Source: Clostridia bacterium (GTDB lineage: Bacteria > Bacillota > Clostridia > Saccharofermentanales > Saccharofermentanaceae). Taken from it: a DNA stretch of 64,000 nt. Shown one piece after another: positions 1-64,000 of this stretch. How positions within the stretch are numbered: the first letter of the stretch is position 1; each line of letters opens with the position of its first letter. Position numbers and translations under genes: made by a program. Location of the stretch: assembly GCA_016281535.1 (NCBI GenBank), contig JAEEIT010000131.1, positions 1-64,000 of the forward strand. The letters run 5' to 3'. Under the pieces are notes generated by a model. It saw nothing but the letters and a program-made list of their open reading frames with translations, was not told where the DNA came from and ran no database searches.

Positions 1-21
1 CAGGTAATCGGAGGCATATTC

Positions 22-1143
22 GTGAAAAGAAGTCGAATCGCTAAGATAATAGCCATCTTGCTCTGTTGTGCGGTCTTCCTGCCTTCTTGCGGTCTTCGAC
101 GTAAGGAAACCACTTCGAAAACGAAGCATACGGAAGAAGAGGAAACGGACGAGGACGAGACCGATTCCACAACGAGTGCTACTCCTTCAGCCGTTTCGCT
201 GATGCATGTGGATTCTCTCGATTATTTCATCAGTGATGGGACGATCTTTGCCGAGAATGTCCCTGTGGCGACACCGACACCGATACCGGTAAGTCAGGCG
301 TCGCTTGGTCTTACCAATGAAGTGGACGGGTACTATAGCGGACCTTTAGAGAATGCGGTAGTTGTTGATAATGAATACTTCCGGTTTACGATCATCAGTG
401 CAGTGCTGACGGATACGAGCTATACCGTCACTTCCGAATTTGAAAATAAGACCGATGTGCCGTATACGTTAAACTGGCGAAATCCTGTCATGAATAACGA
501 AAATTCAAAGTACTATTTCTATACTGAAGATGCGATCGAACCGCATACCGTGTATACGGATGTGACTGACTTTGCAGCCTGCTTTGACCATTTTGACGGT
601 ACAGAACCGACCCGCATCACTTTTCTCCTTCTTGCGATTCCGACGTCGAGTAATCTCACGGCCGCACTGGCTAATGCGTCCAGTGCGGATGGTACGACTT
701 TGAATTATATTCCTGTGACGCTTTTCCCGCAGGGAGAGGATGCGTTCGTTTATGTGGACGAACCGATCCCGCCGGAGTCGACGATCATGTACGACAGTGA
801 AGGGGCAGAATTCATTATTGATTATTTCGAAGCCACCGATGCGCATTTTCAGGTTTTCTATACATTCATCAATAAATCCGGAAAATATCTGCAGCTTCGG
901 TTAGATGGCGGGACGATCACACTGGATAAAACGGTGTTTGATGTAGGAAGTCAGTCGATTTACATTCCACCCTACGGAAGAGTGTCGGAAAGCTTCTATG
1001 TTTCCGGCTCGACGATAAGTGATGCAGGGTTTGCACCAACCGACTTTAAGACTATTTCGATCCCTCTCATTGCCAGCTCCCTGAATGATGATGTCATGGT
1101 TCTCTGGGAGACGGTAGTCAGAAAGGAGATCGATTTCGGCTGA
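22..1143 (+). CDS. Putative lipoprotein with C-terminal DUF4352-like/immunoglobulin-like region
   Basis: GTG start after GGAGG; signal peptide with lipobox LPSC|G (MKRSRIAKIIAILLCCAVFLPSCG); charged and Thr/Pro-rich linker; two beta-rich repeats. Confidence 0.6.
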   Translation: MKRSRIAKIIAILLCCAVFLPSCGLRRKETTSKTKHTEEEETDEDETDSTTSATPSAVSLMHVDSLDYFISDGTIFAENVPVATPTPIPVSQASLGLTNEVDGYYSGPLENAVVVDNEYFRFTIISAVLTDTSYTVTSEFENKTDVPYTLNWRNPVMNNENSKYYFYTEDAIEPHTVYTDVTDFAACFDHFDGTEPTRITFLLLAIPTSSNLTAALANASSADGTTLNYIPVTLFPQGEDAFVYVDEPIPPESTIMYDSEGAEFIIDYFEATDAHFQVFYTFINKSGKYLQLRLDGGTITLDKTVFDVGSQSIYIPPYGRVSESFYVSGSTISDAGFAPTDFKTISIPLIASSLNDDVMVLWETVVRKEIDFG

Positions 1144-1204
1144 CGTGTCAGCCTTCTCAATAGAACGGATCTTTGCGTCCGAAGAAAAAGAAAAGGAAAC
1201 AGAA

Positions 1205-2350
1205 ATGGGTTTATTTGACAGAAAGAACAAAAATGAAGAAAAAAGCGAAGTGACGGAGGCACCGAAGAAGAAAGAAGTGACATTTCCTTTTGTCACGATA
1301 CTGGTTGAGGAAGTGCTGTCCATGACTTCCACAGAGGTTTCCATAATCGGTAATGTCCGGGGTGGAACCTTGCATACCGGCGACGAGTTCTATCTTCTTG
1401 GAAGACAGAAAAAGTCCGTAAAGACGTCCGCTCTTCGAATCGAAGATACGCTTATGACCCGCATGGAGAAGGCAGAAGAAGGGACGAATGTCTCTGTCGT
1501 TCTGGCGGGACTACGTGAAGGGGATGTGGAGAAGTACGACGTGCTCTCCGAGGTCAACTGCCTCTCTTCCGATACAGACACACCGGATTCTGCCGTGAAT
1601 CCTTTCCTTACCGGTCTTCTTCGTGAATCGGCAGGAAGGAGAGAGGATCGGGAGTTCATGGGACGTATGATGGAGTACATCGCAACCGAAGCGATCTTCT
1701 TAAGCCCTGCGATGCATGCCACAGGTAAAGATGCGAATCCGAACCAGCTCGGTGTGGCGCTACTGCGTGGGAAAGACGGGAAGAATTATCTGTCTGCGTT
1801 CACGGATATCCATGAACTGGAGATCATGGATGGTCTTCCGGAGAAACTGCTTATGCCACTGGACTTCCCCAAGATCTATGAGATCATGTCCAAGGGACCG
1901 ATCGATGGCCTTCTGATCAATCCGAAGACTTCCGGTTTCGTCATGACGAAACCGCTTGTCGAGAGCCTGGCAAACCATAAGCGCAAAGTAGATAACAACA
2001 TTAAGGAACAGAAGATCGATACGAAACAGCCGATGATGATTGCTGTTCCGAAGGAAGATCACATCCCGCAGGAACTCTTCGATTCCCTTAAGGCTTACAT
2101 GCAGACAGAGCCGAAGATCCTTCGCGCCTGGTATGCGATCATGATCTTCCCGCAGGAGAATGACAGAAAAGCCCACCTGATCATCATCGATACCCTCGAA
2201 GAAACGCCGGAGATCTACGGTGCGGTCGGTCGCGCGGCCAGAGATTACGCCGATAACATGCAGGTCAATATGCAGTCAGCGGCGAAGGTTGGTAAGATGA
2301 CCGAGAAGATGATGCTGTTCTACGAGAGAAAAGATAATCTTTCGGTTTGA
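1205..2350 (+). CDS. SseB-family protein with N-terminal EF-Tu domain II-like beta-barrel
   Basis: ORF 1145..2350; ATG at 1205 follows AAAGGAAAC. N-terminus VEEVLSMTSTEVSIIGNVRGGTLHTGDEFYLLG resembles translation-factor domain II; the rest resembles SseB N- and C-terminal domains. Confidence 0.6.
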   Translation: MGLFDRKNKNEEKSEVTEAPKKKEVTFPFVTILVEEVLSMTSTEVSIIGNVRGGTLHTGDEFYLLGRQKKSVKTSALRIEDTLMTRMEKAEEGTNVSVVLAGLREGDVEKYDVLSEVNCLSSDTDTPDSAVNPFLTGLLRESAGRREDREFMGRMMEYIATEAIFLSPAMHATGKDANPNQLGVALLRGKDGKNYLSAFTDIHELEIMDGLPEKLLMPLDFPKIYEIMSKGPIDGLLINPKTSGFVMTKPLVESLANHKRKVDNNIKEQKIDTKQPMMIAVPKEDHIPQELFDSLKAYMQTEPKILRAWYAIMIFPQENDRKAHLIIIDTLEETPEIYGAVGRAARDYADNMQVNMQSAAKVGKMTEKMMLFYERKDNLSV

Positions 2351-2387
2351 TCCTGCCTTCACTTCAGCTTCACACTTACAGAAAAAC

Positions 2388-2418
2388 GGCGCTGTCTCAT
2401 TTCTAATGAGACAGCGCC
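2388..2418 (-). terminator. Rho-independent terminator of ssrA
   Basis: GGCGCTGTCTCATT-tct-AATGAGACAGCGCC perfect 14-bp stem, followed by a U-tract on the minus strand (AAAAA at 2382-2386 on +). Confidence 0.85.
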
Positions 2419-2433
2419 TAACTTCATAGTCTT

Positions 2434-2812
2434 TGGTGGAGGCGAGGAGAATCGAACTCCTGTCCGAAACCACGTCAACAAGGACATCTCCGGGTGCAGT
2501 TCGTGTTTAGAGTATTCCCCTCAACGGCGTGCCCACGAACAGGCAGCCATCTCCGGTAGCTTCATAAATACGTCATAAGGGCAAAGCTTATCCTATAACG
2601 TTGTCCCGTTTAACCTACCGACAGGTAAGGTCTGTCATCTGACATCTCCGGTCCGGCCGACAGATAGACCGGGGAGATGGTAGCTAGATTAAGCAGCTAC
2701 GAGATTGTTGTTGTTTGCAATTACTTGCGTTTCTCGTTTTTTAAAGAGGCCGACGAGAATCCTCTACCCGCTTTCCCAGTCTCCACGACCCCGTCGAAAC
2801 CAGTGCGCCCCC
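2434..2812 (-). ncRNA. ssrA: tmRNA (10Sa RNA)
   Basis: Minus strand 5' GGGGGCGCACTGGTTTCGACGGGG..., 3' ...GGACAGGAGTTCGATTCTCCTCGCCTCCACCA; acceptor ends pair (GGGGGCG/CGCCTCC). Tag reading frame at 2718-2689 GCAAACAACAACAATCTCGTAGCTGCTTAA encodes ANNNNLVAA*. Confidence 0.95.
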
Positions 2813-2841
2813 ACATACCAATCTCTCTTGTGGTGAAATGA

Positions 2842-2870
2842 AGTATACATGATGAGAAAACTGTTGGCAA
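2842..2870 (-). promoter_or_regulatory. sigma-A type promoter for ssrA
   Basis: Minus strand TTGCCA-17 bp-TATACT, about 30 nt upstream of the mature tmRNA 5' end. Confidence 0.75.
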
Positions 2871-2969
2871 GAGTATTTCTAGGATTAAACCAGAGGTATA
2901 TAATAGAAATATATCCCGTGACGGAGAGATCTTTCCCGTCTGCGGAGTAAGATGAGAAGGAGACTGCTT

Positions 2970-5417
2970 ATGGCATCCGATTTTGTTTCTTCCATGATGA
3001 AAAAGCTCTCTGTCAAGCAGAAAGCGACACTTTGTTCCGGATGGGATTTCTGGAGGACACAGAGATTCCCGATCAATAACATTCCGCCGATCATGATGAC
3101 CGATGGCCCGCACGGCCTTCGTAAACAGGAGAGCGAAGAGGGAAGACGTGGTGCCGGGGACAGCCGGGAAGCAACATGTTTCCCGCCGGCGGCGACGACG
3201 GCATGCTCCTTCGATGAGAAACTCATGGAGGCGCTGGGGAAGGCGATCGGAGAAGAAGCGATCGATCAGGATGTGTCGATCGTTCTGGGACCGGCGATCA
3301 ACATCAAGCGTTCGCCTCTTTGTGGCAGGAATTTCGAATATGTGTCGGAAGACCCGTATCTGGCCGGTAAGATGGGCGCGGCCTGGGTACGCGGTGTGCA
3401 GAGCCAGGGAATCGGAACATCGGTGAAGCATTTCGCGGCGAACAGCCAGGAGCGGTGCCGTCTTATCAATAATTCCATTGTCGATGAACGTGCGCTTCGC
3501 GAGATCTATCTGCGTGCGTTCGAGCTGGTCGTTAAGGAAAGCCGCCCCTGGACCGTGATGGCTTCTTACAACCGCGTCAATGGGACTTATGCCTGCGAGA
3601 GCAGGAAACTTCTCACGGATGTTCTTCGAGATGAGTGGGGATTCGATGGCGTGGTCATGAGTGACTGGGGAGCCGTGAATAACCGCCTTGATGCCCTGGC
3701 GGCCGGACTGGAACTCGAGATGCCGAGTTCTGTGGGTGAACGGGATCGGATGATCCGTGAAGCCGTGGATTCCGGGAAGCTTCCGATGGCGCTTCTGGAT
3801 CGGGCGGCGGAACGTCTTCTTACAATGATCGAGAAAGGAATGAACAAGCCGAAGCCGACTTCGTCTCCGTATCTGAATCATCAGCAGCTGGCGCGTCAGG
3901 CTTTCGAAGAGTCGGCGGTGCTTCTGAAGAACGATAAGCTCCTTCCTATCGATGCAGATAAGAGCGTGGCCGTGTTGGGCGCGATGGTCAAGCAGACCCG
4001 TTTCCAGGGTGGAGGAAGCTCGCATATTCATCCGACACATGTTTCGGATGCTTTCAGTGGTTTTTCTACCACGAGTGAGAATTTCATTTATGAACCCGGC
4101 TATTCTCTGGAGAATGACGAGGTCGATGAGAAGCTTCTGAATTCTGCTATTGAGGCGGCGAAAGATAAAGATGTAGTCATCATCTTCGCAGGGCTTCCGG
4201 ACAGTTTCGAATCAGAATCCTTCGACCGTGCCCATATGCATCTTCCGAAATCCCATGACAGATTGATTAACGAGGTCGTGAAGCGGAACAGTAATGTGTG
4301 TGTCGTCCTTTATTGCGGATCGCCAGTGGAAATGCCCTGGATCTCTCAGGTCAAGTCTGTGCTTCTTGCCTATCTGCCGGGTCAGGAAGGGGCCGGTGCG
4401 ATAGCGGACATTCTCTATGGTAAAGTCAATCCTTCCGGAAAACTGGCAGAGACATTCCCGCTTAAACTGTCCGACACACCGACATATCTGAACTTCGGCG
4501 AGAAGAGACAAACACTTTATGCCGAGAGTGTTTTCGTCGGATACAGATATTACGATAGCGCCAATATGCCAGTGCTTTTCCCGTTTGGGCACGGGCTTTC
4601 GTATTCTGCTTTCTCGTACGGAGAGCTCCAGCTGTCTTCTTCGGATATTCAGGAGAATGATAAGGTTACCGTTTCCGTAGATGTGACGAATATAAGCGAG
4701 ATGGACGGTAAGGAAGTCGTCCAGCTGTATGTTGCCCCTCCGAAATCGCGGATATTTAAGCCGGTACGCGAACTCCGCGGTTTTAAGAAGGTGTTCGTTC
4801 AGCGCGGCGGCACCAGGACTGTGGAGTTCGAACTGGATAAGCGTGCTTTCGCATATTATAATGCGCAGATCAAGGACTGGCATGTAGAGAGCGGAACCTA
4901 TAAGATCCAGATCGGTGCATCATCCCGGGATATCCGCTGCGAGCGTGAGATCCATGTCACATCGAAGATGCCCGAGGTCATAGCACCGGATTATTCAGAG
5001 AAAGCGCCACAGTACTATAACCTCGATTCCCAGACGAAGATATTCGACAGGAAACAGTTCGAAGTCGTCTATGACAGTAAGATACTTGAGGAGAATGACC
5101 CGAAGAAAGGCGAATTCAACCTGAATTCGAATGTAGAGGATGTCCGTCGGGGGAATCTCTTCGGTAAAGCTTTCTATCAGATCATGAAGCTTTCGATCAA
5201 GAAGAGGAATAAACTGGAGACTCAGGAAGAGATGAAGAAGATGAATGAGGTCATGATGATGGAGATGCCGCTCCGGACGGTGGCCACATTCAGCCTCGGG
5301 AGAATCACGATCGAACAGATGGAAGCACTCCTTTTGTTAATGAATGGTCACTTTTTCAAGGGGATCTGGCGTGCAATCAAGGCGAAAAAGAGAAAGAAAG
5401 ATCTTGCTTTCCTCTGA
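2970..5417 (+). CDS. Glycoside hydrolase family 3 (beta-glucosidase-like)
   Basis: GH3 motifs KHFAANSQE, GFDGVVMSDWGAV (nucleophile Asp), C-terminal Fn3-like domain (GKEVVQLYVAPP). ORF opens at 2952; ATG at 2970 has better RBS spacing (GAAGGAG). Confidence 0.9.
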   Translation: MASDFVSSMMKKLSVKQKATLCSGWDFWRTQRFPINNIPPIMMTDGPHGLRKQESEEGRRGAGDSREATCFPPAATTACSFDEKLMEALGKAIGEEAIDQDVSIVLGPAINIKRSPLCGRNFEYVSEDPYLAGKMGAAWVRGVQSQGIGTSVKHFAANSQERCRLINNSIVDERALREIYLRAFELVVKESRPWTVMASYNRVNGTYACESRKLLTDVLRDEWGFDGVVMSDWGAVNNRLDALAAGLELEMPSSVGERDRMIREAVDSGKLPMALLDRAAERLLTMIEKGMNKPKPTSSPYLNHQQLARQAFEESAVLLKNDKLLPIDADKSVAVLGAMVKQTRFQGGGSSHIHPTHVSDAFSGFSTTSENFIYEPGYSLENDEVDEKLLNSAIEAAKDKDVVIIFAGLPDSFESESFDRAHMHLPKSHDRLINEVVKRNSNVCVVLYCGSPVEMPWISQVKSVLLAYLPGQEGAGAIADILYGKVNPSGKLAETFPLKLSDTPTYLNFGEKRQTLYAESVFVGYRYYDSANMPVLFPFGHGLSYSAFSYGELQLSSSDIQENDKVTVSVDVTNISEMDGKEVVQLYVAPPKSRIFKPVRELRGFKKVFVQRGGTRTVEFELDKRAFAYYNAQIKDWHVESGTYKIQIGASSRDIRCEREIHVTSKMPEVIAPDYSEKAPQYYNLDSQTKIFDRKQFEVVYDSKILEENDPKKGEFNLNSNVEDVRRGNLFGKAFYQIMKLSIKKRNKLETQEEMKKMNEVMMMEMPLRTVATFSLGRITIEQMEALLLLMNGHFFKGIWRAIKAKKRKKDLAFL

Positions 5418-5547
5418 TATTACGGGCGTTACGCCTTTGTTGCTTCGGTTTCTTCAAAATGAAATATCTCTGATACATGACAGAGGGACTGCCGTGCTAC
5501 AATATCCTTAAGAAGTTATGTAATATAGCGGAAAATGGGAGAGAAGC

Positions 5548-8500
5548 ATGACGCAGTTACCTGCACAAGGTTATTTCTATCCATATGATTCGATGGACGA
5601 ACTCTACGCGGAGAAACAGCCGCCGGAGTTCGGACGGTTGCCGTCGCTCTGGAAGCTGGAGCTTCCGAAGTGGCGTTTCTTCCATGCGAAGTATAAGGAA
5701 GATGTGCCGGAGAACTGGACCTCTCCCGAATTTGATGACAGTAAGTGGGACCTGATCGATGTGCCAAGCGTATGGCAGATGCAGGGCTACGGATACCCGA
5801 GTGAACTCGTATACGAGAAGAATGCGCTTCTTTCGAAGAAGACCTCGCGTCTTCAGCAGAGACTGGCGGATGATGCCGGCATGGAGAATACGAATGATTA
5901 CGGCCTGTATCGTGTGTGGGTCAATCTCCCGTCGCAGTTTATCAACCGATTCGTCTATTTCTTCTCGGACGGAATCGTCGGTCATTACACGATCAGCGTG
6001 AATGGTCAGCATTTGTCCTCGTCGAGAAGTACTTTCTCCACGACGAAGTGCCTGCTGAATGAAGCGCTTCATGAAGGCGCGAATCTCATTACCGTTGCCG
6101 TGCGAAGGTTCGACGTGCGTATGGAGAGAGGGAAGATGAAGAAGAATGTCCGCGCACAGGGGGCATTCGGATTCTCGGGACTGTTCCGTCTTCCGTATCT
6201 CGTCGCCGAATCCAGCGTGGAGATCGCTTCTGTACGTTTGTTTACAAGCTGGCTTACCGATACTCTTGCCCGAGATGTAGTGCCGAAGACGGCGCTGGTA
6301 AACAGTCTGTACCGTTCGGATAATGACGACCAGCTCACAGATCGCGAGAAGGAGATCCTTCCGCAATCCGAGATCCGGCGAGATGCGGGAATGAATGTCG
6401 AGGTGGAACTTGTGAACCACCTTCCTTACGATATGCAGGTGACCGTGAACTGCAGGCTCATGGAGGCCAGAGACGAGTATGACCTTTATAACCTGCCTGA
6501 ACATCGTCTTTCCCAGCGTAAAGAACTGTCCGACACGATTCCGAAAGACGGTGTGAAGATCATCGGTACGGAATTCTATGCGAAACTGGTTCTTCCCTGG
6601 ACGGACCAGACGCCGAATCTCTACGATCTTCTGATCGAGGTGCGTGACAATAAGGACCAGGTGATCTGCGTGAAGAAGCAGCGTTTCGGGTTCCGTTCGA
6701 TCTCCTACTCGGAGAGTATCATCCACGTGAATGATCTGGCGGTTCCGATCCACGGCGTGAAATACTATGAATTCGATCCCGAGAACGGAATCTCCGTTCC
6801 GCTCGAGCGCTTCCGTCAGGATATCCTTCTGATGAAAGCCGGGAATATCAATACGATCTATGTCGTCCATCATCCGACCGATTCTCGTTTCTTCGATCTT
6901 TGTGACCGGTACGGCATGTATGTGATTCTTCAATCTGCCGCTGCGGTCCTTCCGCAGACGGTGTATTCCCTTATAAATCATCCGTGTATCATCATGTGGT
7001 CCATGACCGGACGGAAATTCGAAGAGGGGGCGTACCTCGATGTGAAAGAACGGATCAACGCCTTCGATGCGAAGCGTCCGCTTTATTGTGAGATCGATAA
7101 TACGGGAAGAGTCACGGATATGCCGCCGTTCCCGAATAAGGCAGGTATGCTGTTCGGACAGTGGTGTGATCTATGTGTGAACCGTCCGTATCTGAGGAGT
7201 CGTCTGAAAGAAGACAAGGTCCTTTTCGAGTCGATCATGGCGCGTCCGAGAAGAGAAGAAGATACGATGGATCTAAAGTATATCCATCAGGGAGACCTTG
7301 TCGAGTATTCGGAACAGATCGGTGTGTCTATCGCACAGGGAATCGTCGATGCGAACCGCAATCCGCACCCGATATTCTATGAGGTGAAGAAACAGTGCGA
7401 AGGAATCAAGATCTTCGCTTCAGCGGAGAATCCTTCGTTCCTTACCGTACATAATGTTTCGCCTTTCGGTTCCACACCGTCGATTGAACTGAAGTGGCAG
7501 CTGCTGCTCGGCGGGATACGTCTTCAGGGAGGATCCGGTATCCTTCCGCCTATTTCCGCTCTTGGTAACCGTGAGATGCAGTTCCCGATCGAGGTCGGAG
7601 ATTTCCTGACGCCTCTATGGGCACAGAAATATCCGAAGGCACAGGAAATTTATAATCAGGCAGTATGTGAAGAACTGATCCTCGATATCCGTCTGACTCT
7701 GGCCAAGGATGCCAGCTACGCGAAAGCCGGATATGAAGTGGCGTTCTATCAGCAGATCCTTGTGGATAAAGTCTGTGATCCTTCCTCAGAGGTGCCGGTT
7801 TGGGAGACGTCTTCGGATGGAGAAGAACCGGAGATCCAGATCATCGATGCATCGGAACTGAAAGACGGTCTGATCCTCGATGAAGAGAAAAAACGCGTGA
7901 AAGTCCTGACGGCGCCAGCTCTGCTCTATGCGCAGTGCAGTAATGTGCAGTATGGTTTCAGCCGACGGGAAGGAGGACTCTGTTCGATCCGCATCGATGG
8001 GAAAGAATACTTCGACGGACTTTTGGAGCCCAGTTTCTACCGTGCGGCCTCGAATATCGACCGTGCAGATAAGTCCTATGTGCTGTCGCAGACAGTGTTT
8101 TCTCATGAGACTGACTGGCGTACGATTCAGAGTGAGATGCGGTTCGTAGGAAGTTTCTATGAGATGGATGGAGATGACTTCCATCTGATTTGTAAATATA
8201 GTTCGACAGGTATGAAGGGCCCGATCCTTGTTCACTACAGAGTGAAGCCTGAAGGAAAGCTTCTTGCGACGCTGGAGTTCGTCCCGAAGTTCGATCTGGT
8301 GCGCTATGGATTCCGTGTTCCGATCGATCCGATGTCTCATCTGGGATGGTACGGAAGAGGATCCGGCGAATCCTACTCCGATAGAAAAGAATCGCAGCGG
8401 ATCGGATGGTTCACCACCTTGGAGAATTCTCTCTACCATGAGTATGCCAGACCTTCTGAGAACGGCGCGCATGCGGATACACGCTACCTGCTTCTGCAGC

Positions 8501-8751
8501 TGGATGACGTGAAGGGACTGTCGATTCACAAGAATAAGCTGGAACCGTTTTCTTTCTCGTGTATGCCATATATGCCGGAAGATCTGGATGACTTCGCACA
8601 TCAGGAACTGATGCCGAAAGACGGCCGTACGCATCTGTATCTGGACTTCTATATGAAAGGGGTCGAACGAGGCCCCGATGTGCTCGCCCGGCGCGGACTA
8701 CAGAAAAACGTCCGCTACGAGGAGACGATCGAATTTGCTCCAAAGTACTAA
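5548..8751 (+). CDS. Glycoside hydrolase family 2 LacZ-like protein, apparently lacking canonical catalytic motifs
   Basis: LacZ-like N-terminal jelly roll (FDDSKWDLIDVPSVWQMQGYG), HGVKYYEFDPENG, HHPTDSRFFDLCDRYGMYVI, NPHPIFYEVKK, and domain 5 WYGRGSGESYSDR / RPSENGAHADTRYL; WSxGNE and CEYxHxMGNS motifs not found. Confidence 0.8.
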   Translation: MTQLPAQGYFYPYDSMDELYAEKQPPEFGRLPSLWKLELPKWRFFHAKYKEDVPENWTSPEFDDSKWDLIDVPSVWQMQGYGYPSELVYEKNALLSKKTSRLQQRLADDAGMENTNDYGLYRVWVNLPSQFINRFVYFFSDGIVGHYTISVNGQHLSSSRSTFSTTKCLLNEALHEGANLITVAVRRFDVRMERGKMKKNVRAQGAFGFSGLFRLPYLVAESSVEIASVRLFTSWLTDTLARDVVPKTALVNSLYRSDNDDQLTDREKEILPQSEIRRDAGMNVEVELVNHLPYDMQVTVNCRLMEARDEYDLYNLPEHRLSQRKELSDTIPKDGVKIIGTEFYAKLVLPWTDQTPNLYDLLIEVRDNKDQVICVKKQRFGFRSISYSESIIHVNDLAVPIHGVKYYEFDPENGISVPLERFRQDILLMKAGNINTIYVVHHPTDSRFFDLCDRYGMYVILQSAAAVLPQTVYSLINHPCIIMWSMTGRKFEEGAYLDVKERINAFDAKRPLYCEIDNTGRVTDMPPFPNKAGMLFGQWCDLCVNRPYLRSRLKEDKVLFESIMARPRREEDTMDLKYIHQGDLVEYSEQIGVSIAQGIVDANRNPHPIFYEVKKQCEGIKIFASAENPSFLTVHNVSPFGSTPSIELKWQLLLGGIRLQGGSGILPPISALGNREMQFPIEVGDFLTPLWAQKYPKAQEIYNQAVCEELILDIRLTLAKDASYAKAGYEVAFYQQILVDKVCDPSSEVPVWETSSDGEEPEIQIIDASELKDGLILDEEKKRVKVLTAPALLYAQCSNVQYGFSRREGGLCSIRIDGKEYFDGLLEPSFYRAASNIDRADKSYVLSQTVFSHETDWRTIQSEMRFVGSFYEMDGDDFHLICKYSSTGMKGPILVHYRVKPEGKLLATLEFVPKFDLVRYGFRVPIDPMSHLGWYGRGSGESYSDRKESQRIGWFTTLENSLYHEYARPSENGAHADTRYLLLQLDDVKGLSIHKNKLEPFSFSCMPYMPEDLDDFAHQELMPKDGRTHLYLDFYMKGVERGPDVLARRGLQKNVRYEETIEFAPKY

Positions 8752-8765
8752 TTTCACTATATGAT

Positions 8766-8796
8766 GGGGGCTTCCGGTGACGACCGGGGGCTCTTT
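8766..8796. terminator. Hairpin/terminator between convergent genes
   Basis: GGGGGCTTCCGGTgacgACCGGGGGCTCTTTT between the GH2 stop and the convergent pseudouridine synthase. Confidence 0.55.
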
Positions 8797-8815
8797 TCAT
8801 TTACTGCGGGAATCA

Positions 8816-9565
8816 TTATTTCCCATTCTGGAGAATGTCCATCAGATCTTTCCGCTCTTTCGGTGTCAATTCGCGGTATTTTCCGACGGGCAGAGAACCG
8901 AGAGAGATGTTCAGGATCCGGATGCGTTTGAGCTTCACTACCCGGTATCCGAGGTATTCGCACATCCTTCTGATCTGCCGGTTCAGACCCTGATTCAGAA
9001 TGATGTGGAAGGTATTCTTACTTGTCAGCTTGACCTTGCAGGGGAGTGTGACCGTGTCGAGGATCGGAAGTCCACCTTCCATCTTCGCGCGGAATTCTTC
9101 ATCTACAGGTTTATCTACGGTGACGATGTATTCTTTATCATGACGTCCCTCTGCGCGCAAAAGCCGGTTTACGATTTCTCCGTCATCCGTCAGAAGAAGA
9201 AGACCTGTGGAGTTCTTATCAAGTCTTCCGATAGGGAAGATCCTTGTTGGATACTTCAGATAGTCGATGACGTTGCTCTTGTCGCGTTTGTCTGTCGTAC
9301 AGGTAATGCCGAGTGGCTTGTGAAAGGCCAGATACACATGCTCGTCTTTCTCCTTCGGAAGTACGGCCTGACCGTTCACACGTACGACCTGTCCGGGAAA
9401 GACCTGGGAGCCTGTTTCTGCCGTTGTCCCGTCGATGGTAACAGCACCGGCTTCAATATATTCGTCAGCTTTCCTTCGCGAACAGAATCCTGACGAACTG
9501 ATGTATTTGTTGATTCGTACGGAGTCGTTCTTTATGTTGTCTTCGGAGCGGGTATCGTCACGCAT
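8816..9565 (-). CDS. rluF: 23S rRNA pseudouridine synthase, RluF/RluB-type
   Basis: S4 domain (RINKYISSSGFCSRRKADEYIEAGAVTIDG), catalytic motif GRLDKNSTGLLLLTDDG, NQGLNRQIRRMCEYLGYRVVKLKRIRI. Confidence 0.88.
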   Translation of the reverse strand: MRDDTRSEDNIKNDSVRINKYISSSGFCSRRKADEYIEAGAVTIDGTTAETGSQVFPGQVVRVNGQAVLPKEKDEHVYLAFHKPLGITCTTDKRDKSNVIDYLKYPTRIFPIGRLDKNSTGLLLLTDDGEIVNRLLRAEGRHDKEYIVTVDKPVDEEFRAKMEGGLPILDTVTLPCKVKLTSKNTFHIILNQGLNRQIRRMCEYLGYRVVKLKRIRILNISLGSLPVGKYRELTPKERKDLMDILQNGK

Positions 9566-9584
9566 CGCATCTCTCCGGGAAGAA

Positions 9585-11399
9585 TCAGTACCAGACTGTG
9601 CCGGTCACGCGCTTCAGGGTAAAGGTAAAGGTGGTGCCTTCTCCGTACTCGCTCTGGACGGTAATCGTCTCGCCCATGTAGCTCAGGAGCTCTTTCGCGA
9701 TGGCAAGGCCGAGACCGGTGCCTTTCTTACCACGGGCACGGTCCGCCTTATAGAAACGGTCGAAGATGTGGTCGATGTCGTATTCGTGAATGCCTTGACC
9801 GGTGTCACTTACGGAGACGAGTACCTTATCCGTCTCATCACTGTACTCGGTCGAGATGATGATCGATCCGCCGGCGGGTGTATACTTCTTCGCATTATCA
9901 AGAAGAATAACGATGATCTGCTCGACACGGTCCGGATTACCCATAACCGTCGGAAGCGTACCCGTCTTATGCTCGACATGGAATTCCAGGTCGGCGTCCT
10001 CCATGACCGGTTTAAACTTTGTTTCGAACTCGGAAAGGAGTTTATTCAGATCGAACGGGAACGTCTTAAACGCGAGTGTTCGTGCCTGCAGTCTCGAAAG
10101 CTCGAGCATGTCGTCGATCAGTCGGGACAGGCGCATCGTCTCGTGAAGGATGATACCATAATATCTCTGGCGGTCTTCCTCCTTCTTGACCATTCCGTCA
10201 GCAAGCGGCTCAACGAGACCACGCATGGCGGTGAGTGGAGTACGGAGTTCGTGGGATACGTTCGCGACATAATCTCTTCGAGTCTGCTCGAGACGTTCCT
10301 GCTCGGAAATGTCACGGAAGAACCCCGTCGCACCGATAATGGCCTTCTCGTTATCAAGGATCGGCACGATCGTCGAGGAGTAGGCGCAATCCTTCGCTTC
10401 GATCGTTCTCTCGAAAGTCTCGCCGGTCTTCAGGCATTTGTCGAAGTCTTCCCATACTTCTTCGAAAGGAATGAGCTGCAGTTTCTCGGTGAAGAGATTC
10501 TTTCTCGGTACTTTCTCGAACAAAGTCGCAATTGCGTTATTCGAGTAGTCCGGCTGCAGGTCTTTATTTACCGATACGATACCTTCGGAGATAATATCGA
10601 AGATCTCTTTCAGTCGGTTACGCTCGGTGGTGACACTGGTGATCGATTTGGAAAGACGTTCGGCCAGCTCATTTACCGAAGCAGCCAGATCGCCGATCTC
10701 GCCCTTCGTACGGTCATTGGCACGTACGGTAAAATCGCCCTGGCCAAGAGCCGTGGCAACCTCGGCAACGCGGTTGAGCGGACGGATCAGCCGTTTACTT
10801 GCAAAGTAAACCGGAATCGCCATGAACAGGGCGACCATTAAGGTCGACAGAAGGAGCACCTGATAAAAATCTGTGCCGATCGTCGCATGCACAGGCTGTG
10901 CAGCACCGATCACCAGATAAGCGACAAGATTCTCGCCAGTATAGACAGGAACCTGGACCAGGATGGTCGTATCTTTCTCTTCGACAAGTCTTCCCAGAAG
11001 ATTCTTATTCGCGGTGCTTGTGAGCATGTATGTCTGCGCATAACTGTCGATGGCCTCGATGCGTGATTGCTGCTCCGGTGTAGAGGAAGCGGTGGTAATG
11101 ATGGATCTTCCGGCAGTGTCATACAGAAGATAGTAGGCGTTAAGCGTATAGGGATCCGTATATCCTGACGATGCTTCTTTCAGGATCTCCGATCTGTTCG
11201 AGTCCGCGCCGGCTTTCTGCACGCTGTTGGCCAGATAAGAGGCAAGCGCTCTGGCCTGATCGATCGACTGTTCTTCGATGCGGTTCTTGGTGACCTCGGT
11301 TGCGGCATAGTTATAGAGCGTCGCAGAAATAAGTGCTGACGCGCATAGCGCGACCAGCACGAGAAAGATCATCTTGCGTAAGAAAACGCTTCGGAACAT
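9585..11399 (-). CDS. Sensor histidine kinase (HAMP-PAS-HisKA-HATPase)
   Basis: H-box VSHELRTPLTAMRG, N-box VILLDNAKKYTPAG, G boxes DTGQGIHEYDIDHIFDRFYKADRARGKKGTGLGLAI; two TM segments; overlaps RR stop (TAATG). Confidence 0.93.
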   Translation of the reverse strand: MFRSVFLRKMIFLVLVALCASALISATLYNYAATEVTKNRIEEQSIDQARALASYLANSVQKAGADSNRSEILKEASSGYTDPYTLNAYYLLYDTAGRSIITTASSTPEQQSRIEAIDSYAQTYMLTSTANKNLLGRLVEEKDTTILVQVPVYTGENLVAYLVIGAAQPVHATIGTDFYQVLLLSTLMVALFMAIPVYFASKRLIRPLNRVAEVATALGQGDFTVRANDRTKGEIGDLAASVNELAERLSKSITSVTTERNRLKEIFDIISEGIVSVNKDLQPDYSNNAIATLFEKVPRKNLFTEKLQLIPFEEVWEDFDKCLKTGETFERTIEAKDCAYSSTIVPILDNEKAIIGATGFFRDISEQERLEQTRRDYVANVSHELRTPLTAMRGLVEPLADGMVKKEEDRQRYYGIILHETMRLSRLIDDMLELSRLQARTLAFKTFPFDLNKLLSEFETKFKPVMEDADLEFHVEHKTGTLPTVMGNPDRVEQIIVILLDNAKKYTPAGGSIIISTEYSDETDKVLVSVSDTGQGIHEYDIDHIFDRFYKADRARGKKGTGLGLAIAKELLSYMGETITVQSEYGEGTTFTFTLKRVTGTVWY

Positions 11400-12088
11400 T
11401 ATTGGTTGACCTCGAACTTATATCCGACACCGTATACGGTGATCAGGGACCATGGTGCACCATCGTAATAGATCTTCTGACGGATACGTTTGATATGCGT
11501 GTCGACGGTTCTTGTATCGCCGAAATAGTCATACCCCCAGATCAGAGAAAGGATCTGTTCACGGTCCATGACCTGCCCGACATGAGAGGCCAGAAGATGC
11601 AGGATCTCGACTTCCTTCGGTGTGCAGGGGACCAGCTCGCCCTTGACCTTGACCTGATAGTTATCGAGATTGATCTCGAGTCCTTCGAAACGGAGAAGGG
11701 ATGTATTCTCCTGCGGTTCGCTGATGCGGCGCAGGACGGCCTTGATGCGGGCGATGACTTCTCTCGGGGAGAAGGGCTTGACGATATAGTCGTCCGCACC
11801 GAGCTCGAGACCGAGTACACGGTCGATCTCTTCACCTTTCGCAGTGAGGATGATGATCGGTGTGGAAAGAGTCTTTCTGATCTCACGGCATACTTCGATA
11901 CCTGTCTTCTCAGGCATCATGACATCGAGAATGATCAGATCCGGCTTATCGGAAGCCACATGGGCCAGCGCATCACGTCCATCATAAGCGCTGGAATATG
12001 TAAAGTGTTCGTTTTCAAAATACAACCCCAGGGACTCGTGTACCACCGGGTCGTCATCGCAGATCAGAATATGCGGAGCGTTTGCCAT
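11399..12088 (-). CDS. OmpR/PhoB-family response regulator
   Basis: ILICDDDPVV, LIILDVMMPEKTG, TAKG, KPFSPREV; winged-helix C-terminus VDTHIKRIRQKI...VYGVGYKFEV. Start MANAPHILI at 12088 preceded by GAGG. Confidence 0.93.
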   Translation of the reverse strand: MANAPHILICDDDPVVHESLGLYFENEHFTYSSAYDGRDALAHVASDKPDLIILDVMMPEKTGIEVCREIRKTLSTPIIILTAKGEEIDRVLGLELGADDYIVKPFSPREVIARIKAVLRRISEPQENTSLLRFEGLEINLDNYQVKVKGELVPCTPKEVEILHLLASHVGQVMDREQILSLIWGYDYFGDTRTVDTHIKRIRQKIYYDGAPWSLITVYGVGYKFEVNQ

Positions 12089-12287
12089 ATACCATTTACC
12101 TCTAACTTTTTTGATAGCAATACACATCTATTATAATCGAAAAAATGATTTTTGAGCAAAAGAATGTGAACAAATTGAAAAAAGTAGTTCACAAATCCGT
12201 TCCAATCGATTGCCACCCGACGTTGGGATGGTAACTTCGAAGCGGTGTGGTATAATTTTACTATCTTGCGGAAAGTCGGGAAGAGTT

Positions 12288-13193
12288 ATGTTTTTGGCAG
12301 ACAGATGGACGGATTTTGAATTGCTTTATTGCGGTGAAGGTGAGAAGTTCGAGAGGTGGGGCGATATCCTGCTTCAGCGCCCGGATCCGCAGGCAATCTG
12401 GCCGAAAACGGGATATGCCGGAATGAAAGAGCAGTTCTGGCCGAAGCCGCATGCCGTCTACCACAGATCGGAAAGCGGGGGCGGACACTGGACACGTGAG
12501 AAACCGATGCCGCAGAAATGGAAGATCCGGTACGAAGCCGTAGGCCGTCCGCTGACATTCATTATCGAGCCGACAAGTTTCAAACATACGGGACTTTTCC
12601 CGGAACAGGCAGCGAACTGGGATTTCTGCGGGAAGAAGATCCAGAAGGCAGTGAAAGAAGGAAGAAAGCCCCGTATCCTGAATCTCTTCGCGTATACCGG
12701 CGGTGCGACCATGGCATTTGCCGCAGCGGGCGCAGCCGAAGTCGTCCATGTCGATGCAAGTAAGGGCATGGTACAGAGAGCAAAAGAGAATATGGCCGCT
12801 TCGAATCTCGAGGATTGCTATATCCGCTTTATTGTCGAGGACTGCGGACGGTTCGTGGAACGGGAGATCCGAAGGGGAAGAACATACGATGGGATCATTA
12901 TGGATCCGCCGGCTTACGGGCGAGGTCCTTCCGGTGAGATGTGGAAGCTGGAGGATGCGCTGTTTCCACTTGTGGAGAAGTGCGAGAAACTCATTTCCGA
13001 TGATCCGCTGTTCTTTCTGATCAATTCCTATACGACAGGCCTGTCTTCGATGGTGATCGAAGATATCCTGAGACTTGCCGTGAAGACAAAGCATGGAGGA
13101 AAGGTCGTTTCTGAAGAACTGGGACTCCCTTGTTCGAAGATGGATCTGGTGCTTCCTTGCGGAAGTACCGGAAGATGGACGCCGGAGGACTGA
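12288..13193 (+). CDS. Class I SAM-dependent (rRNA) methyltransferase, RlmI-like
   Basis: ILNLFAYTGGATMAFAAAGAAEVVHVDASKGMV, DGIIMDPPAYGRGPSGEMW; ATG 12288 lies downstream of a TATAAT at about 12251. Confidence 0.85.
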   Translation: MFLADRWTDFELLYCGEGEKFERWGDILLQRPDPQAIWPKTGYAGMKEQFWPKPHAVYHRSESGGGHWTREKPMPQKWKIRYEAVGRPLTFIIEPTSFKHTGLFPEQAANWDFCGKKIQKAVKEGRKPRILNLFAYTGGATMAFAAAGAAEVVHVDASKGMVQRAKENMAASNLEDCYIRFIVEDCGRFVEREIRRGRTYDGIIMDPPAYGRGPSGEMWKLEDALFPLVEKCEKLISDDPLFFLINSYTTGLSSMVIEDILRLAVKTKHGGKVVSEELGLPCSKMDLVLPCGSTGRWTPED

Positions 13194-13194
13194 T

Positions 13195-13896
13195 ATGGAG
13201 AATACGCCGAAGATCCTCTATGAAGATAATCATCTTCTTGTGGCCGTGAAACCGGCCGGCGTGCTGTCGCAGAGTGACAGTACGGGGGATCCGGATATGC
13301 TGACCCTTCTGAAATCCTATCTTGTGGAGAAATACAATAAGCCGGGAGAGGCGTATCTGGGGCTTCTTCACCGGCTCGACCGTCCTGTCCGCGGTGTGAT
13401 GGTCTTTGCGAAGACCAGTAAGTGTGCCGGAAGGATCAGTGAACAGATCCGTAACCGCACCATCGAGAAAAGATACCGGGCGATCGTGTACGGTGCTTTT
13501 GATGAGGAAAAAAAGGGACAGATCAAGTCGTATCTTAGTAAAGACAGTAGAACGAATCTGGTTGAGGTATTTGCAACGAAAGAAGAAGCGCCGAAGGAGG
13601 CAAAAGCATGCCACCTCGATTATGAGGTGGTGGGACAGGGGCGGATCGGCGGAGTTCCGGTATCGCTTGTCCTGATCGATCTTCATACGGGGCGGTCGCA
13701 TCAGATCCGTGCCCAGCTGGCATCAATCGGACATCCCATCGTGGGAGACCGGAAATACGGAAAGGGGCCGAACCGCTTCGCAGGGGATATTCTGCTGGAG
13801 TCTTTCTGGCTGGGACTGGATCATCCTGTAAGTAAGGAAAGGATGGTATTCCAGGTTCCGCTTTCTGACGAGGAACCATGGAGTCAGTTTAAGTAA
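13195..13896 (+). CDS. RluA-family pseudouridine synthase
   Basis: ILYEDNHLLVAVKPAGVLSQSD, LLHRLDRPVRGVMVFAKT, LHTGRSHQIRAQLASIGHPIVGDRKYG; start MENTPKILY just after the preceding TGA. Confidence 0.9.
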   Translation: MENTPKILYEDNHLLVAVKPAGVLSQSDSTGDPDMLTLLKSYLVEKYNKPGEAYLGLLHRLDRPVRGVMVFAKTSKCAGRISEQIRNRTIEKRYRAIVYGAFDEEKKGQIKSYLSKDSRTNLVEVFATKEEAPKEAKACHLDYEVVGQGRIGGVPVSLVLIDLHTGRSHQIRAQLASIGHPIVGDRKYGKGPNRFAGDILLESFWLGLDHPVSKERMVFQVPLSDEEPWSQFK

Positions 13897-13958
13897 GAAG
13901 TCCGGGTGTTTATCCCCCGGAAGAGATAACGAGACTAGAAACGAGAGGAGATGAGGAA

Positions 13959-14582
13959 ATGGCAGGAGATTTTTCCATTTCTGCCGAACAGCGTGAAGCG
14001 AATAAGAAGAAGATCACGGAACTTCTTCTGTCGACCAAGCGTCCCGGTATGGAGCGTCTGGTCGAGTGGATCTGCAACAAGACGGACTTCTTCACGGCGC
14101 CGGCCTCGACGAAGTACCATCTGTGTTGTGACGGCGGACTGGCACAGCACAGCCTTCATGTGTATCAGCGGCTGTCTGAGAAGGTTGCCCAGGGTTTGAT
14201 CTCGATCGAGCCGGATACGGTGATTATCACATCGCTCCTTCATGACCTTTGTAAGGTCAACTTCTACGTGAAAGAGACGAAGAACGTGAAAGAAGGAACG
14301 AAGATCAACCAGTATGGTAAGGAGGTGGCCAACTGGGTCGAGAAAGAGGTGTGGGGGATCAAGGACAGCTTCCCTGTGGGACACGGGGAGAAGTCGTGCT
14401 GGTATGTCCAGAACTTCATTCGCCTCAAGCCGGAGGAATATGCCATGATCCGGCTTCATATGGGACCGGATAAGAATACCTATCCGGATCCGTTTTCTGA
14501 AACTGCGAAGATCTATCCTTCTGTGGTAGCGATCTTCACATCCGACATCGAATCAGCTTACATTTTGGAGGAAAGACAATGA
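13959..14582 (+). CDS. HD-domain phosphohydrolase-like protein
   Basis: GGLAQHSLHVYQRL...TVIITSLLHDLCKVNFYV (H...HD), HGEKSCW...RLHMG. Confidence 0.7.
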   Translation: MAGDFSISAEQREANKKKITELLLSTKRPGMERLVEWICNKTDFFTAPASTKYHLCCDGGLAQHSLHVYQRLSEKVAQGLISIEPDTVIITSLLHDLCKVNFYVKETKNVKEGTKINQYGKEVANWVEKEVWGIKDSFPVGHGEKSCWYVQNFIRLKPEEYAMIRLHMGPDKNTYPDPFSETAKIYPSVVAIFTSDIESAYILEERQ

Positions 14583-16573
14583 TCTACTATGTTGACCAGA
14601 ACACGAAATCCCAAGGATGCGGAACGAAGGAACATCCTTTTCTGACGATCAGTGCCGCGGCGAAGGTGGCCAGGCCGGGCGACGAAGTCCTGGTTATGCC
14701 GGGTGTGTACCGCGAGTATGTCGACCCGATGAACGCCGGTACGGAAGATGCCCGTATCACCTACCGCTCTGTGGAACCGCTGAAGGCCGTAATTACCGGC
14801 GCCGAGATCGTGAAGGGCTGGGAAAAATATAAAGGAAAGACCTGGAAGGTTACGATCGATAACGGAATCTTCGGAGCCTATAACCCATACGACACCAGAA
14901 TCGGCGGAGACTGGTACTTCTGGCATCGTCATCCGCATACCGGATGCGTGTACCTGAATGATGTCGCGCTCTATGAGACGGATGATCTGGATGCCTGCCT
15001 CAAGGGAGAGAAGGACGACGCTTCGTGGGAGCCGGAGAATTCCATCTATAAGTGGTATTGCGAACAGAAGGACGGGAAGACGGTGATCTATGCCAATTTC
15101 CAGGGAAAGGACCCGAATAAGGAAAAGGTCGAGATCAATGTCAGAAGAAACTGTTTCTTCCCGAGCAGGACCGGTGTCGGATACATTACTCTTTCCGGAT
15201 TTACGGTCAATAAAGCGGCCACGACCTGGGCACCGCCGGCGGCATTCCAGGATGGTATGATCGGACCGCACTGGAGCCGTGGCTGGATCATCGAGGACTG
15301 CGAAGTCAGCCATAGCCGCTGCTGCGGTATTTCTCTGGGTAAATACCTCGATCCTGAGAATGATCACTACTTCACGAAATACCGGGTGAAGAGCCCGACA
15401 CAGATGGAACGTGATGCCGTATGCCGTGGCCAGTATCACGGATGGCTCAAGGAGAATATCGGTGCGCATATCGTGCGCCGCTGCCATATCCATCACTGTG
15501 AACAGACAGGTATCGTGGGCCGTATGGGGTGTGTCTTCTCGATTATCGAGGACAACCATATCCACAATATCAACAATATGATGGAGGTCGGTGGTGCCGA
15601 GATCGCGGGCATCAAGCTACATGCGGCGATCGACGTCATCATGAGAAGAAACCATGTGCACCACTGTACGATGGGTATCTGGTGTGACTGGCAGGCACAG
15701 GGTACGATCCTGTCGCAGAATCTCCTTCATGACAATCACACGCCGGAGTTTGCCAAGCGTATCCCGGGCACGATCATGAGCCAGGATATCTTCATCGAAG
15801 TCGGTCACGGTCCGACGCTTGTGGATAACAATGTCATGCTGAGTAAGGCGTCGCTCCGTCTGGCGACCGAGGGCGTCGCGGTGGTGAATAACCTGATCTG
15901 TGGTACTTTCCAGGCGATCGGTGAAGGTACGGACGAGATGGTCGCCGGAAAGAATCAGCCGAGATATACGCCTTATCACTTCCATCACCGGACCGAAGTG
16001 ATGGGATTCATGAGCATCCTTCATGGTGACGACAGGATCTACAACAATATCTTCATCCAGAAGTGGCCGATCGAGACACGTCCGGAAGACATTCCGGAGC
16101 AGTTCTTCGATAAGCAGGAGGTCGGAACATTCCTCTTCGATGAATACCCGACTTATCAGGAATGGATCGATTCCTTCCATCTGAATGAGCCGATGGCCTA
16201 TGAACACAAGATCATGGAGAAGCATTTCCAGCATCTGCCTGTATGGATCGACCATAATGTCTACTTTAATGGTGCCAAGCCGTGGGCGAAGGAAGAGACG
16301 AATCTGGTCGTGAAGCGGTTCAAGGCGACGGCGGATGTGATCGAGAAGGATGGAGAATACGTACTGGTGACGAATGTGATGAAGAAAGTGAAGGAGCTTT
16401 CTTGCGGCATTATCAATACGGATATTCTGGGTAAAGCCTTCCAGCCGGATCAGCGCTTCGAGAATACGGACGGTTCGGACATCGTCTTCAATTACGACTA
16501 TTTCGGTGCCGACAGAGGCGTCATGACGATTGCCGGTCCTTTCGCTGAGGCGAAGGAAGAGTATATCCTGTAA
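14579..16573 (+). CDS. Right-handed parallel beta-helix protein (DUF1565/pectate-lyase-like, possible glycosidase)
   Basis: YYVDQNTKSQGCGTKEHPFLTISAAAKVARPGDEVLVMPGVYREYVDP; successive coils IIEDCEVSHSRCCGISL, HIVRRCHIHHCEQTGIV, SIIEDNHIHNIN, VIMRRNHVHHCTMGIW; no obvious signal peptide. Confidence 0.7.
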   Translation: MIYYVDQNTKSQGCGTKEHPFLTISAAAKVARPGDEVLVMPGVYREYVDPMNAGTEDARITYRSVEPLKAVITGAEIVKGWEKYKGKTWKVTIDNGIFGAYNPYDTRIGGDWYFWHRHPHTGCVYLNDVALYETDDLDACLKGEKDDASWEPENSIYKWYCEQKDGKTVIYANFQGKDPNKEKVEINVRRNCFFPSRTGVGYITLSGFTVNKAATTWAPPAAFQDGMIGPHWSRGWIIEDCEVSHSRCCGISLGKYLDPENDHYFTKYRVKSPTQMERDAVCRGQYHGWLKENIGAHIVRRCHIHHCEQTGIVGRMGCVFSIIEDNHIHNINNMMEVGGAEIAGIKLHAAIDVIMRRNHVHHCTMGIWCDWQAQGTILSQNLLHDNHTPEFAKRIPGTIMSQDIFIEVGHGPTLVDNNVMLSKASLRLATEGVAVVNNLICGTFQAIGEGTDEMVAGKNQPRYTPYHFHHRTEVMGFMSILHGDDRIYNNIFIQKWPIETRPEDIPEQFFDKQEVGTFLFDEYPTYQEWIDSFHLNEPMAYEHKIMEKHFQHLPVWIDHNVYFNGAKPWAKEETNLVVKRFKATADVIEKDGEYVLVTNVMKKVKELSCGIINTDILGKAFQPDQRFENTDGSDIVFNYDYFGADRGVMTIAGPFAEAKEEYIL

Positions 16574-16601
16574 TCGGGCTTTTCTTACACGAAACGACAC
16601 G

Positions 16602-16634
16602 ACGTTCCCGTCTGCGAGCAAGCGGCGGGAACGT
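16602..16634 (+). terminator. Rho-independent terminator
   Basis: ACGTTCCCG...CGGGAACGT followed by TTCTTTGTCATTTTT. Confidence 0.8.
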
Positions 16635-16741
16635 TTCTTTGTCATTTTTGACGAAATTCTCTTTATAATATAAAAATTATACTCACAAATGGCTTCGTAT
16701 GTTATAATGACGGGAGCTTTTGGAAAAGTTGAGGTTTTACT

Positions 16742-19700
16742 ATGTATAAAAAAGTATCGCCGGATATGAAATTTATCGATCGCGAGAAAGAAGTGCTGGC
16801 TTTCTGGAAAGCAAATGACATCCAGAAGAAGTCCATCCGCCCCGAGAAGGACGGAACACCGAGTTTTACACTCTATGACGGTCCGCCGACAGCGAACGGC
16901 AAGCCGCACATCGGACATATTAAGACCCGTGTTATTAAGGATGTTGTTCCGAGATACCATTCCATGAAGGGTGAGCACGTACAGTTTAAGGCGGGCTGGG
17001 ATACACACGGCCTTCCGGTTGAACTGGAAGTTGAGAAGATGCTGGGCATCAACGGCAAGCCTCAGATCGAAGAGTACGGTGTGGAGCCGTTCATCAAGAA
17101 GTGTAAGGAATCTGTCTGGAAGTATAAGGAAGAATGGGAGCAGATGTCTGACCGGGTCGGTTTCTGGGCGGACATGGAGCATCCTTATGTTACCTACGAC
17201 AATACGTATATCGAGTCCGAATGGTGGGCGCTTAAGACCCTCTGGGACAAGGGTATGCTCTATAAGGGCCATAAGATCGTTCCTTACTGCCCGAGATGCG
17301 GTACGGCGCTGTCGAGCCATGAGGTGGCCCAGGGATATAAGGCGGTAAAAGAGAATTCCGTATTCGTACGTTTTAAGACTGTCGGGGAGGAAGATACCTA
17401 TTTCGCGGCCTGGACAACGACACCGTGGACCCTTCCGTCGAACGTGGCACTCTGTGTCAGCCCGACAGACGAGTATGTCAAGATCGCGGTTCCGAAGGAT
17501 CTTGACGGGACAGAGAAGAAAGTCATGTATTACATGGCGGGATGTCTCGTACCGCAGCTGTTCGACGAATATGAGATCCTTGAGAGATATCAGGGAACCG
17601 AACTCGTCGGTAAGAAGTATGAAGCGCTTTTCCCGTATTCTGAGAACATCGTGGCCAAGAGCCGGAAAGATGCCTTCAAGGTATGTGCGGACAGCTATGT
17701 TACCATGAGTGATGGTACCGGTATCGTTCATATTGCACCGGCTTTCGGTGAGGATGACGCCCGTGTCGGACGCGATAATGACCTGCCGTTCGTTCAGCTG
17801 GTTAAGGAAGACGGTACGCTTCCGGATGAGTGCGAGGAATTCGGCGGACTGTTCGTTAAGGATGCCGATCCGCTTATCATCAAGAAGCTCAACATCGAAG
17901 GCAAACTTCTGAAGAAGATGCCGTATGAGCACGATTATCCGTTCTGTTGGAGATGCGATACTCCGCTTATCTACTACGCAAGATCTTCCTGGTTCATCGC
18001 CATGACAAAGGTCAAGGATGCGCTTGTTAAGAGCAACCGTATGGCGAACTGGTATCCGGAGACGATCCGTGACGGCCGTATGGGTAACTTCCTTGAAAAT
18101 GTTGTAGACTGGGGTATTTCCCGTGAGCGTTACTGGGGTACACCGCTTCCGGTATGGGAGTGTGAATGCGGACACCGTCAGTGCATCGGTTCGATCGAAG
18201 AACTGAAGGCGAAGTCCACTGACTGCCCGGACGATATCGAGCTGCATAAGCCTTATGTGGATAACGTACATGTTACCTGTGAGAAGTGCGGGAAACCGAT
18301 GACGCGTGTTTCCGAGGTCATCGACTGCTGGTTCGACAGCGGTGCGATGCCGTTCGCCCAGTTCCACTATCCTTTCGAGAATAAGGAATTCTTCGAGTCC
18401 CATTATCCGTGCCAGTTTATCTCGGAGGCACTCGACCAGACACGTGGATGGTTCTACTCGCTTCTTGCCATCAGCACACAGCTGTTCGGCAGATCGCCTT
18501 TCGAGAATGTTATCGTCATGGGCCTTGTCCAGGATAAGGACGGCATCAAGATGAGTAAGCATAAGGGTAATGTGGTTGACCCGTGGGATATCCTGAACCG
18601 TCAGGGCGCCGATGCGGCAAGATGGTATTTCTACAGTGCGAATGCGCCGTGGCTGCCGTCCCGATTTGACCACAGCAACGTGGATAAGATCCTCGGAAAG
18701 TTCATGGGAACGCTCTGGAATACTTATGCATTCTATATCCTCTACGCCGAGATCGATCAGTTCGATCCGACCAAGTACAGCCTCGAGTACGATAAGCTTT
18801 CCGTTATGGACAAGTGGATCCTGTCTCGTCTTTCTTCGCTGGAGAAGATCGTGGACAGCAAGATGCAGGGATACGACATCACAGGTGCTTCCCGTCTGAT
18901 GGAGACTTTTGTGGATGATCTTTCGAACTGGTATGTACGCCGTGGCCGTGAGAGATACTGGGGCGGAGATATGACGCAGGATAAGATCAATGCGTTCATG
19001 ACTCTGTATACGGCTCTCGAGCAGTTCTGCCGTCTGGCAGCGCCGTTCATCCCGTTCATGACAGAGGCGATCTACCAGAATCTCGTCCGTTCTGTAGATG
19101 AGAATGCTCCGATGTCTATCCATATGTGCGATTATCCGGTTGCTAATGAAGCCTGGATCGACGAAGATCTGGAGAAGAACATGGACGATGTCCAGCAGAT
19201 CGTCACTCTGGCTCTGGCCTGCCGTCAGCAGGCGAACCTTAAGATCCGTCAGCCGCTCAGCAAACTCTATGCAGTATGTGAAGATGAGCTTCCTTCCGAG
19301 TATCAGACGATCATTAAGGAAGAATTGAATGTGCACGAAGTGCTTTTCCTGAAGGATGCTTCGACACTTGTGGACTATAAGTTCAAGCCGCAGCTGAGAA
19401 CTCTCGGTAGAAAACTGGGTGCGAAGCTGAATGCTGCGAAAGAAGTGATCGCGGCGCTCCCGGGTAAGGAGACCATGGCGGCTCTTGAGAGGGATGGAAA
19501 GATCACGATCGAAGTCGATGGTGAGTCTTTCGAGCTTCTGACAGAAGACCTCCTGGTCGAGAATGTTCAGCCGGAAGGCCTCTCCACACAGGCGGATAAA
19601 GGCTTCACCGTATCTCTGGATACGAAGCTTGATGAGGGACTGATCGAAGAGGGATTCGTTCGTGAGATCGTTTCCAAGATCCAGAATCAGAGAAAGAGTT

Positions 19701-19894
19701 CCGGATTTGAGATCACCGACCGTATCATCGTGACTTATTCCTGTGAGGAGAAGATGAAGGCAATCTTCAGTAAGTATAGCGAGGCCATTGCGTCTGACGT
19801 TCTGGCGATTGAGTTCCGCGAAGGGGAGAACGAGGATTCGAGAGAGTGGGATATCAATGGCGAGAAGGTCAAGATCTCGCTGGCGAAGAAGTGA
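16742..19894 (+). CDS. ileS: Isoleucyl-tRNA synthetase
   Basis: HIGH-type motif [77 protein letters not shown]. Confidence 0.97.
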
Positions 19895-19908
19895 GGTAGT
19901 AAGAAGAC

Positions 19909-20631
19909 ATGCTGTTTGAGATCATCAGATCAGGTGCCTCTATACCGGAAATCATTATCGAAGTGACCATGCTGATCATGGTTCTGAGTTTTACGTTCTC
20001 GAGCCATGAGTTCATGCATGCGTGGGTCGCGGAGAAAATGGGGGACGATACACCGAGACGGCAGGGGCGTATTACGCTGAATCCTCTGGCGCATATCGAT
20101 CCTTTCGGAACGATCATGCTGCTCCTGGCCGGGTTCGGCTGGGCGAAGCCTGTCCAGTATAACCCCAATAATCTTAAGAAGTATAATAGATGGACGTGCG
20201 AACGCCTCATCAGCCTTGCCGGCGTAACGGCCAACTATGTGACGGCGATCCTCGGTACCATTCTCCTGGTGATTCTGGAAGTGGTGTTTATTAAGAATCC
20301 GGCAACGAGCGATAAGGGACTTTTGTTCCAGACACTGGTCCTTACTTTCTTCTTCTATCTGACGGAGTATGGATTCCTGTTCATGGCATTTAACCTGATT
20401 CCGATCCCTCCGCTGGACGGCTACCGGTTCATTTCGACGTTCGTCCCGTACAAATGGAGACGTATGTTTGATGAGTTCTCACAGTACAGTTACTATGTTT
20501 TCTTCGCGCTCCTGCTCATGGGACGTTTCGGAAATATAAACATCTTAAGCCGGCTCGTACGGCTGATCGAGACGCCGTTCCGATGGCCGATCGACAAACT
20601 GGCCGATTGGCTATTCGGAGTACTGATATAA
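19909..20631 (+). CDS. Site-2 protease (M50) family membrane metallopeptidase
   Basis: [64 protein letters not shown]; multiple TM segments. Confidence 0.85.
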
Positions 20632-20653
20632 ATTTCGTATAAATATATAAGAG

Positions 20654-21664
20654 GTGAACATGGAAAACAAAATCGTACTTTCAGGAACACGTCCTACGGG
20701 CAATATCCATTTGGGTAATTATTTCGGCGCCATCGAGAACTGGGTCCGTCTTCAGGACCAGTATGAGTGCTATTTCTTCATCGCGGACTGGCATGCACTG
20801 ACGACAGGGTATGCCGATACGGATGTGCTCCGTAAGAATACACTGGGCCTTCTTGCCGATATTCTCGCTAGTGGTGTGGATCCGGATAAAGCAACGATCT
20901 TCCTGCAGTCCGATGTGAAGCAGCATGCAGAACTTTATCTTCTGCTTGGTATGAATACTCCGCTTTCCTGGCTGGAAAGATGCCCGACCTATAAGGACAT
21001 GATTGCAAACATGTCTTCTGAGAAAGATATCATGACCTACGGTTTCCTCGGTTACCCGGTCCTTATGGCGGCAGACATCCTGATGTATCGCGCGAATTAC
21101 GTGCCGGTCGGTGAAGACCAGCAGGCTCACCTTGAGATCACACGCGAACTGGCAAGACGTTTTAACTATCTTTACAAGTCTGAAGTGCTTCCGGAACCGC
21201 AGCCGCTCTTTACAAAGGCAAAGGTCCTTCCGGGAACAGACGGAAGAAAGATGAGTAAGAGCTACGGCAATACGATCGCTCTTGCGGATACGCCGGAAGA
21301 CGTAAAGAAGAAGGTCATGAGCATGATCACTGACCCGGCCCGTATCAGAAAAGATGACCCGGGTCATCCGGATATCTGTACGGTTTATGCATTCCATAAG
21401 GTCTTTAATGAGGACAAGGTCCCGGAGATCACGGAACAGTGCAAGGGCGGCTGCATCGGATGTGTGGCCTGTAAGAGGATGCTTCAGGAGAAGATCGCCG
21501 AGTTCCATACTCCGATCTATGAGAAGAGAACCGCGCTTCTTCAGGATGAGCCGAAGCTTCTGGATATTCTTCGTGCCGGAAGAGAAAAAGCCGGCAAGAA
21601 GGCGGAAGAGACGATCCGTGAAGTCCGGAAAGCCGTCATGATCGGATTCGATGATGTAAAGTAA
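20654..21664 (+). CDS. trpS: Tryptophanyl-tRNA synthetase
   Basis: LSGTRPTGNIHLGNYFGAIENWV, ADWHALTT, PVGEDQQAHLEITRELARRFN, KMSKSYGN. Confidence 0.97.
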   Translation: MNMENKIVLSGTRPTGNIHLGNYFGAIENWVRLQDQYECYFFIADWHALTTGYADTDVLRKNTLGLLADILASGVDPDKATIFLQSDVKQHAELYLLLGMNTPLSWLERCPTYKDMIANMSSEKDIMTYGFLGYPVLMAADILMYRANYVPVGEDQQAHLEITRELARRFNYLYKSEVLPEPQPLFTKAKVLPGTDGRKMSKSYGNTIALADTPEDVKKKVMSMITDPARIRKDDPGHPDICTVYAFHKVFNEDKVPEITEQCKGGCIGCVACKRMLQEKIAEFHTPIYEKRTALLQDEPKLLDILRAGREKAGKKAEETIREVRKAVMIGFDDVK

Positions 21665-21692
21665 GCTGAAACAGAGGTCTTGAGGTAGGAAC

Positions 21693-22514
21693 GTGGTATC
21701 GGTCAAGGAAAATCCACAGGTCAAGCTTCGGAAATTTGAAGGTCCGCTGGACCTTCTGTTTCATTTGATCGAAAAAAACGATATCGATATCTACGATATC
21801 CCGATTGCCGAGATCACGGACCAGTATATGGATTACCTCGAGAAGATGAGTTCGCTGGACATGGAAGTGGCTTCGGAATTCCTCCTGATGGCGGCAACGC
21901 TGGTACATATCAAGTCGAGGATGCTGCTTCCGGATCACCGGGCAGGGGAACAGGTTTCCGAACCGGATCCGCGTGAAGAACTGGTGGTCAAGCTTCTCGA
22001 GTACCGGCGCTGTAAGATGCTGGCGTCGGACCTCAAGGACCGTTTCCGTGATTATTCGAAATGTACATACCGCCTTCCGATGACGCCGGCCTCTTTAGGT
22101 ATTGAGATCAAAGAAGCACCGGCACCGGTCGACAGTGATATGCTCGATAAGGGGGTGGAAGAGGTCTGCAGCCGGAATAAGATCCGGTTCGCGGATATCG
22201 CTTCCCGTATTACCCATATTCTGAAAAGAGACAAATTCTCCATTCGTGATAAAATAAGATTTGTGTGGAACGGCATTGTGAAGAGAGGAAAGGTATTCTT
22301 TCATGAGCTGTTCCCTGTACATCAGGTGGAGAAGATGGACCGTATCGTCGGGTTTCTGGCGGTGCTGGAGCTTCTTCGTGGCGATCAGATCAAGGCGGAG
22401 CAGGAGAAACCCTTCGATGTGATTCTGATCGAACCGAAGAAGGACAAACTCGATGAAGAGAGATTCGGTCTGGATCCGACTGTGGAATCGAAGGAGCTGG
22501 CCTCGTATGACTGA
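21693..22514 (+). CDS. scpA: Segregation and condensation protein A
   Basis: KLRKFEGPLDLLFHLIEKNDIDIYDIPIAEITDQYMDYLEKM; GTG start; followed by scpB. Confidence 0.95.
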   Translation: MVSVKENPQVKLRKFEGPLDLLFHLIEKNDIDIYDIPIAEITDQYMDYLEKMSSLDMEVASEFLLMAATLVHIKSRMLLPDHRAGEQVSEPDPREELVVKLLEYRRCKMLASDLKDRFRDYSKCTYRLPMTPASLGIEIKEAPAPVDSDMLDKGVEEVCSRNKIRFADIASRITHILKRDKFSIRDKIRFVWNGIVKRGKVFFHELFPVHQVEKMDRIVGFLAVLELLRGDQIKAEQEKPFDVILIEPKKDKLDEERFGLDPTVESKELASYD

Positions 22515-23169
22515 TGGTATGGAGCGTGAAAACAAAATAACGGTTCAGGAGCTTCCGTCGGCATTGGAGGCAATATTGTTCGCGCATGGGGATCCGATCT
22601 CAGTGGACCGACTCTGTGAGATCACGGATATGCCGAAGGAAGCTGTGGAAGAAACGCTGCAGCGTATGATGAAGGATTATGAGACGAATCCCTGGGGCGG
22701 ACTTCTGATCAGGAAGGCAGATGACTGTTATGTGATGTGCACGAAACCTTCGATGAAACCGGTTCTCGAGCGCATGTTCGCGCCCCGTTCGCGTCCGCCG
22801 ATGTCACAGGCGACATATGAGACGCTGGCGGTCATTGCCTATAACCAGCCGGTGACCCGTGCGCAGATCGAAGCGGTCCGAGGGGTTAGTTCAGACTCGA
22901 TCGTGAGCCGTCTGATCGAAAGAGGTCTGGTCGAAGAATGCGGTACTCTGGATGCTCCGGGGCGGCCGGCGCTCTTCCGTACGACGCAGCAGTTCCTCCT
23001 GGAATTCGGTATCTCTTCGGTATCCGAGATGCCTGCGATGGAACTCATGATGTATAAGACGATCCGTGATCTTCAGGATTCTCTTGAAGAAGCGGCGGGA
23101 AATAAAGATGATCGACAGATCTCTATCGAAAACTGGATGGATGATCAAAAAGGAGATGAGACGATATGA
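22507..23169 (+). CDS. scpB: Segregation and condensation protein B
   Basis: ALEAILFAHGDPISVDRL, SQATYETLAVIAYNQPVTRAQIEAVRGVSSDSIVSRLIERGLVEECGTLDAPGRPALFRTTQQFL. Confidence 0.95.
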   Translation: MTDGMERENKITVQELPSALEAILFAHGDPISVDRLCEITDMPKEAVEETLQRMMKDYETNPWGGLLIRKADDCYVMCTKPSMKPVLERMFAPRSRPPMSQATYETLAVIAYNQPVTRAQIEAVRGVSSDSIVSRLIERGLVEECGTLDAPGRPALFRTTQQFLLEFGISSVSEMPAMELMMYKTIRDLQDSLEEAAGNKDDRQISIENWMDDQKGDETI

Positions 23170-24092
23170 ATCCGGATGTGAAGAATGAGCCGCTATCCGG
23201 CGTAGTGGAACGTATTACCGACTCACTGGACTCCATGAGTAAGGGGCAGAAAGCTATTGCACACTATATTCTCGATAACTACGAGACAGCCGCCTATATG
23301 ACGGCGGCAAAACTCGGAGAGGCGACAGGTGTGAGTGAATCGACGGTCGTCCGCTTCTCGATGGAACTGGGCTACGAGGGATATCCGCATTTCCAGAAAG
23401 TCCTTCAGGAAGAACTGAAGGTGAAATTGACGTCTGTCCAGAGACTGAATGCGGCCAGCCGATTCGCTGATGATGCCTCTGTTCTGAGGTCGATCATGCA
23501 GGCGGATATGGACAGCCTCAAGCATACATACGACAATATCGACGAAAGTGCTTTTGCCAAGGCGGTCAACATGATCCTGGAGGCAAAGAAGATCTATATC
23601 ATGGGTCTTCGCAGCTCATCTCCGCTGTCGTCTTTTATGCATTTCTATATGACTCCGCTGTTCGATGAGGTCAGACATATCCATAGTAACAGTGCCAATG
23701 AGGTCTTCGAGCAGATCCTGCCGATCGGGCCGGGAGATGTCATGATCGGCATCAGTTTCCCGCGCTACTCGACCAGAACGATCCAGTCGATGCAGTATGC
23801 CCGATCCCGTGGTGCGTCGGTGATCGTCATTACGGATAAGGGTGATACGCCGATGACGGAGAATGCGGATGTGGCGCTGTTTGCCAGGTCGGATATGGCG
23901 TCTTTCGTAGATTCGCTGACAGCGCCGTTGTCGCTGATCAATGCACTTCTGGTCGCTCTCGGTATGCACAGGAAGAGCCATATTGAGGCATCTTTCGAAG
24001 CGCTGGAGAAACTCTGGAAAGAGTATAAAGTCTACGATACGGGCAAGGACAGGGATCTTGCTGACGAAACGGATGAGGAGGAAAAATCATGA
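23166..24092 (+). CDS. MurR/RpiR-family transcriptional regulator (HTH_6 + SIS)
   Basis: SKGQKAIAHYILDNYETAAYMTAAKLGEATGVSESTVVRFSMELGYEGYPHFQKVLQEEL; SIS domain IYIMGLRSSSPLSS. Confidence 0.93.
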   Translation: MNPDVKNEPLSGVVERITDSLDSMSKGQKAIAHYILDNYETAAYMTAAKLGEATGVSESTVVRFSMELGYEGYPHFQKVLQEELKVKLTSVQRLNAASRFADDASVLRSIMQADMDSLKHTYDNIDESAFAKAVNMILEAKKIYIMGLRSSSPLSSFMHFYMTPLFDEVRHIHSNSANEVFEQILPIGPGDVMIGISFPRYSTRTIQSMQYARSRGASVIVITDKGDTPMTENADVALFARSDMASFVDSLTAPLSLINALLVALGMHRKSHIEASFEALEKLWKEYKVYDTGKDRDLADETDEEEKS

Positions 24093-24508
24093 AAGAAGTG
24101 ATTGCCAGCAGTAAGCTTACGGCGTCAGCATCGATCCGTATCGCGCTGACGAATTCGAGAGAAGAAGAGGCGGATCTTAAGGCGAAACTTAAGGAAGAAA
24201 AAATCAGTGCGACAGCTGCCGATTTCGGTGGTGAGTTCATCTCCTCTGTAAGTAAGATTATCGAGAGATGTGTGGTAGCGGCTCAGAGAGAGGGAATCAT
24301 CGGTACCAGCCATAACGAAGAGGGAGCGCTGGCCGGTGCAGCCAGAGAAGCGATCTCGCAGATCACATCGAAGGCCATCGGTCTCAATGTCGGCGGCAAG
24401 ATAGGCATCGCGAGGTATAACGACCATATCAGTGTATGCGTGTATTTCGGTATCGGACTTCTGCATCTCAATGAGATCGCCATCGGGCTGGGTCATCGTG
24501 CGATCTAA
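24089..24508 (+). CDS. HutP-family RNA-binding protein
   Basis: Central ISSVSKIIERCVVAAQREGIIGTSHNEEGALAGAAREAI and C-terminal VCVYFGIGLLHLNEIAIGLGHRAI match the HutP family pattern; ATGA overlap with upstream regulator. Confidence 0.75.
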   Translation: MKEVIASSKLTASASIRIALTNSREEEADLKAKLKEEKISATAADFGGEFISSVSKIIERCVVAAQREGIIGTSHNEEGALAGAAREAISQITSKAIGLNVGGKIGIARYNDHISVCVYFGIGLLHLNEIAIGLGHRAI

Positions 24509-24569
24509 TGTAACATGATGAAAAATGAGAAAGAAGAAAACGAACAGGAGTCATAAGGGAGGAAAGAAT

Positions 24570-25232
24570 ATGGAATACTATCAGATTGCTATCGACGGAC
24601 CTTCGGGTTCGGGGAAGTCTACACTGGCGAAAGGAGTCGCGAAGAAGCTCTCCATCTTATATCTTGATACAGGTGCGATGTACCGTGCGTGCGGCCTGAA
24701 GGCGATCAAATCCGGTATCGATACGAAGGATAAGGACGCTGTGGAGAAGATGATGAAGGATATCAAGATCGATATCACGCATGAAGACGGCGAACAGCAT
24801 GTGTGGCTCGATGGTGAGGATGTGTCTTCTGAGATACGTATGCCGGGTGTTTCCGTGGCCGCATCGGATGTTTCGGCGATTCTCTGCGTGAGAGAAGCCA
24901 TGGTCGATCTTCAGAGGAAAATCTCTGAAGGGAAGAACGTCGTGCTGGATGGCAGAGATATCGGATCGAAAGTTTTCCCGGGTGCGAAGTATAAGTTCTT
25001 CCTGGTGGCGGCGGCAGAGGAGCGTGCCAGAAGAAGACTTCTTGAGCTTCAGCAGAAGGGCGTGACCGATACGACATACGAAGATGTACTTCGGGATATC
25101 CAGTACAGAGATCAGCAGGACACGACCCGCGCGGCCTCTCCACTGGTCAAAGTGGAAGATGCGATCGAGATCGATACGACCAAGATCAATATCGAAGAAA
25201 CACTCGACCTGCTTCTTTCCTATATTAAGTGA
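24570..25232 (+). CDS. cmk: Cytidylate kinase
   Basis: YYQIAIDGPSGSGKSTLAKGVAKKLSILYLDTGAMYRA, VLDGRDIGSKVFPGAKYKFFLVA. Confidence 0.95.
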   Translation: MEYYQIAIDGPSGSGKSTLAKGVAKKLSILYLDTGAMYRACGLKAIKSGIDTKDKDAVEKMMKDIKIDITHEDGEQHVWLDGEDVSSEIRMPGVSVAASDVSAILCVREAMVDLQRKISEGKNVVLDGRDIGSKVFPGAKYKFFLVAAAEERARRRLLELQQKGVTDTTYEDVLRDIQYRDQQDTTRAASPLVKVEDAIEIDTTKINIEETLDLLLSYIK

Positions 25233-25254
25233 TAAAGATAGGCGGAAGACGGAT

Positions 25255-27372
25255 TTGAGCGGCTGGAAGATCGAACTTGCGAAATCTTCAGGATTCTGTT
25301 TCGGAGTGGAGAATGCAGTGAAGACGGCATACTCTGTTATAAAAGAGAATCCGGACCGAAAGATATATATGCTGGGAGAGATCACCCATAACGAGAACGT
25401 CGTGGGCGATCTTCTTGCGTCCGGGATGCTTCTTGTACATGATCCGAAGGAAGCGGAAGAAGGAAGTCTGGTCCTGATCCGCGCCCATGGTGTGACCCCG
25501 GCCGTGATGGAAGAGCTGAAATCCAGAAATTGTGAGATCATTGACTGTACATGTCCATTCGTGAAGAAGATCCACGATATCGTAAAAGCTGCGGACGAGG
25601 AGGGACATCCTGTTTACATTACGGGTACGAAAGGACATCCGGAAGTGGTGGGGATCTGTGGAGAATGCAGACGTGATGTGACCGTAATCTCCTCGTATGA
25701 CGAGGTCCTGGCGATTCCGCAGATCGAAAAAGATGCTGTTTTCGTCTCGCAAACGACGTTCTCCAGCAAAGAATTCCAAAAAATATGTGAATTTGTGAAG
25801 AAAAAAATTGCAAAAAATCAAATATTTGGTACAATATGTTATACGACTGAAAATAGGCAGAGAGAAACTGCGGATCTGGCAGGCCTTTCCGATGTTATGG
25901 TAGTCATAGGATCGAAGACCAGCTCAAATACAAAGAAACTCTATGACATATGTTCAGATCGTTGTGCGCTGACTTATCTTGTCGGTGGCGCCGAAGATGT
26001 GGAACCATTGCTTCCGGTGTGGAGGGAACGCGAGGTGAAACGGATCGGAGTTACGGCAGGAGCTTCAACGCCGGTGAGTATTATCAGGGAGGTTATCCAA
26101 ACCATGAGTGAAGAGAACGGGGTAAACAACAATCCAGAGTCTAACGACATCAATTTCGGCGATTACGTAGAGAGCATTCCACAGCTCCGAAAGAACGCTA
26201 CAGTGAAGGGAGCTATTACGTCCTATGATGGCGATTTCGTATACGTAGATGTCCATGATAAGTCGGAAGGCCGGATCCCTAAGAGCGAGTTCGAACCTGA
26301 TTTTGACTTCGAGGCGGCAGCAAGCGAGAAGCGTGAGATTGAAGTATACGTAAAGAGCATCCGTAACACGGATATGGGTAAAGAGATCATTCTCAGTAAG
26401 TCCCATGTTGATTTCTCCAAGAACAAGGCAGAGATCGAGGCGGCGTATGAGAACAAGACACCGGTAACGGTAAAGATCACAAGCGTAGTGAAGGATGGCG
26501 TGATTGCGAATTACGGCGGTGTAGATATCTACATCCACAGAACACAGCTTGAGCTCGGTGTCGTAAATGATCTGGAGAGCTATAAGGGCAAGACACTTGA
26601 GATCCTGATCACACAGTTTGATCCGGATAAGAGAAGACTGAGAGTTTCCGGTTCGAGAAGAACACTTCTGAATCAGGAGCGCAAGGCAAAGGCAGAGGAA
26701 GTCTGGAGCACGATCGAGAAGGATAAGGAATACGACGGTGTCGTCAGAAGCCTTACTGACTTCGGTGCTTTCGTAGATATTGGCGGCGTGGATGGTCTGA
26801 TCCATGTTTCCGAGCTTTCCTGGAACCGCATCAAGCATCCGTCCGAGGTCCTGTCTGTCGGTGACGAAGTACACGTATACGTGAAGGATTTCGATCCGGA
26901 GAAGAAGAGGATCTCTCTTGGTTACAAGAAGGCGGAAGACGATCCGTTCTACAACATCGAAGAGCGTATCCCGACAGGTTCTATCGTACGCGGTAAGGTC
27001 GTTCGCATGTTCCAGTTCGGTGCTTTCGTAGAGCTCGAGCCGAATCTTGACGCTCTGTGCCATATCTCCGAGATCTCCAATGTTCGTCTTACTAAGCCGC
27101 AGGAAGTGCTGAAGGAAGGTATGGAAGTCGAGGCTCGTGTTCTCGAAGTAAATGCTGCTTCCAGAAGAATCAGCATCTCTATCAAGCAGGTTAACCCGAT
27201 CGATCCGCAGCCGCAGGATGAAGAACCGGCCGCTGAGGAAGTGAAGGCAGAAGAGCCGGCAGTAGAAGCTCCGGTTGAAGAAGCACCTGTAGAAGCAGTT
27301 GAGGCACCGGTTGAGGAAGCTACTCCGGTAGAAGAGGCTCCTGCTGCTGAGGAGAAGCCGGCGGAAGAGTAA
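25255..27372 (+). CDS. ispH-rpsA: Bifunctional 4-hydroxy-3-methylbut-2-enyl diphosphate reductase / ribosomal protein S1 fusion
   Basis: TTG start (AGGCGG RBS). Isp[80 protein letters not shown]; then four S1 repeats ([27 protein letters not shown] etc.) and an acidic tail. Confidence 0.93.
25808..25835 (+). promoter_or_regulatory. Candidate internal promoter within the ispH part
   Basis: TTGCAA-16 bp-TACAAT preceded by TGG, inside an unusually A/T-rich patch of the coding sequence. Confidence 0.4.
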
Positions 27373-27411
27373 GTCTTACTTACGGATCCATTAGATTGAT
27401 TGTTTGAATGA

Positions 27412-27440
27412 AGGACAGTCTCACAAATGAGGCTGTCTTT
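27412..27440 (+). terminator. Rho-independent terminator after ispH-rpsA
   Basis: GACAGtCTCAcaaaTGAGgCTGTC followed by TTTCTTTTG. Confidence 0.8.
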
Positions 27441-27479
27441 CTTTTGTTTTCTGCTTATCTGCTGTTTTCTACAAAAGGA

Positions 27480-27508
27480 TTGTGTAATTATCAAACTTCG
27501 TTTATAAT
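27480..27508 (+). promoter_or_regulatory. sigma-A type promoter for the surface protein gene
   Basis: TTGTGT-17 bp-TATAAT. Confidence 0.65.
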
Positions 27509-27597
27509 TTTAGACGTATCGTTGCACATTTCTGATGTGACAGGGTTGTAGAGGTAATTCTATTCAGTTTTTCTGAAAAGAAGAAAGGATGTGTTTT

Positions 27598-30312
27598 ATG
27601 GGAAAGAAACATGACAAACGAAAAGTTGTGTCGCTTGCGATTGCACTCGCGCTTGTATGTGGCACGTGGATGCCGGTACTTGCCGGTGAAGGAGATGAGC
27701 AGTCGACAGTCGGACCGCAGGTTGTCAGTGGCGATAACGCGGGGACAGCTGTTGTTATCGGTAACATCGATGCAGTAGGAGCAGGAAAGGACGGTCTTAA
27801 TATCGACGCAACAGAGGGGAAGATCGCCAATGTTACTGTTGGAAGTGTCGTAGCAGATTATGATGATGGCATTTCGATCAGTGCTGATGACGGAACGGTG
27901 GGTCTTACTGTTAATGGTGATATTGATTCAAAGTATGGTATTTACTATCAGACTGCAGAGGATTCAACGATCAAAGTCGATGTTAATGGAAGCATCACAG
28001 CAAAAGAAGACTCGCTGCTTATGTCGACTAGTGGAAAGACAAAATCTAATGTAACAGTGAACGGTGATCTTACAGCAGGAGGTAATGCGCTTGATTTAGA
28101 GTCTAGTGGTACAAGTGTTCATAATGTCACGGTAACAGGTGATGTCACTTCTGAAGGTAACGATAACGATGCAATTGGTTTAGACGCGAATGATGAAAGT
28201 GCGATGTCTGTTGATGTGACCGGAAATGTGAGCGGCGTAGGCGGTGGAATTGATGCCAGCTCATATGGTGATAGTAAGATAGATGTTGATGTAACCGGCG
28301 GTGTGAGCGGCGGAGAGTATGGAATTGATGCCGACGCATATGGTGATAGTAAGATAGATGTTGATGTAACCGGCGAGAATGCTAATGTTATTGGTGGAGA
28401 TGCTATCTCGGCTAGTGCCTACGGTAATGCTGAGGTCAACATTACTGTAGAAGGCGATGTGGAAGGAACAGGACGCCGTGTGGCTGAGAAAGAAGACGAA
28501 ATGCCTGAGGATGAAATGCCTGAGGATGAAATGCCTGAGGATGAAGAGGGTACAGGTTTCGATGATGGTATCGGAATAGATGCAGAGGCATATGGTGAAG
28601 GTACTGTGAATGTCACGGTAAGTGGCGATGTTACAGGCAACTTTACCGGTATTCGGGCTGAAGCACGTAGCGTTGAAGACGGTTTTGTTGAACGTCGTGA
28701 CGATGAACCCTTAAGGCTCTTGGCGCGTGCTGTCCCCGATGCTGATGCTCCGGCTGATGACGATGAAGTGGAAGAGGATGAATCGGAAAAGAGTCCTGCC
28801 AGTGTCAATGTGGATGTGTCCGGTGATGTGACCGCAGGTGAACTGGGCGTGAATACCTCTGCAGCCGGTGGTGCTACGATCGATATCCATATCGGAGGCA
28901 ATCTGACAAGTTCTGGTAACGGTATTCAGCTTTATTCTGGTGGAGAAGATGGAGAAGCTTTGAAACCTGCTGAAGAAAGACCGGTGCTTCGTGCGGCTGC
29001 GATTCCGGATGGAGTTCCTGAAGAAGAAGGCGAGCCGGCGAGTGAAGAGGACGAGGATATCTCGGAAGAGGCAGAAGTGCCTTCGTCGATCAATGTCACA
29101 ATCGATGGTGATGTTACGGCAGAGAATTACGGCGTTATTGCAGATCTCGAGGAAGAGGGTTCTACGGCCGATATTCTGATCAATGGTACTCTTTCGGCAG
29201 GTGCTTGCCCGGTTCTGATCGCGAAGGAAGAAGTGGATGCAGAGAGTGGTGTGACTCTGACCGTGTGGAAAATCGTTCCTGGTGAAGATGGAGTTATAGC
29301 AAAGGACTCTTTGCCGGACACAGAGGATGAAGAGGATCTGGTGGAGGATGAGAATTTTGAGAAGTCCATCCAGTACATCATTAAGATGGAACAGCCCGAA
29401 AAGGGTGGTACCCTCTCCATTGATGGTGTGACGACCAGCCACGATCTGGATGTCGCCCATGAGGGAGAAAAAGTTCTTCTGAAAGTTGATCTTGAAGAAG
29501 GGTTCAAAATTACCGGCGCGTTTAACGGCTTGGGTGAGAAAGTTGCCCTGGTTCTTGACGATGATGGAAACTACTATGTGATCGTTCCGAGAGGCGGCGG
29601 AGTGTATCTGTCTGTCACACTTGATCTTGAGTCTTATAAAGTCGTTTTCGAGGATGAAGACGGAAATCCTCTTGAGGAAAAGGAAGTTCCTTATGGTGAA
29701 ACTCCGACATACACCGGACCGAAGCCGACCAAGGAAGAGACAGAAGGATATACCTACGAGTTTGAAGGCTGGAATATCGAACCGAGTCCGGTAACCGGGG
29801 ATATCACGTATAAAGCAGTATTTAATGCAAAAGCAAAGGTTTTCGACCTGACGTTTGATCTGGGTGGCGGCACACTTGATGGAAAGACGGGTACTGTCAC
29901 CATTCAAGCGGAGTATGGTTCCACGATTAAACTCCCCGCACCAACTAAGGATGGTTCAGTATTCGGATATTGGAAGGGTTCTCAGTATGAAGCAGGAGCA
30001 GAATATCTCGTAACCGGTCCACATGCCTTTACCGCCGTATGGGAAAAGGTGAAAGGTGAAGAAGAGAAGGCTCCTGTGGTAGAGCCGGTTCCGGCACCTG
30101 CACCTGCAAAGGAAGAAGCTCCGCAAGCCGAGCCGACGGATACTCCGACGTCAACTCCGACGGCCGCACCTGCATCAACCAATGGCACACCCAAGACCGG
30201 TGATGTCGGACGTGGATATGATATGCTTGGCATGACGCTTATGATCGCTGGTCTGGCAGTTCTTGCTTTCGCGGGCGTAAAGGCACTTCGCCGCAGAGAA
30301 GAAGAGTGCTGA
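27598..30312 (+). CDS. Large cell-surface protein: beta-solenoid repeats, InlB-like repeats and sortase-type C-terminus
   Basis: Signal peptide MGKKHDKRKVVSLAIALALVCGTWMPVLAG; recurrent V(D/N)V(T/D)V(T/S)GDVT coils; InlB-like YKVVFEDEDGNPLEEKEVPYGE...YTYEFEGWNIEPSPVTGDITYKAVF; C-terminus TPKTGD + hydrophobic + RRREEE. Confidence 0.8.
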   Translation: MGKKHDKRKVVSLAIALALVCGTWMPVLAGEGDEQSTVGPQVVSGDNAGTAVVIGNIDAVGAGKDGLNIDATEGKIANVTVGSVVADYDDGISISADDGTVGLTVNGDIDSKYGIYYQTAEDSTIKVDVNGSITAKEDSLLMSTSGKTKSNVTVNGDLTAGGNALDLESSGTSVHNVTVTGDVTSEGNDNDAIGLDANDESAMSVDVTGNVSGVGGGIDASSYGDSKIDVDVTGGVSGGEYGIDADAYGDSKIDVDVTGENANVIGGDAISASAYGNAEVNITVEGDVEGTGRRVAEKEDEMPEDEMPEDEMPEDEEGTGFDDGIGIDAEAYGEGTVNVTVSGDVTGNFTGIRAEARSVEDGFVERRDDEPLRLLARAVPDADAPADDDEVEEDESEKSPASVNVDVSGDVTAGELGVNTSAAGGATIDIHIGGNLTSSGNGIQLYSGGEDGEALKPAEERPVLRAAAIPDGVPEEEGEPASEEDEDISEEAEVPSSINVTIDGDVTAENYGVIADLEEEGSTADILINGTLSAGACPVLIAKEEVDAESGVTLTVWKIVPGEDGVIAKDSLPDTEDEEDLVEDENFEKSIQYIIKMEQPEKGGTLSIDGVTTSHDLDVAHEGEKVLLKVDLEEGFKITGAFNGLGEKVALVLDDDGNYYVIVPRGGGVYLSVTLDLESYKVVFEDEDGNPLEEKEVPYGETPTYTGPKPTKEETEGYTYEFEGWNIEPSPVTGDITYKAVFNAKAKVFDLTFDLGGGTLDGKTGTVTIQAEYGSTIKLPAPTKDGSVFGYWKGSQYEAGAEYLVTGPHAFTAVWEKVKGEEEKAPVVEPVPAPAPAKEEAPQAEPTDTPTSTPTAAPASTNGTPKTGDVGRGYDMLGMTLMIAGLAVLAFAGVKALRRREEEC
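28262..28376 (+). repeat. 75-nt (25 aa) in-frame tandem repeat inside the surface protein gene
   Basis: CATATGGTGATAGTAAGATAGATGTTGATGTAACCGGCG occurs at 28262 and 28337, 75 nt apart (SYGDSKIDVDVTGGVSGGEYGIDAD / AYGDSKIDVDVTG). Confidence 0.9.
28495..28548 (+). repeat. 15-nt in-frame minisatellite (GATGAAATGCCTGAG; DEMPE)
   Basis: GACGAAATGCCTGAG GATGAAATGCCTGAG GATGAAATGCCTGAG GATGAA: three copies plus partial. Confidence 0.95.
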
Positions 30313-30347
30313 TCACTTGCATAGTAAATCAGTTTAAGTATTGATAT

Positions 30348-30378
30348 GAGGCCGTCTCAAAGTTTTTGAGACGGCCTC
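30348..30378 (+). terminator. Rho-independent terminator after surface protein gene
   Basis: GAGGCCGTCTCAAA/TTTGAGACGGCCTC stem followed by TTCC. Confidence 0.8.
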
Positions 30379-30399
30379 TTCCGTATTTGCGATTATATG

Positions 30400-30427
30400 G
30401 TATAATGAAAACAAGAACACATGTTCG
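30400..30427 (+). promoter_or_regulatory. Promoter -10 (GGTATAAT) with overlapping/downstream LexA-type SOS box GAACACATGTTCG
   Basis: TATAAT at about 30401, then AGAACACATGTTCG (GAAC-N4-GTTC) at 30415-30427, matching the Gram-positive consensus CGAACRNRYGTTCG except the first base. Confidence 0.8.
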
Positions 30428-30459
30428 ATATTGCGCAGGAGGAGAGTTTACGTTTCGAT

Positions 30460-32001
30460 ATGGGCCGGGAAGAACTTGGAGAACAGGCAGAAATGATTAA
30501 AGACAGAGTATACCTTGCTATCGATCTGAAGTCCTTCTATGCCTCGGTGGAGTGTGTCGAGAGAGGACTGGATCCTTTGAACACGAACCTTGTGGTAGCC
30601 GATCCGAGCCGAACAGAGAAGACGATATGTCTGGCTGTTTCGCCGGCTCTGAAGAGTTATGGTATCCCGGGGCGGGCGAGACTCTTCGAGGTCGTACAGC
30701 GTGTCGGAGAAGTAAATCAAGAAAGGCGGTTCCATGCTCCTGGACGGGTATTTAGCGGGAAGAGTTATCTTGATTCGGAATTAAGGAGCGATCCGTCACT
30801 TGAACTGGATTATGTCATTGCGCCTCCTCAGATGTCACACTACATGAATCTCAGTGCCAGGATCTACGGGATCTATCTTAGGTATGTCGCACCTGAAGAT
30901 ATCTTTGCCTATTCGATAGATGAAGTCTTTATAGATGCGACACAGTATTTGAAGCTGTATGGTATGGATGCGCATACTTTCGCCGGCAAACTGATCCGAG
31001 ATGTTCTTTCTGAAACAGGGATCACTGCCACAGCGGGGATCGGCCCGAATATGTTTCTTTGTAAGGTGGCGATGGACATCGTGGCCAAGCATATTCCGGC
31101 AGATGAAGACGGGGTGCGCATCGCTTCTGTCGATGAAGATGAGTTTAAGCGAGATCTATGGAAACATCGGCCGCTGACCGATTTCTGGAGAGTCGGAAGA
31201 GGTATAGCCAGGAAACTTGAGAAGTTCGGCGTGCAGACGATGGGGGATATTGCTCTGATGTCTGCGGATCGGGACAGTATAGGTATTCTTTATCAGCTTT
31301 TCGGGAAGAATGCGGAATTACTGATCGACCATGCATGGGGGATCGAGCCGACCACAATGGCAGATGTGAAAGCCTATAAGCCTAGAAATAACAGCCTCAG
31401 TTCCGGTCAGGTCCTCAAACAGGCGACAGACTATGCACATACACGCCTGATCGTCTGGGAGATGGCAGATACACTAGCGATGGACCTGGTGGCGAAGGGA
31501 CTTACTACGGATCAAGTGGTACTGACGATCGGTTATGATCGGGAGAGTCTTGCGGATGGGAAGTACGATGGAGAAGTGACGATCGATTACTACGGTCGGG
31601 CTGTTCCGAAACATGCTCATGGAACGGTGAATCTGGATAGACACACTTCGTCTTCCAAGGAGATCACGGAAGCCACCATGGATCTGTTCGACCGTATCGG
31701 TGATCCGAATCTTCTGAGCAGGAGAATTACGATCGGAGCCTGTAATGTGATCCGTAAAGAGGATATCCCGGATCAAGCGGCATACAGGCAGATGAGTCTT
31801 GAGGATCTTCTGAAAGATCAGGAGAAGATGGAGCAGGAAGAACGGGAGGAAAAGAAGCTCCAGAAAGAGAAACTTCTGGCAGAAACCATGGTGGGTCTGA
31901 AGAATAAGTTCGGAAAGAATGCCGTGGTCAAGGCGAAGAATCTTAGTGAGGGCGGCACGGCGATGGAACGGAATGGACAGATCGGCGGACATAAGGCATG
32001 A
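30460..32001 (+). CDS. Y-family (UmuC/DinB-like, UvrX-type) translesion DNA polymerase
   Basis: VYLAIDLKSFYASVECVERGLDPLNTNLVVADPSRTEKTICLAVSP, YSIDEVFIDAT, TATAGIGPNMFLCKVAMDIVAKH. Track ORF begins at 30421, but that ATG lies in the SOS box; ATG 30460 or 30496 more likely. Confidence 0.9.
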   Translation: MGREELGEQAEMIKDRVYLAIDLKSFYASVECVERGLDPLNTNLVVADPSRTEKTICLAVSPALKSYGIPGRARLFEVVQRVGEVNQERRFHAPGRVFSGKSYLDSELRSDPSLELDYVIAPPQMSHYMNLSARIYGIYLRYVAPEDIFAYSIDEVFIDATQYLKLYGMDAHTFAGKLIRDVLSETGITATAGIGPNMFLCKVAMDIVAKHIPADEDGVRIASVDEDEFKRDLWKHRPLTDFWRVGRGIARKLEKFGVQTMGDIALMSADRDSIGILYQLFGKNAELLIDHAWGIEPTTMADVKAYKPRNNSLSSGQVLKQATDYAHTRLIVWEMADTLAMDLVAKGLTTDQVVLTIGYDRESLADGKYDGEVTIDYYGRAVPKHAHGTVNLDRHTSSSKEITEATMDLFDRIGDPNLLSRRITIGACNVIRKEDIPDQAAYRQMSLEDLLKDQEKMEQEEREEKKLQKEKLLAETMVGLKNKFGKNAVVKAKNLSEGGTAMERNGQIGGHKA

Positions 32002-32414
32002 ACGATAAATATGAGAGAATACGAAATATGACGAGACCGCAGTATGCGGATCTTCCCCCTATGCCGATCCGGGATCGGGCGGCCCAGTTTTCTCCTTTCG
32101 CGGCCGTGGTCGGATATGATGATGCCGTGGCGGAAACGGCGAGACTTACGGATGACCGTGTCGAGTTAACCGGTGATGCTGCCTATGAACTGGATCTCTC
32201 GCTGGAGAAACTGCGCTCGCAGATTAGTAAGCGACCGAGTATTAAAGCTGTGTATTTCCTCCCGGACCGAAAGAAAGCGGGCGGCCGCTATGTGGAGAAG
32301 ACCGGACATGTACGAAGGATAGACGAAGTGGAAGGAGTGCTGTTTTTTGCTGATGGCGATAAGGTAGCCATCTCGGAGATCCGAAGTATCTCTTTCTCCG
32401 CGGACGAAGTATAA
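31998..32414 (+). CDS. YolD-like protein
   Basis: RPQYADLPPMPIRDRAAQFSPFAAVVGYDDAVAETARLT; ATGA coupled to the Y-family polymerase. Confidence 0.75.
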   Translation: MNDKYERIRNMTRPQYADLPPMPIRDRAAQFSPFAAVVGYDDAVAETARLTDDRVELTGDAAYELDLSLEKLRSQISKRPSIKAVYFLPDRKKAGGRYVEKTGHVRRIDEVEGVLFFADGDKVAISEIRSISFSADEV

Positions 32415-32442
32415 AGAAAAGGTAAAAGATCCGAGATTATTC

Positions 32443-32472
32443 TTGACTGTATTTTGAAGTGTTCTGTACTAT
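32443..32472 (+). promoter_or_regulatory. sigma-A type promoter for ABC transporter gene
   Basis: TTGACT-18 bp-TACTAT, 40 bp upstream of the ATG. Confidence 0.65.
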
Positions 32473-32511
32473 GGTTTTCGGAAACGAAAAACGAAGTCGA
32501 GGTTTTGTTCA

Positions 32512-35241
32512 ATGCTTCAAATCCAGGAAATATCGAAAGAATACATCACGGGTGAACTGCATCAGACAGCGCTGGATCATGTAAGTCTAAACCTTCGGGA
32601 TAATGAGTTCGTCGCAGTGCTTGGGCCGAGTGGTTCCGGCAAGACGACACTTCTGAACATCATCGGAGGACTTGACCGTTACGACAGTGGTGATCTGGTC
32701 ATCGACGGAGTATCTACGAAAAAATATAAGGACAGGGACTGGGATTCGTATCGGAACCATACCATCGGATTTGTGTTCCAAAGTTATAATCTGATACCGC
32801 ACCAGTCGATTCTTGCGAATGTGGAACTGGCACTGACGATATCGGGCGTTTCCAGAGGCGAAAGAAGAAAACGCGCGAAGGAAGCGCTGGAGAAAGTAGG
32901 TCTCGCTGACCAGCTGCACAAGCGTCCGAACCAGATGTCCGGAGGGCAGATGCAGCGGGTGGCCATCGCCCGCGCCCTGGTAAATGATCCGAAGATCCTT
33001 CTGGCCGATGAGCCGACAGGCGCGCTGGATACAGAAACAAGTCTTGCGGTAATGGAGCTTCTGAAAGAAGTTGCGAAAGACAGACTTGTCGTGATGGTTA
33101 CGCATAATCCAGAACTTGCTGAGACTTATGCGACACGCATCGTGAAGCTTCGTGATGGAAGGATCACGTCCGATTCCGATCCGCTTGAACTGAACGAAGA
33201 ATCCCTCGAAGAACCGAAGCATAAGAATATGGGAAAAGCATCGATGTCCTTCCTGACTGCTTTGTCGTTGAGTTTCAATAATCTAAGGACGAAGAAGGGA
33301 AGAACGATCCTGACTTCGTTTGCCGGGTCAATCGGTATTATCGGTATCGCGCTGATCCTGTCTCTTAGTAATGGTGTAAACAATTACATCGAGAAGGTGC
33401 AGAAAGATACCATGACATCCTATCCGATCCAGATCGAGGCAAAGGCGATGGATATGGCGTCTTTGATTGAAATGGAGAATCGGAATGACGAAAGACGAGA
33501 GAATCTGGAACATGGGCTTGATGGCCTTTATGTGGATAATTCGACATTCGAAAACGCCTCGACGATATCTCTGAATATCAAGCATAATAACCTGACTGAG
33601 TTTAAGAAATATCTTGATGATCCAAACAGTGAGATCCATAAATATGTCGGTGAGAACGGAATCGTCTATTCTTACTATGTACCTTTTACGGTATACTCCT
33701 ACGATCCGGATGGTGAACTGATCAATCTGGATGGAAGTACGCTTGCTGAAGAGCAGAATCGCCGCTCGGGAGGCCGTGGATTCATGTCCGGGCTTCTGGA
33801 TACACCGTCGGTGGAGAATATGTCGGAGATCATGGCCGGCACAGATGGTTCTCTGATCAGTGCAACGGTCAAAGAGAATTATGAGCTGGTTTATGGTGAA
33901 TGGCCGGATACATATGATGAGATCGTGCTTGTGCTGGATCCCAACAACGAAATCAGCGCATTTACACTCTATGAGATGGGATTTCTTCCGAGAGAAGAAT
34001 ACAGAGAGATCATCAGGAAACTTCGGAAATCCGAGATGGTCACATTTGATGTGAAGAAACTGGATTATGATGAAATCATGCAGCACGTTTTCTATCTTAT
34101 TCCTGCCTGTGACTCCTATGTGAAAAAGGAAAGTGGATTCTACAATGAAATCCGTGAAGGGGATAAGGAGTTCTCTTCTGTTCTGGAGAAGGCCATACCG
34201 CTTAAGATCAGCGGTATTATACGCTTGCAGGACGGGGCAGATGTCTCTCCGATTCGCGATGCGATCGGTTATACATGTGAACTGACAGAGTATCTGATCC
34301 ATTACGCGCAGAGCAGTGCGCTTGTTGCCGATCAATTCGCCTCTTCGGACAAAAGTGTCATAAACGGTGCCAGATTCGCTCCGCCGGATGAGGCCGGGAA
34401 AATCGAAGACGCGAGAAACTGGCTCTCGAGATTATCCGTTTCGGAGAAGGCGGATTTCTTCCGTGAGCTGATGGAAGCGTATTCCTCCGGGAATCCGGAT
34501 GGTGACTCACAGATGATCGAGATGACGGACAGCGAACTGGCAGAGATGCTCGACCGTTTCCTTCAGAATACGGATGAGAATCTGGATGAGCAGCTTCTTT
34601 ATATCTACGACAACTATATTTCGGTCGGGACATTCGAAGAGAATATGACGAACTTTGGGTATATCGATCGGGAGACCCCGACGTCCATCAATATCTATGC
34701 GGACAGCTTCGAAGGGAAAGAGGGCATCACATCCTGTATCGACAAATATAATGAGGCGGCAACAGAGGAGGATGCAATCATATATACGGATTACATCGGT
34801 CTTCTCTTGTCTTCTGTTACGAGGATCGTAAATGTGATTTCGTATGTTCTGATCGCATTTGTCGCGGTATCCCTTGTCGTTTCGTCGATTATGATCGGTA
34901 TCATCACGTATATTTCGGTCCTTGAGCGGACGAAAGAGATCGGAATCCTCCGTGCCATAGGTGCCTCGAAGAGGAACATCTCGCAGGTGTTTAATGCGGA
35001 GACTTTCATTATCGGGCTTCTTGCCGGACTGTTCGGCATCGGGATCACGCTGCTTCTTCTGATACCTGGGAATGCGGTGATCAGGAGTGTGGCCGAATCT
35101 TCGGAGGTAAGAGCACAACTCCCTGTCTTAGGAGGGATGTCGCTGGTGGCGTTAAGCGTGATACTGACGCTGATTGCCGGATTCATCCCTTCAAAGAAAG
35201 CGGCGAAGAAGGATCCTGTCGCTGCGTTGCGTACGGAATAA
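32512..35241 (+). CDS. MacB/FtsX-type ABC transporter, fused ATPase and permease
   Basis: Walker [10 protein letters not shown], signature [15 protein letters not shown], Walker [14 protein letters not shown]-terminal FtsX domain [20 protein letters not shown]. Confidence 0.93.
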
Positions 35242-35266
35242 AGCCAATCCCGGATTCGGCAATGGA

Positions 35267-35298
35267 AGAGGGCGGCTCGATAGTTCGGGCGGCCCTCT
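35267..35298 (+). terminator. Rho-independent terminator
   Basis: AGAGGGC-G-GCTCGA-tag-TTCGGGC-G-GCCCTCT followed by TT. Confidence 0.7.
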
Positions 35299-35545
35299 TT
35301 GCTATGTAACAAAACGGAAAGATGATCAGAGAAAAATAGCAGTATTTTGACATAGATGCTTTTCGATCCGAATAGTTTGTTCTTCAAAAGGTTCGAATAT
35401 CAGTATAAAACGAATTTGATAATATGTTGCAAATGCTTTACAGATATTACAAATGTGTCACATTGGTTTGCAGAGAGGATTCGTTGCGGTATAATTACAA
35501 TGAAATAGCGTGTGGGTGGAAAACTGGACGCGTAGGAGGACGAAT

Positions 35546-37039
35546 TTGGATAGAAAGACACCACAACTGAATAAGAGCGAGGAGATCCGCAAACTGAATG
35601 CAGAACGGAGATTGCGCCGTTCGCTTAAGATGACGTCGATCATGCTCGTGATGTCTCTGATCATCATTCTTTTCCCGATCGTTCCGCTGGGCCATGCTTC
35701 GGACATCTGCCTGCAGGTTCCTTCTGAACAGACGCTGGCTCCGGTCGAGAGCATGGGAGCTCCGCAGACACTGCGTGTTACGACCAGGGGAAATGATACT
35801 GCCGACCGTATCGAAGAAGCCCTGAAGAATGATACTTTTGTTATCTCTGAACATACTGACAGGGATGGACGGGCTGTTGAGATGCTTGATGCTTCTGCGT
35901 TTAATATCTGCTCACAGATCGTTTATGTGGCCTCATCTCGTACCACGGTCTATATGCAGCCGGATACGAGTTCCGAAATCGTGACTTCGCTGCCCTATGG
36001 TGAAAGGGTCATGCGTACCGGTATCGGTTCGGCGTGGTCACGTATTGAATTTATCGTTAATGTGCCGGGAGCCGATGAAGAAATCGTAGAGAAGACTTTC
36101 TACGGTTATGTCCTTTCGGAAAGCCTGACGATGGATCAATTGGCGACACCTACTCCTGTGCCGACAGAAACTCCGACTCCTACACCGACTCCGGTTCCTA
36201 AGGAAAATACTCCGACACCGACTCCGGTTCCGGAAAAGCAGGAAGAACCCAAGGCAACGGCTACACCGGAACCGACTCCGACACCTGAACCGGAAGAACC
36301 GGCACCGACAGCAACGCCTGAACCGACGATCGGTGAATCTGAAATGAGTGGTACATTCTATTCACTGGGCGGCGTAAATGTCAGAACAGGTCCGAGCACC
36401 GATTTCTCAGTAATGGATCAGCTTTCCAGAAATGATTCGGTCACAGTCGTAGCCGTGACGGATAACGGCTGGTATAAACTGGACAATGGTGGTTATGTCC
36501 GCTCCGATCTGGTTGACTCTCAGCCTATCATTGAAGAAACAGAGCCGGTAGAGACGTCAACGGAAGAATCATCAGAATATGCTGAAACGACCACCACTTC
36601 GGAAACGACTCAGGATCCGGATGAACCTTCGGAGAATCCGACACGAACCGCGAACCTGAATCCGGATATTCCGGATCCGAGTTCCTGTGATCTGCTTACC
36701 TATGCCCGTGCATTTGTAGGTATTCCGTATGTATGGTCCGGTGCGGATCTGAGCGGACTTGACTGCTCTGGCTTCGTATCCTATGTGTATGCACATTATT
36801 ACCATTACTCGCTTCCGCATCAGTCGGCCATGATTGCTGAACTGGGTACAGAAGTTACGGATGGAGAGATTCTTCCCGGCGATGTGATCTGTCACGATTA
36901 TAACGGTGACGGACGGGTCGACCATGTCAGCCTCTATTGTGGAGACGGTGTGGTGATCCATGCATCGACCAGCTGCGGCGGTATCGTCGAAGACTGGTAT
37001 CCGATGAGTGCAATGGTTACGATCCGACGCTTCGTATAA
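35546..37039 (+). CDS. SH3b domain + NlpC/P60 (C40) cell-wall peptidase with Thr-Pro linker
   Basis: AGGAGG-N5-TTG start at 35546 (track ORF opens at 35510); one TM; SH3b SGTFYSLGGVNVRTGPSTDFSVMDQL; C40 motif GLDCSGFVSYVYAHY...VDHVSLYCGDGVVIHA. Confidence 0.88.
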   Translation: MDRKTPQLNKSEEIRKLNAERRLRRSLKMTSIMLVMSLIIILFPIVPLGHASDICLQVPSEQTLAPVESMGAPQTLRVTTRGNDTADRIEEALKNDTFVISEHTDRDGRAVEMLDASAFNICSQIVYVASSRTTVYMQPDTSSEIVTSLPYGERVMRTGIGSAWSRIEFIVNVPGADEEIVEKTFYGYVLSESLTMDQLATPTPVPTETPTPTPTPVPKENTPTPTPVPEKQEEPKATATPEPTPTPEPEEPAPTATPEPTIGESEMSGTFYSLGGVNVRTGPSTDFSVMDQLSRNDSVTVVAVTDNGWYKLDNGGYVRSDLVDSQPIIEETEPVETSTEESSEYAETTTTSETTQDPDEPSENPTRTANLNPDIPDPSSCDLLTYARAFVGIPYVWSGADLSGLDCSGFVSYVYAHYYHYSLPHQSAMIAELGTEVTDGEILPGDVICHDYNGDGRVDHVSLYCGDGVVIHASTSCGGIVEDWYPMSAMVTIRRFV

Positions 37040-37048
37040 GAATCCGGA

Positions 37049-38380
37049 TCAAATCAGAATACTGCCAAGTCTTTCCAGTGCCTCTTCGTACATCGGTACG
37101 AGGAGGTACAGGTTTTCTTTGAGGATACTCTCATTTGCCTGATGACACTGGTCCTGTGCCCAGAGAAGCTGTGGCCCGAAGGCGACAATATTCGGCATCG
37201 TTCTGGCATAGGTGCCTCCTCCGATGGCGATGGGAGCGGCCGGCTCTGATAATGCTTTCTCACGGGCTTCCTTCTCATCCGGAAGATAAGCAAACAGTTC
37301 CCGGTACTCGGCATAAATGTCAGTAAGAGCGGCGATCTGACGGGAATCCTTATCCTTAAACAGAGGCGGCTGTACGCCGTCGTCTACGACGGTAACACCG
37401 AATTCGGAGGCGATCTCCGTAAGCCTGGTCCGGACATCTTCGTCGGAGAGGGTGACAGGGAAGCGGATATCCACATGGAGATCGGCCTGGTCTTTATTGA
37501 TGTGAACGATTCCGACGTTGGTTGTCATCTTCCCGGAAACATCTTCAGGGAAGAAGCTTGAAAATGGTGTTTCCGAATCTGTACAGAAGTATTTTTTCAT
37601 GAGAAGAAGAAGAGGAGAACCGGAAACGATGGTGTCGGGCAGTTTCGGAAGGATCTTCTCGATTGCGTTTATGCCGAGGTCAGGATGAGAGGCATGCGCC
37701 TGGACACCGTCCGCACAGATGCCGATATCATTGATCAGATCCACGCATTCACAGTAGGCCGGAACCATGTTGGCGGCACTTCCGGCATGAAGGGTGTAGT
37801 CTTCTGTTACGGGAGCCTTAAAATGCATCTGGTAGATGCCTTTCTCTGCGAAAATGCAGGGGAATTCGGCGTCAGGCGTAAATCCGATAGAGGGAAGCTC
37901 CTCGGTTTCGCAGTAGCGTTCCATGCAGGAAGAACCATGTTCTTCATCTGTACCGACAACAAGACGTACGCGGAAATCAGGATCCGGATGGTTTTCTTTA
38001 AAGCGGAGCATAGCCATATATGTGGCGGCTACCGGTCCCTTGTCATCGACGACGCCGCGTCCGCGGAAATACTCGTCATCCCATGAAAGTGTAAAGGGCT
38101 CCGTTTCCCAGCCACGGCCTTCCGGAACCACATCGAGATGACCCAGCACCGCCAGAAGCGGCCCACGGGTTCCCCATTGGACGTATCCGGCCTTGTTTCC
38201 GACATTCTCCGTGATGAAACCGTCGGATGCGGCGCGATCAAGAAAAAAGGTCAGAACCTCTTTCGGATATCGGCCATACGGGGCACCCTGTTCAGGTTCT
38301 CCCTTGACGCTCGGAATCGCTATCAGGTCAGAAAGAAGTGCGGTAAAATCACGGATTTCCTGTTCGGTAAGTCTTTTCAT
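37049..38380 (-). CDS. M20-family dipeptidase (Sapep/PepV-like)
   Basis: LAVLGHLDVVPEG, YFRGRGVVDDKGPVAATYMAMLRF, LVVGTDEEHGSSCMERY, AIGGGTYARTMPNIVAFGP. Confidence 0.9.
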   Translation of the reverse strand: MKRLTEQEIRDFTALLSDLIAIPSVKGEPEQGAPYGRYPKEVLTFFLDRAASDGFITENVGNKAGYVQWGTRGPLLAVLGHLDVVPEGRGWETEPFTLSWDDEYFRGRGVVDDKGPVAATYMAMLRFKENHPDPDFRVRLVVGTDEEHGSSCMERYCETEELPSIGFTPDAEFPCIFAEKGIYQMHFKAPVTEDYTLHAGSAANMVPAYCECVDLINDIGICADGVQAHASHPDLGINAIEKILPKLPDTIVSGSPLLLLMKKYFCTDSETPFSSFFPEDVSGKMTTNVGIVHINKDQADLHVDIRFPVTLSDEDVRTRLTEIASEFGVTVVDDGVQPPLFKDKDSRQIAALTDIYAEYRELFAYLPDEKEAREKALSEPAAPIAIGGGTYARTMPNIVAFGPQLLWAQDQCHQANESILKENLYLLVPMYEEALERLGSILI

Positions 38381-38444
38381 GAGAGTTTTTCCTCGATTTT
38401 CTGTTTGAATTGCCGTTTTTGGACGATTTTCTTTCGAAAAGCTC

Positions 38445-38473
38445 TTGCCAATACGACTTCTTCATTGTATCAT
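38445..38473 (+). promoter_or_regulatory. sigma-A type promoter for rpsB
   Basis: TTGCCA-17 bp-TATCAT. Confidence 0.7.
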
Positions 38474-38491
38474 TTGAAAGGCTAAAAATCA

Positions 38492-38539
38492 CACAAGGGT
38501 ATAGCTTTTGTTCTCCGGATGACCGGAGTGAACCTTGTG
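38492..38539 (+). promoter_or_regulatory. Structured 5' leader of rpsB (candidate S2 autoregulatory RNA)
   Basis: Outer stem CACAAGG/CCTTGTG, inner stem GTT-CTCCGG-atga-CCGGAG-tg-AAC with a large 5' internal loop, between promoter and rpsB RBS. Confidence 0.6.
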
Positions 38540-38563
38540 GAAGAACAAACAGGAGGATTTTTT

Positions 38564-39334
38564 ATGTCAACTATTTCTATGAAGCAGCTTCTTGAAGCAG
38601 GTGTGCATTTCGGTCATCAGACACGTCGCTGGAACCCGAAAATGGCAGAGTATATCTTCACGGAGCGTAACAACATCCACATCATCGATCTGCAGAAGAC
38701 AGTGAAGAAGACAGAGGAAGCGTATGACTTCGTTCGTTCTATCGCTGCTGACGGCGGTAACGTTCTCTTCGTCGGTACGAAGAAGCAGGCTCAGGATTCC
38801 ATCGCGGAAGAAGCTGTTCGCTGCAATATGTTCTTCATCAACAACCGTTGGCTCGGTGGTACACTCACAAACTTTAAGACAATCGAGAAGAGACTGGCTC
38901 GTCTTGCTGAACTGAAGACCATGTCTGAGGACGGTTCCTTCGATCTTCGTACGAAGAAGGAAGTTGCGAAGCTTAAGCTCGAGATGGAGAAGCTCGACAA
39001 GAACCTCGGCGGTATTCAGGGTATGAAGAGACTTCCGGCCTGCCTGTTTATCGTAGACACGAAGAAAGAGCACCTGGCTGTTGCGGAAGCACGCCGTCTG
39101 GGTATTCCGGTAGTAGCTATCGTAGATACGAACTGTGATCCGGAAGAAGTTGATTACGTTATCCCGGGTAACGATGACGCGATCCGTGCGGTGAAGCTCA
39201 TTGCGGGCCATATGGCGGATGCGGTTCTCGAAGGCCGTCAGGGCGAGCAGCTCGACGTTCCGGCTGAGGAAGCGGAAGAGGTATCTGAGGAAGTGGCTGA
39301 GGAAGCAGTTTCTGAGGCTCCGGCTGAAGCATAA
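38564..39334 (+). CDS. rpsB: 30S ribosomal protein S2
   Basis: [64 protein letters not shown] upstream. Confidence 0.97.
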
Positions 39335-39387
39335 TCAGTGCTTCGCACATATCGAAATGATAAATTATTAATTCGGAGGATATAACA

Positions 39388-40326
39388 ATGGCTGAAATTA
39401 GTGCTGCACAGGTTAAGGAACTTCGTGATATGACAGGTTCCGGTATTATGGATTGTAAGAGAGCTCTTCAGGCGTCTGAAGGCGATATCGAGAAGGCGGT
39501 TGCATGGCTTCGTGAGAAGGGCATCGCTAAGGCTGAGAAGAAGTCCGCCAGAGTTGCTGCTGAGGGTGCAGTAATCGCTAAGATCGCAGACGACAAGAAG
39601 TCCGGTGTTCTCGTTGAGATCAACATTGAGACAGACTTTGCTGCAAATACAGATAAGTTCAAGGCTTTCGCAGATGCAGTAGCTACTCACATTCTTGCTA
39701 AGAAGCCGGCTTCTATTGAAGATCTTATGGCTCAGACACTTTACAACGATGATTCCAAGACAGTAGAGCTTTTCCAGAAGGAAGCTATCGCGGATATCGG
39801 AGAGAATACTTCTATCAGAAGATTCGTAGTATATGAAGTAGAGGGCAACGGCGCGGTTGCTTCTTACATCCATATGGGTGGTAAGATCGGTGTATTCGTT
39901 GATCTTGCAACAGAAGATGATTCCGTTATCGCTAAGGCTGAGTTTGCTGACTTTGCTAAGGATATCGCCATGCAGATCGCTGCTGCGAATCCGAAGTGGC
40001 TCACACGTGAAGACGTTCCGGCTGCTGAGATCGAGAAAGAAACAGAGATCATCATTAACAAGAACCTCAACGAAGGCAAGCCGGAGAAGATCATCAGAGA
40101 GAGAATCCTTCCGGGTAACATCGAGAAGTTCTACAAAGAGAACTGCCTCGTAGAGCAGGAATTCGTTAAGGATGATTCCAAGTCCATCGCTACATACATG
40201 AAGGAGAGATCTTCCGCTATGGGTCAGAACATCTCCATCCGCCGCTTTACCCGCTTCGAAATGGGTGAGGGTATTGCCAAGAAGGAAGAGAACTTTGCTG
40301 AAGAAGTTATGAAGCAGATCCAGTAA
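39388..40326 (+). CDS. tsf: Elongation factor Ts
   Basis: ISAAQVKELRDMTGSGIMDCKRALQASEGDIEKAVAWLREKGIAKAEKKS. Confidence 0.97.
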   Translation: MAEISAAQVKELRDMTGSGIMDCKRALQASEGDIEKAVAWLREKGIAKAEKKSARVAAEGAVIAKIADDKKSGVLVEINIETDFAANTDKFKAFADAVATHILAKKPASIEDLMAQTLYNDDSKTVELFQKEAIADIGENTSIRRFVVYEVEGNGAVASYIHMGGKIGVFVDLATEDDSVIAKAEFADFAKDIAMQIAAANPKWLTREDVPAAEIEKETEIIINKNLNEGKPEKIIRERILPGNIEKFYKENCLVEQEFVKDDSKSIATYMKERSSAMGQNISIRRFTRFEMGEGIAKKEENFAEEVMKQIQ

Positions 40327-40352
40327 TCTTCGTTACAGATTTAGAAAATGAG

Positions 40353-40384
40353 AGAGACAGTTGTGTATCAACTGTCTCTTTTTT
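40353..40384 (+). terminator. Rho-independent terminator after tsf
   Basis: AGAGACAGTTG-tgtat-CAACTGTCTCT followed by TTTTTA. Confidence 0.9.
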
Positions 40385-40464
40385 ATTCTGTAAAGTCTTT
40401 CCCTTGATTTGATTTTTGTTACAATAGTATTCGGAAAAAAGAAAGAAGAGAGGAACAAGAGGCT

Positions 40465-41187
40465 ATGAAGATCCTGATCGTGCGTCATGGTGACCCGGAT
40501 TATGAGGGCGACTGTCTGACCGAGCTGGGGAAACGGGAAGTCGAGCTGCTATCTGAGAGAATGAAGAACATACATGCAGATGCCTGTTACTGTTCTCCTT
40601 TGGGGAGAGCGAAGCAGACTGCGGAGCCGTGCCTTCGGAAGATGGGCATGGAGGCAGAGGTGATGGAGTGGCTTCGGGAGTTCGCACCGAAAGTCCAGCG
40701 CCCTGAGAAACTCGGTGTGGCCTGGGACTGGGTGCCGGGTGACTGGATGACGATGCCGGATGCTTTCGATTTCGACAAGTGGACGGAATACCCGGCCTTG
40801 AAGGAAGCACATGTACGTGAGGAGCGTGATTGGGTCTATGCCGAGTTCGAGAAACTTCTCGAGAAACACGGCTATAGAAAAGAAGGAAAGTGGTTCCGGG
40901 CGGAGCGTCCGAATAACGATACGATCGTGCTGTTCTGTCATTATGGGCTGGAGGCGGTGCTCCTGTCGTATCTTCTGAACCTGTCGCCGTTTGTTATGTG
41001 GCATGCCATGATGGCAGCCCCCACCTCCGTGACGACTGTCGTGACCGAGGAGCGAAGAGAAGGGATCGCCCAGTTCCGGATGCTGTCTTTCGGAGACTGT
41101 TCGCACTTGCTAAATGCAGGTATGGAACCCTCCTTTTCGGGCCGTTTCCGGGAGTGCTATACGAATGAATATGAGAGAAAAGATTAA
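40465..41187 (+). CDS. Histidine phosphatase family protein
   Basis: ILIVRHGDPDYEGDCLTELGKREVELLSERM; CHYGLEAVLLSYLL. Confidence 0.85.
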   Translation: MKILIVRHGDPDYEGDCLTELGKREVELLSERMKNIHADACYCSPLGRAKQTAEPCLRKMGMEAEVMEWLREFAPKVQRPEKLGVAWDWVPGDWMTMPDAFDFDKWTEYPALKEAHVREERDWVYAEFEKLLEKHGYRKEGKWFRAERPNNDTIVLFCHYGLEAVLLSYLLNLSPFVMWHAMMAAPTSVTTVVTEERREGIAQFRMLSFGDCSHLLNAGMEPSFSGRFRECYTNEYERKD

Positions 41188-41275
41188 AAATCGAAAAAAT
41201 CGGTCTTTTGTCTTTTCAGAATTTGGAATTAACGATACAATTATTTCTATATAGGAAACAGTGGAGGAAAAGCTT

Positions 41276-41983
41276 ATGAGCGAGCCTGTCTATAAGAGGA
41301 TCCTTCTTAAGATCAGCGGAGAAGCGCTGGCCGGTGAGAAGAAGGTCGGTATTGATGATGAGACCGTCAAGAAGATCTGTTCGGAAATCAAGAAAGTGGC
41401 GGATCTCGGCGTTGAGGTTGCCGTTGTCGTCGGAGGAGGTAACTTCTGGAGAGGCAGATCCAGCGAGAACATGGACCGCGTTACGGCTGACCACATGGGA
41501 ATGCTTGCCACGTTGATGAATGCGCTGGCTATCTCTGATGCACTTGAACAGGAAGGGGCAATCACACGTGTCATGTCAGCTATAGATGTCCGGCAGATGG
41601 CGGAACCGTATATCAGGAAGCGCGCGGTCCGTCACCTCGAGAAGAAGAGAATCGTCATCTTCGCTTGTGGTACGGGTAACCCGTTCTTCAGCACAGATAC
41701 AGGAGCGGCACTCCGCGCGACGGAGATCGAGGCCGATATCTTCTGTAAAGCCACGATGGTGGACGGTGTGTATGACAAGGATCCGCACAAGTATCCGGAT
41801 GCGGTGAAGTATAAGACCATCTCTCATGACGAGGTCTTAAGCAAGAATCTCAAAGTCATGGATGCAACTGCCGCTGCGCTTTGCCGTGATAATCAGACGA
41901 AGATCATGGTTTTCTCCATGGAAGAACCGGGAAATATCGTCCGGGTCGTACTGGGCGAAGATATAGGAACGATCGTCTGCTGA
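41276..41983 (+). CDS. pyrH: Uridylate kinase
   Basis: [57 protein letters not shown]; start MSEPVYKR after GGAGG. Confidence 0.97.
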
Positions 41984-42014
41984 TCGTATTATCAGATTGA
42001 AGGAGGAATGAACT

Positions 42015-42587
42015 ATGCCAATGCAGGAAATCACGAAAGATGTATACGCCTTTTATGAGGATCGTATGAAGAAGACCATTACGAACCTTCAGGAGAATTT
42101 TAATGCGATCCGTGCCGGCCGTGCGAATCCGCACGTACTCGACCGCATCACCGTGGACTACTACGGAACACAGTCCCAGCTGAATGCTGTTGCGAATATC
42201 CAGGTACCGGAGCCGAGAATGATCACCCTGACACCATGGGATCCGTCCATGCTCCGTGAGATCGAGAAAGCGATCCAGTCTTCTGACCTCGGCATTAATC
42301 CGAGTAATGACGGTAAGATGATCCGTCTGGTATTCCCGATCCTTACCGAGGAACGCCGTAAGGAACTCGTGAAGAGCGTTATGAAATATGGTGAAGAAGC
42401 GAAGGTTGCGATCAGAAATATCCGCCGTGAGGGTATTGATAAGTATCGTGGAATCCATAAGAAGAAAGAACTGACAGATGACGATCTGGCAGATTTTGAA
42501 GAGCAGATGCAGAAACTCACTGACCGCTATGTGAAAGAGGTCGACAAGTGCTGCGAAGCGAAGCAGAAGGATCTTATGGAAATCTGA
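42015..42587 (+). CDS. frr: Ribosome recycling factor
   Basis: MKKTITNLQENFNAIRAGRANPHVLDRITVDYYGTQSQLNAVANIQVPEPRMITLTPWD. Confidence 0.97.
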   Translation: MPMQEITKDVYAFYEDRMKKTITNLQENFNAIRAGRANPHVLDRITVDYYGTQSQLNAVANIQVPEPRMITLTPWDPSMLREIEKAIQSSDLGINPSNDGKMIRLVFPILTEERRKELVKSVMKYGEEAKVAIRNIRREGIDKYRGIHKKKELTDDDLADFEEQMQKLTDRYVKEVDKCCEAKQKDLMEI

Positions 42588-42614
42588 TCTTTCAGGATCG
42601 AATTGCTAAAATCA

Positions 42615-42657
42615 AGGGTGTCTCGGACTCAGTCTTGATAGGAGACACCTTCTTTTT
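42615..42657 (+). terminator. Terminator-like hairpin abutting uppS (possible attenuator)
   Basis: GGTGTCTC (42617-42624)/GAGACACC (42642-42649) stem followed by TTCTTTTT immediately before ATG 42658. Confidence 0.65.
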
Positions 42658-43461
42658 ATGAGGAAAGGTATGCGACAGGAAGAATCAAAGTTCCCGTTAT
42701 TCTCGAAGAAAAAGCAGGCGGAGGTGGATCCGTCCGAACTGAAGATTCCGACTCATCTTGCGGTCATTATGGATGGCAATGGAAGATGGGCGAAGAAGCG
42801 TATGCTTCCGCGTTCTGCCGGGCATCGGGCCGGAGCGGATAATCTGAAGACTCTATGTAAGAACTGTGGTCACTACGGGATCAAGTATGTGACTGTATAT
42901 GCATTCTCGACAGAGAACTGGTCGAGACCGGAAAGTGAAGTCCATACTCTGATGGAACTCTTCGTTGAGTATTTCGACCGTTACGATCCCGAGCTGGAGA
43001 AGGAAGGGATCCGTGTCCGCTTCAGCGGGGATATCGCCGCACTTCCGCAGAATGTCCAGGATGTCTGCAGGCGTGCCGAGGAAGGCAGTAAGCACAGAGA
43101 TAAGATGACACTGATCGTGGCCTTTAATTACGGAGGCAGAAGAGAAATCATTCAGGCGGCACAGAAGCTGGCGGAGAAGGTAAAAGCCGGTCAGATCCGA
43201 AGCGAGGATATTACGGAAGAGCTGTTCGCACAGAATCTGTATCTGCCGGATGTACCGGATCCGGATCTGATCATCCGTCCGAGCGGAGAAGAGAGGACCT
43301 CGAATTTCCTTGTATGGGAAGGTGCCTACTCGGAACTGTGGTTTTCGGATGTGCTGTGGCCGGATTTCGGCATGAAGGAATTAACCGATGCCCTGATTGC
43401 GTATACGAAGAGAGACCGTCGATTCGGAGGGCTTTCGCAGGAAAAGAAGGGTGAAGAGTAA
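42658..43461 (+). CDS. uppS: Undecaprenyl diphosphate synthase
   Basis: IPTHLAVIMDGNGRWAKKRMLPRSAGHRAG; RPSGEERTSNFLVWEGAYSELWF; exact start uncertain. Confidence 0.95.
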   Translation: MRKGMRQEESKFPLFSKKKQAEVDPSELKIPTHLAVIMDGNGRWAKKRMLPRSAGHRAGADNLKTLCKNCGHYGIKYVTVYAFSTENWSRPESEVHTLMELFVEYFDRYDPELEKEGIRVRFSGDIAALPQNVQDVCRRAEEGSKHRDKMTLIVAFNYGGRREIIQAAQKLAEKVKAGQIRSEDITEELFAQNLYLPDVPDPDLIIRPSGEERTSNFLVWEGAYSELWFSDVLWPDFGMKELTDALIAYTKRDRRFGGLSQEKKGEE

Positions 43462-43464
43462 TAC

Positions 43465-44331
43465 ATGAAACAAAGGATCATTACAGGCGCTATATTCACG
43501 ATCGTAGTTCTCGCACTGGTACTGCCGGCTTATTTCGTTCCGGCGGTCCTTCTGCTGTTTACGGGGATCGTGACTGTTCTTGCTCTTTATGAGATGATCA
43601 AGGCCGCTCGTGAGACGGAGAAAGAAATGTCCGCGGTGGTTACGGTGATCGGTGGATTCTTAAGTTTTCTGCCGCTGGCTATATGGGCATATAAGGGTAC
43701 ACCGTCACAGGGTTTCACACTCTATGCACTGGTGACCTTGATCTACTGTTTCATTACGACGATGATCCCGCCGCTTCTGAAAGAACATCCGGAGGCGATC
43801 CGTTCGGGTTTCGCATCCTCACTCATCATCATGTATATCTCGTTCCCGATTGCGTGCACTCATGTCATGATGTATCTCATGCCTAAGGGCTGGTTCTTCG
43901 TGGTGATTGGCCTTTTCGCTCCGTGGATCTCGGATACTTTCGCGTATTTTTGCGGGTCATTCTTCGGTAAACACAAGATCGTTCCGCATATCAGCCCGAA
44001 GAAGACGTGGGAAGGATGCGTAGGGGGAGCGCTCTTTACGGCGATTCTGACGACAGCATTCTTCGCCTTTGTACTTAAGAATGTCATCGAAGTGAACATG
44101 CCGTTCTGGCTCTTTATCGTACTGGCATCTGTTTTCGGGTTCCTGCTTTCCTGCGTGTCCCAGCTGGGTGACTGGATGGCTTCGAGTATCAAGAGACTTG
44201 TCGGTATTAAAGATTTCGGTAATTTCATGCCCGGACACGGCGGCATCATGGACCGCTTCGATAGTGCATTCTTTACCCTGCCTGTTGCGCTGGGACTTGC
44301 ATTTGTGGTGTATTGGGGAGGCGGCGCATGA
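43465..44331 (+). CDS. cdsA: Phosphatidate cytidylyltransferase
   Basis: Multi-TM; C-terminal CVSQLGDWMASSIKRLVGIKDFGNFMPGHGGIMDRFDSAFF. Confidence 0.95.
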   Translation: MKQRIITGAIFTIVVLALVLPAYFVPAVLLLFTGIVTVLALYEMIKAARETEKEMSAVVTVIGGFLSFLPLAIWAYKGTPSQGFTLYALVTLIYCFITTMIPPLLKEHPEAIRSGFASSLIIMYISFPIACTHVMMYLMPKGWFFVVIGLFAPWISDTFAYFCGSFFGKHKIVPHISPKKTWEGCVGGALFTAILTTAFFAFVLKNVIEVNMPFWLFIVLASVFGFLLSCVSQLGDWMASSIKRLVGIKDFGNFMPGHGGIMDRFDSAFFTLPVALGLAFVVYWGGGA

Positions 44332-45494
44332 GACAGCTCTGTATTCTGGGTTCTACCGGTTCGATCGGTACGCAGACACTGGAAGTCGTCAGAAACTTCC
44401 CGGAAGAATTCCGTGTGATTGCCATGACCTGTGGCGGTAATATTGCGCTTCTTTCTGAACAGATCAAGGAATTCGCTCCGGCATATGTCAGTGTGTCCAC
44501 AGAAGAGAAGCGTAAGGAGCTGCTCGGGATGCTGCCGTCGGATGCTTCTGTCGAAGTGCTCTGTGGAGATGAAGGAAATATATCGTGTGCGACACTTCCT
44601 GAAGTAGACTGTGTCGTGGCTGCGATGGTGGGAATGAAAGGTCTTCCTTCTGTGGTCGCTGCGATTTCGAAAGGGAAAGATATTGCACTTGCGAATAAAG
44701 AGACACTTGTGGCCGGCGGATCTGTTGTCATGCCTCTCATCAAAGAAAAGAATGTTGCACTTCTGCCTGTAGATTCCGAACACTCGGCGATCTGGCAGTG
44801 TCTGATGGGGCAGCCGGAGGGGTCTCTGAAACGGATCCTGCTGACTGCTTCGGGAGGCCCGTTCCGGGGATTTTGCCGTGAACAGCTGGAGAAAGTGACG
44901 ATCAGTGATGCACTGGCACATCCGACGTGGAAGATGGGCGGTAAGATTACGATCGACTCGGCGAGTATGATGAATAAAGGCCTGGAGATCATCGAAGCTT
45001 CCTGGCTCTTCGACGTCCCGGTTGACCGTATCGAAGTGGTGGTTCATCCGCAGAGCATCGTCCATTCCATGATCGAGCTGAGGGATGGCTCGGTACTGGG
45101 ACAGATGGGTTTCCCGAATATGATGATGCCGATCCAGGTCGCACTGTTCTATCCGAGAAGAAGTGAATGTATCTGCAGGCCATTCTCTCCATTCGACACA
45201 AGCTCCTGTAACCTGACTTTCGAGCCGTGTGACCGGAAAGTATTCCGTCTGGTAGATATGGCGTACTATGCGGGAAGATGTGGTGGAACACTGCCGGTTG
45301 CCATGAATGCGGCGAACGAGGTCGTGGTCGCGGATTTCCTTTCCGGCCGTGCCTCTTTCCTGGATATCGAGAGAACCGTGGAACAAGTTATGGAGAAACA
45401 TGAAGCCGAGGGTGTGATCAAGAAGCCGTCACTGGAAGATATTTTTGCTGTGGATGCATGGGCAAGAAACCTGGCATCTGCGATGAGAAAGTAA
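44328..45494 (+). CDS. dxr: 1-deoxy-D-xylulose-5-phosphate reductoisomerase
   Basis: LCILGSTGSIGTQTLEVVR, LANKETLVAGG, PVDSEHSAIWQCL, MGGKITIDSASMMNKGLE; ATGA overlap with cdsA. Confidence 0.96.
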   Translation: MRQLCILGSTGSIGTQTLEVVRNFPEEFRVIAMTCGGNIALLSEQIKEFAPAYVSVSTEEKRKELLGMLPSDASVEVLCGDEGNISCATLPEVDCVVAAMVGMKGLPSVVAAISKGKDIALANKETLVAGGSVVMPLIKEKNVALLPVDSEHSAIWQCLMGQPEGSLKRILLTASGGPFRGFCREQLEKVTISDALAHPTWKMGGKITIDSASMMNKGLEIIEASWLFDVPVDRIEVVVHPQSIVHSMIELRDGSVLGQMGFPNMMMPIQVALFYPRRSECICRPFSPFDTSSCNLTFEPCDRKVFRLVDMAYYAGRCGGTLPVAMNAANEVVVADFLSGRASFLDIERTVEQVMEKHEAEGVIKKPSLEDIFAVDAWARNLASAMRK

Positions 45495-45513
45495 GGAGAA
45501 GGTCCGAAATATA

Positions 45514-46824
45514 ATGTCACCACAGAGTATCATCATATGTATATTAGGCCTGGGAATCCTGGCAGCCGTTCATGAACTGGGGCACTTCTTCGTGGCCCGG
45601 CTTCTAAAGATCAAAGTCTATGAACTGTCGATCTTCGTCGGCCCGAAGCTTTTCTCGTGGAAAAGAAACGATATCGAATACTATATCCGCATGATTCCGC
45701 TTGGTGCCTATGTGCGGTTCTCGGATATTGATGAAGAAACGGGGGAGCTTCTGGATGATAATCCGGAGAACCTGATCAATCAGGCCAGATGGAAGCGGCT
45801 GATCGTGTCTTTGGCGGGTCCTTTCATGAATGTTGTGCTGGGTGTGATCATCTTCATGATCTGCTTCTCGAATTTCGGTTTCCTGGCACTGCATCAGGAT
45901 GTAGTCGTTCCGGGAACCCAGGTGGCATCTACACAGATCGAAGAAGGAGATACGATTCTGAAAATGAACGGGCAGAAGGTATTCTGCCAGATGGATCTTT
46001 CTTATTACCTCAGTCAGGTCAATAATGTTGATTCAATCGAACTTCAGATGAAGTCGGCCCGGACAGGCGAGAAATACGAGGTCACACTGGTTCCGAATAT
46101 CACCGACCAGTATATGCTCGGAATTACGCATTATGCCGATCTGGATGAGAATAACGGCTGGAAGGTGACGTATGTGGATCCGGCACAGAATGACGGAAAT
46201 CCGATGATCAAAGAAGGAGATTCGATCCTTTCTGTCGGCGGGGTGGATGTATCTGATCCTGAAATATCAGATGTTGTCCGAAATTCCGGAGGACAGCCGT
46301 TATCGATCCGTCTGATACGTGACGGTAAGGAAGAGACCATCGAGATGAAAGCAATCATGGTCAAGAGTTCTAATCTGCGCGGGATCTACCTGAAGGATGG
46401 AAAGGGATTCATGGAGTGTCTGCATGAAGCGATCGTGTTCCCGATCTCATTCATACGGATATCCATCGATTCACTTGCGCAGGTCTTCGCCGGGAAGGTG
46501 CCGGCATACGATGTCGTATCCGGTCCGGTGGGTATCGCTTCTGTAGTGTCAGAAGTGGTCGATGCCCCGAAGGTGGAGAGCTCGGAGAAGACCGAGATGC
46601 TTCTTATTCTGGCCGGAGGTATCTCCACAGGCCTTGCTTTTACCAATATGCTCCCGATCCCGGGACTGGATGGAAATGCAATCGTACTGACTCTGGTAGA
46701 GATGATCCGTGGTAAGAAACTGTCGAGAAAGTCGGAACAGGTGATCAATGTGATCGGCTTTGTTGCGATCGTCGCACTGGTGATCTTCGCACTGGTGTCG
46801 GATATTATGAGGCTTACGAGGTAA
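45514..46824 (+). CDS. rseP: RseP-type site-2 membrane metalloprotease with PDZ
   Basis: AAVHELGHFFVARLLKIKVYELSIFVGPKLFSW, PDZ region, NMLPIPGLDGNAI. Confidence 0.92.
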   Translation: MSPQSIIICILGLGILAAVHELGHFFVARLLKIKVYELSIFVGPKLFSWKRNDIEYYIRMIPLGAYVRFSDIDEETGELLDDNPENLINQARWKRLIVSLAGPFMNVVLGVIIFMICFSNFGFLALHQDVVVPGTQVASTQIEEGDTILKMNGQKVFCQMDLSYYLSQVNNVDSIELQMKSARTGEKYEVTLVPNITDQYMLGITHYADLDENNGWKVTYVDPAQNDGNPMIKEGDSILSVGGVDVSDPEISDVVRNSGGQPLSIRLIRDGKEETIEMKAIMVKSSNLRGIYLKDGKGFMECLHEAIVFPISFIRISIDSLAQVFAGKVPAYDVVSGPVGIASVVSEVVDAPKVESSEKTEMLLILAGGISTGLAFTNMLPIPGLDGNAIVLTLVEMIRGKKLSRKSEQVINVIGFVAIVALVIFALVSDIMRLTR

Positions 46825-46830
46825 AGATAT

Positions 46831-47901
46831 ATGATTACGCGTTTTCAGACGAATCAAGTATATGTCGGAAGTGTGGCTGTGGGCGGAGACGCACCGGTGG
46901 CGATCCAGTCTATGAATAATACGGATACCCGGGATGTGGAGTCGACTGTAAGGCAGATCGAGGAACTTGCTTCCTGCGGATGTGATATTACGCGCGTGGC
47001 GGTCCTCAATATGGAGGCTGCAGAAGCGATCGGTGAGATCGTGAAGAGAAGTCCTCTTCCTGTAGTGGCAGACATCCATTTCGATTATCGTCTTGCTTTG
47101 GAGGCCATGAGAAACGGGGCGGCCAAGATCCGTATCAATCCGGGCAATATCGGTGGTATGGACCGGGTTCAGGCGGTGGCGAATATGGCGAAAGAAAGAA
47201 GTATCCCGATCCGGGTCGGAGTCAATTCCGGATCGATCGGGAAGGATATGCTGGAGAAGTACGGAGGCGTGAATGCAGATTCCCTGTCTGCCAGTGCTCT
47301 TTCGTCCATTCAGATATTGGAGAAATGTGGTTTTCGTGATATTGTAGTCAGTATGAAATCATCTGATCCGCTGCTTACTGTGGAGAGTTACAGAAGGCTT
47401 CGTGATCAGGTTCCGTATCCTTTCCATGTCGGTGTAACGGAAGCCGGTACCCTTCGGGAAGGGATCATCCGCAGCAGTGTCGGGATCGGTGCGCTGCTTG
47501 CGGAAGGAATCGGTGATACGATCCGTGTTAGCTTAACGGACGAACCGAAAGAGGAAGTCTATGCTGCGATCTCGATCCTCCGCGCACTGGGATTGCGTAA
47601 GGGAGGAATGAGACTTGTTTCCTGCCCGACTTGCGGACGTACCATGGTACCGCTGATCGAAGTAGCGAAAGAGGTAGAAAGCAGGATAAGGGATCTTCCT
47701 TATGATATGACTGTTGCCGTGATGGGATGTGCGGTAAACGGCCCGGGTGAGGCGAGAGAGGCGGACGTCGGGATCGCCGGAGGTGTGGATGAATTCCTGC
47801 TGTTCCGTAAAGGCGAACCGATCGGTAAAGTTCCGAAAGAGCGGGCTGTGGATGAACTGATCCGAACCATCGAAGAAATGAATAGTGCCAAGAACGGTTG
47901 A
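46831..47901 (+). CDS. ispG: 4-hydroxy-3-methylbut-2-en-1-yl diphosphate synthase
   Basis: VYVGSVAVGGDAPVAIQSMNNTDTRD, VADIHFDYRLAL, KIRINPGNIGG, SCPTCGRTMV, MGCAVNGPGEAREADVGIAGG. Confidence 0.97.
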   Translation: MITRFQTNQVYVGSVAVGGDAPVAIQSMNNTDTRDVESTVRQIEELASCGCDITRVAVLNMEAAEAIGEIVKRSPLPVVADIHFDYRLALEAMRNGAAKIRINPGNIGGMDRVQAVANMAKERSIPIRVGVNSGSIGKDMLEKYGGVNADSLSASALSSIQILEKCGFRDIVVSMKSSDPLLTVESYRRLRDQVPYPFHVGVTEAGTLREGIIRSSVGIGALLAEGIGDTIRVSLTDEPKEEVYAAISILRALGLRKGGMRLVSCPTCGRTMVPLIEVAKEVESRIRDLPYDMTVAVMGCAVNGPGEAREADVGIAGGVDEFLLFRKGEPIGKVPKERAVDELIRTIEEMNSAKNG

Positions 47902-47933
47902 CCGCTAAAGGTCAATGGAAGGATACGATTAAG

Positions 47934-50900
47934 ATGACTTTGTACGAGTTTGTAAGAAGGGCTTCGCACGATGAGCGACTGGCGGAGTCGGCCTTAGCTA
48001 TACCCGCAGATGTGACTTCGGTCCGCGTTTGTGAGCATGCAACAGGTATGGAACTGGAGCTTCAGCTTGCTGCGCCGATCCTTGATGATGCTGCGCTGCT
48101 CAATATGGAGAGATGCCTGAAGAACGTGCTTCATGTGTCCCATGTTCGTATGTATATCCGGAATCTGGACGGTGAATACGGTCCTCTTTCTATGCCTGCG
48201 GTATGGAACTGGATCTGCTGGGTCATGAAACAGAAGACACACGGAGGCATCTACGTCGATGCCATTTCTTCTTCTGAAGAGGAGATACGTATCCTGCTTC
48301 ACGAAGAAATCTCCGATGAGGACAAGGAAGAGATCCGTGTGTTCCTGACCTCTTTTATGTCTGAATACATATTCATCAAGAAGTCATATCGTATGAACTT
48401 TGTGAAAGAGAATACGGTAGCCGGAAGCGATAAAGTAACAGAGCCGCTGACCACTTCGGAAACAGAGCCGGCTTCCGATACGGCATCGGATCCGGATTAT
48501 TATCTGAATCAGATGAGGGAACGGGCTCGTTCTCTGGCTAAACAGTCCGTGAATAAAGCCGTATCCTCCGAAAAGGAAGCATCCGGAACGAAGAAAAAAG
48601 AAGCGAAAAAGAAAGAAATTGCGGATGTGGCAGATCTGGATAAGAATTCCTGGGAGTATAAGTCCGTCGTTGAGAAAGATACGGTCAAGAAAGAAAAGAA
48701 GGGCGGTTTTGTTCCGGGACCGAAGAAAAATGCTGTTTCGCAAGAAGATAAGGAGAAACGGATCTGGGGTATATTGTCTCTGGACTCCAAGAGATACAAG
48801 ATCCGTGATGCCATCGACAAGGTGGAGGATGGCTCTCTGTCATCAGATACATATGTCCGCTTAGAGGGGCAGATCAAGCTTCTGGAAGGACAGCGTCTGG
48901 TCGGTAAGAATAAGAACATGGTTCTGTTTAAGTTCTATCTGACCGATGCCACATATAGTATCGAGTGCGTCGCTTTTCCCTCTCCGAAAGATGCAGATAT
49001 ACTGAACAAGATGTATGCCAAAGGCGGGTATGTCGGTATATATACACAGGTTTCCGTGAGCTCTTTCGACAGACAGGTGGTAGCTTCGGCACGGGGATTC
49101 TATAAAGCAGATCCACCTCCGAAGCGGAAAGATCTGGCTGAAGTGAAACGTATCGAACTTCACGCGCATACGAAGATGAGTGAGAAGGATGCGGTAATCG
49201 AGCCGAAAGATCTCATCAAGACGGCATTTAAGATGGGACACCCTGCCTGTGCGATTACGGATCACGGTGTCGTGCAGGGATTTAATGATGCGTACAGTGC
49301 GTATAAGGACTGTAAGAAGAGTGAAGAAAACCCGGATTTCAAGCTGATCTTCGGTATGGAAGGATACCTTGTCGATGACGGGAACTGTATCGCCTATCAT
49401 GTGCCGCAGGAGGATATTTCCCTCGACTCTTTCGTTGCCATCGATGTGGAAACGACAGGTCTGGACTGCACATGCGAAGGGCTTCTGGAAATCGCCGCGA
49501 TCCGTTATACACGTGGAGAGAACGGAGAATATTCGGAATCGGATGTGTTTACGACTATGGTCAATCCGGGCATACCGATCTCCGATAAAGCGAAAGAACT
49601 GACCGGGATCACCGAAGAGATGATCGCGGACGCGCCGGCACCTTTCGACGCAGTCACGAAGCTTTCGGAATTCCTGAAAGACAGCGACGTGCTGGTCGGA
49701 CATAATATCTTCTTTGACATGGGATTTATCCGTGAGGCGGGCTTCATGATCGATATCGAGCAGCTCGATGAAGAGAAACATCATCCTTACCGTGTGAAAT
49801 TCTACCAGTCGGAGATCGATACGGTATCGGCGGTGACGTTCCTTTATCCGGATATGCCGAAGCATGGACTTGTGGATGCATGTGAGTATCTCGGAATCGA
49901 TATCGGGAATCACCATCGTGCCATGGATGACGCACGAGCCAGTGCAAACATCCTTCTGCGCTGCATCGCTGACTTCGGGTTTACCTCCTGTCATCAGATG
50001 AATGAACATGTCGGACTGCTTCCGAAAGAAGAAGTTACGAAGAGAAAGACACCTTCGTACCACATCATCTTCCTTGTGGAGGATACACTGGGTCTTTATA
50101 ACCTGTACCGCATGGTATCGGAAGGACATACCGAATACTTCAGCATGCGTCCGCGTATTCCGAAGTCCGAGGTGATGTATCTGAATGCCGGGGTTATCGT
50201 AGGTGGTGCCTGTGAGCGTGGGCAGATCTTCCGTGCTGTGCACAAAGCCTATGTGGATAACGGAAATGATGTGGACAGGACCGTCGCGTTCTTATCGGAG
50301 GATAAAGCCTTCAAAAGGATGATCCGGTTATATGATTATTTCGAGATCCAGCCGATCTGCAACAACGAATTCTATCTTCGAGATGAGGAATCCGGCCTTA
50401 CATCGACCGAGGATCTGGTGAACATTAATGTGATCATCGACAAGATGGCGCAGGTGATGGGTAAACCCTGCTGTGCGACTACGGACGCGCATTTTCTCGA
50501 GAAGAAAGACGGAGAATTCCGTAAGTATATGCTTATGGATATGGGCTTTAAGGATGCGGAACTGCAGAGTGATCTGTATTTCCGTACTACAGATGAGATG
50601 CTCGAAGAATTCTCGTATCTCGGGAAAGAGCGGTGCGAGGAAGTCGTCATCTATAATCCGAGGAGAATTGCCGAGAAGATCCGTTCTGACATTAAGCCTT
50701 TCCCGGATGGCACGTATCCGCCGGTTATCAGATCGGCCCCGGATGACCTTCGCGCCATCGTATATAAGACCATGCACGAGATGTATGAGTATGAGGGTGA
50801 AGTGCCGGAGATCGTTAAGGCGCGTGTCGAGAAGGAACTCAACAGTATTATCGGTAACGGCTATTCAATCATGTACTATATCGCCTATAAGCTGGTCAAT

Positions 50901-52610
50901 AAGTCCAACTCGGATGGTTATATCGTCGGATCGCGTGGTTCCGTAGGATCTTCGCTGGTCGCTACCTTCTCGGGAATCTCGGAAGTCAACCCGCTTCCTC
51001 CTCACAGGAGATGTCCGAAGTGTCATTTTGCGGAATTCGATCTGAGCGGTACGTATGGTTCAGGGTACGATCTTCCGATTCAGGATTGTCCGAAATGCGG
51101 TGCGACAATGATCTCGGACGGGCAGGATATTCCGTTCGAGACGTTCCTCGGCTTTAAAGGAGATAAGCAGCCGGATATCGACCTCAATTTTTCAGGGGAA
51201 TACCAGCCGCGTGCACATAAATATGTTGAAGAACTCTTCGGCAGCCACCACACGTTCCGCGCAGGTACGATCGGCTGCTATGCGGAGAAGAATGCCATTG
51301 CTCTGATCAAGAACTGCTCGGAGATCCGGGGAGAAACACTGACGAATGCGGAGATCAACAGAAGAGCAATGGGGCTTGTCGGCGTGAAGAGAACGACAGG
51401 ACAGCATCCGGGAGGTATCGTGGTACTTCCGAAGGAGATGGATATCTACGAGTTTACACCGGTACAGCATCCGGCGAATAAGCTCGACTGTGGTATTATC
51501 ACGACACATTATGACTTTAATGCTCTGCATGATACGATCTTAAAACTCGACATCCTCGGTCATGATGACCCGACCATGATCCGTATGCTCGAAGATCTGA
51601 CAGGGGTGGACTGCCACGATATTCCGATTCCGGATCCTAAGGTCATGTCGCTGTTTACCTCGACGGAAGCACTGGGTATTCCGGACGGGACATCTCCTGC
51701 CGGCGCGGCGACACTGGGCCTTCCGGAGCTGGGTACGAGAATGGCTCGTGACATGATCAAGGAAACGAAGCCTTCACAGTTCTATGACCTCGTCCAGCTG
51801 ATGGGTCTCTCCCATGGTACCGATGTTTGGAACGGCAACGCCCAGGATCTTATCCGTGACGGAATCTGTACGCTGAATACGGTTATCGGATGCCGTGACA
51901 GTATCATGACGCAGCTGATCTACTGGAACGTTCCGAATGCAGATGCCTTCCAGATCATGGAGAAAGTCAGAAAAGGAAAGGGACTTACACCAGAACATGA
52001 GGGGATCATGCGTGCGAACAACGTGCCGGACTGGTATATCGAGTCATGTAAGAAGATCAAGTACATGTTCCCGAAGGCGCACGCGGCCGCGTATGCGATC
52101 TCTGCGATGCGTATCGCCTGGTATAAGGTCAACTATCCGGAGGAGTATTACTGTGCCTTCTTCACGATCCGTGCGGATGAATTCGACGGAGATCTTCTGT
52201 GCAAGGGTACACAGTTCGTAACGGCGAAGAGAGAAGCGCTGGGGGACGGATTATCGAAGAGAAAGCCGAATGAGAAAGCACTCTACTATCTGTGTGAACT
52301 TGTCGAGGAGATGTATCTGCGTGGAATCGAGTTCGTCCCGTATGATCTGAACCGTTCGCATTCGGAAAGATTCATCAAGGTGGAGAAAGGAAAGATCCTC
52401 CCTCCGTTTAATGTCATCGAATCGATCAGCACCAGTATGGCCGAAGGCATCGTAAGTGCACGGAATGAACGTCCGTTCAGCACGCAGGAAGACCTGCAGC
52501 AGAGGGCGCATCTTGGTCCGTCTGCTATGGAGAAACTGGAGAAGGAAGGACTTCTGAAAGGGCTTCCCAAGTCCAGACAGATGGATCTGTTCGACTTGCT
52601 GGGAACATAA
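47934..52610 (+). CDS. polC: DNA polymerase III PolC-type alpha subunit
   Basis: PHP motif RIELHAHTKMSEKDAV, exonuclease FVAIDVETTGLDCTCEGLLEIAAIR, polymerase PDIDLNFSGEYQPRAHKYVEELFG, TTGQHPGGIVVLP. Confidence 0.97.
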   Translation: MTLYEFVRRASHDERLAESALAIPADVTSVRVCEHATGMELELQLAAPILDDAALLNMERCLKNVLHVSHVRMYIRNLDGEYGPLSMPAVWNWICWVMKQKTHGGIYVDAISSSEEEIRILLHEEISDEDKEEIRVFLTSFMSEYIFIKKSYRMNFVKENTVAGSDKVTEPLTTSETEPASDTASDPDYYLNQMRERARSLAKQSVNKAVSSEKEASGTKKKEAKKKEIADVADLDKNSWEYKSVVEKDTVKKEKKGGFVPGPKKNAVSQEDKEKRIWGILSLDSKRYKIRDAIDKVEDGSLSSDTYVRLEGQIKLLEGQRLVGKNKNMVLFKFYLTDATYSIECVAFPSPKDADILNKMYAKGGYVGIYTQVSVSSFDRQVVASARGFYKADPPPKRKDLAEVKRIELHAHTKMSEKDAVIEPKDLIKTAFKMGHPACAITDHGVVQGFNDAYSAYKDCKKSEENPDFKLIFGMEGYLVDDGNCIAYHVPQEDISLDSFVAIDVETTGLDCTCEGLLEIAAIRYTRGENGEYSESDVFTTMVNPGIPISDKAKELTGITEEMIADAPAPFDAVTKLSEFLKDSDVLVGHNIFFDMGFIREAGFMIDIEQLDEEKHHPYRVKFYQSEIDTVSAVTFLYPDMPKHGLVDACEYLGIDIGNHHRAMDDARASANILLRCIADFGFTSCHQMNEHVGLLPKEEVTKRKTPSYHIIFLVEDTLGLYNLYRMVSEGHTEYFSMRPRIPKSEVMYLNAGVIVGGACERGQIFRAVHKAYVDNGNDVDRTVAFLSEDKAFKRMIRLYDYFEIQPICNNEFYLRDEESGLTSTEDLVNINVIIDKMAQVMGKPCCATTDAHFLEKKDGEFRKYMLMDMGFKDAELQSDLYFRTTDEMLEEFSYLGKERCEEVVIYNPRRIAEKIRSDIKPFPDGTYPPVIRSAPDDLRAIVYKTMHEMYEYEGEVPEIVKARVEKELNSIIGNGYSIMYYIAYKLVNKSNSDGYIVGSRGSVGSSLVATFSGISEVNPLPPHRRCPKCHFAEFDLSGTYGSGYDLPIQDCPKCGATMISDGQDIPFETFLGFKGDKQPDIDLNFSGEYQPRAHKYVEELFGSHHTFRAGTIGCYAEKNAIALIKNCSEIRGETLTNAEINRRAMGLVGVKRTTGQHPGGIVVLPKEMDIYEFTPVQHPANKLDCGIITTHYDFNALHDTILKLDILGHDDPTMIRMLEDLTGVDCHDIPIPDPKVMSLFTSTEALGIPDGTSPAGAATLGLPELGTRMARDMIKETKPSQFYDLVQLMGLSHGTDVWNGNAQDLIRDGICTLNTVIGCRDSIMTQLIYWNVPNADAFQIMEKVRKGKGLTPEHEGIMRANNVPDWYIESCKKIKYMFPKAHAAAYAISAMRIAWYKVNYPEEYYCAFFTIRADEFDGDLLCKGTQFVTAKREALGDGLSKRKPNEKALYYLCELVEEMYLRGIEFVPYDLNRSHSERFIKVEKGKILPPFNVIESISTSMAEGIVSARNERPFSTQEDLQQRAHLGPSAMEKLEKEGLLKGLPKSRQMDLFDLLGT

Positions 52611-52628
52611 TAGAAAGAGGATGGGAAT

Positions 52629-54872
52629 ATGGTCGCGGAAGTAGTCCTTCGGGATGGAGTATGGCAGACCAATAAAATATTCGACTATCTGGTTCCGGAG
52701 GAACTTGCTGATAAAGTATGTGCCGGACAATATGTACGTGTGCCTTTCGGTAAGGGAAACCGTGCGGAAGTGGCACTGATCCTTAAGATAAAGGAGTCCT
52801 CCGATTCGAAATATACGCTCAAGAAGATTGCTTCTTTAGTCGAAGAAGAACCTGTCCTGAATGAGGAGCAGCTTCAGCTTCTGCTTTTCGTAGTGAAGCG
52901 GTATGCCTGTACCTACGGGTCGGCGATGCACCAGATGGTGCCGGCGCTGGTTACGAAGCGGACAGGCCGGAGTCAGCTGGTCGTTTCTCTTGAAGATCCG
53001 GAGAAAGCTAAAGAGGCGCTGGAATCGGAAGCGGTCGGTTCGATCCAGCAGATCCGTGCACTTGAGTGGCTTCTCGAAGTGAAGGAGATGACATTGGCAG
53101 ATCTGATGCAGGAACTGTCGATCTCGCGTTCTCCTATAGACACGCTTGCGAAAAACGGACTGGTGAGGATACGTTCCGTGAAATTTTCTGCCGAAGAATT
53201 GTCGACCGTTAAGAATCCATTCGAGGACCTGCCACTGGTTGAAGCAAAAGAAGTGGACTTAAATCCTGAACAGGAAGCGGCCGTGAAAGAGGTGCTCGAG
53301 TCCGAGGAGAAAAAGGAGTTTCTTCTCTTCGGGGTGACGGGAAGCGGTAAGACCGAAGTGTATCTCCGGATCACGGAGCAGATATTAGAGCAGGGCGGAA
53401 GTGTACTGTATCTTGTACCGGAGATCTCTCTGACACCACAGACCGTGGCCAGGATCCGTTCTCATTTCCCTAACGGGATCGCCGTCCTTCACAGCAGGAT
53501 GACGGCAAAAGAAAGATACGATTCCTGGAAGATGATCCAGAAAGGGGAGGTGCAGATCGTCGTCGGTGCGAGATCGGCGGTATTTGCTCCGATCCGTAAC
53601 CTCAAGCTCATTATCCTGGACGAGGAGCATGATTCCTCATATAAGGCCGATACGCTTCTTCGATATTCTGCCAGAGATGTGGCAAGGTTCCGGGCCAGAA
53701 AGGCCGGGATCAAGCTTCTGCTCGGATCGGCCACACCGTCGGTGGAGACCTTCTACGCAGCCACTCACGGGTATATGAAGCTTCTGACACTTCATAACAG
53801 AGCGGTGAGCGGGTCCGTGCTTCCGGAAGTAAGCATCATCGATATGCAGAAGGAGAAGGATACCGGTAACACGTCGATCTTCAGCCGTAAGCTGTATAAA
53901 GCGATGAGAGATGCCCTCTCCCGGGGAGAGCAGATCATGCTTCTTCTGAACCGGAGAGGATTCTCGCAGAATGTGTACTGCACATCCTGCCGAAGTATGA
54001 TCCGCTGTACGGAGTGCGATGTTCCGATGACGCTTCATACCAAGACGATGGGCCGGCATAGACTTCTGATCTGCCACTACTGTGGCAAGGTCATTCCCAT
54101 GCCGTCCTGCTGTCCTTCCTGTGGCAGCGAATATCTCGCGATACGGGGAGACGGGATCCAGAAACTGGAAGACTGGGCGATGGAAGACTTTCCCAGTGCC
54201 AGGATCATCCGGATGGATCAGGATACTACTTCTTACCGGGGGGCCCATGAAGAGATCCTGACGAAGTTTAAAAACCACGAAGCGGACATTCTTGTGGGGA
54301 CGCAGATGATCGCGAAAGGGCATGATTTCCCGAAGGTGTCGGTTGTGGGCATTCTGGGATCAGACAGTGTGCTGTGGCAGAGCGACTACCGCGCCAGAGA
54401 AAGGGCGTTCCAGTTACTTGCCCAGATCAGCGGACGTGCAGGACGTGGAGATATACCGGGACATGTGTTTATCCAGACGGTATGCCCGGACTCGGAGATC
54501 TATTCTTATGCCGCAACACAGGACTATGAGAAGTTCTTCGAAAGTGAAATCGTATACAGAGAACAGCTTGCCTATCCTCCGTTCCGAGCGATCGGAGGCA
54601 TCATGGTCACTCACGAAAACGAGGAGATGTGTGCGATGCAGGCCGGAATGGTGGCGGATACTCTGCGGCAGATGGCGGCCAATCTCGGGGAGGATATGCT
54701 GATCCTGGGTCCTTGTCCGGCAGGTATCCCGAGGCTGATGAACCGCTTCCGTTACCAGATCGTCGTCCGTGCAAAGAATAAAGGACTGCTTTCGGACGGC
54801 TTTACCAAATTACAGCAGGCGTATGCGGGGTACGGTTTTTCCATCTCTGTCGATATAGACGCGATGTGGTAA
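52629..54872 (+). CDS. priA: Primosomal protein N' (PriA helicase)
   Basis: LFGVTGSGKTEVYLRI, IILDEEHDSSYK, zinc motifs CTSCRSMIRCTECDVPM...CHYCGKVIPMPSCCPSCGS, QISGRAGRGDIPG. Confidence 0.96.
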   Translation: MVAEVVLRDGVWQTNKIFDYLVPEELADKVCAGQYVRVPFGKGNRAEVALILKIKESSDSKYTLKKIASLVEEEPVLNEEQLQLLLFVVKRYACTYGSAMHQMVPALVTKRTGRSQLVVSLEDPEKAKEALESEAVGSIQQIRALEWLLEVKEMTLADLMQELSISRSPIDTLAKNGLVRIRSVKFSAEELSTVKNPFEDLPLVEAKEVDLNPEQEAAVKEVLESEEKKEFLLFGVTGSGKTEVYLRITEQILEQGGSVLYLVPEISLTPQTVARIRSHFPNGIAVLHSRMTAKERYDSWKMIQKGEVQIVVGARSAVFAPIRNLKLIILDEEHDSSYKADTLLRYSARDVARFRARKAGIKLLLGSATPSVETFYAATHGYMKLLTLHNRAVSGSVLPEVSIIDMQKEKDTGNTSIFSRKLYKAMRDALSRGEQIMLLLNRRGFSQNVYCTSCRSMIRCTECDVPMTLHTKTMGRHRLLICHYCGKVIPMPSCCPSCGSEYLAIRGDGIQKLEDWAMEDFPSARIIRMDQDTTSYRGAHEEILTKFKNHEADILVGTQMIAKGHDFPKVSVVGILGSDSVLWQSDYRARERAFQLLAQISGRAGRGDIPGHVFIQTVCPDSEIYSYAATQDYEKFFESEIVYREQLAYPPFRAIGGIMVTHENEEMCAMQAGMVADTLRQMAANLGEDMLILGPCPAGIPRLMNRFRYQIVVRAKNKGLLSDGFTKLQQAYAGYGFSISVDIDAMW

Positions 54873-54926
54873 AATAGTTAATCATAGGCGCATCGGATAG
54901 GATTGCGCATACAGGAGTGTGACATT

Positions 54927-55412
54927 ATGGCTTTACGTGAAATCGTCGTGGATGGAGATCCAATCCTTCGGAAGAAGTCCCGTCCGGTCGAGAAATTCGA
55001 TGAGAAACTTCATATTCTGCTCGATGATATGGCAGAAACCATGTATTACGACAACCGCGGTATCGGTATCGCGGCGGTACAGGTCGGTATCCTTCGCCGG
55101 GTCTTTGTCGTGGATGTAGGGGACGATCATGGTAAGATCGAGTTTATCAATCCGGAGATCTACGAAAGAGAAGGCGCTGCGCTTGGCATGGAAGGATGTC
55201 TGTCCTGCCCGGGTAAGAATGGTTATGTGGAGCGTCCGACACGGATCCGTGTCCGTGCACAGGACCGAAACGGTGAATGGTTCGATCTGGAGGCGACGGA
55301 GCTTCTTGCTGTCTGTATCTGCCATGAATACGATCACCTCGATGGGATCCTTTTCATCGATAAGGTCGTCGAAGTGGAAGAAGAGGAATTAGAGGACGGA
55401 GAAGAGAACTGA
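54927..55412 (+). CDS. def: Peptide deformylase
   Basis: GDPILRKKSRPV, GIGIAAVQVG, EGCLSCPG, ICHEYDHLDGILFIDKV. Confidence 0.96.
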   Translation: MALREIVVDGDPILRKKSRPVEKFDEKLHILLDDMAETMYYDNRGIGIAAVQVGILRRVFVVDVGDDHGKIEFINPEIYEREGAALGMEGCLSCPGKNGYVERPTRIRVRAQDRNGEWFDLEATELLAVCICHEYDHLDGILFIDKVVEVEEEELEDGEEN

Positions 55413-55414
55413 TT

Positions 55415-56377
55415 ATGCGTGTTGTTTTTATGGGGACACCGGAGCTTTCTGCGACTGTACTTGGCCGTCTGATCGACGAGAAATACGATGTGGTTCTTGT
55501 CGTTACCCAGCCGGATAAGCCTGTGGGAAGAAAGATGATTCTTACCGCGCCGCCGGCGAAAGTGAAAGCCGCGGAGAACGGAATCGAAGTCTGGCAGCCC
55601 ACATCTCTGCGTACGGATGAGGCGATCAACCGGATTGCTTCCCTTGCGCCGGATCTTATCATCACTGCCGCATACGGGAAGATCCTCCCGCAGGCGATGC
55701 TGGATATTCCGAAATACGGCTGCCTGAATGTGCATGGCTCGCTGCTCCCTCAGTATCGTGGGGCAGCTCCTGTCCAGCGCGCCATTATGGACCTGAATGA
55801 GAAGACCGGGGTTACGATCATGAAGATGGATGCGGGTATGGATACCGGTGATATCCTTACGCAGACGGAAGTGGCGATCCGCCCGAGAGTGCATACTCCC
55901 GAACTCATGGCCGAGCTGGCAGAGGCCGGTGCGGAACTGCTGATCAAGACGATCCCGGGATATATCAGTGGCGAAATCAAACCGATCCCTCAGAATCATA
56001 ATGAAGCGACGATGTCTCCTCCGATCGGAAAAGAGGAAGGGAAGATCCGGTGGAATCGTCCTTGTGCGGCGATCTCGGCGCAGATACGCGCTCTTTCTGC
56101 CTGGCCGGGTGCATCGACCATATGGAAGGGTGGAAGATTAAAGATCTACGATGCCTGTCCTTCGGAGGACAGTTCGATCCTGGACGGATACAGAAATATA
56201 TATGGTGAACCGGACCCGGGTACCGTGCTTGTGGGGAAGAAGGGAGTTCTTGCCGTTATGTGCGAAGACGCACCGCTTCTTCTTCTCGAGCTTCAGCCTT
56301 CTTCCGGAAAAAGAATGAAAGCCATCGACTGTGCACATAACTTCGAAGTGGGGGCGAAAATGGAGGACGAGCCGTAA
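55415..56377 (+). CDS. fmt: Methionyl-tRNA formyltransferase
   Basis: MRVVFMGTPELSATVLGRLI, VTQPDKPVGRKM, NVHGSLLPQYRGAAPVQRAIM. Confidence 0.96.
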   Translation: MRVVFMGTPELSATVLGRLIDEKYDVVLVVTQPDKPVGRKMILTAPPAKVKAAENGIEVWQPTSLRTDEAINRIASLAPDLIITAAYGKILPQAMLDIPKYGCLNVHGSLLPQYRGAAPVQRAIMDLNEKTGVTIMKMDAGMDTGDILTQTEVAIRPRVHTPELMAELAEAGAELLIKTIPGYISGEIKPIPQNHNEATMSPPIGKEEGKIRWNRPCAAISAQIRALSAWPGASTIWKGGRLKIYDACPSEDSSILDGYRNIYGEPDPGTVLVGKKGVLAVMCEDAPLLLLELQPSSGKRMKAIDCAHNFEVGAKMEDEP

Positions 56378-57750
56378 TGGGATCGTACCCGGATGAGGCG
56401 AGAATAACGGCATATCAATGCCTGCTGGAAGTCCTGGAAAAGCAGGGCTATTCCAATCTTGTGCTGAAACAGGAACTGGCGGGAAGTATTCTAAGTGATA
56501 AGGAAAAATCTTTCGTAACGGCTATGGTATATGGAACGATTACCCGTGTCTTTACGATCGATGCGATGCTGTCCGCCTACCTGAAGAAACCGATCGCCGA
56601 TCTGGATGCACCAGTCCGTACGTGCCTTCGGATGGGTGCGTGGCAAGTGCTCTATGCTTATGGTGTGAAAGACTACGCTGCCGTGTCTTCGACGGTCGAC
56701 CTGGCAAGGGAAGTGTGTAAGAAGGGTTCGGAAGGGTTGATCAATGCCGTGCTTCGCCGTCTCACAGAAGAGGGGGAAGAGCGTCTGGCGAATATTCCGA
56801 AGAAAAAGGCCGATATCCGCTATTCGCTGAAGAGCGAGATCTCCGGATGTATCATCAAGTGGTATGGAAGGGAAAAGGCGGATAGAATCATGGAGGCCTA
56901 TCTCTCTGTTCCGAAGGTTACGCTCCGTCCGAATTGCCGGAAGATCCGGAATGACGAACTGATTGCGCTTCTTAGGGAAGAGTGTGTCAAGGTGGAGCAG
57001 GATCCGCTTGTGCCGATGGCGCTGGATCTTATGGATCAGAGTCGGGATGTTTCCGATACCCGGGCATTTCAGGAGGGGCTTTTCTCTGTGCAGAGTCTGT
57101 CTGCGATGCTGGTGGGGAGTATATGTGATCCGAAGCCGGAGTGGAGTATTCTGGATACCTGCAGTGCACCGGGAGGGAAGACCGCGCATCTGGCCGAGCT
57201 TCAGGACGATCAGGGGCACATTGATGCGCTGGATGCCAATGAGGTAAGACTTCTTCTGGTGGGGAAAACGGCAGAAAGACTGGGATTACGATCCATTGTT
57301 CCGTTCCACTACGATTGCACGTATCTTAACGAAGAGAAGGAACACCTCCTTCCGGAATACGATCTGGTCTTATGTGATGTACCCTGCAGCGGACTTGGGC
57401 TTCTCCATAGGAAACCGGATATCCGGCTGTCTATGTCATATGAGAAGATGCAGTCGCTTCTTCCTGTGCAGGAAAGTATCCTGGATCATGCCTCGCTCCG
57501 GGTGAGAAAAGGCGGCTTCCTTGTTTATAGTACATGTACGATCAATCCCGGAGAGAATGAGGTGCAGATCAGATCTTTCCTCGAGAGAAATCCGGAATTT
57601 GAGTGCGTTTCTTTTACCGGACTTCTTCCGGAGCGGCTTATTTCGAATTCCAGGCTTCGTGAGAAAAGCGGAAAAGGAATGATGACGATCCTTCCGGATG
57701 AGGAAGGCATGGATGGGTTCTTTATAGCGAAGATGCGGAGGAAAACCTGA
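56377..57750 (+). CDS. rsmB: 16S rRNA (cytosine967-C5)-methyltransferase
   Basis: NusB-like N-terminus; DTCSAPGGKTAHLAEL, CDVPCSGLGLLHRKPDIR, VYSTCTINPGENE. Confidence 0.95.
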   Translation: MGSYPDEARITAYQCLLEVLEKQGYSNLVLKQELAGSILSDKEKSFVTAMVYGTITRVFTIDAMLSAYLKKPIADLDAPVRTCLRMGAWQVLYAYGVKDYAAVSSTVDLAREVCKKGSEGLINAVLRRLTEEGEERLANIPKKKADIRYSLKSEISGCIIKWYGREKADRIMEAYLSVPKVTLRPNCRKIRNDELIALLREECVKVEQDPLVPMALDLMDQSRDVSDTRAFQEGLFSVQSLSAMLVGSICDPKPEWSILDTCSAPGGKTAHLAELQDDQGHIDALDANEVRLLLVGKTAERLGLRSIVPFHYDCTYLNEEKEHLLPEYDLVLCDVPCSGLGLLHRKPDIRLSMSYEKMQSLLPVQESILDHASLRVRKGGFLVYSTCTINPGENEVQIRSFLERNPEFECVSFTGLLPERLISNSRLREKSGKGMMTILPDEEGMDGFFIAKMRRKT

Positions 57751-58832
57751 TGGAAGAGCAGATAGAGAATAAAGAAAACAGGATGAGCGGATCGAAGAAG
57801 CGCTTCGTGCTGGATCTGGATCTTCCTTCCTGGGAAGAATATGTGAAGGAGAAGCATCTTCCGAAGTTCCGGGCAGGCCAGATCTATTCCTGGTACAGCA
57901 AAGGGGTTCTGGATATGGACAGGATGACCAATGTTCCCGGGAATATCAAGACGATGCTGAAAGAGGACTTCGTCTGCGAAAATATGAGTATCGGCAAACA
58001 TCTGGTATCAGAGATCGACGGAACGCAGAAGTTCGTGTTCGAGCTGTATGACGGGCACTGTGTGGAAACCGTGCTGATGCGCTATAAGACCGGACTTTCG
58101 ATCTGCATCTCTTCGCAGGCCGGCTGTAAGATGGGCTGCCGGTTCTGTGCTTCGGCGCATGCGGGCTTCGGCAGATCACTTACGAGAGGAGAGATGCTTG
58201 GCCAGGTCCTTCTGGCCGGAAACTTCGCCGGAGAGAGGATCCACAGTGTCGTGGTCATGGGCATCGGCGAACCGTTCGACAATTACGAGGAACTGATCGG
58301 ATTCCTTCATCTCGCCAATGATGAGAAAGGACTGAACCTCGGCGCCCGTCATATCACGGTCTCAACTTGCGGTCTTGTGCCTCAAATGTTACAATTTTCT
58401 GAGATTGATATGCAGGTGAATCTGTCAGTTTCCCTGCATGCTCCGAATGATACTCTCCGTAAGAGCATCATGCCGATCGCCAACAGGTATTCCATGCAGG
58501 AACTGCTGGATGCGTGTCGGACATATGAACGGAACACGAACCGGCGTATTACCTTCGAATATTCGCTGTTCGACGGGGTCAACGATACACCGGAATGTGC
58601 AAAGGAACTGTGCCGGGTGCTGCGTGGCATCCATTGCCATATCAATCTGATTGCCGCAAACGAATTTGACGGCAGTCCTTTTCGAAGGAGCAAACCGGGA
58701 AATGTCCGGGCGTTCCAGGACCTTCTTGAGAAGGGTGGAATGACTGTGACACTAAGACGCGAGATGGGAACGGATATTATGGCCGCCTGTGGGCAGTTGC
58801 GTAGAGGTATGCAGGAGAAGAAAGAGTCATGA
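57750..58832 (+). CDS. rlmN: 23S rRNA (adenine2503-C2)-methyltransferase (radical SAM)
   Basis: SQAGCKMGCRFCASAHAGFGRSLTRGEMLGQV (CxxxCxxC), VVMGIGEPFDNYE. Confidence 0.96.
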   Translation: MEEQIENKENRMSGSKKRFVLDLDLPSWEEYVKEKHLPKFRAGQIYSWYSKGVLDMDRMTNVPGNIKTMLKEDFVCENMSIGKHLVSEIDGTQKFVFELYDGHCVETVLMRYKTGLSICISSQAGCKMGCRFCASAHAGFGRSLTRGEMLGQVLLAGNFAGERIHSVVVMGIGEPFDNYEELIGFLHLANDEKGLNLGARHITVSTCGLVPQMLQFSEIDMQVNLSVSLHAPNDTLRKSIMPIANRYSMQELLDACRTYERNTNRRITFEYSLFDGVNDTPECAKELCRVLRGIHCHINLIAANEFDGSPFRRSKPGNVRAFQDLLEKGGMTVTLRREMGTDIMAACGQLRRGMQEKKES

Positions 58833-59584
58833 AAGTAGTGAGTGTATCCGACACGGGTCTGGTGCGCGCGAACAATGAGGATTGTCTTGCAGTCTTTTCC
58901 GTCGGTAAGGACGAGTGTTTCGTCATCGCGGACGGGATGGGCGGTCATGCAGCCGGGGAACTGGCCAGTAAGACCGCTGTCGAGTATGTCCGGCAGTCCC
59001 TGAATGAATATCTTTATGAAGCAGATGATCCCGATAAACTTGAGAAACTTCTTTCTTTCACGCTGGAGAAGGCGAATGTGAAGGTGTATCTTGCCTCTCT
59101 CTCCGGGTTCCGTTTCCGCGGTATGGGTACGACGCTGACAGTGGCGGTTCTACGTGAGAACAAACTATATGTTTCCCATATCGGTGACTGCAGGCTCTAT
59201 CATCTTCATGGACAGAGAATGAAGCAGCTGACGACGGATCACACGCTGGTCCAGCGGATGATCGAGAAGGGTGCGATCACGAAAGAAGAGGCCAGAACGC
59301 ATCCGAAACGTCATGTGCTTCTGCGTTCTCTCGGTGTCAATGAATATGTGATGCCGGATACATTCTCGGTTGCAATTAGCAATGGAGATGTTATACTTTT
59401 GTGTTCGGACGGTCTTTATGGCTGTGTAGAGGAGAAAACGATCCGGGCAGTCCTGAGGAAGCACAAGGACCTGCATTATTGTATCCAGCTCCTGATGGAT
59501 CTGACAGAGGCGGCCGGTGCACCCGATAATATATCTATGATCCTGGCAGAGTGTGAGGTCAGGAAAAACAAGGAGAAGACATGA
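58829..59584 (+). CDS. prpC: PP2C-family Ser/Thr phosphatase
   Basis: SDTGLVRANNEDCLAV, FVIADGMGGHAAGELAS, VSHIGDCRLYHLHG, LLCSDGLYGCV; ATGA overlaps on both sides. Confidence 0.95.
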   Translation: MKVVSVSDTGLVRANNEDCLAVFSVGKDECFVIADGMGGHAAGELASKTAVEYVRQSLNEYLYEADDPDKLEKLLSFTLEKANVKVYLASLSGFRFRGMGTTLTVAVLRENKLYVSHIGDCRLYHLHGQRMKQLTTDHTLVQRMIEKGAITKEEARTHPKRHVLLRSLGVNEYVMPDTFSVAISNGDVILLCSDGLYGCVEEKTIRAVLRKHKDLHYCIQLLMDLTEAAGAPDNISMILAECEVRKNKEKT

Positions 59585-61788
59585 GTACGAATTTGAACCC
59601 TGAGGGGATGATACTGGGCGGGAGATACCGCATCGTGAAGCTGATCGGAAGCGGAGGTATGGCCGATGTGTATCTGGCAACCGACCTCGATTCCGGCATG
59701 AATGTCGCGATCAAGATCCTGAAGCAGGAGTTTGCTACGAATGTGGAATTCATCAAGCGGTTCGATACCGAGGCGAAAGCCGCGTCATCGCTGTCTCACG
59801 CCAATATTGTTCATGTGTTCGGTGTCGGGACGGAGGGTAATATCCGCTACATGGTCCAGGAATATGTCGAGGGTATTACGGTTAAGGATATGATCCTTCA
59901 GAACGGGCATCTGGACTGGAAAGTCGCGGTGCCGATCGTGATCCAGGTGGGTATGGCGCTCGATACGGCGCACCAGAACGGAATCGTGCATCGTGATATC
60001 AAGCCCCACAATATCCTGATCACGCGTGACCGTGTGGCGAAGGTGACGGACTTCGGTATCGCTCATGCTTCGACCAATCATACGATCACGCTTACATCCG
60101 GTGGTGCACTTGGTTCTGTCCACTATTTCTCACCGGAGCAGGCCAGAGGCGGTATTGTCAGCCCGAGTTCGGACATTTATTCCCTGGGCGTCACTCTTTT
60201 CGAGATGCTGACAGGCCGTGTTCCTTTCGATGGAGAGAATTCTGTGGCGATTGCCGTCAAACATCTCCAGGAGCCGGTGCCTTATGCTTCTTCGTTCGTA
60301 CCCGGTATTCCGCAGGGCCTTGATGCCATTATCCAGAAGGCCATGCAGAAGGACCCGAAGATGCGCTACAAGTCGATCCGTGAGATGGTCACGGAACTGG
60401 ATGCATTGATGGTCGATCCGAATGGTTCCTATGGTATCGTGGATGCCAATGCCGAGACACCGAATGAGGTAACGGATATGCCCGGAGTGGCTCCTGTCAT
60501 CCGTCAGGAACCGAATTACGGCAAATTGAAAGATATTGAAAGATCCATTAAAGTCAGAAGACGTTCGAGATGGAAAGATAACCTCATCGTGATTGTAGTC
60601 GTGATCGTGATCATCGGTCTTCTGATCGGTCTTACTTATCTGGTGACAGACACGCTGAAGAAGTCTGTCCGTCAGGAGACGCAGAGCGTATTTGTTGTAC
60701 AGAACTATGTCGGCAAACGTATCGTCGAGGTGCAGCAGATCTTCGAGGAACATGAGTTCACTACGTATAAAGTCGAGTATGAGATAAGGACAGACTATGC
60801 ACCGGGTGTCGTCGTCAAGCAGAATATCCAGGAAGGCATGGAGATGAAGAATAACAGCTCCGTGAATGTTCTGGTGCTTACGGTGAGTAAGGCTCCGGAT
60901 GCGGTGGAACTTCCTGATTATGCAGGAATGGACTATAAAGAAGTCTACGAGACATTGAAGAAGGAAGGCTACGAGGTATCGATGCGTCCTGAGATCAACG
61001 ATGATAATAAGGTCGGTGTGATCCTGCGTACGGAACCGCCGGCCGGAACGCCGGTCAAGCCGAACGCCTCGATTACGATCGTATTCAGCCAGCAGTCATC
61101 TGAGGTCGAAGTTCCGTACATGTATAAGAGTGATCTGAAGACGGCGAAGGAAATGATCGATGCGGCTGATCTGGTACTTGGTGGGATCGAGATCAGTCCG
61201 GAACTGCAGGAACAGAATCTCCCGGAGACAGAACTCTTCGTGCTACTGACAGATCCGACGCCCGGAACCAAGGTGCAGAGAAAGTCGGCGATCCGTCTGT
61301 ATGTCGGTAATGCAGAAGATGTTGCCCGTGGAGGAACACCGACTCCGACGCCGGAGATCATTGGCTATACACTTACCGTTGAGTATACTGGGGAAGGTTC
61401 CGTATCCGGTGAAGGTGTGTATCCGGTAAATGATCCGGTCACGATCACGGCGGTACCGAATATCGGGTATCAGTTCGTATCCTGGGTGGATGAAGCGGGT
61501 CAGGTGATCAGCTATTCTGCTTCATATACGTTTGTCATGCCGGAAGGTGATTTCAAGGTAAAGGCGATATTTGAACCTGTTCCGACTCCGTCGCCGATTC
61601 CGACGGCAACACCTACACCGACACCGACTCCGACTCCGACTCCGACACCAACACCTACGCCGACACCGACGCCCACGCCGACACCCACACCGACGCCAAC
61701 GCCGGTTCCGCCGCCGTCTCAGAATTCGGATCCGACGCCGCCTACCGGTCAGGATGAACCGCAGGATGGAGAGCTTCCGATTGCCTGA
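59581..61788 (+). CDS. prkC: PASTA-domain Ser/Thr protein kinase with C-terminal InlB-like repeat and Thr-Pro tail
   Basis: GSGGMADVYLATD, HRDIKPHNILI, DFGIAHAS; TM; three PASTA units; then YTLTVEYTGEGSVSGEGVYPVNDPVTITAVPNIGYQFVSWVDEAG...FVMPEGDFKVKAIFEP and a (TP)n tail. Confidence 0.94.
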   Translation: MSTNLNPEGMILGGRYRIVKLIGSGGMADVYLATDLDSGMNVAIKILKQEFATNVEFIKRFDTEAKAASSLSHANIVHVFGVGTEGNIRYMVQEYVEGITVKDMILQNGHLDWKVAVPIVIQVGMALDTAHQNGIVHRDIKPHNILITRDRVAKVTDFGIAHASTNHTITLTSGGALGSVHYFSPEQARGGIVSPSSDIYSLGVTLFEMLTGRVPFDGENSVAIAVKHLQEPVPYASSFVPGIPQGLDAIIQKAMQKDPKMRYKSIREMVTELDALMVDPNGSYGIVDANAETPNEVTDMPGVAPVIRQEPNYGKLKDIERSIKVRRRSRWKDNLIVIVVVIVIIGLLIGLTYLVTDTLKKSVRQETQSVFVVQNYVGKRIVEVQQIFEEHEFTTYKVEYEIRTDYAPGVVVKQNIQEGMEMKNNSSVNVLVLTVSKAPDAVELPDYAGMDYKEVYETLKKEGYEVSMRPEINDDNKVGVILRTEPPAGTPVKPNASITIVFSQQSSEVEVPYMYKSDLKTAKEMIDAADLVLGGIEISPELQEQNLPETELFVLLTDPTPGTKVQRKSAIRLYVGNAEDVARGGTPTPTPEIIGYTLTVEYTGEGSVSGEGVYPVNDPVTITAVPNIGYQFVSWVDEAGQVISYSASYTFVMPEGDFKVKAIFEPVPTPSPIPTATPTPTPTPTPTPTPTPTPTPTPTPTPTPTPTPVPPPSQNSDPTPPTGQDEPQDGELPIA
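61600..61710 (+). repeat. Hexanucleotide-like repeat encoding (Thr-Pro)n
   Basis: Repeated ACNCCN units (acaccgacaccgactccgactccg...) in the prkC 3' end. Confidence 0.95.
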
Positions 61789-61879
61789 CCATATGGCCGG
61801 GATGCAGAGGAAACCTATAGAAGTGTGAGGGAAGAAACAAACGGAAACGATCAGTGAACAGAAAAAGCCTGGCAGGATC

Positions 61880-62740
61880 ATGAAGGGCGTAGGTGGCGAG
61901 TACACGATACATCTGTCCGATGGACAGGATGTACTGGCCAAACCCCGCGGAATCTTCCGGAAAATGAAGGTGATTCCGACTGTCGGCGATTACTGTGAGA
62001 TCGAACCGTCCGGAGATCCGGATATTCCCTACACGATCGTTACCATAAAAGACAGGAAGAATCTTCTGATCCGCCCCAGCGTGGCGAATATCGATGTGCT
62101 GATCATAGCGGTGTCGATTTCGGATCCCCAGCCGGATCTGAAACTTCTGGATAAGCTTCTGATCCTCTGTCCGAAACTTAGGATCGATCCGGTGATCCTT
62201 CTGACGAAGACGGATCTGGCTCCGGATAAAGCAAAAGAGCTGGCAGCTGTATACGAAGAGGCGGGTTTCCGGATTCTACAGATATCGAAAGAGGAGATGC
62301 TCTCGGATGATGTTGTACGTGCGCTTTTCCGTGGGCATACGGTGGGTGTAGCCGGTCAGTCCGGAGTAGGCAAGTCTACATTATGCCACCGTCTCACGGG
62401 GAAAGAACATATCGAGGTGGGCGAGATCAGCGAGAGACTTAAGCGGGGCAAGCATACGACCCGGCATGTGGAGCTGTTCCCTTATGAGGGAGGATATCTG
62501 ATCGATACGCCCGGATTCTCGTCGCTTGAGGTAGACCGGATCGGTATCAGTGAAGAAGATCTGATCGGCGGGTATCCTGAACTTCTGAAAATTGCGGGGA
62601 AGTGCCGTTTCCAGGACTGCCGGCATAGAGGCGAGCTCGGATGCAGGGTGCAAGAAAGTGGAATTTCAGAAGGAAGACTTGCGCGGTATCGTGAGTTTTT
62701 AGATATAATAATAGAGACATCGAAAAGATACGGAAAATAG
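61880..62740 (+). CDS. rsgA: Ribosome small subunit-dependent GTPase A
   Basis: Circularly permuted GTPase: LLTKTDL, GVAGQSGVGKSTLCHRL, DTPGFSS, RGKHTTRHVEL, zinc motif CRFQDCRHRGELGCRV; start codon uncertain. Confidence 0.95.
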   Translation: MKGVGGEYTIHLSDGQDVLAKPRGIFRKMKVIPTVGDYCEIEPSGDPDIPYTIVTIKDRKNLLIRPSVANIDVLIIAVSISDPQPDLKLLDKLLILCPKLRIDPVILLTKTDLAPDKAKELAAVYEEAGFRILQISKEEMLSDDVVRALFRGHTVGVAGQSGVGKSTLCHRLTGKEHIEVGEISERLKRGKHTTRHVELFPYEGGYLIDTPGFSSLEVDRIGISEEDLIGGYPELLKIAGKCRFQDCRHRGELGCRVQESGISEGRLARYREFLDIIIETSKRYGK

Positions 62741-62755
62741 AAGGAAGGTATCCAT

Positions 62756-63415
62756 ATGAGTGATGTGGTGATTGCACCATCTATTCTGGCTGCGGATTGT
62801 GGCCGCCTCCATGATGAGATAAAGGAAGTGTCGGAAACAACGGCATTTCTGCACATTGATGTGATGGACGGGCATTATGTTCCGAATCTTACTTTCGGTG
62901 TGCCGGTCGTGCAGTCGATCAGAAAGAACACCAACATGGTCTTCGATGTCCACCTTATGGTGACGAATCCTCTTGATTTCTTCGGCCCTTTTGCTGAGGC
63001 TGGGGCCGATATGCTTACTTTCCATGTGGAAACGGTGGAAGATCCCGATGTGGCGATCGATAAAGTGAGGAAACTCGGTAAACGTGTGGGTATATCGATC
63101 CATCCGGATACACCGATCGAGAAGGTCCTTCCGTATTGTACGAAGGTCGATCTGGTCCTGGTTATGTCTGTCCGGCCGGGCTTCGGCGGACAGCATTTCA
63201 TGGAGGAGTCGATTGAACGGATCGCCGCTGTCCGCAAGGTGATTGATGAGGCTGGTGCCGATACGATTATTTCCGTGGATGGAGGAATCTGTGATGAGAC
63301 AGCTCCACGTGTCGTAAAGGCCGGCGCGAACTATCTGGTCGCCGGATCCGCTGTGTTCGGGAAGAAGGACCGTGTTGCGGCAATAAGGGAGCTTCGCACA
63401 TGTGCATTGTCGTAA
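62756..63415 (+). CDS. rpe: Ribulose-phosphate 3-epimerase
   Basis: IAPSILAADCGRL, LHIDVMDGHYVPNLTFG, VLVMSVRPGFGGQHF, ISVDGGI. Confidence 0.96.
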   Translation: MSDVVIAPSILAADCGRLHDEIKEVSETTAFLHIDVMDGHYVPNLTFGVPVVQSIRKNTNMVFDVHLMVTNPLDFFGPFAEAGADMLTFHVETVEDPDVAIDKVRKLGKRVGISIHPDTPIEKVLPYCTKVDLVLVMSVRPGFGGQHFMEESIERIAAVRKVIDEAGADTIISVDGGICDETAPRVVKAGANYLVAGSAVFGKKDRVAAIRELRTCALS

Positions 63416-64000
63416 TCGCCGGCGGACCGAATAAGGATCTGACGTCTCTTCTGCCTCGGCTGAAAACAGCGGAATCGCTGATCTGTGCCGATAGCGGCGC
63501 GGATGCACTGCGTCCATTCGGAATCCTTCCGGATGAGGTGTGGGGAGATATGGACTCGATATCCGAGGATACCCGTAACTGGATCTCGGAAAACCATATA
63601 CATACCCGTCTTTTCCCGGTAGAGAAGGATATGACGGACTCGGAGATCTGCCTGAGATCTGTTCCCAAAGAGAAAGAGATACTCTTCGTTACGTCTCTTC
63701 TCGGCAGAACCGATCATGTGATGGCCAATCTTTTCCTTACTATGAAGCTGAAAGAGGAAGGCAGAAGGATCACTGCGACGGATGGCGTTACGTGGGTGTT
63801 TCCGCTTCGTGGACAGTGCCGGTTCGACATCCCGGGTCATCTTGTGCGGGAAGACTATACATGTTCCCTCATTCCTATGGGGAGAGGCGCTGAGGGCGTG
63901 TCGACGATCGGCATGAAGTATCCGCTCTTTGAGAAGACGATTCTTCCCGGTTCTTCGCTTACGGTGAGTAATGAGTTTCGGATGGAAGAAAAAGAACACG
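63400..64000 (+). CDS. thiN: Thiamine diphosphokinase (partial, runs off window end)
   Basis: My translation from ATG 63400: MCIVVIAGGPNKDLTSLL...LICADSGADALRPFGILPDEVWGDMDSIS...FPVEKDMTDSEICL...SLLGRTDHVMANLFL; not in the supplied track because it lacks an in-window stop. Confidence 0.88.
   Translation, partial: MCIVVIAGGPNKDLTSLLPRLKTAESLICADSGADALRPFGILPDEVWGDMDSISEDTRNWISENHIHTRLFPVEKDMTDSEICLRSVPKEKEILFVTSLLGRTDHVMANLFLTMKLKEEGRRITATDGVTWVFPLRGQCRFDIPGHLVREDYTCSLIPMGRGAEGVSTIGMKYPLFEKTILPGSSLTVSNEFRMEEKEH

Follow-up and report, generated by a model that had tools for sequence, protein, structure and literature searches.

Gene locus and surroundings

The window, as the whole stretch of 64,000 nucleotides analyzed here is called (contig JAEEIT010000131.1, from a Clostridia bacterium of the family Saccharofermentanaceae), harbors on its forward strand a gene for a pseudo-β-galactosidase (5548–8751), referred to below as pseudo-GH2. 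The open reading frame starts with ATG and encodes 1067 residues without an internal stop, and every motif quoted in the first-pass annotation of this DNA is found in the protein. Neither a signal peptide nor a membrane helix is seen, and the protein is probably cytosolic. A strong intrinsic terminator (8766–8795, forward strand; −24.8 kcal/mol, z −6.0) lies directly 3' of the gene. The leader (5460–5560, forward strand) folds better than shuffled sequences (−27 kcal/mol, z −3.4) with the start codon inside a predicted stem, and is possibly a regulated leader. The base composition of the gene is that of the adjoining genes in the window, an agreement on which horizontal acquisition was rejected.

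The upstream neighbor (2952–5417, forward strand) encodes a BglB-like GH3 β-glucosidase, whose best solved relative is the 'thermostable β-glucosidase B' (7MS2). As described earlier, it is apparently intact; the SDW nucleophile motif is present. The other neighbors of pseudo-GH2, named by eye, depend on the subclade and include a membrane pyrophosphatase, RluB, a two-component system, a NAGPA-like protein, a HAD phosphatase and YchF; the neighborhood comparison found no gene neighbor conserved in all genera that would hint at a partner. Elsewhere on the forward strand of the window, inspection by eye brought out a 664-residue protein resembling a right-handed β-helix (14579–16573), a 762-residue open reading frame that apparently joins IspH (LytB) to repeats of the ribosomal protein S1 type (25084–27372), a repetitive protein of 907 residues and surface type, which has a C-terminal hydrophobic tail and a PKTGD sorting-like motif (27589–30312), and a PASTA-type Ser/Thr kinase whose C-terminal part holds a long (TP)n tract, adjoining a PP2C phosphatase (59581–61788).

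Domain architecture and predicted structure

Pseudo-GH2 shows the five-domain order of LacZ-type proteins (PF02837, PF00703, PF02836, PF16353 and PF02929), each match lying above the Pfam cut-off, although the TIM-barrel profile PF02836 is matched, in its best stretch, only at positions 5–77 of 302. All features that follow are on the forward strand. The N-terminal jelly roll (5635–6231; residues about 30–228, with the PF02837 match at 41–218) is followed by an Ig-like domain 2 (6376–6699; residues about 277–384, PF00703), which contains the family motif EYDxYxLPE (6475–6501; residues 310–318, aligned to LacZ 266–274), with Y311, D312, Y314 and P317 invariant in the family. The degenerate TIM barrel (6700–7398) was delimited from AlphaFold2 models and alignments. 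Newly invariant residues, Y406 and F409-D410, stand at the end of its first strand (6763–6777) in place of LacZ R356 and H359-H360, and the strand-4 motif NHPCIIMWSMTGR (6976–7014) marks the former acid/base site. A family-specific block, GxxFGxWxDLC ... IHxxDL ... IAQGIV (7108–7347; residues 521–600), takes the place of the nucleophile segment. The Ig-like domain 4 (7441–7758; residues about 641–745, Pfam match 632–737, PF16353) precedes domain 5, Bgal_small_N (7939–8664; residues 798–1039, PF02929, E 1.1e-39), within which lies the conserved loop PSFYRxxxNIDRxD...FSxExDxxxIQ (8023–8130; residues 826–861), aligned to LacZ about 780–814, a segment that includes the LacZ mobile loop.

Structures were predicted with AlphaFold2 from family alignments for two members, the window protein (pLDDT 74, pTM 0.64) and its YRB3002 ortholog (pLDDT 79, pTM 0.78), which are about 37% identical. 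The best Foldseek matches of both models are LacZ structures, with TM 0.6–0.7, and the best solved relatives are LacZ-type β-galactosidases that match in separate blocks on either side of the active site. The fold and domain order are those of E. coli LacZ and of the enzymes from Thermotoga maritima (6SD0) and Paenibacillus barengoltzii (9M0E), with about 15–21% identity in structural alignment and 92 conserved positions in common. The claim that the protein is built on a LacZ scaffold is thus upheld by Pfam, Foldseek and the tree described below. The predicted barrel, however, is not a complete (β/α)8 barrel: in both models it consists only of strands 1–5 and a strand-8 equivalent (GMLFGQW). 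Strand 7, which bears the nucleophile, is missing, strand 6 is missing as a strand, and neither model has a strand for LacZ 498–559. Two segments, residues about 556–597 and about 834–855, have low confidence in both models and yet are among the most conserved of the protein; the second corresponds to LacZ about 790–808, the mobile loop included. In LacZ, this mobile loop is located near the active site. Such conserved segments of low model confidence would fit ordering induced by a partner or a ligand.

Loss of the catalytic site

The catalytic site was compared in an alignment of the window protein and about 40 of its orthologs with E. coli LacZ and with canonical GH2 proteins from the same order and class. 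The canonical proteins keep R388, H391, N460, E461, Y503 and E537 without exception (25 of 25, E. coli LacZ included), and 24 of the 25 also keep E416, H418 and H540. The exception, L179 (G432:C1:2622400-2626900), is a GH2 homolog on a very long branch in which E416 is replaced by W, H418 by T and H540 by S, while both catalytic glutamates are kept. Unlike these enzymes, pseudo-GH2 lacks both catalytic glutamates, E461 and E537, together with R388, E416, H418, N460, Y503 and H540, and the losses are common to the family orthologs down to about 30% identity; what had been noticed in a single sequence is therefore a property of the family.

Two deletions account for most of these losses. Between D524 (D497 in LacZ) and P529 (P560) there are 4 residues instead of 62, a 58-residue deletion that takes out LacZ 498–559, with Y503, E537, H540 and the strand that carries the nucleophile. 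The second deletion, of 22 residues between Y458 (Y408) and H478 (H450), removes E416 and H418, so that these five residues are gap positions in the family alignment, and the loop-7 nucleophile falls inside the 58-residue deletion in every family member aligned. The first-pass annotation had found this region shortened and with no recognisable counterpart, which holds for LacZ 498–559 but not for strand 8: LacZ GGFVWDW is aligned to AGMLFGQW, with W568 changed to G537 and W570 retained as W539, and strand 8 is followed by about 23 inserted residues.

At the acid/base site in loop 4, the Asn-Glu pair is replaced by GR in the window protein and by GR, GK, DY and other pairs across 62 family sequences. 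The replacement had been correctly noticed, but the coordinates assigned to it, 6997–7017, cover only WSMTGRK of the motif. E492 and E493 (TGRKFEEG) were considered as substitute acids near this site and rejected, as neither is conserved; the family alignment holds no conserved Asp or Glu at residues 485–499, and no substitute carboxylates were found. The strand-2 arginine R388 has become I, Y, F or M, and H391 is kept only in some members, the window's genus among them. Since the sites of N102, D201, R388, H391, N460, E461 and F601, that is, the positions of the sugar pocket, are not constant within the family (residues at D201 and at N460-E461 differ among its members), it is unlikely that galactose binding is retained at the old LacZ site.

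Distribution, selection and origin

A profile built on the family-specific region (A3, residues 470–600) found one gene per genome in 113 of 115 species genomes of the host bacterial family, with a few matches split over contig ends, and in 61 of 62 high-quality genomes. The family block was found in none of 73 genomes from other families of the same order, and had no match in 391 genomes of the class or 399 of the phylum, all from outside the family; the weaker matches there are ordinary GH2 proteins that owe their score chiefly to the strand-4 part. When 84,980 species genomes were scanned with a pattern, 112 relatives were confirmed; the best 80 of them, which gave the 79 loci listed, all belong to records that are Saccharofermentans-like or similar, with rumen and gut as the main sources. 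Records resembling isolates also carry the gene (strains YAD3003, YRB3002, AB4001 and KHP2). Pseudo-GH2 is a single-copy, near-universal core gene of one bacterial family.

The gene is intact in all same-genus genomes searched, and comparisons of pairs from the genus give a dN/dS of about 0.05 for the gene as a whole. The lowest values, 0–0.05 in nearly all comparisons, are those of barrel residues 385–600; all these values come from a simple counting method that saturates for some pairs, with the direction clear. There are 129 family-specific conserved positions (at least 93% in 62 orthologs and not typical of LacZ) versus 92 shared with LacZ. Pseudo-GH2 is under strong purifying selection and is maintained family-wide. 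A quick tree gathers the family into a single clade with support 100. Its stem is long (1.9 changes per site), and among the canonical LacZ proteins next to it are one of the same family and another of the same order. Decay of the gene or an assembly artefact, which only the motif losses themselves would suggest, is refuted by its intactness across nearly the whole family in many independent assemblies and isolates, by the dN/dS value and by its own terminator, and can be set aside with practical certainty.

Proposed function and alternative explanations

By homology and fold only, the five-domain architecture and the predicted structure place pseudo-GH2 in the LacZ-type superfamily. Four features expected of a GH2 (CAZy) glycosidase are lacking: the loop-7 nucleophile Glu, the loop-4 Asn-Glu, the strand-2 Arg and, in the models, a complete barrel. 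The window protein is almost certainly dead as a GH2 catalyst, to judge from these residues, and the loss of catalytic residues in all orthologs aligned, together with purifying selection, marks it as a probable pseudoenzyme. The best overall reading, held with moderate confidence, is a vertically inherited, LacZ-derived pseudoenzyme that most likely serves as a binding or assembly scaffold. A LacZ-type GH2 present in the ancestor of the host bacterial family would have given rise to these proteins once, with vertical inheritance thereafter; GH2 catalysis would have been lost, and the LacZ fold with its five domains kept under selection. A role in binding or as a scaffold is itself fairly probable. 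The protein would work by binding in the cytosol, as an oligomeric scaffold or a sensor, and would expose a rebuilt surface on which a conserved partner, either a protein or a small molecule, could bind. This surface may comprise the 521–600 block, the 826–861 loop, the EYDxYxLPE motif of domain 2 and the N-terminal segment. The N-terminal and domain-2 elements of LacZ sit at its subunit interface. Placed by their LacZ positions, the elements of the proposed surface would be located at, or close to, the entrance of the former active site and the subunit interface; the low pLDDT of both conserved loops is the reason for using LacZ positions and not model coordinates. The pseudoenzyme part of the earlier proposal of a non-catalytic sugar-binding or sensing protein is retained, and its sugar pocket, the sites of which vary in the family, is not.

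It could be argued that the scaffold has acquired a different chemistry, with a new active site formed by the newly invariant residues at the rebuilt barrel mouth. D410, C543, H580, D583 and C617 are invariant, new invariant residues, Cys and His among them, are found at the strand ends and in the strand 8–helix 8 block, and the region that contains them is under very strong purifying selection. Most first-shell pocket positions are nevertheless variable, the block has in part low model confidence, and no known catalytic motif is recognised in the protein, so that a new enzyme appears unlikely. Somewhat broader is the tentative idea that the LacZ scaffold, minus two barrel strands, may have been rebuilt into a different functional site, either that of a new enzyme or an essential signaling or assembly hub. 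Pseudo-GH2 would then represent a new core protein family of a single bacterial lineage, and no account of such a family was found for GH2.

A partnership with another glycosidase has also been considered. Pseudo-GH2 could be an accessory or regulatory partner of the neighboring GH3 β-glucosidase, modulating it or sensing its substrate: in the window's genus the GH3 gene directly precedes it on the same strand, and in genera g1, g3, g4 and g5 the two share a strand and are no more than about 5 kb apart. However, other genes separate them in g4, g5 and one g3 genome, and the GH3 ortholog is absent from most genomes of g2, the largest genus, which keep pseudo-GH2 all the same. The GH3 link is therefore not essential for pseudo-GH2, the idea of an obligate partner is weakened, and a GH3-directed role is rather improbable. 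Of 13 near-complete genomes from the window's genus, 12 have no GH2-barrel gene other than pseudo-GH2, which therefore cannot be regarded there as a subunit of an active LacZ.

A divergent GH2 glycosidase that remains active through unconventional residues is very improbable. The LacZ fold is kept, and a 2025 survey of GH2 (PMC12243196) reported substitutions of the acid/base and of the His, Tyr and Trp of the pocket, and for a single subfamily also of the strand-2 Arg; the acid/base motif is altered in GH2_21 and in some GH2_19 (TV, NA or NQ), as it is in pseudo-GH2. These two subfamilies are nevertheless reported to retain the loop-7 nucleophile Glu, which is reported as invariant in all 23 CAZy GH2 subfamilies (PMC12243196), whereas pseudo-GH2 has lost this residue along with its strand, as well as the strand-2 Arg, and has no conserved acid at the acid/base site. 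The suggestion of a divergent GH2 subfamily thus fails on the single feature that is said to be common to all of them. As the survey took in only proteins covering more than 50% of the GH2 profile, those like pseudo-GH2 may have been filtered out of it.

Significance

Klotho, heparanase-2 and the chitinase-like lectins are mostly animal proteins in which the barrel is whole. They belong to other families (GH1, GH79 and GH18, respectively; for heparanase-2 see PMC12406646) and are likewise glycosidase folds kept by selection as non-catalytic binding proteins, from which pseudo-GH2 differs in being bacterial, probably cytosolic and incomplete in its barrel. No description of GH2 pseudoenzymes was found in the open-access papers searched. 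The nucleophile of GH2, a textbook enzyme family, is reported to be invariant. Here a single-copy homolog that lacks it, along with the acid/base and a complete barrel, is kept by strong selection throughout a lineage, which makes it a clear natural example of an enzyme scaffold put to a different use. Because pseudo-GH2 exceeds the Pfam cut-offs, automatic annotation is likely to label it as a GH2 glycosidase, and the GH2 counts of these common rumen bacteria are likely inflated by about one per genome. The existence of isolate-like records that carry the gene makes the question of its function directly testable.
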